Part shown: piece after piece, positions 1-64,000 of the stretch
Numbering within the stretch: the first letter of the stretch is position 1
Layout: each line of letters opens with the position of its first letter
From: Caldilineaceae bacterium
GTDB lineage: Bacteria > Chloroflexota > Anaerolineae > Caldilineales > Caldilineaceae
DNA: 64,000 nt
NCBI GenBank assembly: GCA_026708085.1
Contig: JAPOVP010000043.1
Location: 1 to 64,000 of the forward strand
Reading direction: 5' to 3'
Made by a program: the position numbers and the translations under genes
The notes under the pieces: model-generated
The model's database searches: none
Seen by the model: the letters and a program-made list of their open reading frames with translations, nothing else
Told to the model about the DNA's origin: nothing

Positions 1-56
1 GCGTTGCGGGGGCGGAGCCCCCGCACAAGGGAGGCCGCTTGCGGCCGACCGCACAA
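1..56. repeat. Double-hairpin intergenic repeat, copy A (cut at left edge)
   Basis: This is the first of three copies in the window (the others lie at 36078-36158 and 56163-56254). It holds two perfect palindromes: GCGGGGGC at 6-13 pairs with 17-24 across a 3-base loop, and GGCCGC at 33-38 pairs with 41-46 across TT. The conserved linker CACAAGGGAG sits between them. The left part of the element, present in the other copies, is outside the window. It is a REP/MITE-like dispersed intergenic element; no ORF is credible in it. Confidence 0.75.
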
Positions 57-329
57 CTGCAGTGGTCAGCGGTTAGTGGTCAGAGGGGGCGAGAGGGACA
101 GTGTCGCCGGTGTGGGTTTCGTATTGGATAGGAGGCGTATGATCATCGTGGGCAAATTCATATGAATTGCTAATACTCGCCCAATACCATATATACAGAA
201 GTTTCTTATAATATAGAAGAGTAATGATGAATAGTGAAGAACAGTTCATAAATGGAGTCATGGACTGGGCGGCTGTGGCGCGGAGCGGACGGGCGCCCGG
301 CATCATCTTGTACAGGAGGCGAAGGACAG
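57..329. other. dnaK upstream region
   Basis: No gene is visible here. The stretch 150-235 is much more AT-rich than its surroundings and contains a TATAAT hexamer at 207-212, a plausible -10 element for dnaK, but no good -35 box lies at 16-18 bp. I looked for a CIRCE inverted repeat (the HrcA operator) and did not find one, so heat-shock control by HrcA is not supported by the sequence. Confidence 0.4.
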
Positions 330-2240
330 ATGGCGAAAATTATAGGTATTGATCTGGGCACAACCAACAGCGTGATCGCTGTGATGGAGGCGGGCAACCC
401 TGCGGTGATTGCGAATGCGGAGGGGAGCCGCACGACGCCGTCGGTGGTTGCGTTCTCGAAGAGCGGCGAGCGGCTGGTCGGGGTGACTGCGAAGAGGCAG
501 GCTGTGGTCAACCCGGAGAACACGATTTACTCGGTGAAGCGTCTGATGGGGCGTCACATCGACGATCCGGAGACGAAGCGAACGCAGGCGATGGTCTCTT
601 ACGCGAGCGTCGAAGGGCCGAATCACGACGCGCGGGTGCGTGTTCCGATCAAGGATAAGGTGTACACGCCGCAGGAAATCAGCGCGATGATCCTGAGCAA
701 GCTCAAGCGGGATGCGGAGTCCTACTTGGGCGAGGACGTGAAGCAGGCGGTAATTACGGTGCCTGCCTACTTCAACGACAGCCAGCGTCAGGCTACCAAG
801 GACGCGGGTCAGATAGCAGGGCTGGAGGTGCTGCGGATCATCAACGAGCCGACGGCGGCGGCACTGGCGTACGGTCTGGACAAGAACGAGGACGAGACGA
901 TTCTGGTCTTTGACCTTGGCGGCGGGACGTTTGACGTTTCGGTGCTGGAGGTCGGTGACGGCGTGATCGAGGTGAAGGCCACGAACGGCGACACGCATCT
1001 GGGCGGCGACGACTGGGACGAGGCGATCGTGCGCTGGCTGATCGACGAGTTCAAGCGGGAGCAGATGATCGACCTGGGCCAGGACCGGCAGGCGCTGCAG
1101 CGATTGCGGGAGGCGGCGGAGAAGGCGAAGATAGAGCTTTCGAGCACACCGCAGACGGAGATCAATCTGCCGTTTATCACGGCGGACAGCACAGGGCCGA
1201 AGCATCTGCAACTGACACTGACGCAGAGCCAGTTCGAGCAGCTGACGGCGGTACTGGTTGAACGGTTGAAGAAACCGTTCCATGCGGCGCTGAAGGACGC
1301 GGGCCTGTCTCCGGGCGAGTTGAACGAGGTCGTTCTGGTTGGCGGTTCGACGCGGATGCCGATGATCCAGGAGCTGGTAAGCAGTCTGACGGGCAAGGAA
1401 CCGCACAAGGGCGTGAATCCGGATGAGGTGGTGGCGGTGGGCGCCGCGCTGCAGGCGGGTGTGCTTGGCGGCGAGGTCAAGGACCTGCTGCTGCTGGACG
1501 TGACGCCTCTGAGCCTGGGGCTGGAGACGCTGGGCGGCGTGATGACGACGTTGATCCCGCGCAACACGACGATTCCGACGAAGAAGACGGAGACGTACAG
1601 TACGGCCGAGGACAATCAGACGGCGGTGGACATTCACATTTTGCAGGGCGAACGGCCGATGGCGCGCGACAACAAGACCCTGGGCAATTTCCGGCTGGAT
1701 GGGATTCCACCGGCGATGCGGGGCGTGCCACAGGTCGAGGTTACGTTTGACATCGACGCCAACGGCATCATGAACGTGCTGGCGAAGGACAAGGCGACGA
1801 GCAAGGAACAGAGCATTCAGATCACGGCGTCGACGAATCTGAGCGACGATGAGGTGGACCGGCTGGTGCGGGAGGCCAAGGAGAACGAGACGACTGATCT
1901 GCAGCAGCGCCAGCTGGTGGAGAGCCGAAACGCCGCCGACAGTCTGATTTACGCTACAGAGAAGACTTTGGGCGAGCTGGGCGACAAGGTGCCGCTCTCG
2001 GACCGGGAGCAGATCGAGCAGACGATCAGCGACCTGCGGGTGGCGATGGAGGGCGAAGATCACGAGCGGATCACCAGTCTGACCGAGCAGTTGCAGCAGG
2101 CAAGCTCTGCGCTGGCCCAGCAGGTGTATCAGCAGCAGGCTGAGGATAACGGAACCGAGGCTGGCGCCACCGGAGAGGCGGATGGCACGGGTGCGCCTGA
2201 TGAGGACGATGTGGTGGAAGGCGAGTTCCGGCAGGTGTAG
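330..2240 (+). CDS. dnaK: Chaperone protein DnaK (Hsp70)
   Basis: ATP-dependent cytosolic Hsp70 chaperone that binds exposed hydrophobic peptides and cycles with a J protein and GrpE. The 636-residue product starts with the Hsp70 signature [10 protein letters not shown], carries the second and third signatures ([11 protein letters not shown] near residue 190 and [10 protein letters not shown] near 330), a substrate-binding domain from about 380, and ends in an acidic tail close to the usual EF-rich terminus. The reading frame is open from 252, but the start at 330 is preferred because AGGAGG lies at 314-319 and MAKIIGIDL is the family start. The J-protein gene follows; grpE and hrcA are not in the window. 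Confidence 0.97.
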
Positions 2241-2294
2241 ACGGCTGCTCGAACCAGGATTGCCGACCTGGGCGCACTAACGATACGATGATGA

Positions 2295-2321
2295 GAAACC
2301 GGGCGCCCAGTGCCCGGTTTC
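2295..2321 (+). terminator. Hairpin between dnaK and the J-protein gene
   Basis: A perfect 10-bp stem, GAAACCGGGC at 2295-2304 with its complement at 2312-2321, has a 7-base loop. It lies 55 bp after the dnaK stop. No T-run follows, so it may be a weak or partial terminator, or an RNA-stabilising 3' hairpin, lowering expression of the downstream J protein relative to DnaK. Confidence 0.5.
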
Positions 2322-2429
2322 GCGTCCCTGGTGTCAGATTCGGGAGCCGGGTGAGGGTGCGAAGGTATTTCTTTCACGCGGTTCAGACGGGGTGAGGGGT
2401 ACAGGCCTAATAGAGCGGAGAACGGATCA

Positions 2430-3365
2430 GTGGACTATAAGGACTATTACGCAGTACTAGGCGTGCGGCGTAAGGCGAGCGCAGAGGACATCAAGAAGGC
2501 GTATCGCAAGCTGGCCCGCAAGTATCATCCCGATGTCAATGACGGTGATGCGGCTGCTGAACAGAGGTTCAAAGAGATCAGTGAGGCGTATACGGTTCTG
2601 TCTGACGAGGCGAAGCGGCGGACATACGACAAGTTCGGCGCGCAGTGGCAGCAGTACGAGCAGAGCGGGCAGAATTTCGACTGGTCACAGTGGTACAATG
2701 CCGGCGGCGCGGAGCGTCAGCAGGGCCGAACGGTGAGTCCTGAGGAGTTTGAGCAGATGTTCGGCGGCATGGCCGGTGCCGGCAGCTCGTTTTCTGATTT
2801 CTTTCAGCAGCTATTTGGCGGTGGGCCGGCGCAGACACGCAGAGCGACACGGCAGGCGCCTCATCCGAGTTTCGGCCGCCCTAACAGCGGCCAGAAGGTC
2901 CCGGTAGAGATAGTGCTGGAAGAGGCGTTCGTTGGGACCAAGCGGACGGTACAGCAGGGCGATTCCCGGTTCGAGGTGACGATCCCGGCGGGGGTCAGGA
3001 CGGGCTCGAAGGTGCGGGCCGGCGACCTGATCATGACGGTTTCGGTGCAGCCGCACAAGGAATTTGAGGTGGATGGGACCGATCTGCGCACGAAGGTACC
3101 CGTGGACCTGTTCGTTGCGCTCCTCGGGGGTGAAGCGCGCGTGAATACACTGCAGGGGGCGGTGGCGCTGACGATCCCGCCGGACACGCAGAACGGGAAG
3201 GTTTTCCGGTTGAAGGGGCAGGGCATGCCGGATGTGAAGGATAACAAGAACCGGGGAGACTTGCTGGTGGAGGTTGTGGTTGAGCTGCCCGTGCCTCTCA
3301 GTGGGGAAGGCAGGCGACTTGTCGAGAGTTTGCAGCGAGAGTCTCCAGATGTGAAATCGCCGTAA
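2430..3365 (+). CDS. J-domain co-chaperone of the CbpA/class B type
   Basis: Hsp40 co-chaperone that would stimulate the ATPase of the neighbouring DnaK and deliver substrates. Residues 1-70 form a J domain with the diagnostic HPD tripeptide (KYHPDVND near residue 33). A Gly/Phe/Gln-rich linker follows to about 150, and the DnaJ C-terminal beta-sandwich region ([12 protein letters not shown], later GDLLVEV) fills 155-311. The four CxxCxGxG zinc repeats of class A DnaJ are absent, so it is CbpA-like rather than canonical DnaJ. The start is GTG at 2430, where the family motif DYYAVLGV begins six residues in. It is on the same strand as dnaK, separated by 189 bp containing a hairpin. Confidence 0.93.
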
Positions 3366-3687
3366 TAGAGGCATTGGAAGAACTGTACGCATTGCCAAAC
3401 GTTCGCTCCGCGTCGGGGGCCTTCGTCTTAGTTGGAGGCAGAGGAGAGAAAACACCAAGCAGCGATTTTTGAACCGCAGGGTTGAATGTGCCGAGCCTAA
3501 CAGATCGCCATTTCCGCTCGTCACCAAGCTATGGTGTTGCCGCCGACGGTATGCGCTGCAGGGATGAGAAGCAGCCTGCCGGAGACATGGAGTCGGCGGC
3601 GGGCAATGGGGGACGGGATTGATGGGCGCGGCAACCCATGCAGGTCGACGGTCTGCCTCTGGAGGGGGCCATATACGCGACGCAGAG
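3366..3687. other. Intergenic region without a recognised gene
   Basis: This gap between the J-protein gene and the M1 peptidase holds no credible ORF, tRNA fold or strong promoter. A reading frame in phase with the peptidase is open from 3619 but encodes Arg/Gly-rich sequence ahead of a much better lipoprotein start at 3688. Confidence 0.4.
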
Positions 3688-5346
3688 ATGCGCCAGTGCA
3701 GGCGCCGGTCGCGGTTTCTTTTTTTCGCAAAGTTTGCCGGTACGGTTGCGCTGGCGGCTGTTCTGGCCTCTTGCAGCAGAGGGGCGAATCCGACAACAGA
3801 AGAACCGGATGTCACCGTCCTTTCTCCAACCCCGACAGCGACGTTTGCCCCTGCTACCCATACACCCGAGCCAACGGCCCCGCCGCCGACGGCCACACCG
3901 GTCCCTGAGCCGGTAGTGGAACCGCCTCCTTTTCCAACGCCTGAAGTTGATCTGACTGACTACTCGGTCTACGGCGAGACGCTGCTTGCGGCATTCGCAG
4001 AGGATGCGGAGGGGTTGTCGGACGCGCCCCACTATTTTATTCAGGTCGGCCTCGTGCCGGGGGAGGTCCCGCGGTTGGAGGGCGTACAGCGGGTGCGCAT
4101 TACGAATCAGGAGGAGACCAGCCTCAACGAACTTTATTTCCGACTCTATCCCAATTTGCCTGCTTTCGGGGGCTCAGCCCAGGTCAGCCGGGCGATGGTG
4201 GACGGAAAGGTCGTGGAGGTTGCGCATCTTTTTGAGGATGCGGTGGTGCTTATCCCGCTTGACGAAGGGCTGGCCGCGGGGGCGACAACGGATGTGACGC
4301 TGTGGTTTTGGGCCACGCTGCCGACGCAGGTGTACGCGGGAACTGCGGGGGCAGGCCTGTACGGGTTTGTAAACGGGGTCTATGATCTGGCGGGCTTTTA
4401 TCCCACGCTGGCAGTTTACGACCACAGGGGTTGGGATCTGTTCGCGGGTGCGAGTTTCGGTGACTCACTCTTTGCGGACATTGGTTTCTATCAGGTGGCG
4501 TTGACGGCGCCGGGGGCGCTTGCGGTGGTTGCGAGCGGCTCGACTACGGCGCGGAAGCCCAACGAGGACGGCACGAAGACGTGGCGGATCGCGGCGGGGC
4601 CGGTGCGCTCCTTCTATGCGGCTGTGACCGACCGCTGGGAGGCGATCAGCGAGGAGGTTGATGGGACCAGGGTCAATTCGTACTACCCGGTTGGGGGGCT
4701 GGCGTCGGCGCAGACGGCGCTGAGCTATACGACGGGCAGCCTAGCCGTCTTTAACGGCATGTTCGGTCAGTATCCGTATCGCGAGCTGGACGTCGTGCCG
4801 CTGCCGACGACAGCGTTTGGGATGGAGCATGCCGGTCTGCTTGCGCTGGCGGCGAACTTTTACGGGGAGGGCGGCGGCGGTTTCGGGATTGCCACGCCCC
4901 ACGAGGTTGCTCACCAGTGGTTTTTCAACCTGGTGGGTAACGATCAGCCGGATGAGCCATGGCTGGATGAGTCACTTGCCAATTATGCGGTCTATCTGTA
5001 TTACGAGGCGGTGGACTGGCCGCAGATGCAGACGGCGATGATGGAGAATGTCTTCCGTTACCGCTACGATGCGGCGCGAAACCTGGGGATAGACAGGCCG
5101 GTCAGCGGCGCGGTGGTCGGTTTTGATCAGAGCAACTATATCAACATCATCTACAGCAAAGGACCGCTGTTCCTGCACTCGGTGCGTGAACGTATGGGCG
5201 ATGCGGCGTTTTTCGCGGCACTGCTTGACTATGCGCAGACGCATCGCTACGGGATCGCGTATGCAGAGGACCTTTTGGGCATATTCCGGCGTCACAGCGG
5301 CACACCGATCGACGATCTTATCACTCTCTGGATCTATGGAGAGTGA
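3688..5346 (+). CDS. M1-family (gluzincin) metallopeptidase lipoprotein
   Basis: Predicted membrane-anchored zinc aminopeptidase-like enzyme acting outside the cytoplasm. From the ATG at 3688 (552 residues) the product starts with an Arg-rich n-region, a hydrophobic stretch and a lipobox LASC near residue 28, then a Thr/Pro-rich linker to about 75. The active site is HEVAH at residues 405-409 followed after 18 residues by the third zinc ligand Glu428 (in LDESLANY), the M1 HExxH-X18-E pattern. An FGMEHAG segment about 50 residues earlier replaces the GxMEN exopeptidase motif, so aminopeptidase specificity is uncertain. Its stop overlaps the possible GTG start of the next gene. Confidence 0.87.
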   Translation: MRQCRRRSRFLFFAKFAGTVALAAVLASCSRGANPTTEEPDVTVLSPTPTATFAPATHTPEPTAPPPTATPVPEPVVEPPPFPTPEVDLTDYSVYGETLLAAFAEDAEGLSDAPHYFIQVGLVPGEVPRLEGVQRVRITNQEETSLNELYFRLYPNLPAFGGSAQVSRAMVDGKVVEVAHLFEDAVVLIPLDEGLAAGATTDVTLWFWATLPTQVYAGTAGAGLYGFVNGVYDLAGFYPTLAVYDHRGWDLFAGASFGDSLFADIGFYQVALTAPGALAVVASGSTTARKPNEDGTKTWRIAAGPVRSFYAAVTDRWEAISEEVDGTRVNSYYPVGGLASAQTALSYTTGSLAVFNGMFGQYPYRELDVVPLPTTAFGMEHAGLLALAANFYGEGGGGFGIATPHEVAHQWFFNLVGNDQPDEPWLDESLANYAVYLYYEAVDWPQMQTAMMENVFRYRYDAARNLGIDRPVSGAVVGFDQSNYINIIYSKGPLFLHSVRERMGDAAFFAALLDYAQTHRYGIAYAEDLLGIFRRHSGTPIDDLITLWIYGE

Positions 5347-5357
5347 GGGAAATACCG

Positions 5358-6167
5358 ATGAGAAAGTTCCCCCATGCCTCCCTGTTGCGGCGCGGGCAGG
5401 CAGCCGGTGCCAAGATACTTGCGCAGCAGGAACACCGCCCCTGGCCACTGCCCGAACGCCCGTGGTTCATGTTTCAGTCGTGGCAGGACCTTCTTTTTGC
5501 GCACTGGCCGGTTTCCGCCGCGCATATCGCCAAGCTGTTGCCGTCCGGACTGGCGCTGGACATGTACGCGGGTGAGGCATGGGTATCGGTGGTCCCCTTT
5601 CGCATGTCGGGCGTGCGGCCGCGGTTTACGCCGGCGGCGCCGTGGGTTTCCTCTTTTCCGGAACTAAATGTGCGTACGTACGTAAAGAGTAGCGGAGGGA
5701 GGGAGCCGAGGCCGGGCGTGTTCTTTTCCAGTCTGGACGCGGGCAACCCCCTGGCGGTGGCGATGGCGCGGAGATCCTATCATCTGCCCTATTACCGGGC
5801 GCAGATGGAATGCAGGGTCGAAGAGAGCGGCATTCACTATTCCAGCCGGCGCACGCACGCTGGCGCGCCGGAGGCTGATTTCAGGGCTGTATACCGTCCG
5901 ACCGGCCCGGTATATCAGGCGGCTCCGGATTCGTTGGAGCATTGGTTAATGGAGAGGTACTGTCTGTACAGTGTGGACAGGGACGGGCGCGTTTATCGGG
6001 GTGAGATCCACCATAGGCCCTGGCCGTTACAGCCTGCCGAGGCAGAGTTCGAGCGCAATTGGGTTGCGCAGGCACACGGGCTCTTCCTACCGGATACAGA
6101 GCCGCTGCTCCATTTCGTCGAGAGGCTGGATGTGTTGGCATGGCGGGTAGAGGAAGCGGGTGAATGA
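5358..6167 (+). CDS. DUF2071 (YqjF-like) family protein
   Basis: The 269-residue product matches my recollection of the DUF2071/COG3361 family: the opening RPWFMFQSWQDLLFAHWPV, then PSGLALDMYAGEAWVSVVPF and a FPELNVRTYV segment are characteristic. The biochemical role of the family is unknown; it has an acetoacetate-decarboxylase-like fold by published structure classification, and I infer nothing more specific. The frame is open from GTG 5343, overlapping the peptidase stop, but ATG 5358 is preceded by GAGGGA at a good distance. It overlaps the downstream DedA gene by 4 bp, so the three genes are probably co-transcribed. Confidence 0.85.
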   Translation: MRKFPHASLLRRGQAAGAKILAQQEHRPWPLPERPWFMFQSWQDLLFAHWPVSAAHIAKLLPSGLALDMYAGEAWVSVVPFRMSGVRPRFTPAAPWVSSFPELNVRTYVKSSGGREPRPGVFFSSLDAGNPLAVAMARRSYHLPYYRAQMECRVEESGIHYSSRRTHAGAPEADFRAVYRPTGPVYQAAPDSLEHWLMERYCLYSVDRDGRVYRGEIHHRPWPLQPAEAEFERNWVAQAHGLFLPDTEPLLHFVERLDVLAWRVEEAGE

Positions 6168-6973
6168 ACTTTATTTCCGAGATATTCGATACAGCAATGA
6201 ATTTGCTGCGCAGCGAGGGTCTGCAGGAGTGGGGCGTTTGGAGTTATCCGTTACTGACCGTTCTGGTGATCCTGGAGGGACGGATCGTGACGCTGCTGGC
6301 GGCGGTTGCGGCTTCGCTGGGGTATATGCGCCTGCCGCTGGTCGTGATCTGCGCAGTTGTTGGGGGGATTGTTGCTGACGGACTTTGGTACTTACTCGGG
6401 TACAGGTTTGGGAAGGAGCCTGTGCTGCGCTATGGCCGGTGGCTGGGGCTGCGACGCCACCACCTGGAGCAGCTGCAGTCGGAGATGCAGGAGCACGGCC
6501 CCAGACTGCTGTTCGTTGCGAAGGCGTTTTCTGTGCTGGTGATTCCGGCGCTGGTTGCGGCTGGAATAGGTCGTGTGCCATTCCGCCGCTGGTTTCCGAT
6601 CGTCCTATTGGGTGAGCTGGTGTGGGTGCCGGTGCTGGCGGTGATTGGGCATCAGACAACGGAGGTGGTGCGGCAGGTGGAGCTGGGTTTGCACTATCTG
6701 CCGCTGGCAGGGGGCGCGGCGCTGCTGGTCCTGATGCTGGTGGCGGCGCGGCGGCTGAAGGCGGGGCGAGCGGGTGTTGGATGGCGACTTCCGGTGTCCT
6801 GGCCCGATGCTTATATCGCCTATCAGACGGAGGTTGCTCCGATTCTGAACATGTACGGCAGCATGGCGGCCGGCAGCTTGAGTCAGGTGGTCGCACCGCT
6901 GCGGCAGGAGATGGCTGTGGCGAGGGTATCGGGACGGCGAGGCCGCAGGGACCCGCTATTCCTGGGTTGGTAG
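6164..6973 (+). CDS. DedA-family membrane protein
   Basis: Integral membrane protein of the DedA/VTT superfamily, a family implicated in lipid scrambling (undecaprenyl-phosphate or phosphatidylethanolamine recycling) and envelope homeostasis. The 269-residue sequence has hydrophobic segments near 25-75, 120-160 and 175-200, with the family features GxxxxDxxxYxxGxxxG (VADGLWYLLGYRFG near residue 70) and a conserved basic residue after an amphipathic stretch (RLLFVAKAF near 115). The C-terminal 70 residues are not typical and look soluble. The start overlaps the DUF2071 stop as ATGA. A strong hairpin follows at 7038. Confidence 0.85.
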   Translation: MNFISEIFDTAMNLLRSEGLQEWGVWSYPLLTVLVILEGRIVTLLAAVAASLGYMRLPLVVICAVVGGIVADGLWYLLGYRFGKEPVLRYGRWLGLRRHHLEQLQSEMQEHGPRLLFVAKAFSVLVIPALVAAGIGRVPFRRWFPIVLLGELVWVPVLAVIGHQTTEVVRQVELGLHYLPLAGGAALLVLMLVAARRLKAGRAGVGWRLPVSWPDAYIAYQTEVAPILNMYGSMAAGSLSQVVAPLRQEMAVARVSGRRGRRDPLFLGW

Positions 6974-7037
6974 GAGAGATACCGGAAGCCAGACGCGAGC
7001 TTATCGCGAGTTGACAACGCCATATTGCGAGGAGAAG

Positions 7038-7065
7038 GGAGAGTAGCGAATCGCTACTCTCCTTT
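7038..7065. terminator. Bidirectional terminator between convergent genes
   Basis: GGAGAGTAGCGA at 7038-7049 is perfectly complementary to 7051-7062 (functionally a 10-bp stem with a 5-base loop), followed by TTT on the plus strand. It lies between the DedA gene (plus) and the LRR gene (minus), which ends at 7079, as expected for a shared terminator. Confidence 0.75.
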
Positions 7066-7078
7066 GCATTGTTGCAGT

Positions 7079-9403
7079 CTAATCGACGCAGAAGGGTAGA
7101 TTGACGACGTCGAGGTCGTTGTAGCGTACGCGGCTCAAGCTAACGGGTATGCAGCCGCTCAACTGGTTTGCGCCGATGGTAAACCCTTGCAGCAGGGCTA
7201 GGTTGCCCAGCTCGGAAGGTATCTCTCCGCTCAACTCGTTGTCCTGCAGATACAGCCACGTCAGGTGGGCAAGGTTGCCCAGTTCGGGGGGTATGGGGCC
7301 ACTCAGGCCGTTTTCGCGCAGGAAGAGGATGCGCAACTGGGTCAGGTTGCCGAGTTCGGGCGGTATGGGTCCACTCAACTCATTCTCATCGAGGTCGAGG
7401 ACTCGCAGTTGGGCCAGGTGGCCGAGTTCGGGCGGTATGGAACCGCTCAACTCGTTCTCATCGAGGTATAAGGTGCGCACTTCGGCGAGGTTGCCCAACT
7501 CAGGTGGGATCGAGCCGGTCAAGTTGTTCTCTTCGAGGGAGAAGAGGCCGACGTTAACCAGGTTGCCCAACTCAGGCGGGATTGGGCCGCTCAACCGGTT
7601 CTCTTCGAGGTAGAGTGTGCGGAGCTCGATCAGGTTGCCCAGCTCAGGGGGGATGATCCCGGTCAGCCGATTTTCGTCGAGGAAGAGAGTGCGCAAGGCG
7701 GCAAGGTTTCCGAGCTGGGGCGGAATCGGGCCACTCAGCTGATTTCCGGTGAGGTCCAGCCGTTCCAGATTGGTGAGGTTGCCGAGCTCGGGGGGGATGG
7801 GGCCTGTCAGACTGTTACGGTCGAGGTCCAGAGAGTTGAGGTGGGTCAGGTAGCCTATTTCGGGCGGGATAGGACCGGTAAGTTGATTGTCATCGATAGC
7901 CAGCCTGGTCAGATGGGAGAGGCGCCCAATTACGGCCGGAATTGAGCCGCTCAACTGGTTTCCGCGCAGATCCAGTCGGGTCACACGGCCGTTGAGGTCG
8001 GTGGTTACGCCGTACCATGTGCTGAGCGGCTTATTGCTGAGCCAGTTTTCGCTGTTGACCCAGTCGTCGCCGCCGAAGGCAATGTAGAGGGAGGAGAGCG
8101 CGGCGCGATCGAGGCCCTGCAGCGCCTGATGGGTAAGGGTCCTCAGGGAAACGCGGTAGAGGGCAAAGAGCAGATCGCCATTCAGCCCGAAGAGTGACTC
8201 CGTTCCCGATTCCGCGGCCGCAGGTGATGGACAGAAGGGCAGGTCCAGCTGTACGCTGTCGACGGAAGCGGCGTTGCGCCAGCTTGCGGGGATGCAGCCG
8301 GACAGCGGGTTTCCGCTGATGTTCCACTCACTCAGTTGGGGGAGGGCGTCCAACTCCGGCGGGATCTCCCCTCTCAGATCGTTGCCAGCCAGCTGGAGAG
8401 ACTGAAGGTGCGTGAGGTTGCCCAATTCGGGCGGAATAGGACCGCTCAGCTCATTGTCATTGAGCAGCAGCGTCCGCAGCTGTGAAAGGTTCCCCAGTTC
8501 GGGTGGGATGGGTCCGCTCAGACCGCATTCGTCAAGATAGAGCGAGCGCAGCTGGGTGAGGTTGCCCAGTTCGGGTGGAATGGGTCCGCTCAGATCGTTT
8601 TCGTCGAGATCGAGTGAGCGCAGCTGGGTGAGGTTGCCCAGTGAGGCGGGGATGGACCCGCTCAGGTTGTTTTCCTCAAGCGACATGGCGCGCAGGTGGG
8701 TGAGGTTGCCCAGTTCGTGAGGGATTTCGCCACTCAGTTGATTTTCTTCAATGAACATTGTTTGCAGATTGGCGAGGAAACCGAGCTCCGGCGGGATGGC
8801 TCCGATCAACTGATTTTCGTCGAAATAGAGTGTTCGCAACTTTGTGAGGCCGCCAATCTCCGGGGGGATAGAGCCGCTCAGCTGATTTCCCGAAAGGTCG
8901 AGGCGTTCCAGGCGTATGAGGTTTCCCAATTCGGGGGGGATCGAACCGGTCAACTGGTTTCTGTCGAGGTCGAGCCACTGCAACTGGGACAGATTTCCCA
9001 GCTCCGGGGGGATCAGACCGCTCAAGAGGTTGTCATCGATCACGAGTCGTACCAGTTGGGTGAGGGAACCCAACTGCGGCGGGATGGCGCCGGTCAGGCG
9101 GTTTCCGCGGAGGCTCAGCTGCGTGACGCGGCCGTTATCGTCTGTGGTGACGCCGTACCATGCGCTGAGCGGCTTGCCGGTCAGCCAGTTTTGATTGTTC
9201 ACCCAGTTTTCGCCGTCGGTGGCGTTGAAGAGCGCGGTGAGCGCGACGCGGTCGGCGACGCGGTCGGCGTCGCCGCCGGACTGGTCGTTGCCCTGAGCAT
9301 ACAGGGTGGTCGCTGCGGCAGATTGGACGAAGGTGATCAGGCATGCAACGAACAGAAGTGTGCCGCGGTATAGAAGCTGGGCGTTGAAACGTCTCTGTTT
9401 CAT
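7079..9403 (-). CDS. Secreted leucine-rich repeat protein with two 12-repeat solenoids
   Basis: The 774-residue product begins with a signal peptide (KQRRF then a hydrophobic core, probable cleavage after AAA or YAQ). It is built almost wholly of 24-residue plant-type LRRs with consensus LxLxxNxLSGPIPPELGNLxxL. Two halves repeat the same plan: a cap (ALFNATDGENWV...WYGV, and SLYIAFGGDDWV...WYGV near residue 430), then 12 repeats, then an end cap with SGCIP and LPFC. The two cysteines of each end cap could form a disulfide. No LPxTG, autotransporter or membrane anchor is visible, so it is likely released or periplasmic. Role unknown; protein or glycan binding is the usual inference. GAGGAG lies upstream of the ATG. 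Confidence 0.88.
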   Translation of the reverse strand: MKQRRFNAQLLYRGTLLFVACLITFVQSAAATTLYAQGNDQSGGDADRVADRVALTALFNATDGENWVNNQNWLTGKPLSAWYGVTTDDNGRVTQLSLRGNRLTGAIPPQLGSLTQLVRLVIDDNLLSGLIPPELGNLSQLQWLDLDRNQLTGSIPPELGNLIRLERLDLSGNQLSGSIPPEIGGLTKLRTLYFDENQLIGAIPPELGFLANLQTMFIEENQLSGEIPHELGNLTHLRAMSLEENNLSGSIPASLGNLTQLRSLDLDENDLSGPIPPELGNLTQLRSLYLDECGLSGPIPPELGNLSQLRTLLLNDNELSGPIPPELGNLTHLQSLQLAGNDLRGEIPPELDALPQLSEWNISGNPLSGCIPASWRNAASVDSVQLDLPFCPSPAAAESGTESLFGLNGDLLFALYRVSLRTLTHQALQGLDRAALSSLYIAFGGDDWVNSENWLSNKPLSTWYGVTTDLNGRVTRLDLRGNQLSGSIPAVIGRLSHLTRLAIDDNQLTGPIPPEIGYLTHLNSLDLDRNSLTGPIPPELGNLTNLERLDLTGNQLSGPIPPQLGNLAALRTLFLDENRLTGIIPPELGNLIELRTLYLEENRLSGPIPPELGNLVNVGLFSLEENNLTGSIPPELGNLAEVRTLYLDENELSGSIPPELGHLAQLRVLDLDENELSGPIPPELGNLTQLRILFLRENGLSGPIPPELGNLAHLTWLYLQDNELSGEIPSELGNLALLQGFTIGANQLSGCIPVSLSRVRYNDLDVVNLPFCVD

Positions 9404-9503
9404 AGTTGAGCGTTCTCCTCACAGAGTGAACTGTTTTTCAAAGGAAATCTGAGCAGCCTTGCGGTGGCAACGTGAATGGTTTAGGGCCAGTGACTTCCGG
9501 GTC

Positions 9504-10940
9504 TCATTCAACTCGGAACGAGTCGAAAATCTGCTCGACCACCGGTTGGTTGGCGCCGGCGATTTCGGGGCGGGCCGCGATCGTAATCAGATAGGCGGTA
9601 TTGTTGGCGCGCAGAAAGGTCATATCAAGATGGGCGGTCAGGAGATGCGATTGATCGCCCAAGCTTATGGTGGCCGCGGCGCGGATGGCGGGAAGACCGC
9701 TGCGTGTGCCTTTCTCGACGGTTATCAACCGCGTATCGCCCCAGGCTGCGACAGAGTTTTCGGCGAGGGCAAGCCATTCTTCGTCGGTAACTTCGCCGGC
9801 CAGCGGGGCAGTGGACACGATCAGGAAGGTGGGAAAGATTGGGACAGCGTACAAGCTCCCCGGGTCCGGTTCGACGGCGAAAACGCCAAGGTTCTCGCCT
9901 GCCGGGGAGTCCAGAATGGCTTGCAGCTGTTGTATTGCCGTTTCTCCACCGAGCAGGCCTGTCGCACGGTCTGGGTCCTCCCCTTGCAGGTCGAAAGTCA
10001 ACCAGTTGAAAGGTACAGCAAGTGAGTAGCCTAAGCGCCCGTCTACGATTGGAATCCAGAACCTGGGAAGATTGGCAGCAGGCGCCGAGGCGGATGAGCC
10101 GGGCTGGCCTTCTTCTCCAGCCGGCGTTTGCGCCGGCTCTGCGGCGGCCTCGTGTTCGGGCAAGACTGGCTGGAAGGATTGGACGATCTGGTGGATCACA
10201 ATTCGTTTGGCCAGGGCGTTGCTGAGCCGGGTCGCGATCACAAGTGTATAGGCCGCCTGGTCAGCGCGGACGATGGTGATGTCAAGATGGGCGGTCAGGC
10301 CGGCGCCCCGGCCTCCCAGTTGGTAGACGGCAGCGGCCCTGACTACGGGCAGCTCGTTGAGCGTGCCAAGTCTGACGCTTTCGATGCGGGCTTCGCCGAG
10401 AGCAGAGATGGCGTCTTCAACGAGGGCAACCCATTGTTCGTCGGTTACGCCGTCTGGAAACCGGGCGACGGACACGTTGAGGAAGGTGGGAAAGGGCGGG
10501 CGGGCGAACAGCTCGCCGGGATCAGGGTCGACGGCCAGGAGTCCGAGGTTTTCTCCGGCGGGGGTGGCCATGTACTGTCGCAGCTGTTGGGACGCGGCGC
10601 GACCGCCGAGCATGCCGGCAATCCGGTCGAGGTCGCCGGCCTGCAGGTCGAAGGTCAGCCAGTTGGCGGGTACGGCGAGCGAATAGCCGAGGGACTCGTC
10701 GATAACTGGCTTCCATCCAGTCGGGAATTGCGTGGTGGAAACGGGGGCTGGCAGCGGCGCATTGGAGCGATTCGCCCCAGATGCCGGAAGGCCTGTCAGC
10801 CAAGTCGGCTCGGGCGGGGAGGCCGTTGCGGGTTTCGTCCGGATTGCCGGCGACAGTTCCTGCGCCGACAGTGGTGCCGGCGCCACGATCATCAGGATGA
10901 ATAGTGCCGCTGTTAAGGCCAAGAGGCGTGATCGGTACAT
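9504..10940 (-). CDS. Exported protein with two tandem copies of an unassigned domain
   Basis: The 478-residue product from the ATG at 10940 (AAGGAG upstream) has a clear signal peptide ending near LSAQE. After a Pro/Ser/Thr-rich linker, two roughly 180-residue copies of one domain follow, near residues 75-265 and 300-478. Matching landmarks in the copies are YSLAVPANWLTFDLQ/YSLAVPFNWLTFDLQ, PAGENLGLLAV/PAGENLGVFAV, FPTFLNVS/FPTFLIVS, VTDEQW/VTDEEW and LTAHLD. The pattern of an N-terminal aromatic strand region resembles PsbP/DUF1795-like folds, but that is only a guess. The frame is open to 11042 without a better start. Function unknown. Confidence 0.75.
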   Translation of the reverse strand: MYRSRLLALTAALFILMIVAPAPLSAQELSPAIRTKPATASPPEPTWLTGLPASGANRSNAPLPAPVSTTQFPTGWKPVIDESLGYSLAVPANWLTFDLQAGDLDRIAGMLGGRAASQQLRQYMATPAGENLGLLAVDPDPGELFARPPFPTFLNVSVARFPDGVTDEQWVALVEDAISALGEARIESVRLGTLNELPVVRAAAVYQLGGRGAGLTAHLDITIVRADQAAYTLVIATRLSNALAKRIVIHQIVQSFQPVLPEHEAAAEPAQTPAGEEGQPGSSASAPAANLPRFWIPIVDGRLGYSLAVPFNWLTFDLQGEDPDRATGLLGGETAIQQLQAILDSPAGENLGVFAVEPDPGSLYAVPIFPTFLIVSTAPLAGEVTDEEWLALAENSVAAWGDTRLITVEKGTRSGLPAIRAAATISLGDQSHLLTAHLDMTFLRANNTAYLITIAARPEIAGANQPVVEQIFDSFRVE

Positions 10941-11552
10941 ATATGTGGCTCCTTGCGCAGCGCAGGCTGGTGCTCCGGTTCCGTTGTCAGCAGTTGGAAG
11001 AACCAGTAGCCTGTGAAGAGATTCCAATGCGAACCCCGGCACGGGCGGCGCGGATTTCAGACGTCGTTTGCGTTCTCAGGCGGGGGCATTGGAACTTACT
11101 GAGAAGCCAGAAGGACAGTCCCAGAGACCGCGACGCCATCCGGTGGCGCCGAGGGTTGTGATGCTGTACGCATTCTCGGCATAGCAGTTGAATCGATTGC
11201 AGCTATAGAGTACAAAACAAGAGGCGCAGACGTCAACCTGACGATGGAATTGCCAGTGCGGCCGCGCATACAGGATTGGGGCGTGTTTCCGGCCGGGTAC
11301 GCGGTCAAGACAGATGTGCGCCCAGTGCAGGGGATGGGCGGAAAGGCTTGCAGCGGTGCAGCTGTTGAGGAAATTGGAAGGCGGGCCATTGCTATGCTAG
11401 TCTGTTTTCGGGCCGGCAGGCATGGACTGTGAAAGGCCATGGGAACGGCGCAGCATTTTGAGACTCGGTAACCCCCGAGCGATTTCAAGATGGAATACGT
11501 ACACGACAGAGTCCTCTCTCCTCGCAGTTTCGCGTTTCCCAAAAAAAATAGC
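10941..11552. other. Divergent intergenic region
   Basis: About 600 bp separate the exported two-domain protein (minus) from the UV endonuclease (plus). I see no RNA gene, repeat or convincing protein. Open frames on both strands here have no recognisable start signal or family motif. Promoters for both neighbours must lie here, but no consensus pair with correct spacing stood out. Confidence 0.4.
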
Positions 11553-12533
11553 ATGCCCTACCAACCCGCGGCGAATGGGACGCGCGTCCGGTTGGGCTTT
11601 CCCGTCAAGGTGCTGGGGGCAGCGGGGCTGCGTTCGCACGACAGCCGGCGCTGGCAGAACCAGCCGCACCTGAGCGTCAGTCTGGCCTATCTGCGCGACA
11701 TATTTCTCTATCTGAAGCGAAGGGAGATCCGGCTTTATCGAATGGCCGGTCAGCTTGCCCCTTATCTGACTCACCCGGAGCTGCCTGCATTTCACAATCA
11801 GCTCGAAGAGTGTTCGACGGAGCTGGCGGCGATTGGCGATATGGCGCGGGAGCAGAGGGTGCGTTTGACGCTGCATCCGGGCTTCTACGTGCAGCTGAGC
11901 CATCCGGATCCCGCCCTGGCGGCGCGGTCGAGCCTGGAGCTGTCAGCGGCGACTTCTCTGCTGGATGGGATGGGGCTGGACGGGTCCAGCGTGGTGGTCG
12001 TTCACGTTGGGGGCGGCCACGGGGACGTAGCGGCGGCACTGGAGAGGTTCGCGCGTGCGGCCAGTTTGCTGCCGGAGAGCGTGCGAAGGCGTCTGGTCCT
12101 GGAGAACGGAGACCGTGAGTTCAGTCTGCGTGATGTGGTGTGGCTGCACAGGCGAACAGGGATCCCGGTGGTCCTGGATACGCTTCACCACCGCTGCCAC
12201 AACCCGGATGCCATTCCATTGTTGGATGCGTTGAAGATCGCTCTGGCGACATGGCCGGAGGGAATACGTCCGAAGATCCACGTGAGCAGCCCGCGCACGG
12301 CGGTGCGAACACTTTATCGCGACGGCGAGGCGCGCGTGCAGATGCCGTTGGCGCATCAGCACAGCGACTTTCTGCACCCGTTTGAGGTCATCGACCTGCT
12401 GGAGGCGGCGGTCGCGGCGCGGTTGCGGTCGTTCGATATAATGCTGGAGGCCAAGGCGAAGGATGTGGCGTTGCTGCGATTACGGGAACAGATCAGCAGG
12501 TACGCGCCGAATTTGGCGCGGCATGTACAATAG
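11553..12533 (+). CDS. uvsE: UV damage endonuclease UvsE (UVDE family)
   Basis: ATP-independent nuclease that nicks DNA 5' to UV photoproducts and starts alternative excision repair. The 326-residue TIM-barrel protein shows family metal-site segments in order: RLGFPVKVLG at the start, LTLHPGFYVQL, VVVHVGG, RLVLENGDREF, PVVLDTLHHRCHNP and PKIHVSSPR. The frame opens at 11490, but the family start lies just before RVRLGF, so the ATG at 11553 is preferred. The next gene begins 17 bp after the stop, suggesting co-transcription with an unassigned protein. Confidence 0.9.
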   Translation: MPYQPAANGTRVRLGFPVKVLGAAGLRSHDSRRWQNQPHLSVSLAYLRDIFLYLKRREIRLYRMAGQLAPYLTHPELPAFHNQLEECSTELAAIGDMAREQRVRLTLHPGFYVQLSHPDPALAARSSLELSAATSLLDGMGLDGSSVVVVHVGGGHGDVAAALERFARAASLLPESVRRRLVLENGDREFSLRDVVWLHRRTGIPVVLDTLHHRCHNPDAIPLLDALKIALATWPEGIRPKIHVSSPRTAVRTLYRDGEARVQMPLAHQHSDFLHPFEVIDLLEAAVAARLRSFDIMLEAKAKDVALLRLREQISRYAPNLARHVQ

Positions 12534-12550
12534 GGGGTAAAGGGCTGGAA

Positions 12551-13291
12551 ATGTCCCAGGATTATACGGACCCGTACAGTCTCAAGCGGACGGTTCTGGT
12601 GGCGGTGGTTAACAACCAGGCCGACCTGCGGCGGGCGGCAGCGGAGGGCTGGTACCGCATTCCTCAGAGGCGGGCGCCGCGGCGGGTCGGCGCGGACTAT
12701 TTGGCGTTTTATCAGACGGGCGCTTTCGGGAGCGAAGCGGAGGCGCGGACGGTCAGTTACTATGCGGCGGTCCGGCGCTATCAGCTGTTGTCGCGGGCGG
12801 AGCTGCTGCCGGATGAAGCGGATCATGCGCGGGCGGAGGCGTACTATTTCCGCATTGAGATCGGCCCGCTAATGCGTTTGGCGCGGCCGGTGCCGGCAAC
12901 TACGTTCAGGCGGTTGACCTTTATTCATACGACGTTGGAGCGTCTGTTGAACGCAAAGGACGTTACGGAGTTGAAGCTTGAGGGTGAACCTTTCCAGACG
13001 CTGTGGAGCGCGCTGCGTGCGAGCCGGTTGAGGCCGCTTCCGAACCGATTGGCAGGAGAATGGCCGGTGGACATCGCGCTGCGAGTGCGAAACGGGTATC
13101 TGGGCATCCGGCTGGATGAGGCCAGCGATATGCGAGAGGCACACGGGCCGGCGGACCGCTGGACCATTCTGCGTATTCCCGAAAGCCAGATTGCAGCCGA
13201 CCTGGAGAGCTGCTTACGGGCGGTCGGGGCGGCGTTGGTGGATCTGGGCGGCTCGCTTGACGCGAAGGCGGGGCGGGAGATTGTGCTGTAG
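12551..13291 (+). CDS. Conserved hypothetical protein downstream of uvsE
   Basis: The 246-residue product is not a family I can name. It has an N-terminal segment TVLVAVVNNQADL, then WYRIP, GADYLAFYQTGAFG and VSYYAAV, an arrangement that vaguely recalls PUA-like EVE/ASCH domains (nucleic-acid-base binding), followed by a Leu/Arg-rich middle and a C-terminal part reminiscent of small nuclease-like folds (VDIALRVRNGYLGIRLDEA). No signal peptide or membrane segment is present. The 17-bp spacing to uvsE suggests a shared transcript and perhaps a DNA-repair link, but that is inference. Confidence 0.7.
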   Translation: MSQDYTDPYSLKRTVLVAVVNNQADLRRAAAEGWYRIPQRRAPRRVGADYLAFYQTGAFGSEAEARTVSYYAAVRRYQLLSRAELLPDEADHARAEAYYFRIEIGPLMRLARPVPATTFRRLTFIHTTLERLLNAKDVTELKLEGEPFQTLWSALRASRLRPLPNRLAGEWPVDIALRVRNGYLGIRLDEASDMREAHGPADRWTILRIPESQIAADLESCLRAVGAALVDLGGSLDAKAGREIVL

Positions 13292-13317
13292 TGCAGGTAT
13301 GAACAGGAGAAGGTTGT

Positions 13318-13806
13318 ATGGAACTGAAGGTAAATGGAACGGTCTTTACGCTGGAAGTCCCGGGCGAGGAGAGGCTGCTGTGGGTACTGCGGGACTGGCT
13401 GGGGCTGACGGGGACGAAGTTCGGTTGCGGCGTCGGTATCTGCGGCGCGTGCACGGTGCATGTGAACGGGGCGGCGGTGCGGTCGTGTCTGATGCCGCTG
13501 GCTGCGGTTGCGGGGGCCGACGTGCGCACGATAGAGGGTCTGGCTGAGGCGGATGGCAGCGGCACGATAACGCTGCATCCGGTCCAGCAGGCGTTCATTG
13601 ATCACCAGGTACCGCAGTGCGGGTGGTGCATGAGCGGACAGATCATGCAGGCGGCCTCGTTCCTGGCACAGAATCCGCAGCCGTCTGAAGAGGAGACCGT
13701 GCGGGCGATGAGCGGGAATTACTGCCGCTGCGGCTGCTATGTGCGCATCCGGCAGGCGGTTCAACAGGCGGCCGGTACGGCGGGGGAAGAGGAGGTCGCG
13801 ACATGA
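13318..13806 (+). CDS. [2Fe-2S] subunit of a xanthine oxidase-family dehydrogenase (IorA/CoxS-like)
   Basis: Small electron-transfer subunit (162 residues) of a molybdenum hydroxylase. The plant-type ferredoxin cluster site is Cys37, Cys42, Cys45 and Cys57 (GCGVGICGACTVHV), and the second, alpha-helical cluster site is Cys101, Cys104, Cys136 and Cys138 (QCGWCMSGQ and CRCGC). Length and layout are normal for the family. It would pass electrons from the molybdopterin subunit encoded immediately downstream, whose start codon overlaps this stop by 4 bp. No FAD subunit is encoded nearby, which fits the isoquinoline 1-oxidoreductase/aldehyde dehydrogenase subtype rather than the three-subunit CO-dehydrogenase type. 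Confidence 0.92.
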   Translation: MELKVNGTVFTLEVPGEERLLWVLRDWLGLTGTKFGCGVGICGACTVHVNGAAVRSCLMPLAAVAGADVRTIEGLAEADGSGTITLHPVQQAFIDHQVPQCGWCMSGQIMQAASFLAQNPQPSEEETVRAMSGNYCRCGCYVRIRQAVQQAAGTAGEEEVAT

Positions 13807-16121
13807 CGCGGGAACGGGATGCCAACGATCCGGTCGAGGCGCGTGGCGGTTCGACCGATGGAGAGAGCGGAGACGGTGGAGCGGAGCGGGCTGAGCCCGT
13901 TCGGTCACGAAAACGGGGCTGGCGGCTTACACGGCGCGGTTTTCTGATCGGGCTGGGGGCGGCGGGGGCCGGGCTGGCCGTGGGCGCGTATTTCGGCAGG
14001 CCGGTCCTCCACGGAATCATGGCGGAGAGTATGGCAGAGGCTGAACACGCCGGGAGCAGTTTTATGCAGTTGCCTGACGATCCGCCGCTTTGGCTGGAGG
14101 TATTGGAGGACAGCCGCATACGTCTGTCTCTGACCAAGGTGGAGATGGGGCAGGGGGTCCATACATCGATCGCGCAGATCGCGGTGGAGGAGCTGGGCAT
14201 CAGTTGGGATGACCTGGTGGTGGAGCAGGCGGATACGTCTTCAAAGCTGGTGGACGGCATGGGCACCGGCGGCAGTTTTTCGGTTTCAACCAGTTACGGG
14301 CCGCTGCGCCGTGCGGCCGCGGGCATGCGTAGCTTGCTGCAGCGGGAGGCGGCGGAGGTGTTAGAGCAGCCGGAGGCAACTTTGCAAGTTGTCGGGCGGG
14401 GGTTTGCGGTCACGGACAGCCCTGAGAATAAGGTTGACTTCTACAGTCTGGCTGAAGCGGTTACGAGCTGGGACCTTCCCGAGGAGGAGGCGCTGCAGCT
14501 GAAGGCGGCGGATGAATTTACCGTGGTCGGACAGCCGGTGGCGCGCATTGACATTCCCGACAAGGTAACGGGGCAGGCAGTCTACGGCTATGACATGCGC
14601 GTGCCCAATATGCTATATGGCGCCGTGCCGCGGCCGCCAACACTGGAGGCAAAGCTGGTCGGCGCGTCAGCAGGCGAGGCGGCAGCGATGGATGGCGTCG
14701 AAGAGATCGTGGTCGACGTTGAAAACGGCTTTGCCGGTGTGGCGGCGAGCTCTCGCAGCGCGGCCTGGTCGGCGGTGAAGGCGATGGAGACGGAGTGGGA
14801 TGAAGGGTATCTGTGGCAGCAGGAGGAGATCGAGGCGCTGATCGAACCGGCAGGGGAGGGCGGAATCACGATCCAGCGCGAGGGCAACGCCGCCGGTGTT
14901 CTGAAAAGAGAAAGGGCGATCACGGCCACCTACCGTTCGCCGTTTGCGGTGCAGGCCCCGCTCGAGGCACCAGCAGCGCTTGCGGATGTACAGGACGGCC
15001 AGGTGACGGTGTGGGTGTCGACCCAGTCCCACGAAAGAGCGAAGGGGTTGATCGCCGAGGCCCTCGGTGTGGAGACCGACACGGTCCGGGTTGTCCCGAC
15101 CTATCTGGGGGGCGGCTTTGGCGCCAAGCTCGATACCGGGGTGGCAGTTGAAGCGGCACGCCTGTCGAGGGCAGCCGGCGCACCTGTGCACGTGGGATGG
15201 GACCGAACGGAGGCGATGCTTCACGGCTACCTGCGGCCGCCGACGAAAAGCGTTCTCTCCGGTGCGCTGGACGGGAACGGACGGATCGTCGCCATGGAGC
15301 ACCGGCAAGGCAGCAGCGACGTGGCCTTCAGTTTCATGCCCGCGTTCATGGAAATCGTATTGGGAGCGGACTTCGGCGCAACAGTCGGGGCGCGAATCGA
15401 CTATGACGTGCCCAACCGCACGGTGACGGCCTGGCGAAAGAAACTGCCGGTGTGGACGGGCTGGTGGCGGGGGCTGGGACTTTTCGCGAATACGTTTGCG
15501 GTGGAGAGTTTCGTCGACGAGCTGGCAGCGGCGGCGGGCGCGGACCCGCTGAAGTTCCGCCTCGATCATCTGCCGGACAGTCCTGCGGGTGAGCGTATGG
15601 GGGCGGTGCTGGAAGCGGTCGCGGAACAAAGCGGCTGGGGGACAGTGCCGCCCGAAGGCCGGGCAAGGGGCGCCGCCTGTTTTGGATCGAATACAGTGGT
15701 GGCACAGGTGGCGGAGGTGTCGGTGGATGAAGGGTCAGGGGAGATCACCGTTCACAGGGTGGACTGTGCGGTGGACTGCGGGCTGGTGGTGAACCCCGAT
15801 GGGGCGAAGACCCAGATAGAGGGGAACGTAATGTGGGGCGTGGGGTCGACGCTGATCGAGCAGGCGTATGTGAAAGACGGGCGACTGGAATTGAACAATT
15901 TCGAGAGCTACCCGTTGTTGACGATGCGCGGGGCGCCGGATGTCCGGTCGGTACTTGTGGACACCGGTATTGACACGCCTTACGGAATGGGGGAGCCGCC
16001 GATCGGGCCGGTGGGCGCGGCGATCGGCAACGCGTTTACGGCGGCGACGGGCAGGCGCATCCGCACACTGCCGATGACGCCGGCGCGCGTTGTGGATACG
16101 CTGGCTGGGGGCGGATCCTGA
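13803..16121 (+). CDS. Molybdopterin subunit of an IorB-like aldehyde/N-heterocycle dehydrogenase, Tat-exported
   Basis: Large catalytic subunit (772 residues) that hydroxylates an aldehyde or N-heterocyclic substrate with water as the oxygen source; the true substrate cannot be read from sequence. After a charged 40-residue leader there is a twin-arginine motif (LTRRGFLIG, Arg44-Arg45) and a hydrophobic segment, so the complex is probably exported folded. Family landmarks include VEMGQGVHT near residue 115, GGGFGAK near 435 and a C-terminal GMGEPPIGP segment carrying the presumed catalytic Glu. The small subunit has no Tat signal and probably hitchhikes. The gene overlaps the small-subunit gene by ATGA. 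Confidence 0.9.
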   Translation: MTRERDANDPVEARGGSTDGESGDGGAERAEPVRSRKRGWRLTRRGFLIGLGAAGAGLAVGAYFGRPVLHGIMAESMAEAEHAGSSFMQLPDDPPLWLEVLEDSRIRLSLTKVEMGQGVHTSIAQIAVEELGISWDDLVVEQADTSSKLVDGMGTGGSFSVSTSYGPLRRAAAGMRSLLQREAAEVLEQPEATLQVVGRGFAVTDSPENKVDFYSLAEAVTSWDLPEEEALQLKAADEFTVVGQPVARIDIPDKVTGQAVYGYDMRVPNMLYGAVPRPPTLEAKLVGASAGEAAAMDGVEEIVVDVENGFAGVAASSRSAAWSAVKAMETEWDEGYLWQQEEIEALIEPAGEGGITIQREGNAAGVLKRERAITATYRSPFAVQAPLEAPAALADVQDGQVTVWVSTQSHERAKGLIAEALGVETDTVRVVPTYLGGGFGAKLDTGVAVEAARLSRAAGAPVHVGWDRTEAMLHGYLRPPTKSVLSGALDGNGRIVAMEHRQGSSDVAFSFMPAFMEIVLGADFGATVGARIDYDVPNRTVTAWRKKLPVWTGWWRGLGLFANTFAVESFVDELAAAAGADPLKFRLDHLPDSPAGERMGAVLEAVAEQSGWGTVPPEGRARGAACFGSNTVVAQVAEVSVDEGSGEITVHRVDCAVDCGLVVNPDGAKTQIEGNVMWGVGSTLIEQAYVKDGRLELNNFESYPLLTMRGAPDVRSVLVDTGIDTPYGMGEPPIGPVGAAIGNAFTAATGRRIRTLPMTPARVVDTLAGGGS

Positions 16122-16157
16122 TCCGGGGGGCGGCCCGGTAATAGGCTGCGGGCGTAT

Positions 16158-16745
16158 TCAGTTTTGATCGCCGGAGAGGCCCAGCTCGGGGGCGACCTCT
16201 TTCATGGCGTCGAGGACGCGCTGCACGTGCTCGTCGAAGGGTTCGCCCAGTTCCTCGATGAAGTGGAGATTCTCTGCGCGGTCGATGGCGGCGGTGAAGC
16301 GCTTGTCCTTCCACTTTCTTTTAACGGATCTGAGTCTAACGCCGCGCAGGTCCTTGTCGGGGCGCACGTAGGCGCAGGCGAGGATGAGACCGGTCAGCTC
16401 ATCGCAGGCCAGGAGGGCTTTATCGAGCTTTGACTGGCGCGGTACACCGAGGAAGGTTGCGTGGGCCTCGATGGCGTGGATGAATTCGGGCGGATAGTCG
16501 TGCTGGCGGAAGAGGCGGAGCGCAGTGCGGGGATGGCCGTTCTCCTGGTCGTCCATGTCGGGATGGCGGTCGTAGTCCAGATCGTGGAGCAGGCCAGTCA
16601 GTCCCCAGAGGTCCTCGTCTTCGCCATAGCGACGGGCGTAGACACGCATGGCGGCTTCTACGGCGAGCATGTGGCGTCGCAGGCCCTCGTTTTCGACCCA
16701 TTCATGCAATAGTTGTATCGCTTCTGTGCGGCTCGGCAGGGGCAT
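16158..16745 (-). CDS. HD-domain metal-dependent phosphohydrolase
   Basis: Predicted cytosolic HD-superfamily hydrolase of 195 residues. The metal ligands are visible as His near residue 25 (LRRHMLAVE), the HD dyad in LLHDLDYD near residue 52, and later His/Asp residues (HPRTAL, HATFLG, CDELTG). Such small HD proteins usually act on nucleotides or phosphate esters, but the substrate is unknown. The start at 16745 is chosen because AGAGGAG lies just ahead of it; the longer frame to 16847 adds a Pro-rich stretch without a signal. It lies 10 bp after the next minus-strand gene, so they probably share a transcript. Confidence 0.85.
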   Translation of the reverse strand: MPLPSRTEAIQLLHEWVENEGLRRHMLAVEAAMRVYARRYGEDEDLWGLTGLLHDLDYDRHPDMDDQENGHPRTALRLFRQHDYPPEFIHAIEAHATFLGVPRQSKLDKALLACDELTGLILACAYVRPDKDLRGVRLRSVKRKWKDKRFTAAIDRAENLHFIEELGEPFDEHVQRVLDAMKEVAPELGLSGDQN

Positions 16746-16755
16746 ATCGACTCCT

Positions 16756-17619
16756 CTAGTCTGCGGTGGGAATGGGGCCGCTTGGCGCGAGTTGGGGAGC
16801 GGTGGCGGCGGCACTTTGAGCTGGTGTAAGTTGAGCGGTTCGAGCATTACCGGTTGGCGACGTGATTGTCACGTCGCGCCGGCCGTAGACGATCTGGCGG
16901 CTGCCGGCTATGTAGGGGTGTTCGCTGCCGTCGGCCCGGTCCCGCCAGAGCAGTTTGCCGACTGCGCGGGCGCGGCGAGCGCTGCAGCCCACAGCTTCGC
17001 TGAAGGGTGCATCGTTGAGCCAGTTGCGCAGAAAGAGGGTGAGGCTTGGCTCCGGCAGCCAGTTGACGGCGTGTGCGCCGTTCACGGCTTGGGCGCCCAA
17101 TGCCAGCCAGGTGGGGGCCAAGCTGGCGCCGTAGCAGTTGAGTCCGTAGACCATGCGCAGGTCGAGCAGGGCGCTGTCGACGACGTAGCGGGCGAGCAGC
17201 CGGTCGAACGCGGTTGCGTCGACGAGCTCCTTTCCTTTGTAACCGATCAGGCAGCGCTCTTGTCCATGCACGAGGAGAAGCTGATCGACGGTGTGGGTGG
17301 CGCTGACCTCGACGAGGGCGGCGGTCAGATTGGCGGCGGTGGCGGCGGCGTCCTCGAGAATGAGGACGCAGTGGTAGCGGCGGTAGGCGCCGAGGAGACG
17401 CAGCAGGAGCTTGGCGTACTCTTCGGTCAGCCAATCGATGGCGTTCATCGCCCAGTGGGGCAGGTTGACGCCGTGGATGTGGCCGACGTTTTCGAGGAAG
17501 ACGATCAGCGCCAAGGGTTTTCCGGGCGCGGCGCTGCCGGGCAGTTCTGCGGATGGTCCTGAAGCCTGGGGCGGGCGTTTGGTGCGGGTGGAGTTTGCGG
17601 GCGTCCGGGCAAGGGCCAT
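16756..17619 (-). CDS. Putative caspase-like (clan CD) protein
   Basis: I do not recognise a named family, but the order of elements fits the caspase/hemoglobinase fold: an opening strand ALIVFLENVG, helices, a second strand HCVLIL, an AT-AANLTAAL helix, then strand LLLVHGQ and, 44 residues on, strand LRMVYGLNCYGAS followed by LALGAQAVNGA. His118 and Cys162 (counted from the ATG at 17619) are the candidate catalytic dyad. The spacing and the small residues around Cys match CHAT/metacaspase-type proteins. There is no signal peptide, and the C-terminal 40 residues are Thr/Ala/Pro-rich. The frame is open to 17685 but would then overlap the upstream gene. Protease activity is inference. Confidence 0.55.
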   Translation of the reverse strand: MALARTPANSTRTKRPPQASGPSAELPGSAAPGKPLALIVFLENVGHIHGVNLPHWAMNAIDWLTEEYAKLLLRLLGAYRRYHCVLILEDAAATAANLTAALVEVSATHTVDQLLLVHGQERCLIGYKGKELVDATAFDRLLARYVVDSALLDLRMVYGLNCYGASLAPTWLALGAQAVNGAHAVNWLPEPSLTLFLRNWLNDAPFSEAVGCSARRARAVGKLLWRDRADGSEHPYIAGSRQIVYGRRDVTITSPTGNARTAQLTPAQSAAATAPQLAPSGPIPTAD

Positions 17620-17653
17620 GGGCGTGCAGTGCGACGCGGCGCGGGGCGGCCGC

Positions 17654-17953
17654 TCAGAATTGGAAGCGGCCGTTGGCGTCAACAACGCGAACTTTGAAGT
17701 TTTCGACGAAGGGTTCGAGGCCGGCGATCAACTCCTGCCACTCGTTTGAGCTGAGGATGCGGGCGGCGTCGTCTTTATCTTCAAGAACTCCGCCGCCGAG
17801 AATCTGGGGGGCTTCTCCCCAGAGCGTGTACCAGGCGTCGGTGATGCGCAGACCCAGTTGGGCAAGTCCCGGGGCCAGCGTCTGCACGACGTAGCGCTGG
17901 CAGTCTTCTTCGTGCCCTTCCCGCATATCGTAACTCAGAAGTACTTTGACCAT
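17654..17953 (-). CDS. Small alpha/beta (ferredoxin-like dimeric barrel) protein, unassigned
   Basis: The 99-residue product starts MVKVLLSYDMREGHEE and alternates predicted strands and helices (VKVLLSYDM, helix EEDCQRYVVQTLAPGL, strand DAWYTLWG, strand ILGGGVLED, helix AARILSSNEWQELIAGL, strand KVRVVD), the plan of dimeric alpha/beta-barrel stress proteins. The longer frame to 18154 has no support; GAGG sits ahead of the ATG at 17953. The caspase-like gene begins 34 bp downstream, so the two are probably co-transcribed. Function unknown. Confidence 0.65.
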   Translation of the reverse strand: MVKVLLSYDMREGHEEDCQRYVVQTLAPGLAQLGLRITDAWYTLWGEAPQILGGGVLEDKDDAARILSSNEWQELIAGLEPFVENFKVRVVDANGRFQF

Positions 17954-18196
17954 GCTACCGTCCTCAAGGGCTGGGAGATAGTCCTGCGGCGTTCTGCCCG
18001 TCGCCAGGAGTCGGAAGAGCTGGAATCGGAAGCGGTAAAGGCGGGACCGTGTGGCCGATTCCGTAGACCAGTATAGCACAGACGAACGGCACAGCGCATA
18101 GTGAGGGCAGGCGCGGAAACGGTTCGACAGGCCATCGATTTGCGGGGGACGCATGGTTACGTCGTGCTACTTACCGAATCCAAAGTAGAAGGCGCG

Positions 18197-19537
18197 TCAG
18201 TCGGAGGCCATGGAGAGAACGGTGTGGAGCCGCACTTCGGCCTGGCGGCGGAACTCTTCGACACTGATTGAACGGAAGAGCCAGACTGCCAGTAGCAGGC
18301 CGGCGATTTCGAGCGAGAAAACGGCTGAGTACCCCATAAGCGGGTTACCCGTCAGCCAGAAAAACATATCATACAGAAGACCACTGATGACATTGCCGAT
18401 GGCCTGACCGGCAAAGTTGGCTACGCTCCAGGCGCCGATGTAGAGGCCGGCGGCCTGCGGCAGGGTCATGTCCAGCATGAAACTGAGGTTGCTGACGGTC
18501 ATGAGGCCGCCGCCCAGCCCCAACAGGAAGACGGCGCCGAGAAACAGGTTAGAATTGCCGAACAAACCGGTGGCAATAATGAAGGCGAAGGCGACAGCGG
18601 TCACGAAGGCGCCGACGTTTGCGCCGGTTTTTTTTCCAAAGCGTTTAACGAACAGGATTCCGGCCAGGAGGGTGATAAAGATGCCTATTCCCCAAATTGA
18701 TGTCAGACGGGTGGTGGCCGCGACCGACATGCCCAACGCCTTCGCTCCGAACGGTTCCAGCACCACGTCCTGTGCGTGGATGCTGATCAACACGATCATC
18801 AGATAGAGGAAAAAACGGCGGGCCTGGGGGTTCAGAGCGAGCAAGCGCAAGACTAGCATGGGGTCATCGGCACTGTTGGCGGGCTGGTCGGTTCTGGCCG
18901 ATGCGCGGGGTTCGATTCGGTAGCTGCCGATGAGGACAAAAATGACGGAAACCAGCCAGATTACCCCGAATGCTGTGACGAGCATCTCCTTTGAAATGGC
19001 GTCTATAGTGGAGCCGCCCGAGACTGAGGGAGGTGCTGCCAGCATCCGGGAAAGACCATAGGTCGTCAAAATCGTTGACAGGATCATCACCGTCCACATG
19101 ATGCTGACCGCACGACTACGCCCGTTTTCGTCGGCCAGCTCGGTAACGAGAGAGAGATAGCTCACGGAGGCGGCGTTTATGCCGGCTCCCCACAGGCAGA
19201 AGACGACGGCCGCGGCCCCAAGACCCATCAAAAAGTTATGATCCAGCAGATAGGCTACGTGGACCGTGAAGTAACTGCCGGTCGCGGCGAGAAGCCCGCC
19301 GAGGAGAATCCAAGGTGTGCGGTGGTAGTCGGCGGCCGGATGGCGATCCGACCAATTTCCCAGGAATATCTGCAGGGGAGATAGCAGGTAGGGCAAAGCA
19401 ACCAGGACGGCCACCAGCGTTACCGGCATCTGCATGTCGGCGATCATGACGCGATTGAGCGTGCTGGTGACCGGTACGACGGTGATTGAGACGCCTACAT
19501 GTACGAGAGTGAGTTGGGCGAGAACGCGGGCATTCAT
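18197..19537 (-). CDS. PucC/BCD-family MFS transporter
   Basis: Inner-membrane transporter of about 12 helices (446 residues) resembling the bacteriochlorophyll delivery (PucC/LhaA) family. Diagnostic segments are LNRVMIADMQMP at residue 29, a loop with GNWSDRH where family members have a DxH, HRTPWILLGG, and in the second half AQDVVLEPFGAKALGMSV and AAGLYIGAW. Known members assist light-harvesting complex assembly in phototrophs, but this window has no photosynthesis genes, so the cargo here is unknown. ATG 19537 is chosen because the protein then begins near the first helix; upstream frame to 19903 is low-complexity. No strong ribosome binding site is visible. Confidence 0.85.
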   Translation of the reverse strand: MNARVLAQLTLVHVGVSITVVPVTSTLNRVMIADMQMPVTLVAVLVALPYLLSPLQIFLGNWSDRHPAADYHRTPWILLGGLLAATGSYFTVHVAYLLDHNFLMGLGAAAVVFCLWGAGINAASVSYLSLVTELADENGRSRAVSIMWTVMILSTILTTYGLSRMLAAPPSVSGGSTIDAISKEMLVTAFGVIWLVSVIFVLIGSYRIEPRASARTDQPANSADDPMLVLRLLALNPQARRFFLYLMIVLISIHAQDVVLEPFGAKALGMSVAATTRLTSIWGIGIFITLLAGILFVKRFGKKTGANVGAFVTAVAFAFIIATGLFGNSNLFLGAVFLLGLGGGLMTVSNLSFMLDMTLPQAAGLYIGAWSVANFAGQAIGNVISGLLYDMFFWLTGNPLMGYSAVFSLEIAGLLLAVWLFRSISVEEFRRQAEVRLHTVLSMASD

Positions 19538-19661
19538 GTTCGAAGCGTACCATAGATTAATTTGGATTTCCAAGAATCCGGCGTCAAAAAGCTGGTTGCA
19601 AATGGAGGTTAGAAAGGCCCGGATTATGATTCTGGTGAGGCAGACGTTCGGTTGACGGGGC

Positions 19662-20468
19662 GTGCGCGCGGGTGATAGACTCTTGGCCGTGAAACTGAAC
19701 TGCAACATGCAGGCTGCTCCATACGTATTTTTTGCAGGAGGGATTGTGACTGAGGTAGGTACTGAAGCTGGGCCACGGCCGGTTCCCGGTGTCGACCTTG
19801 CGGGTAGTGTACCTGTGTTTGGCAGCCGGCCGGGCAGCCAGTTGGTAGACGGCGAATCGTTCTCCGACTTCAGCCGGAAGCGGCTCATTTTCGGGGCGTT
19901 CACACGGCTTGGTGAGACGCATGTTTACCGCGTGGATTGCAGGGCGGGCGACCGTCTGCGGGCGCAGATGTTCGTTCCCGTCCTTCCCCGCGGCGGCTCG
20001 GTAGTACCGACGTTTGCAATCGTGGCGCGGAGCCTGCCGTACAGTGCGGACACAGAGAAGCTGCCGTTGGAGCTGCCCCATGGCTACAGCGCGATCGTGG
20101 CGCCGGCGCCGAGCGAACTCCTGCAGCCGGTAAAGGATGTTCTGACCCGTGTGCATTACTACCCCGGACCTTTAATTGACTCCCGCACGGTTGTCGGCGG
20201 GCGCTGTTATCTTGTGGTCTGGACTCCACATAACCGATTGGGCAAGTATGTGATCTCGATCGGCCATCGCTGGCATCTGCGATGGAGCTATTGGGCCCAG
20301 TTGCCGCTGTACTGGTGGCGGATTCGGGGCTGGTTCGGTCTGAGCCGTGCGGCTGCGCTGTATGTGCTGGCCGGGGTGCTGCTGGTATTGCTGGCATTGG
20401 CAGCGATTCTGCGGCGTAGAGGAACGCCGCGCCGGAAGAGTGATGACAGAGCGGGCGATACATATTGA
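19662..20468 (+). CDS. Hypothetical protein with C-terminal membrane anchor
   Basis: The 268-residue frame has a soluble region with strand-rich sequence (HVYRVDCRAGDRLRAQMFVP, GYSAIVAPAP, GKYVISIG) and a single strong membrane segment near residues 232-254 followed by Arg/Lys, so the bulk probably faces outside if the N-terminal hydrophobic stretch (APYVFFAGGIV) acts as a signal. The start is uncertain: GTG 19662, ATG 19707 or GTG 19746 (with AGGAGG only 3 bases before it). No family recognised. It diverges from the transporter gene and lies 116 bp before the ArsA gene. Confidence 0.6.
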   Translation: MRAGDRLLAVKLNCNMQAAPYVFFAGGIVTEVGTEAGPRPVPGVDLAGSVPVFGSRPGSQLVDGESFSDFSRKRLIFGAFTRLGETHVYRVDCRAGDRLRAQMFVPVLPRGGSVVPTFAIVARSLPYSADTEKLPLELPHGYSAIVAPAPSELLQPVKDVLTRVHYYPGPLIDSRTVVGGRCYLVVWTPHNRLGKYVISIGHRWHLRWSYWAQLPLYWWRIRGWFGLSRAAALYVLAGVLLVLLALAAILRRRGTPRRKSDDRAGDTY

Positions 20469-20593
20469 CCGTTTCCAGAGATTTCACCGGCGGCGATGGT
20501 CAAGTTTGGCGATCGAGGGGACGAATCTGACCCTCTGCGGCGGCTGGGCATTCAGATGCCCCATTGTAATTGTAGTGACGAGAGGTGGAAACC

Positions 20594-21823
20594 GTGCGCA
20601 TCCTTCTTTATTTGGGTAAGGGGGGCGTAGGCAAGACCACGACTGCGGCGGCGACGGCGCTGCGCTGTGCGCAGATAGGCTACCGAACGCTTGTGGTCAG
20701 CACCGACATCGCCCACAGCCTTGCGGACAGCCTTGACAGGCCGCTGCAAAGCGAACCGACGGAGGTAACTTCCAATCTGTTTGCGCAGGAGATCAATGTC
20801 CTGGACGAGGTGCGGAAGAATTGGGGCGCGATGCAGGGCTACATGGGCAAAATTCTGCGTAAGCAGGGGGTGAGCAAAACGGTTGCCGAAGAGATGGCGA
20901 TCATACCGGGCATGGAGGAGATCTTCAGCCTTCTGCACATTTACCGCTACGCGGCGAGACGTGAATTCGACCGGGTGATTGTGGATGCGGCGCCTACGGG
21001 CGAGTCGATGCGGCTGCTGGCGATGCCGGAGAGCTTCCAGTGGTATGTTGAGCGATTCTTGGGTTGGGGGGAGACGGCGATGCGGCTGACCGGGGGGCTG
21101 TTGCGGCGGCTGATGCCGGAGCAGGACGCCCTTGCCGGTCTACCCAAACTGGTTGATGATGTGAAGGCATTGCAAGAGGTCCTGAGCGATCCTCAGACCA
21201 CCAGTTACCGGGTCGTGATCAATCCTGAAAAGATGGTGATCAAGGAGGGGGCGCGGGCGGTGACCTATCTGTCGCTGTTTGGATGTCCGGTGGATGCGGT
21301 TGTGGTCAACCGCATTCTGCCTGGTGTGCGGGCTCAGGCGGATGGTGAGGATGGGGAGACGGGTCAAGGGGCAGGGGGAACTTGTTTATTTGCGCCGAGC
21401 AGCGATCCGTATCTGCGTCAGCTTCAGGAGCACCAGGCGCGCTACCTGGTTGAGATTGAGCGGGATTTCTACCCGTTGCCGATTCTGTACAGCAGCTGGC
21501 GAAGCGAGGAGGTGGTCGGATTAGCGCCGCTGCGGTCGTTAGCGGATGAGCTGTACGGGCAAGGGGACCCGGGCGAGGTGATGTTCGTGGGTCAGGCGCA
21601 GGAGATCGAGGAGCAGGGCGATGACTTCATCCTGAAGCTGCCGTTACCCCACATAGAGCTGGACAAGATCCGACTGACGAAACGGGGCGACGAGCTTTTC
21701 ATTTCGATCGGCAACTTCAAGCGTGAATATCTGCTGCCGGCGATCCTGGCGCAACGGGATGCGAGCAACGCGGTCTTCACCGGTGGGATTCTGCGCATCC
21801 GTTTTCCGTGTAGCAGCCAGTAG
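20594..21823 (+). CDS. ArsA/Get3-family ATPase
   Basis: Cytosolic P-loop ATPase of the ArsA/GET3 group (409 residues). The deviant Walker [10 protein letters not shown] is at residues 8-16, switch-like STDIAHSL at about 38-45 and [13 protein letters not shown] near 130. The C-terminal 70 residues form an HSP20-like beta domain ([24 protein letters not shown]) typical of bacterial ArsA homologues in Chloroflexi and Cyanobacteria. The canonical metal-binding cysteines of arsenite pumps are not obvious, so a protein-targeting or redox role is more likely than arsenite export. GTG 20594 is preferred, with AGAGG at 20581-20585. A methyltransferase gene follows. Confidence 0.88.
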
Positions 21824-21879
21824 CTGGCAGTCGATTGTCCGAATACGTGAACAGCTCGCCGCCCACGGGACTTTGACGA

Positions 21880-22515
21880 ATGGGACTGGGAAATCTTCTG
21901 ATACGAAGTATTGGTGTCACGGTCGGTGCTCAGATCGGCAGCCGTATCGCGCACCGCATCCGGCCCCGCCCGTATCCTGCGCCGCTTCGGGAACTTCTGG
22001 ACCATCCGGTGCGCATGCGATATCGGGATCCGGTTACCACGCTGGGACCGTTCGGAATCGGCCCCGGCGACAGTGTGCTGGATTTGGGTTGCGGCACGGG
22101 CACGTTTACTGTGGAGATGGCGCGTCAGGTGGGCAGTAGTGGGCGCGTGCATGCGGTGGATATTCAGGCGTCGATGATCGAAGCGGCGCGCGGCAAGGTG
22201 GAAAGCGGCGGTTTCGTTTCACGCGTCAGTTTTCATCATTGCGGCGCCTACAGTCTGCCGCTGGAGAGTGACAGCGTGGATGTTGCAATTGCGATCGCCT
22301 CGCTCTCCGAGATGCCGCAGCCACTTTTCGCCCTGGAAGAGGTGCGGCGGGTCCTGAAACCGGGCGGGCGACTGGCGGTCAGTGAAGAGATGCCGCACGC
22401 AGGGTATGCGCTGCAGCGGACGGTCCGGCAGTGGTTGCAGGAGGTGGGGTTTCGCTACGGCGGGCTGCGGGGCACTCCATTCTGTTACAGTTTGATCTAT
22501 TTCAATGACAGTTAG
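21880..22515 (+). CDS. Class I SAM-dependent methyltransferase
   Basis: The 211-residue protein has the Rossmann methyltransferase motif VLDLGCGTGTFTVEMA near residue 67, the acidic loop VHAVDIQASMI after it, and a motif IV/V region (SVDVAIAIASLSEM, then LKPGGRLAVSEE). It resembles UbiE/MenG-like and YafE-like enzymes; the substrate is not deducible. The first 40 residues include a GxxIGSRIAHRIRPRPYP stretch that may be membrane-proximal. It lies 56 bp after the ArsA ATPase gene, probably in the same transcript. Confidence 0.87.
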   Translation: MGLGNLLIRSIGVTVGAQIGSRIAHRIRPRPYPAPLRELLDHPVRMRYRDPVTTLGPFGIGPGDSVLDLGCGTGTFTVEMARQVGSSGRVHAVDIQASMIEAARGKVESGGFVSRVSFHHCGAYSLPLESDSVDVAIAIASLSEMPQPLFALEEVRRVLKPGGRLAVSEEMPHAGYALQRTVRQWLQEVGFRYGGLRGTPFCYSLIYFNDS

Positions 22516-22620
22516 CCGCGACAGCTCATTGTCATTGGAACATTTCTTCCTAAGCAGTTGGCTCCGATCTGCTATAATTTCCTGAAGCGATGTGAACAGC
22601 CCCGCAGGCGTGGAGTTGGC

Positions 22621-23730
22621 GTGGAACTGGATTTGAGACTGCCGTACAGTACGGAGGGACTGCCGGGGCTAGGCGGGCAGTTGCGGGCTGCGCCCGATGC
22701 CTTTGTCGTTGAGGAGATACCTCTATACGAGGCGAGCGGCGCGGGCCAGCATCTTTATGTCAACATTACCAAAGAGGCGTTGACATCCCGGGAAGTGCAG
22801 CGGGGACTGGCCGAGGCGTTCGACCTGCCCTACAGAGCGGTCGGGTTTGCCGGCATGAAGGACAAGCATGCGCGGACGACGCAGACGTTCAGTTTGTTGG
22901 TGGGTCACGTAGACGAGGAGTTTGTGCGAGCGGCGCCGGCACGCATCAGCGCGAAGACGCCGGTGACGGTGAACTGGGTTCGCCTGCATCGCAACAAGCT
23001 CAAGAAGGGACATCTGCTGGGCAACCGCTTTACGATAACGGTTACGCGGCCAGCGGTAGATGGCGAGTTGGCGATGGAGCGGGCCGCGGCCATCGCGGCG
23101 CAGTTGCGTGATGGCGGGCTTCCGAATTTTTATGGCCCGCAGCGCCTAGGGCAAAACGGCGCGAATGTTAGGCGGGGGTGGGAGCTGCTGCGGGGTGAAA
23201 AGCGCATAGCCAACCGCTGGCTGCGGAGTCTACTGCTTGCCAGTGTGCAGAGCTACCTGTGCAACCGCTACCTGGCGCTGCGGCAGCAGCAGGGGCGGTT
23301 CGCCAGACTGCTGACAGGAGACATCGCCAAGAAGCATGACACGGGCGGCCTGTTCGTTGTCTCCGACCAGGCGGCGGAGCAGAGCCGTTACGAACAGAAG
23401 GAGATCAGTTTTACAGCGCCCATTTACGGACCCAAGATGTGGGAGGCGGAGGCCGAGTCGGGCGAATTGGAGCAGGCGGTCCTGTCGGAGAGCGGCCTTG
23501 ATATTGCCTCGCTAGCCAAAGCAAAGATGATGGGTACGCGGCGGCTGGGTCGAATCCTGCTCAACGACCTGTCAGTCAGCCAAAAGGGAACGGACATCGT
23601 AGTGGCGTTTTCGTTACCAAAAGGGGCGTTTGCGACAACGGTGCTGCGAGAGTTCATGAAAGTATCGGACGACCTACTGGCACATGCGGCGGTGGAAGAC
23701 AGCAGTTCAGACGAGGATAGCGGGAATTGA
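22621..23730 (+). CDS. truD: tRNA pseudouridine(13) synthase TruD
   Basis: Converts U13 of tRNAs to pseudouridine. The 369-residue product contains the TruD signature GFAGMKDKHARTTQ with catalytic Asp81, the RLHRNKLKKGHLLGNRF segment, and NFYGPQRLG, which closes the active-site region. The start is GTG 22621, giving VELDLRLPYSTEGLPG, with GGAG at 22612-22615; the frame is open from 22558 but lacks family sequence. The following Lon-domain gene starts 63 bp later. Confidence 0.94.
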   Translation: MELDLRLPYSTEGLPGLGGQLRAAPDAFVVEEIPLYEASGAGQHLYVNITKEALTSREVQRGLAEAFDLPYRAVGFAGMKDKHARTTQTFSLLVGHVDEEFVRAAPARISAKTPVTVNWVRLHRNKLKKGHLLGNRFTITVTRPAVDGELAMERAAAIAAQLRDGGLPNFYGPQRLGQNGANVRRGWELLRGEKRIANRWLRSLLLASVQSYLCNRYLALRQQQGRFARLLTGDIAKKHDTGGLFVVSDQAAEQSRYEQKEISFTAPIYGPKMWEAEAESGELEQAVLSESGLDIASLAKAKMMGTRRLGRILLNDLSVSQKGTDIVVAFSLPKGAFATTVLREFMKVSDDLLAHAAVEDSSSDEDSGN

Positions 23731-23793
23731 ACGGTGCGCGACGGAAAGCCCAAAAGCGAAAAGGAATTCTCCCTTAGGCAACGGAGTCCCATC

Positions 23794-24459
23794 ATGGAAA
23801 TGCCGCTTTTCCCTCTGAATGTTGTGTTATTCCCGGGTATGGCGCTGCCTTTGCATATTTTTGAGCCCCGCTACCGGGAGATGATCAATCGCTGCCTGGA
23901 CGAGAACCTGGCGTTCGGGGTTGTGTTGATCAAGGAAGGCCGGGAAGTAGGCGGCGAAGCGGAGCCGCGGCGGGTGGGGACGGCTGCCCGGATCGTAAAG
24001 GTGGACCGGCAGGCGGATGGAAGAATGAATATCCAGGTCGTGGGCACACGTAGATTCCGCATCGAGGCATTGAACCGCGATCTGCCCTATCTTACCGGAC
24101 GCGTGCGGCATTTTCCGGTAACCGATGGGGATACCAAACTGGCGGTCGAGCGTGCCCACAGGGTACGTCCCAAGATCACGCGCTACGTCGAACTGTTGAC
24201 GAAGGCTACGGGCGTGCAACTGAAATTGGACCGTCTGCCGGAGGATGCCACCAGCCTGGCCTTTCTCACTGCCATCACATTGCAGGTGCGGCCCGAAGAC
24301 AAACACCGCATGCTGGCGCTGCCGGGGGTGCCGCAGCTTCTGGAGCTGGGCAACTACTATCTGGGGCGCGAACTACAGCTGTTAGACCACATGATCAGCA
24401 GTCAGGAAGTGCTGCCGGCCATGACCATCGGCCCGACCGGGCAGTTGTTTGCCAATTGA
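23794..24459 (+). CDS. Lon substrate-binding (N-terminal) domain protein
   Basis: Stand-alone LON/PUA-like domain protein of 221 residues without the AAA+ or Ser-Lys protease modules of Lon. The N-terminal MEMPLFPLNVVLFPGMALPL and HIFEPRYREMI are diagnostic, followed by FGVVLIKEG and VGTAARIV, and a C-terminal helical bundle (LELGNYYLGRELQLL). Such proteins may act as adaptors or regulators; function is not established. ATG 23794 is chosen over the frame start at 23734 because of the family N-terminus and GGAG upstream. Confidence 0.9.
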   Translation: MEMPLFPLNVVLFPGMALPLHIFEPRYREMINRCLDENLAFGVVLIKEGREVGGEAEPRRVGTAARIVKVDRQADGRMNIQVVGTRRFRIEALNRDLPYLTGRVRHFPVTDGDTKLAVERAHRVRPKITRYVELLTKATGVQLKLDRLPEDATSLAFLTAITLQVRPEDKHRMLALPGVPQLLELGNYYLGRELQLLDHMISSQEVLPAMTIGPTGQLFAN

Positions 24460-24659
24460 GACCGGGGCCGGCCTGCTTGAGGCAGTGTCAGGGGCGTCGA
24501 GATGTTTCCCCGGTAGGGGCCGGCGGGGCAACTCCAGATGGGTGACGGCTGGCTGCGGCCGACTGTCGGCCTGATATTCCTCTGAGCGATCACAGAAGAC
24601 CATTCCCAAGAGCAATCGAATCCTCGATTTCACAGCACTCACCGCGAAAGGAAAGATGC

Positions 24660-25577
24660 ATGGCTACTCACCAGTTTGAGCCGGACCATTATTTCAGTAC
24701 GATCGGCTCGCATCCGCCTGTGTTGCGTGTTCAGGCGGGTGACAGCATCGAAACAACGACGGTCGACGCCAGAGGGCAGGACAGCAGCGGTCAGCCGGTA
24801 ACATCGGGGGGCAACCCGATGACGGGGCCGTTCTATGTTGAGGGGGCGGAACCGGGGGACACGTTGGTGGTGCATCTGGACAAGCTGCTCCCGAACCGGC
24901 CTTACGGGTGGACGCGCACGATGGTGGCGCCGAACGTCGTCGACCCGGAGCAGGTGCCCAACATGCCGTGGCCGGCGGAGGGGCAGGAGCTGGCAAACTG
25001 GCGGGTGGACAACGAGGCAGGCACGGTGACCCTAGTGGAACCGCAGACCAGCCTGGGGGCGCTGACCTTGCCGCTGGCGCCGATGCCGGGCTGCTTCGGG
25101 GTGGCACCGGACCGGGGGGAAGCGATTTCGACTGCTACTTCCGGCCCCTTCGGCGGCAACATGGACTATCGCGGATTTGTCGAAGGGGTGACCGTCTATC
25201 TGCCTGTCTTTGTGCCCGGGGCGCTCTTTCACATAGGCGACGGCCATGCTGTGCAGGGCGATGGCGAGATCGTGGGCACCGGTGTAGAGATCTCTTTTGA
25301 CGTGGGCTTTACGGTGGATGTGCAGAAGGGGCGGCGCATTTTCTGGCCGCGAGGGGAAAACGAGTCGTATATCTTTGCTGCGGGCAATGCGCGTCCGCTG
25401 GACCAGGCTACGCAACATGCGACGACGGAGATGATCCGGTGGCTGGAGAAGGATCTGGGGATCGATGCGGTGGGCGCGCACATTTTGATGGGGCAGACGG
25501 TGGAGTACGATCTTGGGAACATCTATGATCCGGCGTACACGATGGTCTGCAAGATGCCGAAGGCGGTGTTGCCGTAG
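24660..25577 (+). CDS. Acetamidase/formamidase family amidohydrolase
   Basis: Predicted cytosolic hydrolase of short aliphatic amides (formamide or acetamide to the acid and ammonia). The 305-residue sequence has family landmarks: AGDSIETTTVDA near residue 25, GNPMTGPFYVEGAEPGDTL near 52, a central APMPGCFGVAP with GPFGGNMDYRGFVEG, LFHIGDGHAVQGDGEI with the metal-binding His/Asp/Glu set, and a C-terminal helical part. GAAAGG precedes the ATG. The gene stands alone, flanked downstream by degraded sequence, so regulation or a transport partner cannot be inferred. Confidence 0.9.
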   Translation: MATHQFEPDHYFSTIGSHPPVLRVQAGDSIETTTVDARGQDSSGQPVTSGGNPMTGPFYVEGAEPGDTLVVHLDKLLPNRPYGWTRTMVAPNVVDPEQVPNMPWPAEGQELANWRVDNEAGTVTLVEPQTSLGALTLPLAPMPGCFGVAPDRGEAISTATSGPFGGNMDYRGFVEGVTVYLPVFVPGALFHIGDGHAVQGDGEIVGTGVEISFDVGFTVDVQKGRRIFWPRGENESYIFAAGNARPLDQATQHATTEMIRWLEKDLGIDAVGAHILMGQTVEYDLGNIYDPAYTMVCKMPKAVLP

Positions 25578-25719
25578 GGCGAGGAGTAAGTGAAGAGAGC
25601 CCGGCTCGACCTGCAGATTCGGAACGACGTAAGGCAGGCTGGCTCGGCCAGCGGGCGAGGGGAGGCCGGGGACATATAGCAGCTGGGCGAGCGTTGATTG
25701 GATTGCTGGTTTTGGCAGT

Positions 25720-25821
25720 GAGTTGGCCGAGGTCTCGGCAGGTTGCGACGGCGACCGGATCGATTCCTCGGCCCATGGTTTTTGCGGCCTGATTGCGGAC
25801 ACGTGCTTTGCGCCGTTAAGG
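25720..25821 (+). repeat. Degenerate duplicated fragment, copy 1
   Basis: About 100 bp here resemble 26233-26330 on the same strand. The identical core GGCGACCGGATCGA is at 25750-25763 and 26254-26267. Read in one frame the copies give similar peptides (GCDGDRIDSSAHG...CGLIADTCFAPL and CGDGDRIDPTADC...LITGPRFARL), suggesting remnants of paralogous coding sequence. No intact gene contains either copy. Confidence 0.5.
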
Positions 25822-25833
25822 TACACCTGTACG

Positions 25834-26007
25834 TTAAAGTGGCGGCGCAGCTTCCCACATTCTAACAAGAATTGCCCAGGCAAGCCGCAGGACGACGGCG
25901 ATCACGCTGAAGACGGTCGCGTACCTGAGTGTGTTGGGCTCCATGCGGTCGCTCATATAGAAGAAGGCCCATACTCCCAGGACGATTAGAGCGATATCCT
26001 TTAACAT
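25834..26007 (-). CDS. Small two-helix membrane protein
   Basis: A 57-residue product starting MLKDIALIVLGVWAFFYMSDR has two hydrophobic stretches (residues 4-17 and 29-47) separated by a short polar turn with a positively charged side, and ends EAAPPL. The ATG at 26007 is preceded by GAGGTG about 10 bases upstream; the longer frame to 26286 runs through the degraded repeat copy 2 and has no support. No family recognised. It is flanked by the two degenerate repeat copies. Confidence 0.5.
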   Translation of the reverse strand: MLKDIALIVLGVWAFFYMSDRMEPNTLRYATVFSVIAVVLRLAWAILVRMWEAAPPL

Positions 26008-26232
26008 GTGAGATGGCACCTCAAGGTGAGGGCGGCCTTCGTTGTCCGCCGATCGCGACACCTCATTGTATCGAATCGCGCGCACGGACAGAACCGTTTT
26101 TCGTACTGATATCGGGCAGATTTGCAGATACAACGGTGGGTTGCCGGTTCTGGTCTTTTTTGGAGAAAATCGCAGGTATAGAGACCAGAGTTGGAAGCCC
26201 GCTGAGATACCTCCTACATCCGTGAGCGGGCC

Positions 26233-26330
26233 GAGTTGCCGACCTGCGGCGATGGCGACCGGATCGACCCGACGGCCGACTGTCAAAACCTGATTACCGG
26301 TCCGCGCTTCGCGCGGCTGATACTTGTCTG
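26233..26330 (+). repeat. Degenerate duplicated fragment, copy 2
   Basis: Second copy of the fragment at 25720-25821, with the identical 14-base core GGCGACCGGATCGA at 26254-26267. It overlaps the 3' end of the frameshifted TPR gene on the opposite strand. The pair brackets the small membrane protein gene at 25834-26007. Confidence 0.5.
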
Positions 26331-27003
26331 AGCGGCGATTTCCGGTTGTCTAAGGCAAGAGCCGCAACTCCCTTGAGATCTTACCCGCGAGCTCATCGTC
26401 GCTGTCCGTTCTTGCGAGACGGCACGCGCGCGTTGAAAACTAATTCTGGCCCTGCGAGTTTCGTTCATATCGACGTACTTGTGCCCCCGATTGAAGAAAT
26501 TGAGCGCTTGGGTGGGATCGATCTCGATCACGCGATTGTAGTCGACGAGAGCCTTCTCCGCTCTGCCAAGCTTCAGATAGCAGACGCCGCGGTGGTGATA
26601 GGCACTGGCATTGTTGGAAGAGACAGAGTCGGACCGAAGCTTGATCGCTCTGCTGAAGTGATCGACCGCCGCCAGGCAATCCCCCATATGGCAGAGGCTC
26701 ATAGCAAGGTTGTAGAAGGCTTCTGTATAGGGGAGTATCCTCGATCGCGACGGTGTACGCCCGGGCAACTGCCGCGTAGTTTTCCAGGTCGTAGTGCTCA
26801 CTGCTCCGGTCGTAGTGGTCTTGGGCAGCGGAGAAGAGCAGCCATTTCACGATAAAGAACGATTTGGCCAGCACGACGGCGGCCGAAATCAGTCGCTTCG
26901 CAGTTCCTCCAATCGAAGTAGAGGCGGGCCGGTTGCCCGCTTTGTGCAAGGGATTACTACACCGTCGAACGCGCTCAGGATTAAGGCCCTTTTTGCAGCC
27001 CAA
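26283..27003 (-). pseudogene. Membrane-anchored TPR protein broken by a one-base frameshift
   Basis: Two overlapping minus-strand frames together encode one protein. The upstream frame (from about 27003) gives a hydrophobic segment (SFFIVKWLLFSAA) then a TPR helix pair ENYAAVARAYTVAIEDTP. The downstream frame (to 26283) continues with YTEAFYNLAMSLCHMGD, then three more TPR units (HHRGVCYLKLGRAEKALVDYNRVIEIDPTQ, shown here as separate motifs in sequence). Skipping one base in the C-run (plus strand GGGG at 26730-26733) joins EDTP to YTEAFYNL and restores a continuous TPR. The C-terminal 40 residues look random. Either a pseudogene, a sequencing error, or less likely a programmed +1 shift. TPR proteins mediate protein contacts. 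Confidence 0.75.
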
Positions 27004-27149
27004 ACCGGACGCTTTGCAAATGTGATCTGCGGTCGTGAATTTCGTGCTTTATATGAGGAAAACCGGCCCAAATGACCCTTGTGAGGTGGTCACACCAGGT
27101 TGACATTGGACAGAAATGACAAGGAACGGGGAGATGTTTGCAAACCCAA

Positions 27150-27521
27150 TCAGTGTCGTCCAAGCGACTCCTGCCCTGGTTTCCCTTCAGTCTGTGATTT
27201 GCCCATCGTGGCGTCCCCAAAGCAACCATGCTGCTCGCTATATCGTTCGCAGGCTATCCCGTCCCCGGCACGATTGAAACCGGGCCGCCCGCCGTTCCAC
27301 GGACGGAGAGGCGGCGAGAATCCTAGCCACTGAGTTCCGGGCTCGCGCAGCATCGCGCACGGCGGGCTGGCCTGGAGTGAACCATCGGCTGCACTCATTC
27401 CGGCGAAGGAGGTACAACCTGGATTGCACGCCGTACAATATCTCGTGCATTCCACAGATGGATTCGGATCTAGAGGCGGAATCGGATTGCAAGCCGCGAG
27501 AACCAATACGGGCACGATCAC
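27150..27521 (-). CDS. Doubtful Cys-rich ORF with an Excalibur-like end
   Basis: This frame begins with a short hydrophobic run and a lipobox-like LAAC, then a Cys-rich stretch (ECTRYCTACNPGC) and, near residue 90, FNRAGDGIACER, which resembles the calcium-binding Excalibur motif DxDxDGxxCE. The signal is too short and lacks basic residues, the start would be GTG, and the C-terminal 30 residues look non-coding. It may be a decayed remnant of an exported protein. It sits in a zone of damaged genes. Confidence 0.25.
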   Translation of the reverse strand: MIVPVLVLAACNPIPPLDPNPSVECTRYCTACNPGCTSFAGMSAADGSLQASPPCAMLREPGTQWLGFSPPLRPWNGGRPGFNRAGDGIACERYSEQHGCFGDATMGKSQTEGKPGQESLGRH

Positions 27522-27642
27522 AATGAATCAGATCATCAGATTCCCCATATGGAAAGCCGGGTTCACCTGTGGCCTGACTGCCTCCGTTCAACCGGTGTCG
27601 AACGCGCCGGCGGTGCTTAATCCGAGCCGCTTCGCCAGCCGG

Positions 27643-28212
27643 TCAGTTCTGGCGCAGGTGCGGGCCGGCGCGTGTGTGCGTTTCGGAGTCGTCTGCGGCC
27701 GGATCAGGCAGGGTGAAATTGACGCTATATATGTTGCTGGCGCCGGCGTCAATGGCCGCATCCAACACGGCGTCAATGCTGTCCAGATCCCGGATGGTGA
27801 TGAAGATAGTGTTGCTGGCGTGGTAATGCATCTCATCTTCATTCCGTAGACCGTCCGAGCCGAAAGGTTCGGCATAGATGTTGAAGTGACTGATCCGGAT
27901 GTCCGAAGCGGCGATGTTGCGGGCGTGGAGCGCGTCCCATACATCTGTCACCACGGTCTGGGCGGCTGAAACGGCTTCCTTCACAGTTGGACGCAGAACT
28001 TCCATCCCTATGACAGCCGTCGCTATATCGGGTTCGGTGTTGACGACGCCTTTGCCCGCGATTGATACGGGATGCGGGCCTGCCGGGGCCAGAGACACCG
28101 CATCTGTCAAAGCAGGTGTCGTTGCAGAGAATAGGGCAAAAAACGCGGTCAAGGTGAATGCCAGTATCATGCCGATGTCAACTGCCATTCTGAATGGATT
28201 TGTTTGCGGCAT
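27643..28212 (-). CDS. SIMPL-domain (DUF541) exported protein, C-terminally shortened
   Basis: From the ATG at 28212 (GAGGAGG six bases upstream) the product has 189 residues: a membrane/signal segment near 10-35, then the SIMPL core SIAGKGVVNTEPDIATAVIGM, a helix EAVSAAQTVVTDVWDALHA, ISHFNIYAEP, and AVLDAAIDAGASNIYSVNFTL. Family proteins normally continue with a helix rich in Ala/Lys (residues that pack against the sheet) and a final strand; here the frame stops soon after. Another minus-strand frame beyond 27690 reads ARTDRLAKRLGLSTAG, which resembles part of the missing helix, so a frameshift is likely. Function of the family is poorly known. Confidence 0.7.
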   Translation of the reverse strand: MPQTNPFRMAVDIGMILAFTLTAFFALFSATTPALTDAVSLAPAGPHPVSIAGKGVVNTEPDIATAVIGMEVLRPTVKEAVSAAQTVVTDVWDALHARNIAASDIRISHFNIYAEPFGSDGLRNEDEMHYHASNTIFITIRDLDSIDAVLDAAIDAGASNIYSVNFTLPDPAADDSETHTRAGPHLRQN

Positions 28213-28556
28213 TGCGTGCCTCCTCGTCGCGGCCGTCATCACTGATTTATGAGAACGCCGCCGCTTTCCCTTTTTGACCTGTCCGGCGGACCCGGAAGTC
28301 AGGTCGTTCCCCGAAGAGAACAGCAGACAGCGAACTGTCAATTCGTGTTTTGGCAATGGTGCCAGGGTAAAGGTCTTGCACAGTTCCAAGAATAGGATAC
28401 GCGCTATCAAAGGGGGTTGTCGTGTCCAGATATACCGAATCCGGTACAAAGAGGTTCCAAAATCGGTATGTTGGTTGATATAATTTCTTTTGGTGGGGAT
28501 GTAAGCGGCGCGTAGCGCCTACCTGACCACAGACGGCCGACAGCGAGGAGGAAGCG
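28213..28556. promoter_or_regulatory. Divergent region with a candidate operator for the XRE regulator
   Basis: Between the SIMPL gene (minus) and the XRE-type regulator (plus) there is no gene. A TATAAT hexamer is at 28479-28484, 73 bp before the regulator start, without a clear -35. Just upstream, ATACCGA (28432-28438) and TCGGTAT (28463-28469) form an inverted repeat with a 24-base spacer. Position suggests an autoregulatory operator, but arms of 7 bp are weak evidence. Confidence 0.35.
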
Positions 28557-29435
28557 GTGGAACACAGGACTTTCGGCAAGGTCGTCGCCGCGCTGCGCCG
28601 GGAGCAAATTGACTTTGCCAGCGGTCACAGTTGGAGCCAGCGGCAGCTTGCAGAAGAGACGGGGTTGACCGCGCGGATTGTGGGCAAGATTGAACGGGGC
28701 GAGCAGGCGCGGCTGGACGGGGGGATATTGCAGGGGTTGGCGCAGGCCTTCCAACTCACATCCTTTGAACGCCGAGAGTTTTTCGCCATGGCCAGCGAGG
28801 TGAAGGACGCTTCGCTCGTGCGCGGCGCTCTCGGCAGCGAGGATGTTTTTGCGGAGGTCTGGGCGTTGTTGGACAGTCTGTGCGCGCCCGCGTTCCTCAT
28901 GGACCCCTTCGCCGATATCATCGGCGTCAACCGCGCGCTGCTGGCCTTTCACGACTTGAACCTGGCCCAGCTCCAAGCTGTCCGGACGACTGCTGCGGGC
29001 GCGAATAGCATCGCTTTTCTGATGGCTCCAGGGGGGCGATTGCGCGAGATGCTGGGGCGCGGGTGGCGGCCCATCGCCCTGGCCAATATGCAGCAATGGC
29101 GGGCCATGACACTGCGTTACCGGCACACTGCCCGCTTCCGGCAGCTTTTCAGCGCCCTGTCCGCCTATCCCGACTTTTACGGTTTGTGGGCAGACAGCCA
29201 CGAGGAAGGTTACGACGACTACAGCCGCCTGCGCAGCTATTCTTACTTACACGGAGCGCATGGGCCGGTGGCGTACACTGTCTTCACCAATACCAGCGTC
29301 AGCGCTTACGGCGAGTTGTATCTTTCCACGTTTGTGCCCCAGGACCGCGTCACGACCGTTCTTTTTCAGGAGCTGGCGGGTAAGGGCGGCCAGGCGCAGT
29401 CGCTCGCTCCCTGGCCGAATCCCAGCCTGGACTGA
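28557..29435 (+). CDS. XRE-family transcriptional regulator with MmyB-like sensor domain
   Basis: DNA-binding regulator of 292 residues. A Cro/C1-type helix-turn-helix fills about residues 5-75 (WSQRQLAEETGLTARIVGKIERGE). The rest resembles the PAS-like MmyB ligand-binding domain (APAFLMDPFADIIGVNRALLAF, then FRQLFSALSAYPDFYGLWADSHEE and a strand SAYGELYLSTFVP), which in other bacteria binds fatty-acid-like ligands. The start is GTG 28557 after GAGGAAG. Its TGA stop (29433-29435) lies one base before the left end of an IS5-family remnant, so the true C-terminus may have been altered by the insertion. Confidence 0.82.
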   Translation: MEHRTFGKVVAALRREQIDFASGHSWSQRQLAEETGLTARIVGKIERGEQARLDGGILQGLAQAFQLTSFERREFFAMASEVKDASLVRGALGSEDVFAEVWALLDSLCAPAFLMDPFADIIGVNRALLAFHDLNLAQLQAVRTTAAGANSIAFLMAPGGRLREMLGRGWRPIALANMQQWRAMTLRYRHTARFRQLFSALSAYPDFYGLWADSHEEGYDDYSRLRSYSYLHGAHGPVAYTVFTNTSVSAYGELYLSTFVPQDRVTTVLFQELAGKGGQAQSLAPWPNPSLD

Positions 29436-29436
29436 G

Positions 29437-30328
29437 GTGGGCATTTGAAAATTCCTGCCTGGCAGAATAGGGAGCAGGAACTAACCCATTCAGGCCAAGC
29501 AGAAGAGTACATCGTCACACGGAATTCGTGGGTACGAACAATGTTCTGACTCAACAGGAATTGGAAGTCATCAAGCCGTTTCTGTGATGTGAACGGAAAG
29601 GGGCGGGACGGCAGACGGCATTGGAAATGCGGCAAGTAATGAATGCGATATTCTATGGGCTGCGCACTGGCTGTCCTCGGAGATACTTGCCGCATCATTT
29701 CCCCAATTTCAACAGTGTTTACTATCATTTTCGCAAGATGTGGCGCAATCGACTTTGGCAGCGGATGGACAGTGCCTTGTGCCGACTAAGCCGGCAGCTA
29801 CAGGGGAGGCAACCTGAGCCGAGTGCCGCAATCATCGACGGCCAGAGTGTGAAGAAAACCGAAGCGGGTGGTGTACGCGGCTACGATACAGGCAAAAAGA
29901 TCAACGGACGCAAACGTCATATCGCAACCGACACCTTGGGGAAAGTGGTGGCCGTCGTTGTCCATGCAGCCAACATTCAGGACTATTATGGCGCCAGGCA
30001 ACTCCAGCGTTTGCTACATCAATTCACGCATTTTTCACAACGTATCTGGGCGAACAGCGTCTGTGGAAGGGCTGGCTTGGGAGAATGGTTGCTGGGTTCC
30101 TTTCAAATCGTGCTCGAAACCGTCAAACGCAACCCAGGGCAAGAGGGCTTCGCTGTCCTCTGGCGTCGTTGGGTTGTCGAGCGTACTTTCGCCCGGCCAG
30201 GTCGCCATCGCCGCCTGAGCAAAGACTACGAACACTGCAGCCTGAGTAGCGAAGGCTTTATCGACCTCGCTTCCATCTGCCCTATGGTTCGTCGTGTTGC
30301 CGCCGCTACTTAATTTTCAAACAGGCTC
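29437..30328 (+). mobile_element. IS5-family insertion sequence remnant
   Basis: An 892-bp element bounded by imperfect inverted repeats. The right end, read inward on the minus strand, is GAGCCTGTTTGAAAATT (30312-30328); the left end at 29437-29453 shares TTTGAAAATT but differs in the outer seven bases. The transposase inside is broken. No convincing target-site duplication is seen. The element fills the space between the stop codon of the XRE regulator (29435) and the stop codon of the YfhO gene (30329-30331). Confidence 0.8.
29501..30313 (+). pseudogene. Degenerate IS5-family DDE transposase
   Basis: The frame encodes the N-terminal piece LTQQELEVIKPFL, is stopped by an in-frame TGA at 29585-29587, and then continues in the same frame with MNAIFYGLRTGCPRRYLPHHFPN, IIDGQSVKKTE (first catalytic Asp), RGYDTGKKINGRKRHI and VVHAANIQD. 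The region that should read WADGGYRG reads IWANSVCGRAG, so the second catalytic Asp is replaced by Asn. The third residue, Glu in RWVVERTFA, and RRLSKDYE are kept. No proper start codon precedes the TGA. The transposase is almost certainly inactive. Confidence 0.88.
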
Positions 30329-32836
30329 TTAGAGCCAATCGTGGTCCTGACTACTCCTGCCGAGAGTCCGCCACAGTGAGAGACCCACCAGCAACAGTAT
30401 CCCCACGCTAAAAAGAACGAGGCCGCGGCGCCAGCTTGCGGGCGCATACCATAGTCGTACATCCAAGTCTCCAGAGGGCACTGCCAACGCGCGCAGGGTG
30501 TAATTGGCCCTCCATACGGGGGTGGATTCGCCGTTTACGGTCGCCAGCCAGCCCGGGAACCAGACTTCACTAAGAAGAAGATAGCCCGGCCTTTCGGCAT
30601 GGGCGGCCAGCAGGATCTCGTTGGGGCTGTATGCGAGGACCGATACGGTTCCTGACGTATTTGTTGGGATTGACTCGTCCGTGGTCGCGGGAATGGACGG
30701 ACTGTCATGGGGCTGCGCCAGTACAACGGTTTGCAGCGGTTCGAACGAGGGTTGTTTCAGGGCAGTGAGCACGGCTTCTTCGTCAGGGAGGATCTGGGCC
30801 GCAGGAACCAGCCAGGCGCGGGGCAATGGATCGGGGTTTTCGTAGACGGCGAGAGGGCCGGGGCCGTCGTAGGCCAGTGTATATTGGTCATCCAAGGGCG
30901 TGCCGTCGCGCACGATGACGAAACGCACGTTGTACATGTCGTAAATGCGCGTGTGTCGCCCGGGATTGTTGTCCCATAGCCCCTGCCAGTGCGTCAGTAC
31001 CAGGGGGTTGTATATCCCCCACACATCCTGGAGCCCGAAGAGCGCGGCGGTATTGGGCTGCCACAGATCGTAGATGCCGGTGCGAACGTCGATGCGGAAA
31101 TGGTCGAGATTGGTGTGGGGTGGAGCGCGGCGGGCAGTGTCCCGGCCGGCTGTCTCATTGGTGCCGGCCTGTTCATGCAGAAAGGCGATAATCTCGGGCT
31201 GGGCAAAACTACGTGACGGGTCATTCCTGCTCACGTCAATGTTTACGGCAGCAACGGTCAGTTCCAACAACAAGAGGATGAACAGAAGCGCGGAAAACAT
31301 GCCGCCGGCGAGACGCTTGCGCCGGTAGAGGGCCACCAGCAGCGACACAGCCAGCCAGACGGAAATTGCAAGGAGGACAGCTTGGGCCGACATGGAGGCG
31401 CGCTGCATTGCGATGGGATCTCCATCGAGAACGCGCGTGGTTAGCAAAGTCAGCGGGATGGCGATGACGAGAAGCGCGGGGGCGCCGAAACCAATCAGGG
31501 AGAGATACAGTGTGCGAGGGGAGGGTTGGGGATGTTCCCGGTTTCCGCTCTTGGCTCCCAGCAGGGCATCCAACCCGAAGGCGGCAAGCACAGACAGGGC
31601 CAAGGCCCACAGGACGATGGTTCGGGCGGGGGCCTGGAAGCTGCCGTAGACGGGCAGGATACGAGTCAGCCAGCCGTGGACTGGCGTGTTGCCGCCGAGG
31701 GAGATGACGAAGCCAGACAGGGCGAGCGCGAGCCAGGGAAGCAGGCGGCGGCGCTTTTCCGGCAAGGGCAACAGGATGGCGCCGGCCGCGAGCAGGAGAG
31801 TCACCAGTCCGGCATAGGGCAGTTCGACGCGGTCCCACGAACCCCAGTAGTCCCACGGTCCGCGTCCGAAGAAGCCGGGTGTGAGCATGCCGATGAAAGC
31901 GGGTCCCGGCGCGAGTGAGTAGGATACGGTGTCCTGGTAGTCGAATTCCCCTCTTTGTGTGTAAGGCAGCATTTCAAAGGCGGGGAGAAGGATAGGGGCA
32001 GAGAGAAGGGCTGTGAGAATGAAGACTGTGAGGGGGTATTGAAGGCTCGGCAGGGACTGTCGAAGGGCTGTCGTGTGGGATCCTCTAGCCAGATTCTCCC
32101 AGTAGTCAACTCCCGAAAAGCCCAATGAATAGATCGCCACGATCATGGCCAGATAGTAGCTGCTCTGGGCGTGGCCGGCGTAGTTGGCTATGGCGAAGAG
32201 CACGGCGGCGACGCCGGCCCAAGGGAGGCTGCGGCGGGTCAGGGCGAGGTGGCAGGCGGTGAGGATCCAGCCGCTCCATGAGAGGACGGCGACGAGATTG
32301 AGATTGCCAAGATGGATGAACAGAATGTCGCAGAGGCCGAAGGCGAGACCGGCCAGCAGAGCAGCGGGCCGGCTGTGGCCGAGGGTGCGCACGAGCACGT
32401 AAACACCAAGTCCTGCCCACCAGAAGTGGCTGATGCTGAGGAACTGCATCCAGCGGTAATCAAAGTTGGGATTGAGCAGGAACAGAAGCAGATTAGGGGG
32501 ATAGAGGAATCCGGCCTGAATGTCGGTGATGAAAGGCGCGCCGCCGTAAAGGTGCGGATTCCATAGAGGCAGGCTACCCTGGCTGATGGTGTGGGCGGCG
32601 AAGCGGTAGATGGGGAAGAGGAAGCTGACCAAGTCGCCGCCGTCGGCCGGCTGGTAGACGGCGCCGCTGATGGTGCGTCCGAAGAAGGCTGCGAACATTG
32701 CGGCCAGCAGGGCTGCGGACAGCAGATCCCAGCGCCGCTCGTCACGGCGAAATGTCAGCAATGCAATTGTGCCGGCCCAAAGCAGGAGGATGAGAAGTCC
32801 GATGCTGACGGGCAGGAACTCTGTTCGAACAGTCAT
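30329..32836 (-). CDS. YfhO-family polytopic membrane protein
   Basis: Large membrane protein of 835 residues resembling YfhO (GT-C-like fold, linked in Firmicutes to lipoteichoic-acid glycosylation). From the ATG at 32836 it has an N-terminal helix, then the loop DGGDLVSFLFPIYRF with an acidic pair typical of GT-C enzymes, SQGSLPLWNPHLYGG and PFITDIQAGFLYPPN, about ten more helices to residue 540, and an extracytoplasmic C-terminal region with a final helix near 810. The substrate here is unknown. The frame runs to 33049 but upstream sequence lacks coding character. Its stop codon abuts the IS remnant. Confidence 0.87.
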   Translation of the reverse strand: MTVRTEFLPVSIGLLILLLWAGTIALLTFRRDERRWDLLSAALLAAMFAAFFGRTISGAVYQPADGGDLVSFLFPIYRFAAHTISQGSLPLWNPHLYGGAPFITDIQAGFLYPPNLLLFLLNPNFDYRWMQFLSISHFWWAGLGVYVLVRTLGHSRPAALLAGLAFGLCDILFIHLGNLNLVAVLSWSGWILTACHLALTRRSLPWAGVAAVLFAIANYAGHAQSSYYLAMIVAIYSLGFSGVDYWENLARGSHTTALRQSLPSLQYPLTVFILTALLSAPILLPAFEMLPYTQRGEFDYQDTVSYSLAPGPAFIGMLTPGFFGRGPWDYWGSWDRVELPYAGLVTLLLAAGAILLPLPEKRRRLLPWLALALSGFVISLGGNTPVHGWLTRILPVYGSFQAPARTIVLWALALSVLAAFGLDALLGAKSGNREHPQPSPRTLYLSLIGFGAPALLVIAIPLTLLTTRVLDGDPIAMQRASMSAQAVLLAISVWLAVSLLVALYRRKRLAGGMFSALLFILLLLELTVAAVNIDVSRNDPSRSFAQPEIIAFLHEQAGTNETAGRDTARRAPPHTNLDHFRIDVRTGIYDLWQPNTAALFGLQDVWGIYNPLVLTHWQGLWDNNPGRHTRIYDMYNVRFVIVRDGTPLDDQYTLAYDGPGPLAVYENPDPLPRAWLVPAAQILPDEEAVLTALKQPSFEPLQTVVLAQPHDSPSIPATTDESIPTNTSGTVSVLAYSPNEILLAAHAERPGYLLLSEVWFPGWLATVNGESTPVWRANYTLRALAVPSGDLDVRLWYAPASWRRGLVLFSVGILLLVGLSLWRTLGRSSQDHDWL

Positions 32837-33063
32837 GGCGCGAAGTATAAGACCCAGGACATGGCGTTGGCGGACATTTGGCTTGCGACGCCGCTCTTGA
32901 TTGCCGCAGTACATCGCCTGCCGGTTCCAGTTCAGAAGCGACCGCTGCAGTGGCGCTCCAGCGGCTGTATGGTATAACAGATGAAGAACGATCAAAAGGA
33001 ATTGGTGGCTTGAAAGAGAAAGGCGAGCAGCCTTTCTTATGTTGATCACAGTTGGAGCGAAAT

Positions 33064-34662
33064 GTGCAGGCGGATCTGGTGTTATTCAACGGCAACATCC
33101 GTACGATGGACGCGGGGCGACCCCGGGTTTCGGCGGTGGCGATCGCGGGGGACCGCTTTGCGGCCGCGGGCAGCGACAGTGCTATGCGGGCGCTGTTGGC
33201 GCCGGGCGGGCGGGAGGTTGATTTGCGGGGCGCGACGGTCGTGCCCGGATTCATTGACGCCCACATCCATTTTCTTTCCTACGGGATGAGTCTGCGGGAG
33301 ATTAATCTCAGCGGCACGGTAACGTTGTCGTCGGCGCTGGAGCGGGTCGGAAGGAGGGCTGCAGAAACGGCGCCGGGTCAGTGGCTGACGGGCCAGGGCT
33401 GGGACCAGTCAGTGTGGGAGGGCGGCGCGTTTCCTGCGGCTGCACAGTTGGACGCAGTGGCGGGGGAGCATCCGGTTTACCTGGCGCGCAAGTGCGGACA
33501 CGCGGCTTGGGTGAACAGCCTTGCGTTGGAACGGGTGGGGATCACGGCCCATACGGAAGACCCGGAGGGCGGCGAGATTGTGCGCGATGGGGAGGGAAGA
33601 CCGACGGGCATTCTCCTGGAAAGGGCGATGGAGCTGGCGTTCCCTTGCATGGCCGAGCCGTCGGACGAGGAGGCGGTGACGGCGGTGCGGCAGGCGCAGG
33701 AAGTGACCAACCGTATGGGGATCGTGGGCGTACACACGAAGGAGGCGGCAGCATCTCTACGGGCCTTTCAGCAACTGCGGGCAGAGGGAGATCTCACGCT
33801 GCGCACGGTGGCGCAGATCCCGGTGGCAGAGCTGGATAGTGCCATCCGGCTGGGTTTGCGCACAGGGCTTGGCGATGAGTTTTTGCGCATCGGCGGGGTG
33901 AAGGTGTTCAGCGACGGTGCGCTGGGGCCGCGTACGGCGTGGATGATGGCGCCGTACGACGGCGAGCCGGACAATATGGGCATCGCGGTGACCGGGGCTG
34001 AGGAGATGGCTGACATTATTGCCAGGGCTACTGACGCGGGACTGGCGGTGGTCACACATGCCATTGGCGACCGGGCGAATCGCATGGTGCTGGACGCGCT
34101 GCAGACGAGCCGCCGGGCTGGGCGGGGGCTGCATTTGCGGCACCGGATCGAGCACGCGCAGGTGCTGCATGTGGAGGACATTGCCCGCTTTGCGGAGTTG
34201 GATATCATCGCGTCGGTGCAGCCGATCCACGCCACGCAGGATATGCTTCTTGCCGACAGATTTTGGGGGGAACGGAGCCGCTATGCCTACGCTTTTCGGA
34301 GCTTGTGGGACAGCGGGGCGAAGCTGGCCTTCGGTTCGGATGCGCCGGTGGAGACGCCGGACGTGATCCAGGGGATCCATGCGGCGGTTACGCGGATGCG
34401 GGCGGACGGAAGTCCCGGCGGTGAGGGCTGGTATCCGGAGGAGCGGCTGACCGTGGAGGAGGCGGTGTGGGGGTATACGGTCGGGGCGGCTTACGCGGGC
34501 GGCACGGAAAGCAGCCAGGGCAGCATCACGCCGGGCAAGTTGGCAGACCTGGTGGTGCTGTCGCAGGATATATTCACGATCCATCCGATGGCGATTTTGG
34601 AGACGGACGTGGAGGCTACGCTGTTTGGCGGCGCGTTTGTGTGGGGGGAACCGGCTCTCTGA
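33064..34662 (+). CDS. YtcJ-like amidohydrolase (amidohydrolase family 3)
   Basis: Metal-dependent hydrolase of 532 residues. The beta-sandwich N-terminus (ADLVLFNGNIRTMD) leads to the first metal site DAHIHF with His67 and His69; later landmarks are GGVKVFSDGALG, VVTHAIGDRA, LRHRIEHAQ and LAFGSDAPVETPD, and a C-terminal GKLADLVVLSQD that completes the sandwich. This set is typical of the N-substituted formamide deformylase/YtcJ group; the substrate is unknown. GTG 33064 is preferred over TTG 33052 because GGAG lies six bases before it. The next gene starts 77 bp downstream. Confidence 0.9.
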   Translation: MQADLVLFNGNIRTMDAGRPRVSAVAIAGDRFAAAGSDSAMRALLAPGGREVDLRGATVVPGFIDAHIHFLSYGMSLREINLSGTVTLSSALERVGRRAAETAPGQWLTGQGWDQSVWEGGAFPAAAQLDAVAGEHPVYLARKCGHAAWVNSLALERVGITAHTEDPEGGEIVRDGEGRPTGILLERAMELAFPCMAEPSDEEAVTAVRQAQEVTNRMGIVGVHTKEAAASLRAFQQLRAEGDLTLRTVAQIPVAELDSAIRLGLRTGLGDEFLRIGGVKVFSDGALGPRTAWMMAPYDGEPDNMGIAVTGAEEMADIIARATDAGLAVVTHAIGDRANRMVLDALQTSRRAGRGLHLRHRIEHAQVLHVEDIARFAELDIIASVQPIHATQDMLLADRFWGERSRYAYAFRSLWDSGAKLAFGSDAPVETPDVIQGIHAAVTRMRADGSPGGEGWYPEERLTVEEAVWGYTVGAAYAGGTESSQGSITPGKLADLVVLSQDIFTIHPMAILETDVEATLFGGAFVWGEPAL

Positions 34663-34739
34663 ACAAGCTTGGTTTTTCATTGGCAATGCGTAAGTGAGGC
34701 GTACGCCGCGGACTTTCTTTTCTTTCGGCGCTTCAGAGA

Positions 34740-35834
34740 ATGGCGTTCATTCCCGGCCTGGAATTGAGCAGACGGTTCTATTGGGAGGCGGTGCGGCCTG
34801 TGCTCGACGGGTCATGGCCCGGCCTGCCGCATGCCGCTGCCTTGATTGGATCCGGTTCGGAGACGCTGGGGTTTGACGACGAGATGTCGACGGACCATGG
34901 CTGGGGGCCGCGGCTGCAACTTTTCCTGTGCCCTGAGGATTGGATGACTCACGCTGAAAATATCGACGCGGCGCTGCGCGATGGACTGCCGCACAGTTTT
35001 CTGGGCTACCCGACGAATTTCAGTGAACCGGATCCCGAAGACAATGGAGTCCAGCTGCTGGAGGCCACGGTTAGCGGGCCAGTAAATCACAGGGTGGAAA
35101 CGCAGACGATCGGCGGGTTTTTCTGCGGGTACTTGAATTTTGACATCGGGAAAGAGATTGGGACGGCGGACTGGCTGACTTTTCCCCAGCAGAAGCTGCG
35201 GACGATCGCGGCAGGCGGGATCTTTAACGACGAGATCGGCCTGGAGGACGTGCGGTCGCGTTTCAGTTGGTATCCGCGGGATGTGTGGCTTTATCTGCTG
35301 GCTGCGAGTTGGGCTCGGGTTGGGCAGGAGGAACACTTGATGGGGCGGGCGGGCCTGGTAGGCGACGAGTTGGGCTCGGCGCTGATCGGGGCGAGGCTGG
35401 TCCGGGACGTGATGCGTCTGTGTTTTCTGATGGAGAGACAGTATGCGCCGTATGCCAAGTGGTTCGGGACGGCTTTTGCGCAACTGGAAAGCGCAGCTGG
35501 ATTGACCGACGTATTGCTGGCAGTGCAGAGGGCGGACACGTGGCAGGAGCGTGACCGTTGGCTGAGCGAGGCTTACCGGGTCGCGGCTGGCCGTCATAAC
35601 CGGCTGGGGCTCACGGAACCGATGCCGGAGAGGCCGTTCCAGTTCTTTGGCCGGCCGTTTCGCGTGATGGCGTTGCACGGATTCGCGGAGGCGCTGCTGT
35701 GCTCTGTCCGGGATCCAGAGGTGGCGCAAGTGGCTGAGCGGCGGCCGATTGGGAGCATCGACCAGTTCAGTGACAGCACTGATTTGCTGGAGGCAACGGA
35801 GTTGAGGCCGGCGCTGCGGGCGCTGTATGGATAG
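34740..35834 (+). CDS. DUF4037 nucleotidyltransferase-like protein
   Basis: The 364-residue product has an N-terminal nucleotidyltransferase-like signature: ALIGSGSETLGFDDEMSTD, with Gly-Ser-Gly-Ser at 37-40 and acidic residues Asp46, Asp47 and Asp52 followed by HGWGPRLQLF. A helical C-terminal half (LYLLAASWARVGQEE, DVMRLCFLMERQYAPYAKWFG) fits the DUF4037 domain. Members are widespread in Actinobacteria and Chloroflexi; the target of nucleotide transfer is unknown. The start ATG 34740 lacks a strong ribosome binding site. Confidence 0.8.
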   Translation: MAFIPGLELSRRFYWEAVRPVLDGSWPGLPHAAALIGSGSETLGFDDEMSTDHGWGPRLQLFLCPEDWMTHAENIDAALRDGLPHSFLGYPTNFSEPDPEDNGVQLLEATVSGPVNHRVETQTIGGFFCGYLNFDIGKEIGTADWLTFPQQKLRTIAAGGIFNDEIGLEDVRSRFSWYPRDVWLYLLAASWARVGQEEHLMGRAGLVGDELGSALIGARLVRDVMRLCFLMERQYAPYAKWFGTAFAQLESAAGLTDVLLAVQRADTWQERDRWLSEAYRVAAGRHNRLGLTEPMPERPFQFFGRPFRVMALHGFAEALLCSVRDPEVAQVAERRPIGSIDQFSDSTDLLEATELRPALRALYG

Positions 35835-36301
35835 AGGTTAGTGGTTGGTCGTCAGGAGTCATTGATTTCCGTCTGAATCAGGAATGCCGGATTATCAGGA
35901 TTTCTGTAGCAGGCTCTCGACAGTACTGGCGTTACCGGCAGGGTCTTTGTGGGACTTGCCTCTTCTGACTTGCCCAGCTTATGACTGCATTGGCTCATGC
36001 TCGGAACCAGCCAAGTCTGGGAACGCGGCCGTAGGCATTCGGTCGCAAGCATCCCCGCTACATTGAAGGCACAAACTCGGCGAGGCATGTTGTAAGAGGG
36101 GGGGCGTTGCGGGGGGGAACCCCCCGCACAAGGGAGGCCGCTTGCGACCGACCGCCCAGAAGAGCGAGGAGAGAGTAAAGAGGAGTGAGAGACAGCCAAG
36201 TGCGGCTGTTCTGCTTGGGCAAGGTTGGATTGAAGCCAAATAGGTAGAGAGTCACTTAGAAACATTCGATGGAGCAACCAGACACTTTTGGAGACGGATT
36301 G
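35835..36301. other. Intergenic region with dispersed repeats
   Basis: No gene. The stretch 35870-35915 contains a degenerate tandem-like sequence (CTGAATCAGGAATGCCGG then ATTATCAGGATTTCTG) of the kind seen as scattered low-complexity repeats in some GC-rich genomes. Copy B of the double-hairpin repeat is at 36078-36158. The long minus-strand open frame that spans this region and the next gene is a shadow. Confidence 0.5.
36078..36158. repeat. Double-hairpin intergenic repeat, copy B
   Basis: This copy shares with copy C the left arm GGCGAGGCATGTTGTA and with copies A and C the segment GCGTTGCGGGGG, the G/C hairpin, CACAAGGGAGG and the end GACCGC. The first hairpin has G7/C6 arms with a slightly changed loop (GGAAC), and the second is broken by one change (CTTGCGACC for CTTGCGGCC), so this copy is the most diverged. 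Confidence 0.75.
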
Positions 36302-37213
36302 ATGCACTCGACACTCAAGACCGAGCGGCTGATTTTGCGACCTCTTGCGGCGGACGATGCGGAGGACCTTTTTGACGCGTACCGGCGGCCGGAAGCGATG
36401 CAGTTTATGGACGATCCGGCGCACTCTTCGGCGGCTGAGACAAAAGAGATGGTCGATGGAATGCTGGACGGGCCCGGGACGGTCTGGACGGTGCGCACGG
36501 CGGAGGACGGTCCGGCGCTGGGATATGTGGATTATATCGGCAATGCGGGCGTGCCGGGGATGGGCTATTTTCTGCACCCTGACCATTGGGGAAACGGCTA
36601 TACGAGCGAGGCTGTGCGGGCGGTGCTGGACTACGGTTTTGACGAGATGGGGCTGGACCGGGTGGAGCTGTGGATCAGTGAAGAGAACAGGGCATCTGTG
36701 CGTGTGGCTGAGAAGGTGGGATTCAGACGCCGGGGCAGGATGCGGCAGAAGTATCATCAGGACGAGACGGGCCATGATAAGCTCACCTACGGCATCACGG
36801 CGGAGCAGTGGCGCACGGGGCAACTGGCGGGCAACGCGCAGGCTGCATACCTGCTGGCGCCGATTCTGGCGGTGCCGGATGTTCAGGCTGCGGCGGAGTA
36901 TTATTGCGATAAGCTGGGATTCACGGTCGGCTTCCTGTACGGGGACCCGCCAACGCACGGCGGCATCCACCTGGGCGAATGGACGTCGGAGGGCGCGCAT
37001 ATTCAACTTTCTCTGACGGATCAACCGTTGCCGGAGAAACCGCCGGTGGGGTTTTATGTGTTTATGGGGGAGGACGTTGACGGCCTCTTTGGGAAATACC
37101 GAGCGGCGGGCGTTCGTATTGAACGGGAGCCGACGGACGAGCCGTGGGGGATGAGGGAGTTCGCGATTCGGGATTGCAATGGGTACCTGCTGCGCTTTGG
37201 CAGGCCGAGTTGA
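36302..37213 (+). CDS. GNAT acetyltransferase fused to a VOC (glyoxalase-like) domain
   Basis: A two-domain cytosolic protein of 303 residues. Residues 1-175 are a RimJ/RimL-type GNAT N-acetyltransferase: TERLILRPLAADDAEDLF at the start, GYFLHPDHWGNGYTSEA with the acetyl-CoA pyrophosphate loop, and ENRASVRVAEKVGFRRRG. Residues about 180-303 are a vicinal-oxygen-chelate domain: LAVPDVQAAAEYYCDKLGFTV, GGIHLGEW and DCNGYLLRFGRPS. Such VOC domains often bind or modify antibiotics or small metabolites. ATG 36302 has GGAG eight bases upstream; ATG 36269 has none. Confidence 0.87.
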   Translation: MHSTLKTERLILRPLAADDAEDLFDAYRRPEAMQFMDDPAHSSAAETKEMVDGMLDGPGTVWTVRTAEDGPALGYVDYIGNAGVPGMGYFLHPDHWGNGYTSEAVRAVLDYGFDEMGLDRVELWISEENRASVRVAEKVGFRRRGRMRQKYHQDETGHDKLTYGITAEQWRTGQLAGNAQAAYLLAPILAVPDVQAAAEYYCDKLGFTVGFLYGDPPTHGGIHLGEWTSEGAHIQLSLTDQPLPEKPPVGFYVFMGEDVDGLFGKYRAAGVRIEREPTDEPWGMREFAIRDCNGYLLRFGRPS

Positions 37214-37414
37214 TGGGAGGACTGTACAGATTGTGACCTTTCGGCTAGGACGAAGGTAAGAAACAATCTTTCAGGTCTTGGGGCTCTCGAACTGGACACA
37301 CAACAAATTGGGAAGTAACATTTAGCTCGTTGGCATAGACCTTTCTTCACCACTATATCGCCTTCACCCTTCGTACGACAAACTGTACGTTCAGACAGGC
37401 TTAAGAGAGATCCC
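37214..37414. other. Left border of AT-richer island
   Basis: About 200 bp without a gene. Base composition falls here from the GC-rich background, and stays low until about 41450. No att-like direct repeat, tRNA or integrase was seen at this border. The final AAGAGAGA before 37415 may serve as ribosome binding site for the GHKL gene. Confidence 0.35.
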
Positions 37415-39973
37415 ATGGCCAGTGATCCTTTGTTCGCTACTATTGGCACGATGGCTGACAGCATTGACGTGCGTCTCAGCTACAAGATCGTGGAATTGTT
37501 CTCGGAAGGTCTTTACTCAAGCCCAAACAAGGCCGTTGAGGAACTCGTCGCCAATTCCTTTGATGCTGGAGCAGAGCAGGTCCATGTGCTGCTTTCGCCA
37601 AACCTCCACGACCAAAATGCTACAATCGTCGTGATTGACGACGGCGAAGGGATGGACCAAGATGGACTGAAGCAGCACTGGCTCATTGGAATTAGCAACA
37701 AACGCCGCCTTTCCGAACCTCCACGGGATCGCAAGCAGATAGGAAAGTTTGGGATTGGAAAGCTAGCAACCTACGTGCTAGCTGACAGACTGACTCACAT
37801 TACTAAGCGCGGGGAGAAGTACTATTCTACTTCAATGGACTATAACAAGATTGATAGACGAGTAGACGGTGAAGTAGAGCCAAGAACACCGCTTAAGATT
37901 GACTTGAATGAACTTTCATTCGCGGAAGCACAACAGGCAGTCAAACAGTGGACGGAGACAACTGCCTTCAAATCAGCAGGCTTGACACTTTTCGGGAGGG
38001 ACAGCCCAGAATCGTGGACAGTAAGCATCATGTCTTCGCTTAAGGGAAAAGTGCATGAAATTCGGCTGGGTGTCCTGGAATGGGTGTTACGCACTGCATT
38101 GCCCTTACGTCCTGATTTTGGTATCTGGCTAAATGGCAGAAAACTCGCGCCGAGCAAAGAAGAAAAAGGGTTGATCAGACGCTGGGTCCTTGGAAGGGAT
38201 TTGGCCGAACTTCCTCGACCAGGTCCCAAAGAAATAACGACGCAAGAAGACGAGGACGTTGAAGCAACCAGCGAACACCGTTTCGGACTTGATGTCCCTG
38301 ACTTGGGACGCGTCACTGGTTATGCAGAAGTGTATGAAGACCTGCTAACCGGTAAGTCCGATAGGCTAGGAAGAAGCTATGGATTCTTTGTCTACGTATA
38401 CGGACGGCTCCTCAATGTGGTTGATGGGCACTTTGGAATCTCCCCAAATGAACTCAGGCATGGGACATTCGGGCGCTTCCGCCTTGTAGTCCACATTGAC
38501 GGGCTGGACCGCGGGCTTCGCTCGAATAGGGAGACAATCGGCGAAGGCCCTATGCTTGATACAGCACAAAACCTCTTGAGAGCAATATTCAACGCTGTCC
38601 GCCCTACATTGGAGAGGCATGACAAAGACGAAGAGCCAGGGGCCAAATTGTCTCGAAAGTTGGCCGATAGTCCAGCGAGTCTGTCACGCAGACCCATTGT
38701 AGGTCTCGCAAAAGCAGTTGCTGAGGGCAGACTGAAATCTCGTTACCTGATAGTCCCTCAGTTCACGTCGCAAGAGGAGCGCGAGGCGTTCCTTGACTTA
38801 CTCGATAACCGAGCCAACAATCCCGGAAAGTTTGTTACAACTGTAACCGACGATTTTGAGGGCTCGGGACGAGACGGCCTCGTGAGGTTCGACCCGCAGT
38901 CAGGCACATTACTTCTCAACAGGTGGCATGATTTTGTCTCCACTTTTCATGACGCTTTCACACATCGAAGGTTCGGACAGCCTCTTGAACTATTCGCCAT
39001 GGCCGAAGTTCTGACCGAAGCCCATTTGTACGCAGTTGGTGTAAAACCACAGGACATTGAAGAATTCCTATCAGAACGAAACCAACTCTTACGATACCTC
39101 GCAAACGAATCGGGACAGCAGAGCGCTTTATCCATCGCAAATGCGCTTTCCGACGCTAGAAACAACCCAGATCGTTTGGAGGAATGTGTTTGTATTGCCT
39201 TCCGCTGCCTCGGCTTCGATGTCACTCAATTTGGCAAGCGAGGGCAACCAGACGGCGTGGCCACAGCTAATCTCTTCCCAGATAAGAGAGGGAACCCACA
39301 ACATTACAGGGTGAGCCTAGAAGCGAAGAGTAAAGAGCATCATGGAGCGAGGGTGTCGGAGCAAGACGTAAACCCCGCTGCTGTAGTTCGGCATCGCGAC
39401 GAGTTCAAATGCGAACACGCTGTGGTAATTGGCCCGGACTTTCAGACTTCACAAGGGGAGGAATCGGCGCTCGGGAAGTCCATCAAAGAATATCGCGACA
39501 AATCGAAGCAATCAGGAGAGCACAGAACAGTTTCCCTAATGACAATAGACGACCTTGCCCGGCTCGTAAGGCTTCGTCCCATAAAGCAGATTGGATTGAG
39601 GAAAATCCGCGAACTTTTCCAAGAATGTAGTCTTCCCCAGGAAAGTTACCGATGGATTGATTCAATACACAGGTTACCAGTTGAGAATCCGCCATACGGC
39701 AGAATTGTGGAAACAATACACGAATTACAAAAGGAGTTTCCTCTTGAGCCGGTACGATATTCAGGGCTTCGCGTCGCGCTGAGGAATTTGACTCCTCCCA
39801 TTACTTTTGGGAAAGACAGCGAACTTTACGACCTATGCTTTGCCATGGCCCAGATGGCGCCCGGTGCCATTTACGCTACGTCAGAAAAAGTTGATCTGGA
39901 CCAGAGCGTTGAAAATGTGATTGCCGCAATTGAGACAGCTTTGCATGACTATCCCCCTGACAAGAGCTTGTGA
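37415..39973 (+). CDS. GHKL (MORC/MutL-like) ATPase fused to a PD-(D/E)XK nuclease domain
   Basis: An 852-residue protein with all N-terminal GHKL ATPase motifs: Glu43 and Asn47 in EELVANSFDAGA, DDGEGMD at 75-81 and GKFGIGK at 110-116. A transducer-like region follows (NGRKLAPS, YGFFVYVYGRLLNVVDGHFG to about 400). The C-terminal part holds a restriction-endonuclease-like core: helix LEECVCIAFRCLGFDV, GQPDGV with Asp613, and, after a 22-residue insert, LEAKSK with Glu636 and Lys638. ATP-gated DNA cleavage is inferred. A DNA methyltransferase starts 10 bp downstream. Base composition is clearly more AT-rich than the surroundings (24 G+C in the 60 bases at 37801), a sign of transfer. Confidence 0.82.
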   Translation: MASDPLFATIGTMADSIDVRLSYKIVELFSEGLYSSPNKAVEELVANSFDAGAEQVHVLLSPNLHDQNATIVVIDDGEGMDQDGLKQHWLIGISNKRRLSEPPRDRKQIGKFGIGKLATYVLADRLTHITKRGEKYYSTSMDYNKIDRRVDGEVEPRTPLKIDLNELSFAEAQQAVKQWTETTAFKSAGLTLFGRDSPESWTVSIMSSLKGKVHEIRLGVLEWVLRTALPLRPDFGIWLNGRKLAPSKEEKGLIRRWVLGRDLAELPRPGPKEITTQEDEDVEATSEHRFGLDVPDLGRVTGYAEVYEDLLTGKSDRLGRSYGFFVYVYGRLLNVVDGHFGISPNELRHGTFGRFRLVVHIDGLDRGLRSNRETIGEGPMLDTAQNLLRAIFNAVRPTLERHDKDEEPGAKLSRKLADSPASLSRRPIVGLAKAVAEGRLKSRYLIVPQFTSQEEREAFLDLLDNRANNPGKFVTTVTDDFEGSGRDGLVRFDPQSGTLLLNRWHDFVSTFHDAFTHRRFGQPLELFAMAEVLTEAHLYAVGVKPQDIEEFLSERNQLLRYLANESGQQSALSIANALSDARNNPDRLEECVCIAFRCLGFDVTQFGKRGQPDGVATANLFPDKRGNPQHYRVSLEAKSKEHHGARVSEQDVNPAAVVRHRDEFKCEHAVVIGPDFQTSQGEESALGKSIKEYRDKSKQSGEHRTVSLMTIDDLARLVRLRPIKQIGLRKIRELFQECSLPQESYRWIDSIHRLPVENPPYGRIVETIHELQKEFPLEPVRYSGLRVALRNLTPPITFGKDSELYDLCFAMAQMAPGAIYATSEKVDLDQSVENVIAAIETALHDYPPDKSL

Positions 39974-39983
39974 GAGGCCAGAT

Positions 39984-41222
39984 ATGTCGGACATCTTAAA
40001 TGGAAGAACCGTCATCGAAATCCTAGGACGAAACCCGGTCCATCCATTCCCTGCTCGGATGGCTCCAGGCCTTGCTCTTGACGCAATTGCAGAAACCAAC
40101 CAACCCTTACGCATACTCGATCCCATGTCTGGCTCTGGAACAGTACTTGCTGTCGCTCAGTCTAGGGGACACCATGCCATCGGTCTAGATATCGACCCAC
40201 TTTCTGTTCTCATTTCAAGGGTTTGGACGACACCAGTTGATGCAGAATCCTTGCTAGAGCAGGGAACGCAAGTTCTGGAACGGGCTCAATGCGGGTTCAC
40301 ATCGCTCGAAGAAGGTGACGCATACCCCTTAGGCTCGGACGATGAAACCAAAGGCTTCCTAAGTTTCTGGTTCGATGGCAACGCGCGTCGGCAACTAACT
40401 TTGCTAGCCTCTGCCATCAAAGAAATTAAGTGCAGAAGAATTCGCAGTGCGCTTTGGTGTGCCTTTTCTCGCCTAATTATTGCCAAGAAGTCGGGGGCAT
40501 CGTTAGCGATGGACTTGTCTCACAGCCGGCCGCATCGCGTCTTCAAACGTGCACCATCAGAACCATTTGGAAATTTCTTGTCTGCTGTGAATCGCGTTGC
40601 CAAGAACTGTTTAGACAATAGAACTCGAGCCCCTGGGCCTTCGACTACAGTACATGAAGGGGATGCCCGTAGTCTGCCTCTTGATGACGGCTCAATTGAC
40701 CTAGTACTTACGTCCCCTCCGTACTTAAACGCGATCGACTACTTTCGATGCAGCAAATTCTCCTTAGTCTGGATGGGATATTCCATTGAGGAACTACGCA
40801 GCCGTAGGTCGGTTTCGGTTGGAACTGAGGTCGGGAAAGAAGCGGACAATGACCATGAGATTCAAGACGTCTTCTCCGCGTTGGACTTAAACCCGGTATT
40901 GGAAACGAGGCAGAGAAAGATTCTTGCGCGGTACATTGACGACATGAGGCGCGTCGTTAGAGAAACTGCCAGAGTCCTCGTTCATGAAGGACAGGCAGTA
41001 TATGTGATTGGTGAGAACACAGTACGGGGCACGTATATCCCCAATGCCATCATTGTGGAGGCGGTTGCGAATTCTGCGGGTCTCCGTTGCAAAGCGAAGC
41101 GTTCCAGGGAACTGCCGGCGAACCGTCGATACTTGCCTCCACCGGCTACACAGTCGGCAAAAGCCTCGCTTGGTGGACGATTGCGCCGAGAGATAATTCT
41201 CACATTTGAGAAAACGAACTGA
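39984..41222 (+). CDS. DNA methyltransferase (N4-cytosine/N6-adenine type)
   Basis: A 412-residue amino-methyltransferase. SAM-binding motif I is LDPMSGSGTV at 45-54 with the acidic LDIDP following; catalytic motif IV is TSPPY at 243-247, a form common in N4-cytosine enzymes but also seen in N6-adenine ones. The order motif I, about 180 residues that could include target recognition, then motif IV, resembles alpha-type arrangement. A C-terminal part has VYVIGENTVRGTYIPN. ATG 39984 is preferred (GAGAGG upstream); the frame from 39921 overlaps the upstream gene. Tight 10-bp coupling to the GHKL-nuclease suggests it protects self DNA from it. Confidence 0.88.
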   Translation: MSDILNGRTVIEILGRNPVHPFPARMAPGLALDAIAETNQPLRILDPMSGSGTVLAVAQSRGHHAIGLDIDPLSVLISRVWTTPVDAESLLEQGTQVLERAQCGFTSLEEGDAYPLGSDDETKGFLSFWFDGNARRQLTLLASAIKEIKCRRIRSALWCAFSRLIIAKKSGASLAMDLSHSRPHRVFKRAPSEPFGNFLSAVNRVAKNCLDNRTRAPGPSTTVHEGDARSLPLDDGSIDLVLTSPPYLNAIDYFRCSKFSLVWMGYSIEELRSRRSVSVGTEVGKEADNDHEIQDVFSALDLNPVLETRQRKILARYIDDMRRVVRETARVLVHEGQAVYVIGENTVRGTYIPNAIIVEAVANSAGLRCKAKRSRELPANRRYLPPPATQSAKASLGGRLRREIILTFEKTN

Positions 41223-41454
41223 ACTTAGAGAAGATTCTTCATACTCACTAGGGTTTTGCATTAGCTACAAGCGAAAGTTATCGAAGGGACCCTCGTTGCT
41301 ACTTGCTTCAAAATCTCTCTTTTGTTTGGCTGGCAATGAGGCAAAACCATTTTAGGGTAGGCACGTCTCCTCCAAGACGAACAGTTCTCATCTTGCTAGC
41401 CTTTCATCCTTTACAGCAAGAGAATATCCTCTCATTGCAGCGAAAGACATCTCA
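41223..41454. other. Right border of AT-richer island
   Basis: About 230 bp without a gene. The sequence is still AT-rich (for example AAGTTATCGAAGGGACC and long A/T runs), and background composition returns inside the next gene. No direct repeat matching the left border, integrase or tRNA was seen. Confidence 0.35.
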
Positions 41455-42738
41455 ATGATGAGCACATATAAAGGTCGGAAGCTCTGGAACTTCGCGCTTG
41501 AACGAGGCATGAGCCGGCGTCGTTTTTTGCAGATGCTATCGGCTGGCGGGACTGCGGCTGTGCTGGCGTCCTGTGCTGGATTGCCACTGCCCACGGCGAC
41601 GGCGCCGACCGCTGACGATAGCACGGAAGAAGTTCCTCAATTCAGCAAGGACCCGGCACCATTCATCGATCTCGACGGCGGGAATCTGGAAGCCCGACTG
41701 GAAAACATGCAGGGACTGATCACTCCCAGCCGGTTCTTTTTTGTACGCAACAACTCGGTCAGCCTGGAAGTCGACGCGGCTGACTGGCGGCTCTCCGTCG
41801 AGGGCGACGCGGTTTCCAATCGATTGGAACTTTCCTACGATGACATTTTGAATCTGCCCAGCAGGACGTTAATTTCCTACCTGGAATGCGCGGGCAACCA
41901 ACGGGCCATGTTCGACTTGGTGAAAGGGCGGGCGGCAAAAGGGACGCAGTGGAAAACGGGGGCGGTGGGCAACGGCGTATGGACAGGCGCGGCGATGCGG
42001 GACGTGCTCGAGCGGGCGGGCATCACCGAAGAGGCGGTCAGCGTGCTTTTGGTTGGGCTGGACACGGGTTCGCCGGAAGAGGGATTCCGACGCGTCATGC
42101 CGGTCGAAAAGGCGATGGATCCAGATACGATGCTGGCCTATGCGCTGAATGGTGAGGCGCTGCCGAGGGATCATGGCTTCCCATTGCGGGCGCTGGCGCC
42201 CGGGTGGGTCGGGGCTGCCAATGTAAAGTGGCTAGGGCGAATCGTGGTCTCGTCGAAACAGCTTTGGACCCGAAACAACACGACCTCATACACGTTGATC
42301 GGCGATGCCTATCCACCGGAAGGTGAAGCGCTGGGCAAGCCGTTGACAGTGCAGACGGTCAAGAGCGCGCTGGCGCTGCCGTGGCCGGCAGAGTTGGGGG
42401 CGGGGGAGCACCGCATATATGGCTTTGCGCACTCGCCGAACGGGCCGATTGCGGAAGTGGAGTGGAGCAGCAGTTCCGGGGAGACATGGAACGTCTCTAC
42501 GCTGGAAGAGCCGCAGATTCAAGCGGAATTCGGGCATCTAGCGGAAGATTTCAGCGACAGCGCATTCAGATATTCCTGGACGCGTTTCGGCTTTACTTGG
42601 GATGCGGGACGGGGCGAGCACACGATTATGACGCGGGCGACGGACGCCGCGGGCAATACGCAACCAGACGAAATTCCTTTCAATGAGAAGGGTTATCTAT
42701 TCAACCAGCCGTTACCCCATCCGATACGGGTAACGTAG
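41455..42738 (+). CDS. Sulfite oxidase-family molybdopterin oxidoreductase, Tat-exported
   Basis: Mononuclear Mo enzyme of 427 residues. The N-terminus has a twin-arginine motif (MSRRRFLQM, residues 19-27) and a lipobox-like LASC ending at Cys40, so it is probably exported and possibly lipid-anchored. The oxidoreductase Moco domain has the Mo-ligand Cys145 in LECAGN, and later RVMPVEKAMDPDTMLAYALNGE, LPRDHGFPLRALAPGW and NVKWLGRI. The C-terminal Mo-co dimerisation domain ends with TWDAGRGEHTIMTRATDAAGN. This is the SorA/SoxC layout without a heme domain. The electron acceptor is unknown. Start ATG 41455 or 41458. Confidence 0.9.
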   Translation: MMSTYKGRKLWNFALERGMSRRRFLQMLSAGGTAAVLASCAGLPLPTATAPTADDSTEEVPQFSKDPAPFIDLDGGNLEARLENMQGLITPSRFFFVRNNSVSLEVDAADWRLSVEGDAVSNRLELSYDDILNLPSRTLISYLECAGNQRAMFDLVKGRAAKGTQWKTGAVGNGVWTGAAMRDVLERAGITEEAVSVLLVGLDTGSPEEGFRRVMPVEKAMDPDTMLAYALNGEALPRDHGFPLRALAPGWVGAANVKWLGRIVVSSKQLWTRNNTTSYTLIGDAYPPEGEALGKPLTVQTVKSALALPWPAELGAGEHRIYGFAHSPNGPIAEVEWSSSSGETWNVSTLEEPQIQAEFGHLAEDFSDSAFRYSWTRFGFTWDAGRGEHTIMTRATDAAGNTQPDEIPFNEKGYLFNQPLPHPIRVT

Positions 42739-42770
42739 TCCTGACAGGACCGGCTTGCACGAGGCACGCT

Positions 42771-44672
42771 ATGAATGAGATCGCAGACCATACACGAATC
42801 GTATCCGTCGAGGAGATGCAGCGCCTGGAAAAGGAGGCCGATGCGGGCGGTCAGAGCTATGCGGCGATGATGGAGCAGGCGGGGACTGCCCTGGCCGAAG
42901 CGATCCAGGAGAGCTATTCGGGGGGCGCGGACCGGTCGGTGCTGGTGCTGGTGGGGCCGGGCAACAACGGCGGCGACGGGCTGGTGTGCGCGCGTCATCT
43001 CTGCGACGCCGGATACCGTGTCCGGGTTTATCTGTGGGCGAGGGGCGGGGTTCCGGCAAAGGAAGGAGAGGCTGGAAAGAGAGAGAGGAAGGGGACGCCG
43101 AAAGGTAAGGCCAAGCCGAAGGAGGACTACCAGGGCCACTTGGGGAAGGTACTCGATCGAAATGTGCCGACGCAAAGCGCCGAAGAGGACAAGGATGGGG
43201 TGCAACTTCGGGCGTGGCTGGACGACTCAGATATTGTGGTTGACGCGTTGCTGGGGACCGGCGCCAACCGCCCGATCGAGGGGAAGCTGGCCGGCGTCCT
43301 GAAGCAGGTGATCGAAGTTCGCAAGAATCGCATGTCAACTGCAGGAGACTCGGCATATGAAGCCGGCTCTGAAGATGCGTTGGAAAGGGGTGAAGGAGAA
43401 ACGCGGCCGCCGCTGGCAGTGGTCGCCGTGGATGTACCCAGCGGTTTGAACGCGGACAGCGGTGCGCTCGATCCGGTTACGGTGCCGGCCGATATGACGG
43501 TGACCTTTGGTTGCGCAAAGGCGGGGCACTTTCAGTTCCCGGGCGCGGGGGTCATTGGCGAACTGGCGGTGGCGGATATCGGCATCCCTCCGGAACTGAC
43601 GGCCGATTTGCGGACGTTTTTCTTGACGCCGGAACAGGTTTCCGGTCTATTGCCGACGCGCAGCCGAAACAGCCACAAGGGGTCTTTCGGTAAGGGGATG
43701 GCGGTGGTGGGCAGCGTCAACTACCCCGGGGCGGCTTACCTCAGCTGTGCGGCAATGGGGCGAGTGGGCGCGGGGCTGGTAACCGGCGCGATTCCCCAGC
43801 CGGTGTGGGTGCCTGTGTCTTCGGCGTTGTCTGAACCGACGTGGATTCTTCTCAGCCACGACCTGGGCGTGGTGAACGAGGCCGCGGCCGCCAACGTGAG
43901 CGCAAGGCTGGAGGAATATGACGCATTGCTCATAGGCTGCGGGCTGGGCCAGGAGAACGCAACGCGCGGATTCATGGAGCGCTTGCTGCGCAGAAATCAT
44001 CGACAGCGGCCGTCGGCGTTGCCGAGAGCATTTGCGGGCTCTGACGGCGAGATTTCTGCGGAGGAGGCGGGGGCGTCAGGCCAGAGGACTGCCTCCGGCA
44101 GCGAGGCGGACGGGGATCCTGCGGCTGACTCGCCGTTCGGTCCGATCCGCCGCCGGGACCAGCTGCCGGCGGATTCGCTTCCGCTGCCGCCGACCGTCAT
44201 CGATGCGGACGGTTTGAACAATCTGGCGCAGCTGGACGACTGGCCGGCGCTTCTGCCGGCTGACTGTGTGCTGACTCCGCACCCGGCGGAGATGGCCCGC
44301 CTTTGCGGTTTTGGCTCGGTGGAGGAGGTGGCATCTGATCGCTGGAACCTGGCGCGGGAGCGGGCCGCGGCATGGCAGGCGGTTGTTCTTCTGAAAGGCC
44401 CCTACACGGTAATCGCGGCGCCGGGCGGAGACCTTGCCGTCCTACCAGTTGCTACAGCAGCCCTGGCTACGGCGGGAACAGGCGACATTCTGGCCGGCGC
44501 CATCACCGGCCTGCTGGCGCAGGGGCTGTCTCCTTTTCATGCCGCGTGCCTGGGGGCCTGGCTCCACGGGCGGGCGGGGGAACTGTGCGAAGAGCGGATC
44601 GGATGTGCGGGGGTTGTCGCCAGTGATCTGCTGCCGCTCTTGCCGGCGGCGATGAACGAGTTGCGGGGGTGA
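42771..44672 (+). CDS. nnr: Bifunctional NAD(P)H-hydrate epimerase / ADP-dependent dehydratase
   Basis: Repairs damaged NAD(P)HX: the N-terminal YjeF_N domain epimerises R-NAD(P)HX and the C-terminal ribokinase-like domain dehydrates it. Epimerase landmarks are GNNGGDGLVCARHL near residue 65 and VDVPSGLNADSG near 222; dehydratase landmarks are NSHKGSFGKGMAVVGS near 300, TVIDADGLNNLAQ, LTPHPAEMARL, LLKGPYTVIAAP and ATAGTGDILAGAITG. At 633 residues it is longer than the usual 500 or so, because of three charged, low-complexity inserts near 100-125, 188-215 and 410-470. It follows the sulfite oxidase-like gene by 32 bp. Confidence 0.93.
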   Translation: MNEIADHTRIVSVEEMQRLEKEADAGGQSYAAMMEQAGTALAEAIQESYSGGADRSVLVLVGPGNNGGDGLVCARHLCDAGYRVRVYLWARGGVPAKEGEAGKRERKGTPKGKAKPKEDYQGHLGKVLDRNVPTQSAEEDKDGVQLRAWLDDSDIVVDALLGTGANRPIEGKLAGVLKQVIEVRKNRMSTAGDSAYEAGSEDALERGEGETRPPLAVVAVDVPSGLNADSGALDPVTVPADMTVTFGCAKAGHFQFPGAGVIGELAVADIGIPPELTADLRTFFLTPEQVSGLLPTRSRNSHKGSFGKGMAVVGSVNYPGAAYLSCAAMGRVGAGLVTGAIPQPVWVPVSSALSEPTWILLSHDLGVVNEAAAANVSARLEEYDALLIGCGLGQENATRGFMERLLRRNHRQRPSALPRAFAGSDGEISAEEAGASGQRTASGSEADGDPAADSPFGPIRRRDQLPADSLPLPPTVIDADGLNNLAQLDDWPALLPADCVLTPHPAEMARLCGFGSVEEVASDRWNLARERAAAWQAVVLLKGPYTVIAAPGGDLAVLPVATAALATAGTGDILAGAITGLLAQGLSPFHAACLGAWLHGRAGELCEERIGCAGVVASDLLPLLPAAMNELRG

Positions 44673-44754
44673 GGAATTGGGCAGGTGGTGAGTGGTGGCG
44701 TCGCCGGTCTGGAGGATCGGGCTGAACAGTTCCTGGATTTCCGCGGGGCGCTTG

Positions 44755-44812
44755 CTTTTATCGGGGTGCGGGCCTGGGCACCCACAAGGGGTGCCCCTAC
44801 GAGGGACGGCCG
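44755..44812. repeat. Hairpin repeat (CACAAGGGGTGCCCC type)
   Basis: GGGCACCC at 44776-44783 pairs perfectly with 44789-44796 around the loop ACAAG. The surrounding text (GGTGCGGGCCTGGGCACCC and CCCCTACGAGGG) resembles 56060-56090 (GGGCGGGCACAAGGCCGGCC then CCTACAGGG), so it looks like a second dispersed intergenic repeat family, also with the ACAAGG core. It lies between the convergent NAD(P)HX repair and aldolase genes and could act as a terminator. Confidence 0.55.
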
Positions 44813-44845
44813 GGGGGAAGGAAATGTCAACGGGCCCCAGATGGA

Positions 44846-45502
44846 TCAGGCGGAGGCGTTGCCGGATTCCCAGGCCTGGCGCAAGGCGCGGGCGCGCTGG
44901 ATGAGGTCGGCCATGGGTTGGTGGGGGCCGGTGACGAGTGAACTGCCGACCCCAAGAGCGGCGGCTCCGGCCCTGGCCCAGGCGGCGGCGTTGTCCGGAC
45001 CGATGCCACCGGTCGGAACAAACTGGATGTCGTCGAGCGGGGCACGCAGGGCTTTGAGATAGGCAGGGCCGCCTATGTTGGCGGGAAAGAGTTTGAGGAG
45101 GCGGGAGCCGGCTGCGCTGGCGGTTTCGGCTTCGGTGGCGGTGTAGACGCCGGGGATGTGCAGGATATCGGCCTTGCGGGCCTGGGTGACGACGGCAGGA
45201 TTCAGCCCGGGCGCGACGGTAAACTGTGCGCCGGCGGCGACTGCGGCATTAAATTGGTCTACGGTGCGTACGGTGCCGGCCCCGATGTACATATTTTCGC
45301 CGAAGCGGGCGCGCAGCATCCGGATCAGGTCCAAGGCGCCCGGAGTGTTGAGTGTCACCTCCATGATTAGAACGGGGGCTGCCAGGAGTGCGTCGCCGAT
45401 TTCGAGGATTTTCTGGGCGGGAAAGTCGCCGCGCACGATAGCGACGATGCCGTCGTTCTGCACTCTGCGCGCCATCTGCTCCGGTCCGAAATTCAAGGTC
45501 AC
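44846..45502 (-). CDS. eda: KDPG/KHG aldolase
   Basis: Class I aldolase (218 residues) cleaving 2-keto-3-deoxy-6-phosphogluconate to pyruvate and glyceraldehyde 3-phosphate (and possibly 4-hydroxy-2-oxoglutarate). Active-site residues visible are Glu48 in IMEVTL, Arg25 in AIVRG, and the Schiff-base Lys137 in LLKLFPANIGG; FVPTGGI near residue 160 binds the phosphate. The proposed start is GTG 45502; ATG 45475 is an alternative. It is transcribed away from plsX, with a long hairpin in the space between. No Entner-Doudoroff dehydratase is nearby. Confidence 0.92.
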   Translation of the reverse strand: MTLNFGPEQMARRVQNDGIVAIVRGDFPAQKILEIGDALLAAPVLIMEVTLNTPGALDLIRMLRARFGENMYIGAGTVRTVDQFNAAVAAGAQFTVAPGLNPAVVTQARKADILHIPGVYTATEAETASAAGSRLLKLFPANIGGPAYLKALRAPLDDIQFVPTGGIGPDNAAAWARAGAAALGVGSSLVTGPHQPMADLIQRARALRQAWESGNASA

Positions 45503-45535
45503 GCTCCCATTGCAAAGGGCGGCACTTCTGCCGCG

Positions 45536-45582
45536 TCGCCTGAAAATCGAAGCTAATTTGACAGCTTTTGCTTTTCAGGCGA
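45536..45582. promoter_or_regulatory. Long hairpin in the eda-plsX divergent region
   Basis: TCGCCTGAAAA at 45536-45546 is perfectly complementary to TTTTCAGGCGA at 45572-45582. Inside, AAGCT and AGCTT form a second short stem around AATTTGAC, making an interrupted cruciform-like structure. It lies 34 bp before the eda start and 67 bp before plsX, so it is in the leader of one or both genes or forms an operator. Confidence 0.5.
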
Positions 45583-45649
45583 TTTCTACATAGCTCCGAA
45601 CTTATAGTAGTATAGCATGGATGATATTGCCGATTGGAGGAGTATCTGA

Positions 45650-46678
45650 ATGAATATTGCCCTGGACGTTATGGGCGGAGATAATGCTCCACACGAAATT
45701 GTATCCGGCGCGATATTGGCGGCCCGGCAGTACGACGTGACTGTGTCGCTGGTCGGGCGGCCGGACGTCATTGAGCGGGAGTTGGCAAGGCATCCGACGC
45801 ACCGGCTGGATCTGCCGATCGTGCCTGCCTATGAAGTGATCGAAATGTCGGACAAGCCGGTCAAGGCGGTACGCACCAAGAAAGACAGTTCGATGGTGGT
45901 GGCCTGCCAGCTGGTGAAGGAAGGCAAGGCGGATGCCTTTGTTACGGCGGGTAACACGGGCGGCGCGCTGGCCGCGGGCATTCTTCACTTTGGTCGGATG
46001 CAGAGTATTTTGCGTCCGGCGTTGATCGTTCCCTTTCCTACTTTGCGGGGATTCTGCCTGATCCTGGACGTTGGGGCGAATACGGACGTCAAGCCGGAGC
46101 AGCTGCAGCAGTTCGGTGTGATGGGCAGCGTATACTCACGGCGCATTATGGGCGTGCGGAATCCGAGCGTTCGCATTTTGAGCAACGGTGAAGAGGAGGG
46201 CAAGGGCAATCAGCTTGTCCTGGAGGCGACTGAATTGCTGGAGGAGACGCCCGGCATCCGGTTCATGGGGAACATCGAGGCGCGGGACGTGACAAGCGGC
46301 ATTGCGGATGTGGTTGTCACGGACGGGTTTACGGGCAATGTTTTCATGAAGGGCGCTGAGGGCATCGTCAAGCTACTTCAGGGCGTCCTGTTGGATGAGA
46401 TTACGGCCGGGCCGATCAGCAGCATCGGCGGTCTGCTGGTACGGTCGGCGCTGCGCAGGATGGCGCGAAGGCTTGATGACAGTGAGTTTGGCGGGGCGGT
46501 GCTGCTGGGTCTGTCCAATCTGATGGTCGTCGGACACGGCAGAAGCAACGCCAACGCCATTCGCCACACGATTCGGAATGCGAAGCAGTTAATCGATTCG
46601 CGACTGGTTGAGGAGATACAGTCGGGCGTCAGTGAAGTAATCGACAGCCAGGAAGAGGTAGTCGAACTCCATCGGTAA
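45650..46678 (+). CDS. plsX: Phosphate acyltransferase PlsX
   Basis: Makes acyl-phosphate from acyl-ACP, the first step of phospholipid synthesis by the PlsX/PlsY route; peripheral membrane enzyme. The 342-residue sequence has the family start [14 protein letters not shown], then [58 protein letters not shown] and [26 protein letters not shown] sits 8 bases before the ATG. In many genomes plsX is followed by fabH or fabD, but here a NERD-like membrane protein follows. Confidence 0.97.
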
Positions 46679-46708
46679 ATCAGCCAAGTCATCAAAGAAT
46701 TCAAATTC

Positions 46709-47506
46709 ATGAAAGTGTACCGCAATCTGCCGGCGATTAAGTCAAGAGAGCAGCGGGGACGGCGAATTGCCCTGGGGGGTTTAGCGATCCTGTTTGTGGG
46801 CCTTCTCGCCAGTTTCACGCCGAACTGGTTTCCGCCGGACGAACCGGCTGCGAACGCTCTGACCGGCTTTATTCAGAGATACTGGACGGTGGTCAGCTTT
46901 GGCGCGCTGGCGGTGGGATTTATCGCCTCCAATGTGGGGAGCTATTACATCAACCGATTCGCTCCCCGCCGCTGGCCGGGCAGCAAGAAGGTCGCGCGAC
47001 CGGATGAGCTTGTCGAGAACGGGCTGAAAGGTTTTGACGACAAGTATGCCCTCTTTCTGTGGGGTCTGGATGAGGTGCCCTACATATTGGTCGGGCCTTC
47101 CGGTGTACGTGTGTTTCTTGTGCGCAGCGACAAAGGGACGGTGACCGTATACGGGGACAGATGGCGGGAACGGTTCAGCCTGGGCCGATTACTCACGTTT
47201 CTCAACCGGGAGGGGCTGGGCAACCCCACACGTGAGATCGAGGAGACTGAACGGAAAGTCCGAGAGCTGCTTCAAGAGGGAGAGTCCAGCGGTGAATTGG
47301 CGGTAAACGCTGCCGACATTCCGATCGAGAGCGCAGCGGTCTTCATCAATCCGGCGATGCAGTTGGAGCTTGAGAACCCCTCGATGCCGGTGCTGCGGGT
47401 GGATCAGTTGAAGAAGTACGTGCGCACGAAGAAGGAGCAGCAGTTGAATGCCGGCGACGTGCGCGCGGTGACCGATTACCTACTCAGTGTCAGTGCGCTG
47501 GCGTAG
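46709..47506 (+). CDS. Membrane protein with NERD-like domain
   Basis: A 265-residue protein with two N-terminal membrane segments (near 20-37 and 62-80), then a cytosolic region LWGLDEVPYILVGPSGVRVFLVRSDKGTVTVYGDRW that resembles the NERD (nuclease-related) core of strands with a VGPSGVxVF motif; the catalytic Lys of true NERD domains is not obvious. The C-terminal half is helical with ETERKVRELLQEGE and DQLKKYVRTKKEQQ. Function unknown. It starts 30 bp after plsX and is probably co-transcribed with it. Confidence 0.65.
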   Translation: MKVYRNLPAIKSREQRGRRIALGGLAILFVGLLASFTPNWFPPDEPAANALTGFIQRYWTVVSFGALAVGFIASNVGSYYINRFAPRRWPGSKKVARPDELVENGLKGFDDKYALFLWGLDEVPYILVGPSGVRVFLVRSDKGTVTVYGDRWRERFSLGRLLTFLNREGLGNPTREIEETERKVRELLQEGESSGELAVNAADIPIESAAVFINPAMQLELENPSMPVLRVDQLKKYVRTKKEQQLNAGDVRAVTDYLLSVSALA

Positions 47507-47521
47507 CAGTTGCGCCTGGCA

Positions 47522-48301
47522 TCAGTCGAACCCCAACCTTCTTTCCTTTAAACTAACATATTTGTCGCGGGTGATGATCAGATGATCGAGAACATCGATC
47601 TGCAGAAGCTTTCCCGCGGCGACGATCTGTTTTGTCACCTGCACGTCTTCGGGGCTGGGCGTTGGATCGCCGCTGGGATGGTTGTGGACGACGATGAGTG
47701 ATGCGCTGTTGGCGCGCACGGCCTCTGTAAAGATTTCACCTACACGAATTACGGCGGCGTTGAGGCTGCCGGAATAGACAACCGGTGTGCGCTGGACATG
47801 GTTTTTCGTGTCCAGGAGAACGACCCGCACCTGTTCCCTCTCAAGCATTCCCATTTCCAGCATCACGAGATTGGCGACATCGGTGGGGCTCTGGATCCTG
47901 GCCCGCTCCTGGGGGGCGGCGAGCAGGAGTCTGCGTCCGAGTTCGAGTGCGGCTTTGATCTGGGTGACCTTGGCCTTGCCGACGCCGTGGGCTTTTGTCA
48001 ACTCCTCAAAGCTGGCGCGTGCGAGGCCGGGCAGACCATTGAATTCGGTCAGCAGCCGTTCGGACTGGCGGATGACGTTCTCGCCCTTGCCGCCGGTACG
48101 CAGCAGAATCGCGAGGAGTTCAGCAGCGCTGAGGGCGCCGGCGCCGGCATACTCCAGCCTCTCTCTGGGGCGGAGGTCTTCCGGCATTTCTTTGATTGTG
48201 TAGGCTGTGCGGGAAGGGGTTGCCTGATCGTGTTGTTCAGGTCGTTCGCCGTGGGAAGAGGCGATGGCAGGGGGGATATTGTCTACAGTTGTCAGTTGCA
48301 T
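47522..48301 (-). CDS. radC: RadC-family JAB/MPN domain protein
   Basis: The 259-residue product has an N-terminal helix-hairpin-helix region ([28 protein letters not shown] and [27 protein letters not shown]) and a C-terminal JAB metalloprotease-like domain with [17 protein letters not shown] near residue 206, the His-x-His...Asp zinc site. The family is called RadC but its repair role is disputed. The first 38 residues are variable; Met39 is an alternative start. It converges on the NERD-like gene, leaving only 15 bp. Confidence 0.93.
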
Positions 48302-48547
48302 ACAGGTGTGACCGGGAGATAGTCGTGGACCGATATTTACTTAGAGCAACTCAGTCGGGATCAGGACTGGTTTTTTGTTGAAGCCAGGAATAGCGTGTCC
48401 TTGAGGTTATGGGCGGGGCATCAAGGTTTGGATGCAAAGAATAGGGCCGGTATCAAGCCAACCAAAAGCCACATATAAGTTCCAGCAGATCAGGTGCATT
48501 GCGCTCGTTGCCATGTGCCGGAAAGAACGCACCGGCAACGGACGCGG
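48302..48547. other. Intergenic region between radC and the PD-(D/E)XK-like gene
   Basis: About 245 bp with no recognised gene, repeat or strong promoter. Confidence 0.35.
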
Positions 48548-49201
48548 TTATTCTTCGCCATAGAAGTCGTCGTCAGGCTCAACGACTTCGAATCCCGCAT
48601 CGCGAATGATCTGAGCAGAACGACTGTTTATCGTGCCGACTGCCAGAATAATCCGCGCCGGCACAATCCCCACTTCGGAAATATAGAGAGCCTTCTTGCG
48701 GTCCAGTCGCTCCAGGATATTGCGCCGGACACTAGCGGCGATCTCGATCAGGATGTGGTCGCCGTTCTTCATGACGACGAGGTCAAACTGCTCCCCCTGG
48801 ATATTTTTCTCTTCCACCGTGGCTTCGAAGGATTCTTCGAGCACGGACTTCATGGTTTTGCGGAAGAGATCTTCACTATGGATGCCCCAGCGTGAGCCAA
48901 GGCGGGCTAGGGTCAGTCCCAAGGATTCAAGTTGCTCGTCGACTTTGTCGAATCGTTCGCCAGTTTCTTTCTGGAATTGCTGCGTTTCCCGGCGATGCGC
49001 CTCCACTTGATCCAGGAGACGCGCAAACTCGTCTCGTCGCGGAAACTTGTCGGCGACCACCCCTTCAACAAAAACAACAAATTCGGGTGATTGCTCCAGT
49101 ATCTGCGGCAGACTTTTCAGGATATATTGTTTGGCCTGCTCCAGTTGCTCAGTTGTCAACGGCTGAGCGTTCATTGATTCCGTTGTCGCCATTATGGTCA
49201 T
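48548..49201 (-). CDS. DUF3782-like protein with PD-(D/E)XK-type fold
   Basis: A 217-residue protein: N-terminal helices, a coiled-coil segment (residues 60-100, RRETQQFQKETGERFDKVDEQLE), then a conserved LGSRWGIHSEDLFRKTMKSVLEE helix and a nuclease-like core GEQFDLVVMKNGDHILIEIAASV with the Asp and Glu of a PD-(D/E)XK site, but the Lys that normally follows the Glu is replaced (EIAAS), so catalysis is doubtful. Similar proteins are common in multiple copies in Cyanobacteria and Chloroflexi; their role is unknown. Met4 at 49192 is an alternative start. Confidence 0.72.
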   Translation of the reverse strand: MTIMATTESMNAQPLTTEQLEQAKQYILKSLPQILEQSPEFVVFVEGVVADKFPRRDEFARLLDQVEAHRRETQQFQKETGERFDKVDEQLESLGLTLARLGSRWGIHSEDLFRKTMKSVLEESFEATVEEKNIQGEQFDLVVMKNGDHILIEIAASVRRNILERLDRKKALYISEVGIVPARIILAVGTINSRSAQIIRDAGFEVVEPDDDFYGEE

Positions 49202-49331
49202 GAGTATACCACGAGTATGCCTGTCTTCAGGTGTTTGGGATAGCCTTAGTCAGAAGCCGGTAGATCCTGTGGCAGGCGTCGCACGACAGTTTCCGGTCGG
49301 GGGCCGGTTGCGAACAGGAGTTGTTTGCCAC

Positions 49332-50486
49332 TCAGCTAAAGGAGCGGGTCGTAGAAAAGGGCGCCAGGTCCCAGGCGACCGGTTGATCGAGGGCTTGCTC
49401 GACCACCAGCTTTGCACTATACGGGCCGAGGGTGAGACCGGTGGGCCCGTGGCCGGTTGCAAGGTATACACCTTTCGCGCCTGGAATGGAGCCCAGAAGC
49501 GGTAGGTGATCGGTGGTGTAGGGACGCAGGCCGACGCGGATTTCGTGGATGGCGGCGTTGTGCAGGCCGGGGGCGAGGCGCAGGGCTTCGTGCAGCACTT
49601 CCTGGATGCCGGCAACGGTCGCGTGGGGAGCGAAGCCGCTGCCGGTCTCGCGGGTGGCGCCGACAGCGACGCGACCACCGGGCCAGGGTACCTGATAGTG
49701 GCCGCTGAATCCTCTCACGATCGACCAGGCGCCGCTGTCCTGTTCGGGAAGACGCAGGTGGATGATCTGCCCGCGCTGGGGGGCAACAGGAATTTGGACG
49801 TCGAGCTGGCTGCCGAAGGCTTCTGACCAGGCGCCACCTGCAATGAGTACCGCGCCAGCCGTGAATTCATCCCCTGAAACAGTGCGGACACCGATCAATT
49901 GGCCGTCTTCGAGTAACAGAGCCGCCACGTCGGCTTCAAGAGTGTGGACGCCGCGGCTGCGGAGGCCGTGCTCGAGAGCTGCGTTCATGAGACGGCCGTC
50001 GACTCGGCGGGTGACCGGTTGGAGCAGGACCGCGCTGACGTCGGCCAGCAGAGGGTAGTAGGCGTCACGTGCCTCGGCGGAAGAGATGCGTTGAATACGC
50101 TCCGCGGGGGGCGGGCGACGTTCCTCTTGACGGGCGTAGATTTCCTGCTCCATCTCAGCCAGGTCGGCCGCTTCGCTTTCATCAAGAGCAACAGTCAACA
50201 TGGAACAGCGGCTGTATGCCTGAGAAAGTTCTGCGGCAGGTACACCGTCGGCGGTCAGATCTTCGATCAGCACGGAATAGTAGTCGACCGCATCGAGAGC
50301 GAAGTCATACCAGAGTCGGCCGTAGCGGGTACCGCTTTCGGGGGCGAGGATGCCGGCGCCGGCGTCGGTGGCGCGGCCTGTGTCGCGCCGGTCGCAGAGC
50401 AGGGTACGGGCGCCAAGCTGGCCGGCGCGGTAGGCTGCAGCCGCTCCGACGATACCTCCGCCGATGACAATCAGGTCGAAATCCAT
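49332..50486 (-). CDS. FAD-dependent amino-acid oxidase (glycine oxidase ThiO-like)
   Basis: Flavoprotein of the DAO family (384 residues) that would oxidise glycine or another amino acid to the imine and H2O2. The Rossmann FAD motif DLIVIGGGIVGAAAAYRAGQLGA opens the protein, VLIAGGAWSEAFG near 200 is the second FAD segment, and HEIRVGLRPYTTDHLPLLG with GVYLATGHGPTGLTLGPYSA at the end is typical of glycine oxidases. GAGAGG precedes the ATG. No thiamin genes are nearby, so a catabolic role is as likely as thiazole synthesis. Confidence 0.87.
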   Translation of the reverse strand: MDFDLIVIGGGIVGAAAAYRAGQLGARTLLCDRRDTGRATDAGAGILAPESGTRYGRLWYDFALDAVDYYSVLIEDLTADGVPAAELSQAYSRCSMLTVALDESEAADLAEMEQEIYARQEERRPPPAERIQRISSAEARDAYYPLLADVSAVLLQPVTRRVDGRLMNAALEHGLRSRGVHTLEADVAALLLEDGQLIGVRTVSGDEFTAGAVLIAGGAWSEAFGSQLDVQIPVAPQRGQIIHLRLPEQDSGAWSIVRGFSGHYQVPWPGGRVAVGATRETGSGFAPHATVAGIQEVLHEALRLAPGLHNAAIHEIRVGLRPYTTDHLPLLGSIPGAKGVYLATGHGPTGLTLGPYSAKLVVEQALDQPVAWDLAPFSTTRSFS

Positions 50487-50580
50487 GGCAGGTCCTCTCG
50501 GTGGTGCTGTTTTGCTTTAGAGATACTCAAATGCGTTTCACGCGCGGCGCGCTAGCGGTCGCATCGTCAGCGGAATTGCT

Positions 50581-51885
50581 TCAGTTTCGGCCAGCAGCCT
50601 GAACCTGAAAGATTGTGCCGCTGTAATGGAGGAGATAGAGATTGCCGTCCTCATCTTCGCCGAAGCTACTGACATTGTAGGGGCTGTCCAGGAGCAGCTC
50701 GGACTCCCATACGCCGTTCACCTGCTTAAGACCCCATATATTGCCGGTGACATAGTCTGCGAAAAAGTAGATGCCCTGCAGGGCTGGGTGGTCTTGCCCC
50801 CGGTAGACGTAGCCGCCGGTAATGGACAGCCCGCTGATACGGTCGTACTCGACCACCGGCATGGTCAGACCGGTAGTGGGACAGCCGGAAGAGGGATTGA
50901 AGCAGTGAAGCCCTTCCATGATGCGCCAGCCGTAGTTTTCGCCGCCGGAGCTGCCGGCGGGTTGGAAGTTCACCTCTTCCCAGGCGTTCTGGCCTACATC
51001 GGCGATGTAGAGGTCACCGGTTTCGCGGTCGAAAGAGAAACGCCAGGGGTTGCGCAGACCATAGGCCCAGATCTCATCGAGGAAGACGTCATTGCCGATG
51101 AAAGGATTGTCGGGAGGGATGGCATAGGGGGCATCAGCGGCGGCGGAGACATCGATACGGAGGAGTTTGCCGAGCAGAGTCTGGCCCTTTTGCCCGTTGT
51201 CCTGGGGGTCGGCAGCGCTGCCGCCGTCACCGGTTCCGATCCAGAGGTAGCCGTCGGGGCCGAATGCGATCTGGCCGCCGTTGTGATTGCGCCAGGGCTG
51301 GTGGAACTGCATGAGGATTTCCTCGGAATCGGGATCGACCTGGTGGACGTCGGGATGGAGGCGGAAACGGGAGACTCGGGTATGGAGACTGCCGGGGTCG
51401 GTGGTGGTGTAGTTGACGTAGAGGGTCCTACTGCTGGAAAAGTCGGTGGGGAAGGCGATGCCAAGCAGTCCTCTCTCGCCACAACAGCTGACGCGGTCGC
51501 GGATGTCCATGAACGGAGACTGGCCGATGCCACCGTCGTCAAATGCCTGGACCAGACCTATCTGCTCGACCACATAGATGCGTCCGGAACCATCTTTGGC
51601 GTGGGCGAGGTCAACAGGATTTCTCAGGCCGGACATTGTTTCGACCAGAGTGATGGCCGGCCAGGCAGGCCATTGCTGGGATTGGGGCTCGGGGGCAGGC
51701 GTGCTGGTTTCTGAAGCGGTTGCCGGAGTTGAGGCAGGCGTGTGTGCCGGCGCGGTTGTGGGGGTAGGCGCGGCCGCGGTGTTCGCACCCGGCTGCTGGG
51801 TACTTGGCGGTTCGCTTGGGGCACATGCGGCAAACAGGAATGCGCCGATCAGCGCGCAGACTCTCCAGAAGGCTTTGATCTTCAT
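50581..51885 (-). CDS. PQQ-dependent sugar dehydrogenase (GSDH family) lipoprotein
   Basis: Beta-propeller quinoprotein-like dehydrogenase of 434 residues acting on the outside of the membrane. From the ATG at 51885 (AAGGAG eight bases upstream) it has a lipoprotein signal ending LFAAC, a Pro/Thr/Ala-rich linker to about 85, and the glucose/sorbosone dehydrogenase domain with GSGRIYVVEQIGLVQAF, RGLLGIAFPTDF, QIAFGPDGYLWIGTGDGGS, WAYGLRNPWRFSFD and NYGWRIMEG. Whether PQQ is bound cannot be read. It has no visible operon partner. Confidence 0.88.
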   Translation of the reverse strand: MKIKAFWRVCALIGAFLFAACAPSEPPSTQQPGANTAAAPTPTTAPAHTPASTPATASETSTPAPEPQSQQWPAWPAITLVETMSGLRNPVDLAHAKDGSGRIYVVEQIGLVQAFDDGGIGQSPFMDIRDRVSCCGERGLLGIAFPTDFSSSRTLYVNYTTTDPGSLHTRVSRFRLHPDVHQVDPDSEEILMQFHQPWRNHNGGQIAFGPDGYLWIGTGDGGSAADPQDNGQKGQTLLGKLLRIDVSAAADAPYAIPPDNPFIGNDVFLDEIWAYGLRNPWRFSFDRETGDLYIADVGQNAWEEVNFQPAGSSGGENYGWRIMEGLHCFNPSSGCPTTGLTMPVVEYDRISGLSITGGYVYRGQDHPALQGIYFFADYVTGNIWGLKQVNGVWESELLLDSPYNVSSFGEDEDGNLYLLHYSGTIFQVQAAGRN

Positions 51886-52139
51886 TTTCCGTTGCTCCTT
51901 CAGTTCGCGATCGCGGCGGATTCGCGCCAGTGCGGCGGCGGCTGAGCGCACAGTTCGGGAACAGCCACTTGTATTTCCGGCCCCGTACAACTCATGTCAA
52001 CGGCATGTTGAAGCACGGATTCGCCAGGGCTGCGACCAGGTGCAAGGGAGATCATCCTACCAGCAGAGTTGCCTGACAGTCCAGTTTTGCAGGTCCTCGG
52101 GAAGGGGGTCTGTTGCCGACGGAGGCTGACAGGCGGCTC

Positions 52140-53006
52140 CTATCCCCAGCGCTGTTCTGGTGGGTCGAAGAGAAATCCGTGGAACAGTTTGCGTCGAGCC
52201 GGTGAGAGCCTGTTGTAGAATTGGCTGGAATAGCCCCAGTGTTCCTGGGAAGCGATCATCCAGGGATGCTCGTAGGCGTAGTAGAGCATGGCGCGTTGAC
52301 CATTTTTGCTGCTGAAGGGGCCGGCGGAGTGCCAGAGGGCATTGTGGAACAGGATGGCGGTCCCTGCCGGCGCGCAGATCTCCGCAACTCCGGCAGATTT
52401 GCCCCACCGCTGCAGGTCTTCGCGCGTTGGCGCAGAGGCGGCCTTATGGCTGCCAGGCAGGACGCAGAGATTGCCCTGGCCGGGTTGGGTCATATCGCTG
52501 AGATAGTAGCCGATTTTGAGTTGCAGCAGAGGAATCTGCGGGCCCAGGATTCTGAATCCGTCGTCAATGCCGTCGATATGCCATCTCATGCCACGGCCGA
52601 TGAGGTCGCTGCCATGCTCGACGATGGCGTCAGAGGCATGGTGATGGGGGAGGGCATTGAGAAGGCCGGTTACGTAGGGCCAGATGGCGGGCCAGTCGAG
52701 CATCTCCAGAAACAGGGGATCGTCGTCGAGAATGTAGAAGATTCGGGTACTCTTTTCGCCCATGAGCGTAGTGATGCCGGTATGTGAGCACTCCTGTTCC
52801 TGCAGATTGCGCCGCCGTTGTATCACGCGGTGGAGGGCCTGGAGCAGGAGGTTGACGTGGTCTGCGTTGAGGAACCTTTCGAGAACCAGGTAGCCGTTGT
52901 TGTCGAAGAAGAAGCGTTCCGCTGGCGTGGGGCTGGCTTCAACGGGCGTCGGTGTATTGTCACTGTGGAGGGCGGGCGCGGCTTTTTCTGCTATCTTCTG
53001 TGCCAT
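52140..53006 (-). CDS. Phytanoyl-CoA dioxygenase (PhyH) family protein, copy 1
   Basis: Fe(II)/2-oxoglutarate-dependent oxygenase of the PhyH group (288 residues). The 2-His-1-Asp iron site is seen as His-x-Asp in MRWHIDGID and the distal His in ALWHSAGPF, with the Arg of NGQRAML for 2-oxoglutarate. The N-terminal 30 residues are variable. AAGAGG precedes the ATG. It is clearly more distant from the two tandem paralogues at 60.4-62.4 kb than those are from each other. The substrate is unknown. Confidence 0.87.
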   Translation of the reverse strand: MAQKIAEKAAPALHSDNTPTPVEASPTPAERFFFDNNGYLVLERFLNADHVNLLLQALHRVIQRRRNLQEQECSHTGITTLMGEKSTRIFYILDDDPLFLEMLDWPAIWPYVTGLLNALPHHHASDAIVEHGSDLIGRGMRWHIDGIDDGFRILGPQIPLLQLKIGYYLSDMTQPGQGNLCVLPGSHKAASAPTREDLQRWGKSAGVAEICAPAGTAILFHNALWHSAGPFSSKNGQRAMLYYAYEHPWMIASQEHWGYSSQFYNRLSPARRKLFHGFLFDPPEQRWG

Positions 53007-53080
53007 GACTTAACCTCTTCAGTGCATTTGTATTTTGGACAGTCGCGATGTCAGCGAGCGGGAGAATGGTATGGGGCGTA

Positions 53081-53746
53081 CTACGTTTCTTCGGAAATGG
53101 CGATAGCTCGCACTGGGGACCCGTCCCGGCCTATAATCCTGAGGGGCAGGGCCACGAATTGAAAGTGGGGCTGGCCGATCTGTTCGAGATTGGTCAGGTT
53201 TTCGACGATGAGAACTTCATTGCCCAGGAGTATAAAGTGGGCGTCGTTGGGTGAATAGTCGACGGATGGGGTATCGATTCCTACCAGCTCGATGCCGCAT
53301 TCCACGAGGTAGCAGGCGGCGTCCCCGGTCAAAGGCGGGTAGGCGGTGAAATACTGCTCATTGCCCCAATTCTGCGCCCAGCCGGTGTTCAGGATCACTT
53401 TTGGGGTGCGACTGATGGCCTGGCGATGGGGGAGCAGATCGTCGGCGGTGATTTCCTCTTTGGGCAGTTTGGTGGAGAGGTCAAGCAGCAGGGCCGGGCC
53501 GATGCACTGTGCCAGCGGGATCTGATCGATCGTTGCCCCGTCTCGATAGAAGTGGAAGAAGGCATCCATGTGTGTGCCGGAGTGGAGGGAAGTGCGCAGG
53601 TTGCTTGTATTCATGTGTCCCGGTGTGCCGGGTGGGATGTCGGCGGGGATAGAAGTGCGCACTTCGATTTCGACCGGAGAATCACCGGGAAAGGGGGGTG
53701 TCGAAGGAGCAAGGGGGTAGCTCAGATCGACGATTTTGCGTTGCAT
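53081..53746 (-). CDS. Cyclase/kynurenine formamidase-like hydrolase
   Basis: Metal-dependent hydrolase of the cyclase family (221 residues). The diagnostic metal motif HSGTHMDAFFHF (HxGTHxDxxxH) is near residue 55, PLAQCIGPALLLDLS follows, and VGIDTPSVDYS is near 150. The family includes kynurenine formamidase and other amide hydrolases; the substrate is not clear. The start at 53746 (MQRKIVDLSYPL) fits the family, with GGAAAG upstream. It lies on the minus strand with the PhyH gene downstream. Confidence 0.9.
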   Translation of the reverse strand: MQRKIVDLSYPLAPSTPPFPGDSPVEIEVRTSIPADIPPGTPGHMNTSNLRTSLHSGTHMDAFFHFYRDGATIDQIPLAQCIGPALLLDLSTKLPKEEITADDLLPHRQAISRTPKVILNTGWAQNWGNEQYFTAYPPLTGDAACYLVECGIELVGIDTPSVDYSPNDAHFILLGNEVLIVENLTNLEQIGQPHFQFVALPLRIIGRDGSPVRAIAISEET

Positions 53747-53862
53747 TAGGTCTTTCCGTAGATGCCCCACGCCAGAGCCGGCTGAGAAGGGGCAGGAGCA
53801 AAAGGGGCGGCCTGTGGACTACAGTATTCGCTACCCAAGGCATGAACAATTGTGGTGAAGGG

Positions 53863-53948
53863 TGGGTAGTGGTTGACAAGACTGATTCAGTGTTGACAGC
53901 GATTAGACGACATATTATAATTTGGCAATTGTCGCAGTTGTCTACCCA
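53863..53948 (+). promoter_or_regulatory. Consensus sigma-70 promoter of the DtxR-type regulator
   Basis: TTGACA at 53893-53898 and TATAAT at 53916-53921 are both perfect consensus hexamers with the optimal 17-bp spacing. Transcription would start near 53928, giving a leader of about 48 bases to the ATG at 53976. A second TTGACA is at 53873. The inverted pair TGGGTAG (53863-53869) and CTACCCA (53942-53948) brackets the promoter, with another CTACCCA at 53831; these could be regulator sites. Confidence 0.75.
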
Positions 53949-53975
53949 TCTCCCAACGGTTGAACTATAGCGATC

Positions 53976-54689
53976 ATGCGCACTTTCTGCAACATCATTA
54001 CCGATGGGATGCTCGACTACCTGGTTGCAATCTACGAGTTGAGCGAAACCAGCGACAGAATTTCCACTTCTGTGCTGGCACAGAAGATGGAGGTGACGCC
54101 GGCTGCGGCGAGCAGCATGGCCAAACGGCTGACAGAGACGGGACACGTGGTGCGCTCTGCAAAAGCCGGAATTCAGTTGACCGATCAGGGGCGGCTGGCG
54201 GCGTTGCAGTTACTGCGAAGGCACCGGCTGCTGGAGGTGTTTCTCATCGAGGTAATGGGCTTCACCTGGGACCAGGTGAAGGCGGAGGCGATGCGGCTGG
54301 AGCACGCTATCAGCCCAGAGTTCGAGAAGCGCATGGAGATCCTGTGCAACTTCCCGACCCATTGCCCGCACGGAGACCCAGTTCCGAGCGAAGACGGTCT
54401 AGTACAGAGCGAGAATCTGGTCAGTCTGGCTGAACTGCGGCCGGGGCAGACAGGTGAATTGCGGCGGGTAGCCAACCATAACGCGCCGATGCTGCGGTAT
54501 CTGACACAGATGAATCTCGAACCCGGGCATCGAGTCAAAGTATTAAATGTAGAGCCCTTTGATGGGCCCAGCATCGTACAGATCGACGACAGTTCCACGC
54601 AGACAGAACCGGGGGGGCTCGTGAAGATAATCGGCCGCTCCCTGGCGAAATGTCTCTTTGTAAGATTGACTGAGCAGCCTGCCGTGTAG
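53976..54689 (+). CDS. DtxR/MntR-family metal-dependent regulator
   Basis: Metal-sensing repressor of 237 residues. An N-terminal winged helix (MLDYLVAIYELSE, then STSVLAQKMEVTPAAASSMAKRL) binds DNA; the dimerisation and metal domain includes RRHRLLEVFLIEVMG and EAMRLEHAIS with ligand-type His/Glu residues; CNFPTHCPHGDPVP follows; the C-terminal FeoA/SH3-like domain begins near LRPGQTGELRRV. Full-length three-domain form. The start may be Met12 at 54009, which fits the usual family N-terminus better. It lies just ahead of cytochrome c maturation genes, which would make iron control sensible. Confidence 0.9.
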   Translation: MRTFCNIITDGMLDYLVAIYELSETSDRISTSVLAQKMEVTPAAASSMAKRLTETGHVVRSAKAGIQLTDQGRLAALQLLRRHRLLEVFLIEVMGFTWDQVKAEAMRLEHAISPEFEKRMEILCNFPTHCPHGDPVPSEDGLVQSENLVSLAELRPGQTGELRRVANHNAPMLRYLTQMNLEPGHRVKVLNVEPFDGPSIVQIDDSSTQTEPGGLVKIIGRSLAKCLFVRLTEQPAV

Positions 54690-54716
54690 TTAGGCATTGT
54701 TCTGCACAGTACACGC

Positions 54717-55253
54717 ATGACCTCTCCCCTCAAAGCGCGCGCAATTGGCGATACTGCTGCGCATTCGACCATTCTACGTTTTGCCATTCTAGCTATTTGC
54801 CTGCTGGTCTTTTCCATGTTCAGCAGCCCGCCCCTTTTTGCCCAAGACGAAGTCACCGGCATCACCTCTGATGAAGTGAACACCGTTGCACGGGACTTGT
54901 GGTGCCCGCTGTGCGGCGGCAGGCTGCGGTTGGATAGCTGCGAACTGAAGGCATGTGCGCAGATGCGGGAGGTGATCGAGATCAAATTGGCGGAGGGTGA
55001 GGACCCGGCTTCGATCCGGGACTATTTCCTGGAGCAGTACGGGCCGCAGGTGCTGGGGGTACCGCCGAGGCGGGGTTTCAATTGGCTGGCTTGGATCTTG
55101 CCGCTGGTTGCGGTGGCGGCCGGCGGCGTCTTTCTTTGGCTGCGCCTGCAACAGATGGCGGGTACTCAGAGACCGACGGCGGCCAGAGTAGCCGGGCAAG
55201 AGGTTGATGAGCGGGAGCGGCGGTTGGATGAGGAACTGGCCCGCTATGACTGA
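54717..55253 (+). CDS. ccmH: CcmH-family cytochrome c maturation protein
   Basis: Membrane-anchored thiol protein of heme ligation (178 residues): signal peptide near 18-40, then [24 protein letters not shown] with the CxxC pair that would reduce apocytochrome cysteines, helix [26 protein letters not shown], and a C-terminal membrane helix near 115-140. The segment between the Cys pair and the helix has two extra cysteines (DSCELKAC), unlike typical CcmH. Its end overlaps the thioredoxin-like gene (ATGACTGA). Other ccm genes are not in the window. Confidence 0.85.
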
Positions 55254-55866
55254 ACTGACGGAGTCGGAAGGCGGCACAGCGGAAATTCCAGAGAGTGAAA
55301 CCCCGCCAGAGTCAAGCAAGGAATTACAGCCGGAAACGCCTGCCAGGCGAGCAGTGTATTACTGGCGCCTGTTGTTCCTTGGCGCTATTCTAGCGTTCAT
55401 CGTACTTCTGGCCGTGCGGTTGTGGCAGACGAATGTGCAGGAGCAGCGGGCGGCGGGTGAGGCGCCGGAACTACGCTTCACGACTTTCGATGGCGCGGTA
55501 GTGGACCTGGACGAGTTGCGGGGGAAGGGCGTGGTTATCAATTTCTGGGCGAGTTGGTGTACGCCCTGTCGCGATGAGGCGGATCTCCTGGAACAGACGT
55601 GGCGCCGGGAGAAGGGGAAAGGTATCGTCTTTCTAGGGTTGGACTATCTGGACCAGGAGCCGGCGGCGCTCGCTTATCTTGCGGAGTTTGATATCACCTA
55701 TCCTAACGGGCCGGACCTGCGCAGCCAAGCAGCCCGGCGTTACCGGATTCAGGGTGTGCCGGAAACTTTCTTTGTCAGTCCCGAAGGTAGGATCGTCGAG
55801 ACCGTTGTGGGGCCGATCGCGAGCCAGCAGGAATTGGACGACCTGTTGGATCGTATTCGTCCCTGA
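55246..55866 (+). CDS. TlpA/ResA-like membrane-anchored thioredoxin
   Basis: Thiol-disulfide oxidoreductase of 206 residues with one N-terminal membrane segment ([16 protein letters not shown] near 40-57) and a periplasmic-side thioredoxin domain: [37 protein letters not shown] with the redox pair [15 protein letters not shown] and the cis-Pro loop GVPETFFV. It probably keeps apocytochrome c cysteines reduced, matching its overlap with the ccmH gene. ATG 55246 is chosen; an alternative frame start at 55204 lies within ccmH. Confidence 0.9.
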
Positions 55867-56510
55867 TTGTATGTGCCCTCGCGTGCGCCGCCGCCTTGAA
55901 AGGACTTTCTCCGGCGGGTGCATCCCAGATTTGAGGTGGAAAGAGTCTGGCGGGGAATCAGTGCCAGCGGTGGCTGGCGTTGTTTGCCGTCTTTGGGCGA
56001 GGCGCAGTTCAGGCGCCAGGCCTGGCCGGACGGTGGAATCCGTCAGTTGGGCGTGCGAGGGCGGGCACAAGGCCGGCCCCTACAGGGAACTGACGGGGCT
56101 GAAGGAACGTAGTGTGGCGAACCCCTCTCGGGCAGGCACCCGTCCCGAATGGAGACACCAGGTCGGCGAGGCATGTTGTAGGAGAGGGGGCGTTGCGGGG
56201 GCGGAGCCCCCGCACAAGGGAGGGCCGAATAGGCCCGACCGCCCAAAACTGCAGGGGCTAGGGGACAGGGGTTAGGGGTCAGAGGCGGCGCTTATTCTGA
56301 CGGAAACTGGAATGGGAACTGACCGTGGCTTGGTTGCCTCCAGAGGTATGCGACTTTTCGCCACCATTTTGGGATGCATCCTCTCCGCCGGCTGAGTCTT
56401 ATTTCAATGGAATCTGTGCTAGAATGGCTTGGTTGTGCGAGGCCTATTCCCCCTTGGGGTGAGGCCGAGAATTGTTTGAACGCGAGCGAGATTGCGTAAG
56501 AGATTAGCTG
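55867..56510. other. Intergenic region rich in repeats
   Basis: Nearly 650 bp without a gene. It contains a hairpin-type repeat near 56060-56090 (GGGCACAAGGCCGGCC) related to 44755-44812, an adjacent GGCAGGCACCCGTCCCG segment, and copy C of the double-hairpin repeat at 56163-56254. The last 200 bp before rimO are less GC-rich and should hold its promoter, but no clear -35/-10 pair was found. Confidence 0.5.
56163..56254. repeat. Double-hairpin intergenic repeat, copy C
   Basis: This copy has the left arm GGCGAGGCATGTTGTA shared with copy B, the perfect G/C hairpin GCGGGGGC...GCCCCCGC of copy A, CACAAGGGAG, a changed second hairpin (GGGCCGAATAGGCCC), then GACCGCCC and the tail AACTGCAG shared with copy A. 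The second hairpin differs in sequence from copy A but keeps base pairing, a compensatory pattern that suggests the structure matters. Confidence 0.75.
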
Positions 56511-57920
56511 ATGAAGATGAGTCAAACCTATCACCTGATCACCCTTGGTTGTCCGAAGAATGAGGTTGACAGTGACGGCATGGAGATGCTGTTGCGGCAG
56601 GCCGACTATGGCGTCAGTGCCGATGCGGGGCAGGCGGATGTGTTGATCGTGAATACGTGCGGATTTCTGGAGGCGGCCAAAGAGGAGTCGATTGGGGTAT
56701 TGCAGGAGCTGGCGGATGGGAAGCGGCGGCACCAGATGCTGATCGCGGCCGGCTGTCTGGCGCAGCGCAACGGCGAGGAGGTGCTGGCGCGGGTGCCGGA
56801 GGTGGACGGTCTGCTGGGTACGCGGCGCTGGATGGATGTGGTGGAGTTGATCAAGCAGGTGCGCGGCGGGCCGGAGCAGCGCAGGTTGGAGCGGTACAGT
56901 CTGTTGGGTGAGCCGGACGAAAGTTACGTGCAGGCGGTACCGCGGCCGCCGGTAGCCGGGGGCAGCGCCTATCTCAAGATTTCGGACGGTTGCAACGCGC
57001 CGTGCGCGTTCTGCACGATTCCCAGCTTCAAAGGCAAGCTGCGCAGCCGGCCCATTGAGGCCATCATCGATGAAGGCAATGCGCTGGTGGAGGCGGGGGC
57101 CAAGGAGCTGGTGATCGTTGCGCAGGATACGACCGATTTTGGGCGGGACCAGGGTGAGCCGGATAGCCTGCCGCGTCTATTGAGCGCACTTTGCAACCGC
57201 ACAGGCGACGCGCTGAAGTGGGTGCGGCTGATGTATGCTTACCCGGGGCATGTGAGCGACGGGTTGATCGAAGTGATGGCGAGCCAGGAAAAGATCGTGC
57301 CCTATCTGGATATGCCGCTGCAGCACGGAGACCCGCGCACGCTGCGACGTATGCGCAGGCCATCGCGGCTGGAGATGGTATACGACCATGTGGAGAAGCT
57401 GCGGGCGGCGATGCCGGGTATTGCAATGCGCACTACGTTTATTGTCGGCTACCCGGGCGAGACCGAAGAGGAGTTCCAAGGTCTGCTTCAGTTCGTTCAG
57501 GAAATTGAATTCGACAAGGTCGGCGCGTTTCCATTCAGTCCAGAGCCGGGAACACCTTCGGCGGAGCTGCCCGATCCCGTGCCGGAGGAAAAGAAAGAGG
57601 AGCGCTACGGGCGGCTGATGGAGGTCCAGCAGCCGATTAGTTTGCGCAAGAATCAGGAGCAGGTTGGGAAGGTGCTCGACATCCTCGTCGAGGGCCAGGG
57701 CGAGATTGCGGAGAGCGGCGCGCCGCTGGTGATGGGCCGGAGTTACCGCGACGCGCCGGAGGTAGACGGTCTGGTGCTCGTGCCGGGCATTGCGGAGGCG
57801 CCGGCGGGCGAAATCCTGCAGGTGCATATCAACGGGGCGCTGGAATATGACCTGGTGGGCGAACCGCTGATCGCCGAGACGTTTTCCAGCAGGACGGAAC
57901 TGCTGGCAGAGTTCACCTAG
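56511..57920 (+). CDS. rimO: Ribosomal protein S12 methylthiotransferase RimO
   Basis: Radical-SAM enzyme (469 residues) that methylthiolates an Asp of ribosomal protein S12. The N-terminal MTTase domain begins with LGCPKNEVDSDGMEMLL, the RimO-type signature, and has NTCGFLEAAKEES and AGCLAQR cysteines for the auxiliary cluster; the radical-SAM cluster is CNAPCAFCTIP near 163; a C-terminal TRAM domain closes the protein. Family length is normal. The ATG is 56511; it is separated from upstream genes by a repeat region and is followed 29 bp later by a methyltransferase gene. Confidence 0.95.
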   Translation: MKMSQTYHLITLGCPKNEVDSDGMEMLLRQADYGVSADAGQADVLIVNTCGFLEAAKEESIGVLQELADGKRRHQMLIAAGCLAQRNGEEVLARVPEVDGLLGTRRWMDVVELIKQVRGGPEQRRLERYSLLGEPDESYVQAVPRPPVAGGSAYLKISDGCNAPCAFCTIPSFKGKLRSRPIEAIIDEGNALVEAGAKELVIVAQDTTDFGRDQGEPDSLPRLLSALCNRTGDALKWVRLMYAYPGHVSDGLIEVMASQEKIVPYLDMPLQHGDPRTLRRMRRPSRLEMVYDHVEKLRAAMPGIAMRTTFIVGYPGETEEEFQGLLQFVQEIEFDKVGAFPFSPEPGTPSAELPDPVPEEKKEERYGRLMEVQQPISLRKNQEQVGKVLDILVEGQGEIAESGAPLVMGRSYRDAPEVDGLVLVPGIAEAPAGEILQVHINGALEYDLVGEPLIAETFSSRTELLAEFT

Positions 57921-57949
57921 AAAGTAAATAACCCCGCGCGGAGACCGTC

Positions 57950-58840
57950 ATGGTCGATCTGTCGAAGTTGGAACGGGATCTGACCGCTCTGGAACGGGAC
58001 TCCACACTCCACAGCAGTGACAATTTAGCGGCACGCTTCGAGGCGTTGAAGACGCTTGATTTTCTGGGGGAGGCGTACCAGATACAGGCCGGGCAGCGGC
58101 TCGCGGCAAGCGGGCTGCGGCGGGTGCGCGCCTTGCAGGGCGACTTGGGAGAGCTTAACCTGGCCCTCTTTCGGAAGCTGCGTATCGGTATCCGGTCGAG
58201 AACGATGAAACCGGGCCAACTACGGGCGTTGCTTGAAAGCAACTGCCGTTACCGGCGCGGCGGTACCGCGTGCATGCACTGGGGTGCGGAGGCCGCGGAC
58301 GCGCTGGCTGCAGGGATTTTCCGCAGCGACTGCGTGCCGCAGCCGTGGGACGGGGGCGACGTTGAGATGATTCACTATGAGTCGACGCCGGTGAGCGCGG
58401 TGCTGGAACTGGTGGACCGCGTGCCGCTGACGGGCGGCGACCGATTTGTCGACATCGGCTCCGGGCTGGGGCAGGTGGTGTTTCTGGTAAATTTACTGAC
58501 GGGCGTGGAGGCGGTCGGGCTGGAGGTGGTGCCGGCGTACGTGGAGCAGGCTCGCGGTGAAGCGGAAAGGCTGGGAATTGGCGGGGTCTCTTTCAGGGAG
58601 GGGGACGCGCGCAGCGCGGACCTGCGCGGGGGCACGGTCTATTTTCTCTTTTCCCCATTTCGAGGGCAGATGCTGCAAACGGTGCTCAACAGGCTCGGGC
58701 AAGAAGCTCGCACGCGGCGGTTTACAGTCTGTTCGTTCGGCCCGTGTACAGAGCAGATCGCCGGGGAAACGTGGCTGACCTTGCAGGAGGCGGCGATGAA
58801 CCACGAGTTTCGGCTGGCTATCTTCCACAGTGATAGCTAG
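57950..58840 (+). CDS. SAM-dependent methyltransferase (DOT1-like motif arrangement)
   Basis: A 296-residue protein with a helical N-terminal domain (to about 140) and a class I methyltransferase core: FVDIGSGLGQVVFLVNLLTG near 165, then VGLEVVPAYVEQA and VSFREGDARSADL. The motif DIGSGLGQ and following GLE recall DOT1-like and related lysine methyltransferases, but substrate cannot be inferred. It is likely co-transcribed with rimO, 29 bp upstream. Confidence 0.82.
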   Translation: MVDLSKLERDLTALERDSTLHSSDNLAARFEALKTLDFLGEAYQIQAGQRLAASGLRRVRALQGDLGELNLALFRKLRIGIRSRTMKPGQLRALLESNCRYRRGGTACMHWGAEAADALAAGIFRSDCVPQPWDGGDVEMIHYESTPVSAVLELVDRVPLTGGDRFVDIGSGLGQVVFLVNLLTGVEAVGLEVVPAYVEQARGEAERLGIGGVSFREGDARSADLRGGTVYFLFSPFRGQMLQTVLNRLGQEARTRRFTVCSFGPCTEQIAGETWLTLQEAAMNHEFRLAIFHSDS

Positions 58841-58942
58841 GGGCTGAGATGGAAAAGGCATCGACACGGGAACGTGCCCGCGCCGATGCCTTTCGGAGTC
58901 GGAAACCTCTTCTTTCGACCTGGTTGAATCCAGCCTGCCTTA

Positions 58943-60358
58943 TCAGCTCAGGTGGAAGACCGCCATCTTTGTTTCGGTCATTTCTTCGATGGCGTACTTG
59001 GGCCCTTCCTTGCCCATGCCGCTCTCCTTGACGCCGCCATAGGGCATCAGGTCGGCGCGCCACTGGGTGCCCCAATTGACGTGCAGATTGCCGGATTCAA
59101 CTTCCTGCACGAATCGCATGGCCCAATCGATATTTTGTGTAAAAATGGCTGCGCTCAGACCGTAGTTGGTGTCGTTGGCGAGGGCTATGGCCTCGTCGAT
59201 GTCGCTGACGCGGGTGACGCCGACGACGGGGCCGAAGACCTCGTCGCAGGAGATCTTCATCTCCGGGCTGACGTTGGAGACGATGGTGGGCTGGTACATC
59301 TGGCCGTTGCGCTGGCCGCCGAGGACGAGCTCTGCGCCGCCGCTTACGGCTTCATCAACCCACTGATCGACGCGCACGGCGTCTTCTTCGCGAATCATTG
59401 GACCCATTTTTGTGGATTCGGCCAGCGGGTTGCCGGTTGTGATGTTTTCGACGGTGGCCTTGAAGGCGTCGAGAAAGTCGCCGTAGATTTTTTCGTGGGT
59501 GACGACGCGCTGGGTGGAGATGCAGACCTGGCCGGCGTTGGAGTAACCGGAGGCAGCGGCGGCCTGGGCAACGCGTTCGGGGTCGGCGTCGGGCATGACG
59601 ATCAGAGGCGCGTTGGAGCCGAGCTCCATGGTGACGCGCTTGAGGCCGGCGGTACGGCAGATGTGCTCGCCGATGTCGCGGCTGCCGGTGAATGTGATCT
59701 TGCGGACGCGGGGGTCGGCGCAGAGGGCGTCGCCGATAACGCCGCCGGATCCGGTGAGGCATTGGAGCGCCTCGGGCGGTGTGCCGGCTTCGAGGAAGAT
59801 CTCGACCAGTTTCAGGGCCGAGAGCGGCGTGTCGGTGGCGGGCTTGAGAATGATGGCGTTGCCGGCGGCCAGTGCGGGACCGATCTTGTGGCAGACGAGG
59901 TGGAGGGGGAAGTTGAATGGGCTGATGCCGACGATGACGCCGCAAGGGACGCGTACGGTGAAACCGAACTTGCCGGCCGCGCCGGGCGCGCCGTCAAGAG
60001 GGACGACTTCGCCACCGAGGCGCTTGGCCTCTTCAGCGGAAAGAGCGATGATTTCTACGGCGCGTGAGGCTTCGATACGGCCCTCGCCGATGATCTTACC
60101 CTCTTCAAGCGTGATGGTGCGAGCGAGATCTTCGTTACGCTCCTCCATCAGATGGGCGGCCTTGTGGAGGATCTCGTAGCGTTCGTAGCCGGTCATACTG
60201 GCCATGACTTTGGCGCCGCGTTCGGCGGTTGCGAGGGCCAGTTCTACATCGGCCGCGTCGCCTCTGGGAATGGTGTCGATGACGGAGCCGTCGAAGGGGT
60301 GCAGTACTTCGATCTTTTCGGACTTGTCCACCCACTGCCCGCCAATGTGCATTTTCAT
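58943..60358 (-). CDS. Aldehyde dehydrogenase (NAD(P)-dependent)
   Basis: ALDH-superfamily enzyme (471 residues) oxidising an aldehyde to an acid. The catalytic residues are visible: Cys279 in NAGQVCIS, the general base Glu245 in MELGSNAP, and Asn148 in SPFNFPLHL. Substrate class is likely lactaldehyde/succinate-semialdehyde or phosphonoacetaldehyde-like because of the short N-terminus and VNWGTQWRADLMPYGGVKESGMGKEG end, but it is not resolvable by eye. AAGGAG lies upstream of the ATG. It lies in the same direction as the two PhyH genes. Confidence 0.94.
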   Translation of the reverse strand: MKMHIGGQWVDKSEKIEVLHPFDGSVIDTIPRGDAADVELALATAERGAKVMASMTGYERYEILHKAAHLMEERNEDLARTITLEEGKIIGEGRIEASRAVEIIALSAEEAKRLGGEVVPLDGAPGAAGKFGFTVRVPCGVIVGISPFNFPLHLVCHKIGPALAAGNAIILKPATDTPLSALKLVEIFLEAGTPPEALQCLTGSGGVIGDALCADPRVRKITFTGSRDIGEHICRTAGLKRVTMELGSNAPLIVMPDADPERVAQAAAASGYSNAGQVCISTQRVVTHEKIYGDFLDAFKATVENITTGNPLAESTKMGPMIREEDAVRVDQWVDEAVSGGAELVLGGQRNGQMYQPTIVSNVSPEMKISCDEVFGPVVGVTRVSDIDEAIALANDTNYGLSAAIFTQNIDWAMRFVQEVESGNLHVNWGTQWRADLMPYGGVKESGMGKEGPKYAIEEMTETKMAVFHLS

Positions 60359-60444
60359 CGAATTGTTCTCCTTGATGTCAGGATCTTTTCAGAATGGTTA
60401 CATAGTTGTATGTATTGTCGCCGCGCAAATTTCGGCGGCGAATT

Positions 60445-61290
60445 TCACTTCAGTTCAGGGCCCGGCACCCGTTTCCTTTCCAGCGGCTCTGCGTCCCCCT
60501 CGTAAGTGGGGACCAGCTTTTGAACGAGTTTACGTGCATGCGGAGGCCAAGAGGACACATGCGTCTGTTCACGGCTCACGCTGGATTGGATGGGAGGGGG
60601 TGAAATTTCGAAATTGGGGTGATACCAGAGCGTGATGACCGTGCGGCGTTCTTCCGTACGGTTGGAGAAGGAGCCGTGGAGGAGTCTGGCATCGCCGATG
60701 ACAAGGTCGCCGGCTCGGACCGGGACCGCCTTGTCTTCGGGCACTGGCTGATAGGCGGGATTGTACGGGTCGGCGGCGCGACCAAGCTCCTCGGAATGTG
60801 TGGTGTGGACGGCGTCGTGTATGGGATGGCGCTTGCGGTGGGAGCCTTCGATGACGCGCAGGCAGCCGTTCTCGATGCTGGTATCCACCAGATAGTACAT
60901 GAGAAAGAGTTGGAGGGGGAGATCGGTGTAGCTGACCGGGTCATTCCATGCCCACCAGTCCTGGTGCCAGAAGAGGGGCGGCGAGTGGCCCGGTTTGCTT
61001 ATCACGAATCCGGACGTCCAGCGAGAATCGGGGAAGCCCAGAGAGTCCAGGGCGTCGAGAGCAGGTTGATAGGCGACCAGTTCGGCGAAAAAGGGGTCAT
61101 CATAGACGCTTATCATGCTGCCGGTGGACTTGTATCTGTCGAAGTGTTGGGCGGGCTGGGCTGCGATGAGGTCGTCGCTGGCGACGCGTACGCGATCCAA
61201 CATTTCCGGTGACAAGATTTGTTCCAAGACGCAGTAGCCGTCACTTAACAGTTGCCCTCGCATGTCGTGGAAGTTCGTTGCTCTTGTCAT
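60445..61290 (-). CDS. Phytanoyl-CoA dioxygenase family protein, tandem copy 2
   Basis: Fe(II)/2-oxoglutarate oxygenase of 281 residues. The iron ligands are His109 and Asp111 (FWHQDWW) and the distal His in LLHGSFSN, with Arg in EERRTVITLW for the cosubstrate. It is a close paralogue of the gene at 61578: by hand, 85 of the 110 residues 11-120 are identical without gaps. The start Met at 61290 gives the same length as the paralogue. The substrate is unknown. Both are transcribed toward the ALDH gene. Confidence 0.9.
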   Translation of the reverse strand: MTRATNFHDMRGQLLSDGYCVLEQILSPEMLDRVRVASDDLIAAQPAQHFDRYKSTGSMISVYDDPFFAELVAYQPALDALDSLGFPDSRWTSGFVISKPGHSPPLFWHQDWWAWNDPVSYTDLPLQLFLMYYLVDTSIENGCLRVIEGSHRKRHPIHDAVHTTHSEELGRAADPYNPAYQPVPEDKAVPVRAGDLVIGDARLLHGSFSNRTEERRTVITLWYHPNFEISPPPIQSSVSREQTHVSSWPPHARKLVQKLVPTYEGDAEPLERKRVPGPELK

Positions 61291-61577
61291 AAACATGCCC
61301 CCCTGCGAAGTGTAGCATGAGTCACAAGAAAGAATGGAAATGCGACTGGGAGTTCGTTCGCTGGCTGCCCTGGTTACAGCCAGAGCACGGAACTGCGGCT
61401 CCTCGAAGAATTACAGAATTGACCCCGCGAATCCTGGCCTCTCTCTTTGCTCCGCTCTGGTCCAGTTTCCTTTCAAAGCCCTGAGCCACTCGCCCCGTTG
61501 CAAAGTCCACTTTCTCGACATTTCAGAATGGACAGAAGGAAAGGAGACAATCGCATCCCTTCAAGCGCCCACGGTTC

Positions 61578-62423
61578 TCACTTCAGTTCAGGTCCCGGTA
61601 CGCGGTTCCATTCCAGAGGCTCTTCGTCACCCTCATAGGTGGGGACCAATCTCTGGACGAGATTCTGCGCCTGAGGCGGCCAGTCGTCTACGCGTGTCTG
61701 GGTCTTGCTCAGATTGGACTGGATGCGGGGGGAGGAGACGTCGAAGTTGGGATGGTACCAGATCGTGATGACAGTGCGCCGTTCATCGGTCTGATTGGCG
61801 TAGGAGCCATGGAGCAGCCTGGAGTCGCCGATCACCAGATCGCCGGCGCGCACGGGTACGGCCTGATCTTCCGATAATGGTTGGTAGGCAGGATGGTTCG
61901 GGTCGGTGGCACGGCGCAACTCATCCGTATGTGCAGTATGCACGACGTCGTGCATGCGGTGGCGCTTGCGATGGGAGCCAGAGATGACGCGCAGGCAGCC
62001 GTTCTCGATGCGCGTGTCGACCAGATAGTACATGGCAAAGACCTGCAGGGGGAGGTCGGTATAGCTGAGCGGATCGTTCCATCCCCACCAGTCCTGATGC
62101 CAGAAGAGAGGCGGTGAGTGGCCGGGCTTGCTGATGACGAAGCCGGAGGACCAGCGCGGCTTTGAGTATCCCATAGAGGCAAGTGCGTCGAGGGCGGGTT
62201 GATAGGCGACCAGTTCGGCGAAGAAGGGATCATCGTAGACGCTGATCATGCTGCCGGTGGATTTCTGCTCCTCGAAGTGTTCAGCGGTCTGCGCGTCGAT
62301 GAGGCCGTCGCTGGCGGCGCGCACGCAGGCCAACATTTCGGGAGACAGCACCTGCTCGAAGACGCAGAAGCCGTCTTCTATCAACTGGGTCCTTTTGTCC
62401 TGGGCGATGGTGGTTGTGGTCAT
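61578..62423 (-). CDS. Phytanoyl-CoA dioxygenase family protein, tandem copy 3
   Basis: Paralogue of the preceding oxygenase, also 281 residues from the ATG at 62423, where GGGGAGG sits 5 bases upstream. His109 and Asp111 are conserved, as are RLLHGSYAN and DERRTVIT. The two genes are separated by 287 bp of non-matching DNA, so the duplication is not recent. Positions 11-120 carry 77 percent identity to copy 2. Functional division between the copies cannot be read. Confidence 0.9.
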   Translation of the reverse strand: MTTTTIAQDKRTQLIEDGFCVFEQVLSPEMLACVRAASDGLIDAQTAEHFEEQKSTGSMISVYDDPFFAELVAYQPALDALASMGYSKPRWSSGFVISKPGHSPPLFWHQDWWGWNDPLSYTDLPLQVFAMYYLVDTRIENGCLRVISGSHRKRHRMHDVVHTAHTDELRRATDPNHPAYQPLSEDQAVPVRAGDLVIGDSRLLHGSYANQTDERRTVITIWYHPNFDVSSPRIQSNLSKTQTRVDDWPPQAQNLVQRLVPTYEGDEEPLEWNRVPGPELK

Positions 62424-62672
62424 GATGCCTCCCCTGCGTGGTGCGGTACGGAGTAAGAGCATGAATGGAGGTGCGGGGATGCGGATGGTCGTTTACTGCC
62501 ATGTTTACGAGATGGGCAGTGAGTCGCGACATCCCCCTACGAAATTCCCCCTATTGTAACAGAGAGACAAGGGTCTATGCATACTGACGCTGCGATGTGA
62601 GAATGCTTTCATTCGGAGATCTGGGATACAATCGCGGTATGTCCTCGAGGAGCAACTGAAGGGAATCAGCAA

Positions 62673-64000
62673 TGATCATCGGACTCGACATTGGCACGAC
62701 TTCATTGAGCGCGGTAGTGCTGGATCCGGAGAGCGGCAGCCAAGCGGCCCACCGGACCGTTGCCAATCGCGCTGGTTCGTCTCCGGGACCCGGGCGGGCT
62801 GAGCTGGACCTGGCGCACTTGTACGAACTGGCAGTGGAGTGCCTGGCGGGACTGGTGACACAGGCAGATCTGGGCCCGTCGGACATCCAAGGCATCGGGG
62901 TCACGGGACAGCAGCACGGGGTTGCGCTGATTGGGCCGGATGCTTCGCCGACCGGACCCGCGATTACGTGGCAGGACTTGCGGGTGCAGAAGCCGCTGCC
63001 CGGTACTGACAGGCCGGTGCTGGAGCGGTTTATCGCGGCTGCGGGAGGGCGTGAGGCCTTTCGCAATACCGGCTGTCTGCCGGCGGCGGGGTTTCTGGGG
63101 CCCAGCCTATACTGGCTTAGATTGCAGGATGCTCTGCCCGATCCCCCGGTAACTGCCTGCTTTGTCCCGGATGCTGTGGCCTCGTTCCTGACCGGCGCGA
63201 CGGTGGTGTGTGAGCCGACACTGGCGGGCAGTTCCGGGATATTCGACATTCGCGCGAACTGTTGGGATTCGACGCTGTTGGAGCGGTTGGAGTTGCCGGC
63301 GGGACTCTTCCCGCCGATCGGGGGCGCCGGGGATATTGTGGGGGGTTTGCGGCGCGAGCTGGCTGAAGCTGTCGGTTTGGAGCCGGGGACGCCGGTGACG
63401 GTTGCGCTGGGGGACAACCAGGCCAGTTTCATCGGCAGTGCGCCGGAGCCGGGCCGCAGTCTGCTTCTGAACGTGGGAACCGGGGGCCAGATTTCTGCCC
63501 GCACGGACAGTTTCCATTTCATTCCCGGGTTGGAAAACCGCCCGTTTCCCGGAGGGCAGTATCTGCTGATAGGGGGAGGGTTGTTCGGGGGTCGTTCCTA
63601 TGCCTACTTGCAGGGATTCTTTCAGCAGGTTGGCGCGCAACTTCTGGATGTGGAAACGCCGAGCGACCTCTACGAACGAATGACAGAACTGGCGGCGACG
63701 GTGCCCGCTGGGTGCGATGGCCTGCAGTGCGAGCCGTTTTTCAGCGGCAGCCGTACGGACCCGGGGCTGCGAGCCTCATTCAGCGGGCTGTCACCGGAAA
63801 ATTTCACGCCCGCCCATTTCGCGCGCGCTCTGCTTGAAGGGATGGCAGACGGCTTTTTCGCTTTTTTCGAACAGATGAAGCCGGTGGTGGGAGAGCCGCC
63901 GCTCTTAGTGGGCGCGGGCAATGGAGTGCGCCAGAACCGGCTGCTGGCCCGGATCCTGGCGGGTCGATTCGAGAAGACGCTGCTGATTCCGAGCCATGCG
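62673..64000 (+). CDS. FGGY-family carbohydrate kinase, partial (sedoheptulokinase/xylulokinase-like)
   Basis: The frame is open to the right edge of the window (442 codons and no stop), so the gene is truncated by the window. It phosphorylates a sugar with ATP: phosphate-1 motif GLDIGTTS with Asp6, then GVTGQQHGVALI, WQDLR, GCLPAAGF and the ATPase domain LGDNQASFIGS, LNVGTGGQIS and GAGNGVRQN. The absence of the typical xylulokinase WxDxR Asp pattern details and the TGQQHG segment suggest sedoheptulokinase-like specificity. ATG 62673 has AAGGGA upstream. Confidence 0.88.

Follow-up and report, generated by a model that had tools for sequence, protein, structure and literature searches.

A mobile GHKL ATPase-nuclease and DNA methyltransferase gene pair in a Caldilineaceae genome: a probable ATP-gated restriction-modification cassette

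The window (the whole 64,000-nucleotide stretch of Caldilineaceae bacterium DNA that was analysed) contains a gene for a GHKL ATPase-nuclease followed by a gene for a DNA methyltransferase. The pair is probably, with roughly three chances in four, a small mobile restriction-modification cassette of a type II-like kind with ATP gating. In this reading, the methyltransferase, which probably forms m4C, would label a short target sequence in host DNA, and the first protein would act as the restriction enzyme: ATP would make its MORC-like GHKL+S5 module dimerise and close as a clamp on DNA, and cleavage by its C-terminal nuclease, which is of the HindIII/Mrr/FokI type, would follow where the clamped DNA has unmethylated targets. 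This may give the host a defence phenotype. The features of the locus are as follows:

37214..41480, no strand: complete acquired insert, made up of the two-gene cassette and its flanks (empty sites in relatives, low GC, rarity in the genus)
37415..39973, + strand: GHKL ATPase, S5/transducer, linker and PD-(D/E)XK nuclease in one protein, 852 aa (ORF, Pfam, predicted structure, profiles, alignment)
37448..38149, + strand: GHKL (Bergerat) ATP-binding domain, residues ~12-245 (HATPase_c_3, Hsp90/MORC structural matches, invariant residues)
within 37448..38149, + strand: GHKL residues E43, N47, D75-x-G77 and G110-x-x-G113-x-G115-K116 (invariant in 16/16)
38150..38629, + strand: S5-fold transducer, residues ~246-405, with K314 and GFFVYVYGRLL (323-333)
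38630..39094, + strand: variable linker/middle region, residues ~406-560 (low conservation in the family alignment); candidate DNA-contact region
39116..39682, + strand: PD-(D/E)XK nuclease domain, residues ~568-756, with E589, P612-D613-G614 and E636-A-K638
39984..41222, + strand: DNA N4/N6 methyltransferase with the alpha motif order, 412 aa (Pfam, PADLOC, AF2, motifs, PHROG)
40119..40142, + strand: motif I DPMSGSGT, SAM binding, residues 46-53 (DPM-x-GSG in 11/11 aligned sequences)
40236..40613, + strand: largely helical insertion that separates motif II from motif IV, residues ~85-210 (AF2 secondary structure, motif order); candidate target-recognition region
40710..40724, + strand: motif IV TSPPY, catalytic, residues 243-247 (in 11/11 aligned sequences)

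Just these two genes were recently transferred into the genome of the window. They are the sole genes of a 4.27 kb insert with a GC content of 0.50, compared with 0.62 and 0.61 in the flanks. The site is empty in all seven same-genus genomes examined: the flanking genes are adjacent there, with 129-146 bp between the two homology points where the window has the insert. In the window, the insert also takes the place of ~9 codons at the start of the oxidoreductase gene downstream. The insert ends share no direct word of 8 or more letters and have one 9-bp inverted match; no transposon hallmark was found in them. As the original prediction had described, an 852-residue ORF is followed after 10 bp by the 412-residue methyltransferase ORF; both lie on the + strand and are open throughout. 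The defence-island context that was to be looked for was not found for this pair: the immediate flanks carry no defence genes and are instead housekeeping genes on both sides (a GNAT-glyoxalase gene and a molybdopterin oxidoreductase gene). The lack of a defence island in the window counts against restriction, whereas the transfer of the two genes alone argues for it.

The domains of both proteins are recognisable and their catalytic sites are intact. The first protein matches Pfam HATPase_c_3 (E 2.1e-24) and has N-terminal GHKL motifs and a structural match to MORC/paraMORC GHKL+S5 ATPases over residues 19-405. Among the matches listed, TRAP1/Hsp90 chains rank above MORC2 by Foldseek alone, and VIA-align gives the N domains of Hsp90 the same Z as MORC3/MORC4, although the aligned length is ~165-172 residues for the former and ~280-290 for the latter. 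The stretch G323-FFVYVYGRLL fits by eye 10 of the 11 positions of GhXhhpXXRhl, the S5 motif of MORC proper (PMC2292703), the polar position being V328. The invariant K314 is presumed by position to be the S5 lysine. All the motifs first noted (E43/N47, D75-D-G-E-G79, G110-K-F-G-I-G-K116 and D613-(22)-E636-A-K638) are in their places; likewise, predicted structure and profiles give the MORC/Hsp90-type ATPase and PD-(D/E)XK nuclease folds that were to be checked. The upstream acid E589 of the nuclease site had been overlooked in the first reading.

When 22 positions were checked in 16 full-length family proteins, E43, N47, D75, G77, G110, G113, G115, K116, K314, E589, G614, A637 and K638 were invariant. 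Position 613 is D in 15 proteins and E in one, either E or D stands at position 636, and G79 and T127 are not constant. The preservation of the catalytic GHKL and E-D-(E/D)xK residues in this set speaks for restriction. At the same time, an ATPase site that is intact in all 16 proteins argues against a classical type II system, where the restriction enzyme by definition has no ATP requirement.

The nuclease domain belongs to the PD-(D/E)XK superfamily according to the residues E589, D613, E636 and K638, the order of helices and strands in the model (for the superfamily, an alpha-beta-beta-beta-alpha-beta core), and its matches. Among PDB sequences, the best match of the family nuclease profile was HindIII (E 7e-5, with the next row at E 0.045), the nuclease domains gave Pfam matches to the Mrr, HindIII and FokI families, and the predicted-structure comparison gave N.BspD6I. 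This similarity to restriction enzymes by sequence and fold supports a restriction function. On the other side, Mrr_cat stays under its cut-off of 21 bits both on the whole window protein (15.2 bits) and on its nuclease domain alone (20.1 bits), and it is just exceeded in one relative, L003 (21.3 bits). The AlphaFold model, built from 7 sequences, is moderate (pLDDT 72, pTM 0.48), which makes any domain arrangement or dimer read from it tentative. Both the sub-threshold match and the moderate model weaken the case for restriction.

The second protein is an alpha-class amino DNA methyltransferase: motif I precedes motif IV, and (D/S)PPY is found in 11/11 aligned sequences. The DPMSGSGTV and TSPPY motifs of the original prediction are confirmed as motifs I and IV. 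The protein matches Pfam N6_N4_Mtase (33.7 bits, cut-off 26.7) and the Type II DNA methyltransferases of PADLOC (E 1.8e-32) and PHROG (E 2e-30). Its motif suggests that it is probably m4C-forming, SPPY being suggestive of m4C formation (PMC10855626). In the AF2 model, residues 169-187 of the helical insertion are under pLDDT 50. In the fold comparison tRNA methyltransferases come out on top, with archaeal Trm11/TrmN as the best neighbours, which counts against restriction and would suit an RNA-directed system built on a tRNA methyltransferase. We consider such a system highly improbable, since TSPPY and the motif order are as in m4C DNA enzymes, the fold matches include the DNA methylase TTHA0409 as well, Type II DNA methyltransferases give the best family matches, relatives of the protein lie beside NgoMIV restriction enzymes, and the fold of the partner nuclease is that of restriction enzymes.

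The two genes are conserved together and co-descend. Of the 19 family loci found, 17 were assessable for a methyltransferase neighbour, and 16 of these have a DNA methyltransferase beside the GHKL-nuclease (in L068 with one Vsr gene between). The window-type methyltransferase family is directly downstream in 11 loci, and a different methyltransferase is nearby in five. At least three other kinds of methyltransferase serve as partners: a relative 24-25% identical to the window type (L036, L035 at 13850-15229, and L066), a linear N6_N4 enzyme (L067) and a C5 enzyme with Vsr (L068). The remaining locus, L035 at 7947-10451, has no adjacent methyltransferase. Hence the window-type methyltransferase is not an obligatory partner, which counts against restriction. 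Nevertheless, the GHKL-nuclease and methyltransferase trees are similar, and the protein distances of the partners correlate over ten intact pairs (Mantel r 0.95, reached in 0 of 20,000 permutations); the eleventh same-order pair, L043, was left out for its broken nuclease frame. Adjacency and co-divergence both argue for restriction, and the pairing, found here in distant bacteria, had been set as a check in the original prediction. Its restriction-like reading is supported on both counts, folds and pairing. A genome-contig search gave 21 loci, with full-length matches in L002 and L003 only; 19 loci match no more than the GHKL part and were dropped from the pair counts.

Type I hsd genes were seen near the pair only in three of the loci read: in L002 the pair and hsdS overlap, in L003 the pair comes after hsdS, and in L038 hsdM/hsdS are close by. 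In the window and in L037, L039, L043 and L127-L129, whose neighbours were scanned in part, no hsd gene was seen by eye near the two genes, and an obligatory type I link was rejected on these grounds.

The closest characterised kinds are BbrUII/HgiDII, a GHKL restriction enzyme with an m5C methyltransferase, and GHKL-Shedu. Association of GHKL+S5 ATPases with methylases and restriction-fold nucleases was described by Iyer, Abhiman and Aravind in 2008 (PMC2292703). In that work, ~70% of MORC neighbourhoods have a superfamily II helicase and a minority do not; the window pair has none. The nuclease fusion named paraMORC3 was described there as RecB-like and was later assigned to Shedu (PMC12137116). 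Members of BbrUII/HgiDII (NF050001) share with the window protein the N-terminal GHKL+S5 part (hhalign probability 99.5%, E 2e-22, residues 17-395), have HATPase_c_3 and, by eye, a C-terminal D...ExK stretch, and also adjoin a DNA methyltransferase. However, the score of the window protein is 74.6 bits, where the cut-off is 550, and the match spans residues 26-155 only. The nuclease parts do not align, those of the members matching Shedu, HsdR_N or NucS weakly and below cut-off. The members are ~660 residues long compared with ~850 here, and their partner is by eye a C5 enzyme, in contrast to the N6_N4_Mtase type of the window. Membership was rejected on the score and the non-aligning nucleases. 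Of 151 genomes from the phylum of the window, 10 have NF050001 itself at E<=1e-40, four of them over the family cut-off.

GHKL-Shedu of type I-D (VcSduA, paraMORC3) also joins a GHKL ATPase and a C-terminal PD-(D/E)XK nuclease in one protein. According to PMC12137116, VcSduA is an experimentally proven phage-defence nuclease that needs both active sites and works as a single gene. Its layout lends weight to a restriction function here. It could also point to a Shedu-like or type IV-like nuclease sensing phage DNA ends or modified DNA, with the methyltransferase as a passenger in loose linkage or as an orphan regulator. Modified DNA is often the substrate of Mrr-type nucleases, and both the Mrr-type similarity of the family and the L035 locus that lacks an adjoining methyltransferase would fit this. 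We find it unlikely in view of the methyltransferase nearby in nearly all assessable loci and the tight co-divergence; a co-descending methyltransferase is also a difference from the single-gene VcSduA. Moreover, SduA_C/DUF4263 had no match in the window protein (at E<=1), in eight relatives scanned over their full length, or in 13 nuclease domains (at E<=0.05), so that Shedu membership was rejected.

By sequence and fold, the pair has the linked DNA methyltransferase and endonuclease genes of type II restriction-modification. In the same phylum, distantly related methyltransferases (31-39% identity to the nearest query) lie directly beside NgoMIV-family restriction enzymes, which further favours restriction. 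The NgoMIV-type enzymes are ~280-300 aa long, ATP-independent and unrelated to the GHKL protein. The m4C system DraI of Deinococcus radiodurans has an alpha-class methyltransferase with an N-terminal SAM motif and a C-terminal SPPY; its restriction enzyme is of the GIY-YIG type and lies ten ORFs away (PMC10855626), while the window nuclease adjoins its methyltransferase. A D. radiodurans pCP1 methyltransferase, perhaps M.DraR1, is 22% identical to that of the window (E 7e-11). As to novelty, the pair is real and conserved; its general design was already known from BbrUII/HgiDII and GHKL-Shedu and is thus less novel than the original prediction suggested, and this combination appears undescribed.

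The sequence specificity of the cassette might be supplied by either protein. The two could form one ATP-dependent complex resembling types I/III, with the methyltransferase as the recognition subunit and the GHKL protein as a motor or clamp with a largely non-specific FokI-like cutter. The cleavage domains of FokI and N.BspD6I, both matched by the nuclease, need a separate recognition domain, and a change of partner on the same nuclease scaffold would be easier if the methyltransferase brought the specificity. However, the BbrUII/HgiDII-type relatives, in which a GHKL enzyme stands with a separate m5C methyltransferase, are named restriction enzymes (NCBIfam), and M.HgiDII acts on GTCGAC (PMC5867850). 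In addition, the uncharacterised residues 406-560 and 757-852 of the nuclease protein are enough sequence for a recognition function of its own, and we therefore regard the single complex as a minority possibility. More broadly, the use of one scaffold with at least four kinds of methyltransferase (alpha N4/N6, its distant relative, linear N6_N4, and C5 with Vsr) tentatively suggests a general restriction engine, gated by ATP, whose specificity can be exchanged and in which the methyltransferase would tell where, or whether, to cut. If true, this architecture would fall outside both classical type II and types I/III, a MORC-like clamp replacing the translocating helicase.

MORC ATPases are clamps whose role in eukaryotic silencing is debated, and prokaryotic GHKL-nuclease fusions are widespread and little understood. 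A minimal two-gene unit makes both the role of ATP in GHKL restriction enzymes and the reading of DNA methylation by a MORC-type clamp directly testable, and a restriction enzyme that ATP controls in an unusual way could be obtained from the cassette.

The distribution figures rest on genome samples. The GHKL-nuclease family is present in 6 of 301 genomes of its own phylum and in one of 17 of the genus, the other 16 being without it. In the class of the L002 genome, 2 of 369 genomes (one being L002 itself) have the whole protein and four more the GHKL part only. The family was found in 4 of 246 genomes of the phylum of the Phycisphaerae record and in 0 of 249 of that of the Clostridiales record, an empty answer that is weakly informative. 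Similarity to MORC, Hsp90 and MutL could suggest a DNA-repair or chromosome-structure module that uses methylation marks and is not for defence, but rarity in phylum and genus, recent insertion and occurrence in predicted viral contigs form a mobile, dispensable pattern that makes this very unlikely.

The methyltransferase family is wider, being present in 41 of 301 genomes of the phylum, mostly without this nuclease, which weighs against restriction. In predicted viral contigs it stands without the nuclease in 7 of 8 loci, within the stretch examined, as expected if phages use the methyltransferase to protect their own DNA. Locus L043/L048 retains a methyltransferase open up to the contig end beside a broken nuclease frame; this break, in a draft genome, may be a sequencing error. 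Both observations are in favour of a restriction-modification cassette. Named phage records gave three matches to the methyltransferase and one weak match to the GHKL protein. Among named plasmids, none of 30 records covers 80% of the GHKL protein, and 26 of 48 cover 80% of the methyltransferase, with a best identity of 40.8%.

The original prediction placed genes for an 852-residue and a 412-residue protein next to each other with a gap of 10 bp, and this arrangement is borne out in the window:

37415-39973, + strand, GHKL-nuclease gene, 852 aa
39984-41222, + strand, DNA methyltransferase (MTase) gene, 412 aa

The GHKL ATPase proposed for the first protein is confirmed by an HATPase_c_3 match (E 2.1e-24) together with the GHKL motifs. 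Its C terminus has a sub-threshold match to Mrr_cat, and the match is just over the cut-off in the relative L003. The second protein contains motif I (DPMSGSGT, residues 46-53) and motif IV (TSPPY, residues 243-247), in the alpha order found in all 11 aligned MTase sequences; judging by its sequence, it is an N4/N6 DNA methyltransferase. The catalytic sites of the cassette are intact. PADLOC matches the GHKL part of eight of nine family members to generic Type II REase models and, weakly, to TmtA (2/9) and MzaB (2/9), while neither window protein reaches the cut-off of any NCBIfam family.

In total, the GHKL-nuclease family was detected at 19 loci. Seven of them lie in 6 of the 301 genomes sampled from the window's phylum; the others are L002 and L003, one in G330 from the class of L002 (L043/L048), four among 246 genomes of the phylum of the Phycisphaerae record, and L066-L069 and L077 in predicted viral contigs. 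L077 was retrieved with the MTase query. Two loci (L069 and L130) run into a contig edge, and pairs were counted in the remaining 17. The expected conservation of the two genes together is indeed observed: in 11 of these 17 loci (window, L002, L003, L037, L038, L039, L043, L077, L127, L128, and L129) the window-type MTase lies directly downstream in the same order, with a 4-bp overlap between the two genes in L002, L037, and L077. Five loci have a different MTase. In L036, L035 (15220-17721), and L066, the adjacent MTase is related to the window type at 24-25%; L067 has an adjacent linear N6_N4 MTase, and L068 has a convergent C5 MTase, separated from the GHKL-nuclease gene by a Vsr gene. Only one assessable locus, L035 7947-10451, has no adjacent MTase. 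If L077 is left out, the numbers are ten window-type and five other-MTase loci of 16. The MTase family occurs in 41/301 genomes of the phylum, and at this frequency chance adjacency would be very unlikely.

The cassette is read as a real restriction-modification (R-M) cassette that is probably functional. With a probability of roughly three in four, the MTase would mark host DNA as self, the GHKL and S5 dimer would close on DNA with ATP, and the nuclease would cut unmarked DNA; the clamping, its gating, the target, the methylated base, and the phenotype are all predicted. In the main alternative, the GHKL-nuclease and the MTase would form a true complex that takes its specificity from the MTase. 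The exchange of partners, with at least four kinds of MTase accompanying the GHKL-nuclease, and the FokI-like character of the cutter speak for such a complex, which we nevertheless consider unlikely.

Distances between GHKL and MTase sequences correlate over ten intact pairs (r 0.95; 0 of 20,000 permutations equally high). In the GHKL tree, the window protein groups with two gammaproteobacterial MAG proteins (support 100/100), and L127 from the phylum of the Phycisphaerae record joins next (100/100). The MTase tree recovers the first group, and the L127 grouping with weak support. Therefore, the pair was most likely transferred between phyla as a unit.

In the window's genome, the cassette is a discrete, recent insert. 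Among relatives, a search with the downstream oxidoreductase gave matches in 16 of 31 genomes, the window's own included, and seven of the 15 others were compared. In all seven, the GNAT-glyoxalase and oxidoreductase genes are adjacent, with 129-146 bp between loss and return of homology versus 4.27 kb (37214-41480) in the window. The insert has a GC content of 0.50, compared with 0.62/0.61 for the flanking DNA; third-position GC is 0.51 and 0.50 in the two insert genes versus 0.70-0.78 in five flanking genes. The family occurs in 1/17 genomes of the genus. The two genes alone have thus been transferred as one piece. Although the assembly is a draft with 97% completeness and 7.5% contamination, both insert flanks are syntenic with the genus. 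The insert has taken the place of the 5'-most ~9 codons of the molybdopterin oxidoreductase gene (41455-41480), and inserted DNA still provides this gene with an in-frame start. The 314-aa GNAT acetyltransferase-glyoxalase fusion (36269-37213) is common to the seven same-genus relatives, and an ORF resembling, by eye, an IS5-type transposase (29621-30313) lies ~7 kb upstream of the insert.

A role for GHKL ATPases in R-M systems was put forward in 2008 (PMC2292703). The type I-D GHKL-Shedu protein VcSduA shares the GHKL-to-nuclease layout; according to PMC12137116, E27A and K557A abolish phage defence, and cultures were protected at every MOI tested. It is a useful precedent for the mechanism, although its nuclease belongs to a different family and it has no MTase. 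BbrUII/HgiDII, a named NCBIfam family in which two members scoring over the family cut-off carry HATPase_c_3, comprises GHKL restriction enzymes with m5C MTases (M.HgiDII for GTCGAC, as cited in PMC5867850), whereas the window partner is of the N4/N6 type and alignment is confined to the ATPase half. In the literature on GHKL/MORC/paraMORC restriction, BbrUII/HgiDII, and anti-phage defence, excluding REBASE and most subscription papers, the window combination is not described among the matches listed. The general design is already known; the combination of a GHKL-nuclease with an N4/N6 MTase is a probably undescribed variant.

Several loci differ in context. L035 carries two divergent GHKL-nuclease genes on opposite strands 4.8 kb apart, only one of which has a neighbouring MTase. 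The GHKL-nuclease homologue of L043 (948-3396) has an interrupted reading frame in its nuclease part, through either decay or sequencing error, and the MTase is open up to the contig end. At three loci the pair lies in or next to type I hsd genes: L002 (73-8655), where the first gene of the pair and hsdS share 4 bp, L003 (73-6513), and L038 (8437-17735). Vsr genes and a C5 MTase occur at L066 (8850-11933, by look) and L068 (3944-5488, scanned). An 881-aa haloarchaeal plasmid protein (L033, 5905-8550) has 23-25% identity to both the GHKL and nuclease parts, and an annotated DNA methyltransferase gene ends ~3 kb upstream.

Relatives of the MTase also occur elsewhere. Six in the same phylum (L112, L115-L119; 31-39% identity to the nearest query) directly adjoin a putative restriction gene, NgoMIV by Pfam in L112, L115, and L119 and similar in appearance in the other three. 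In a rhizobial plasmid (L031, 3037-9176) and a viral contig (L073, 339-6535), a lone window-type MTase and a different GHKL gene with an MTase of its own are arranged back to back; in L031 this GHKL gene encodes two HATPase domains. Apparently orphan copies are found in L102, L103, L106, and similar host loci, as well as in L071 and L076, which are viral contigs. Near them are a small gene that matches sigma-70 region 2 below the threshold (L103, scanned) and an IrrE-like gene (L106, scanned); judged by eye, the remaining host loci and the two viral contigs have look-alikes of both.
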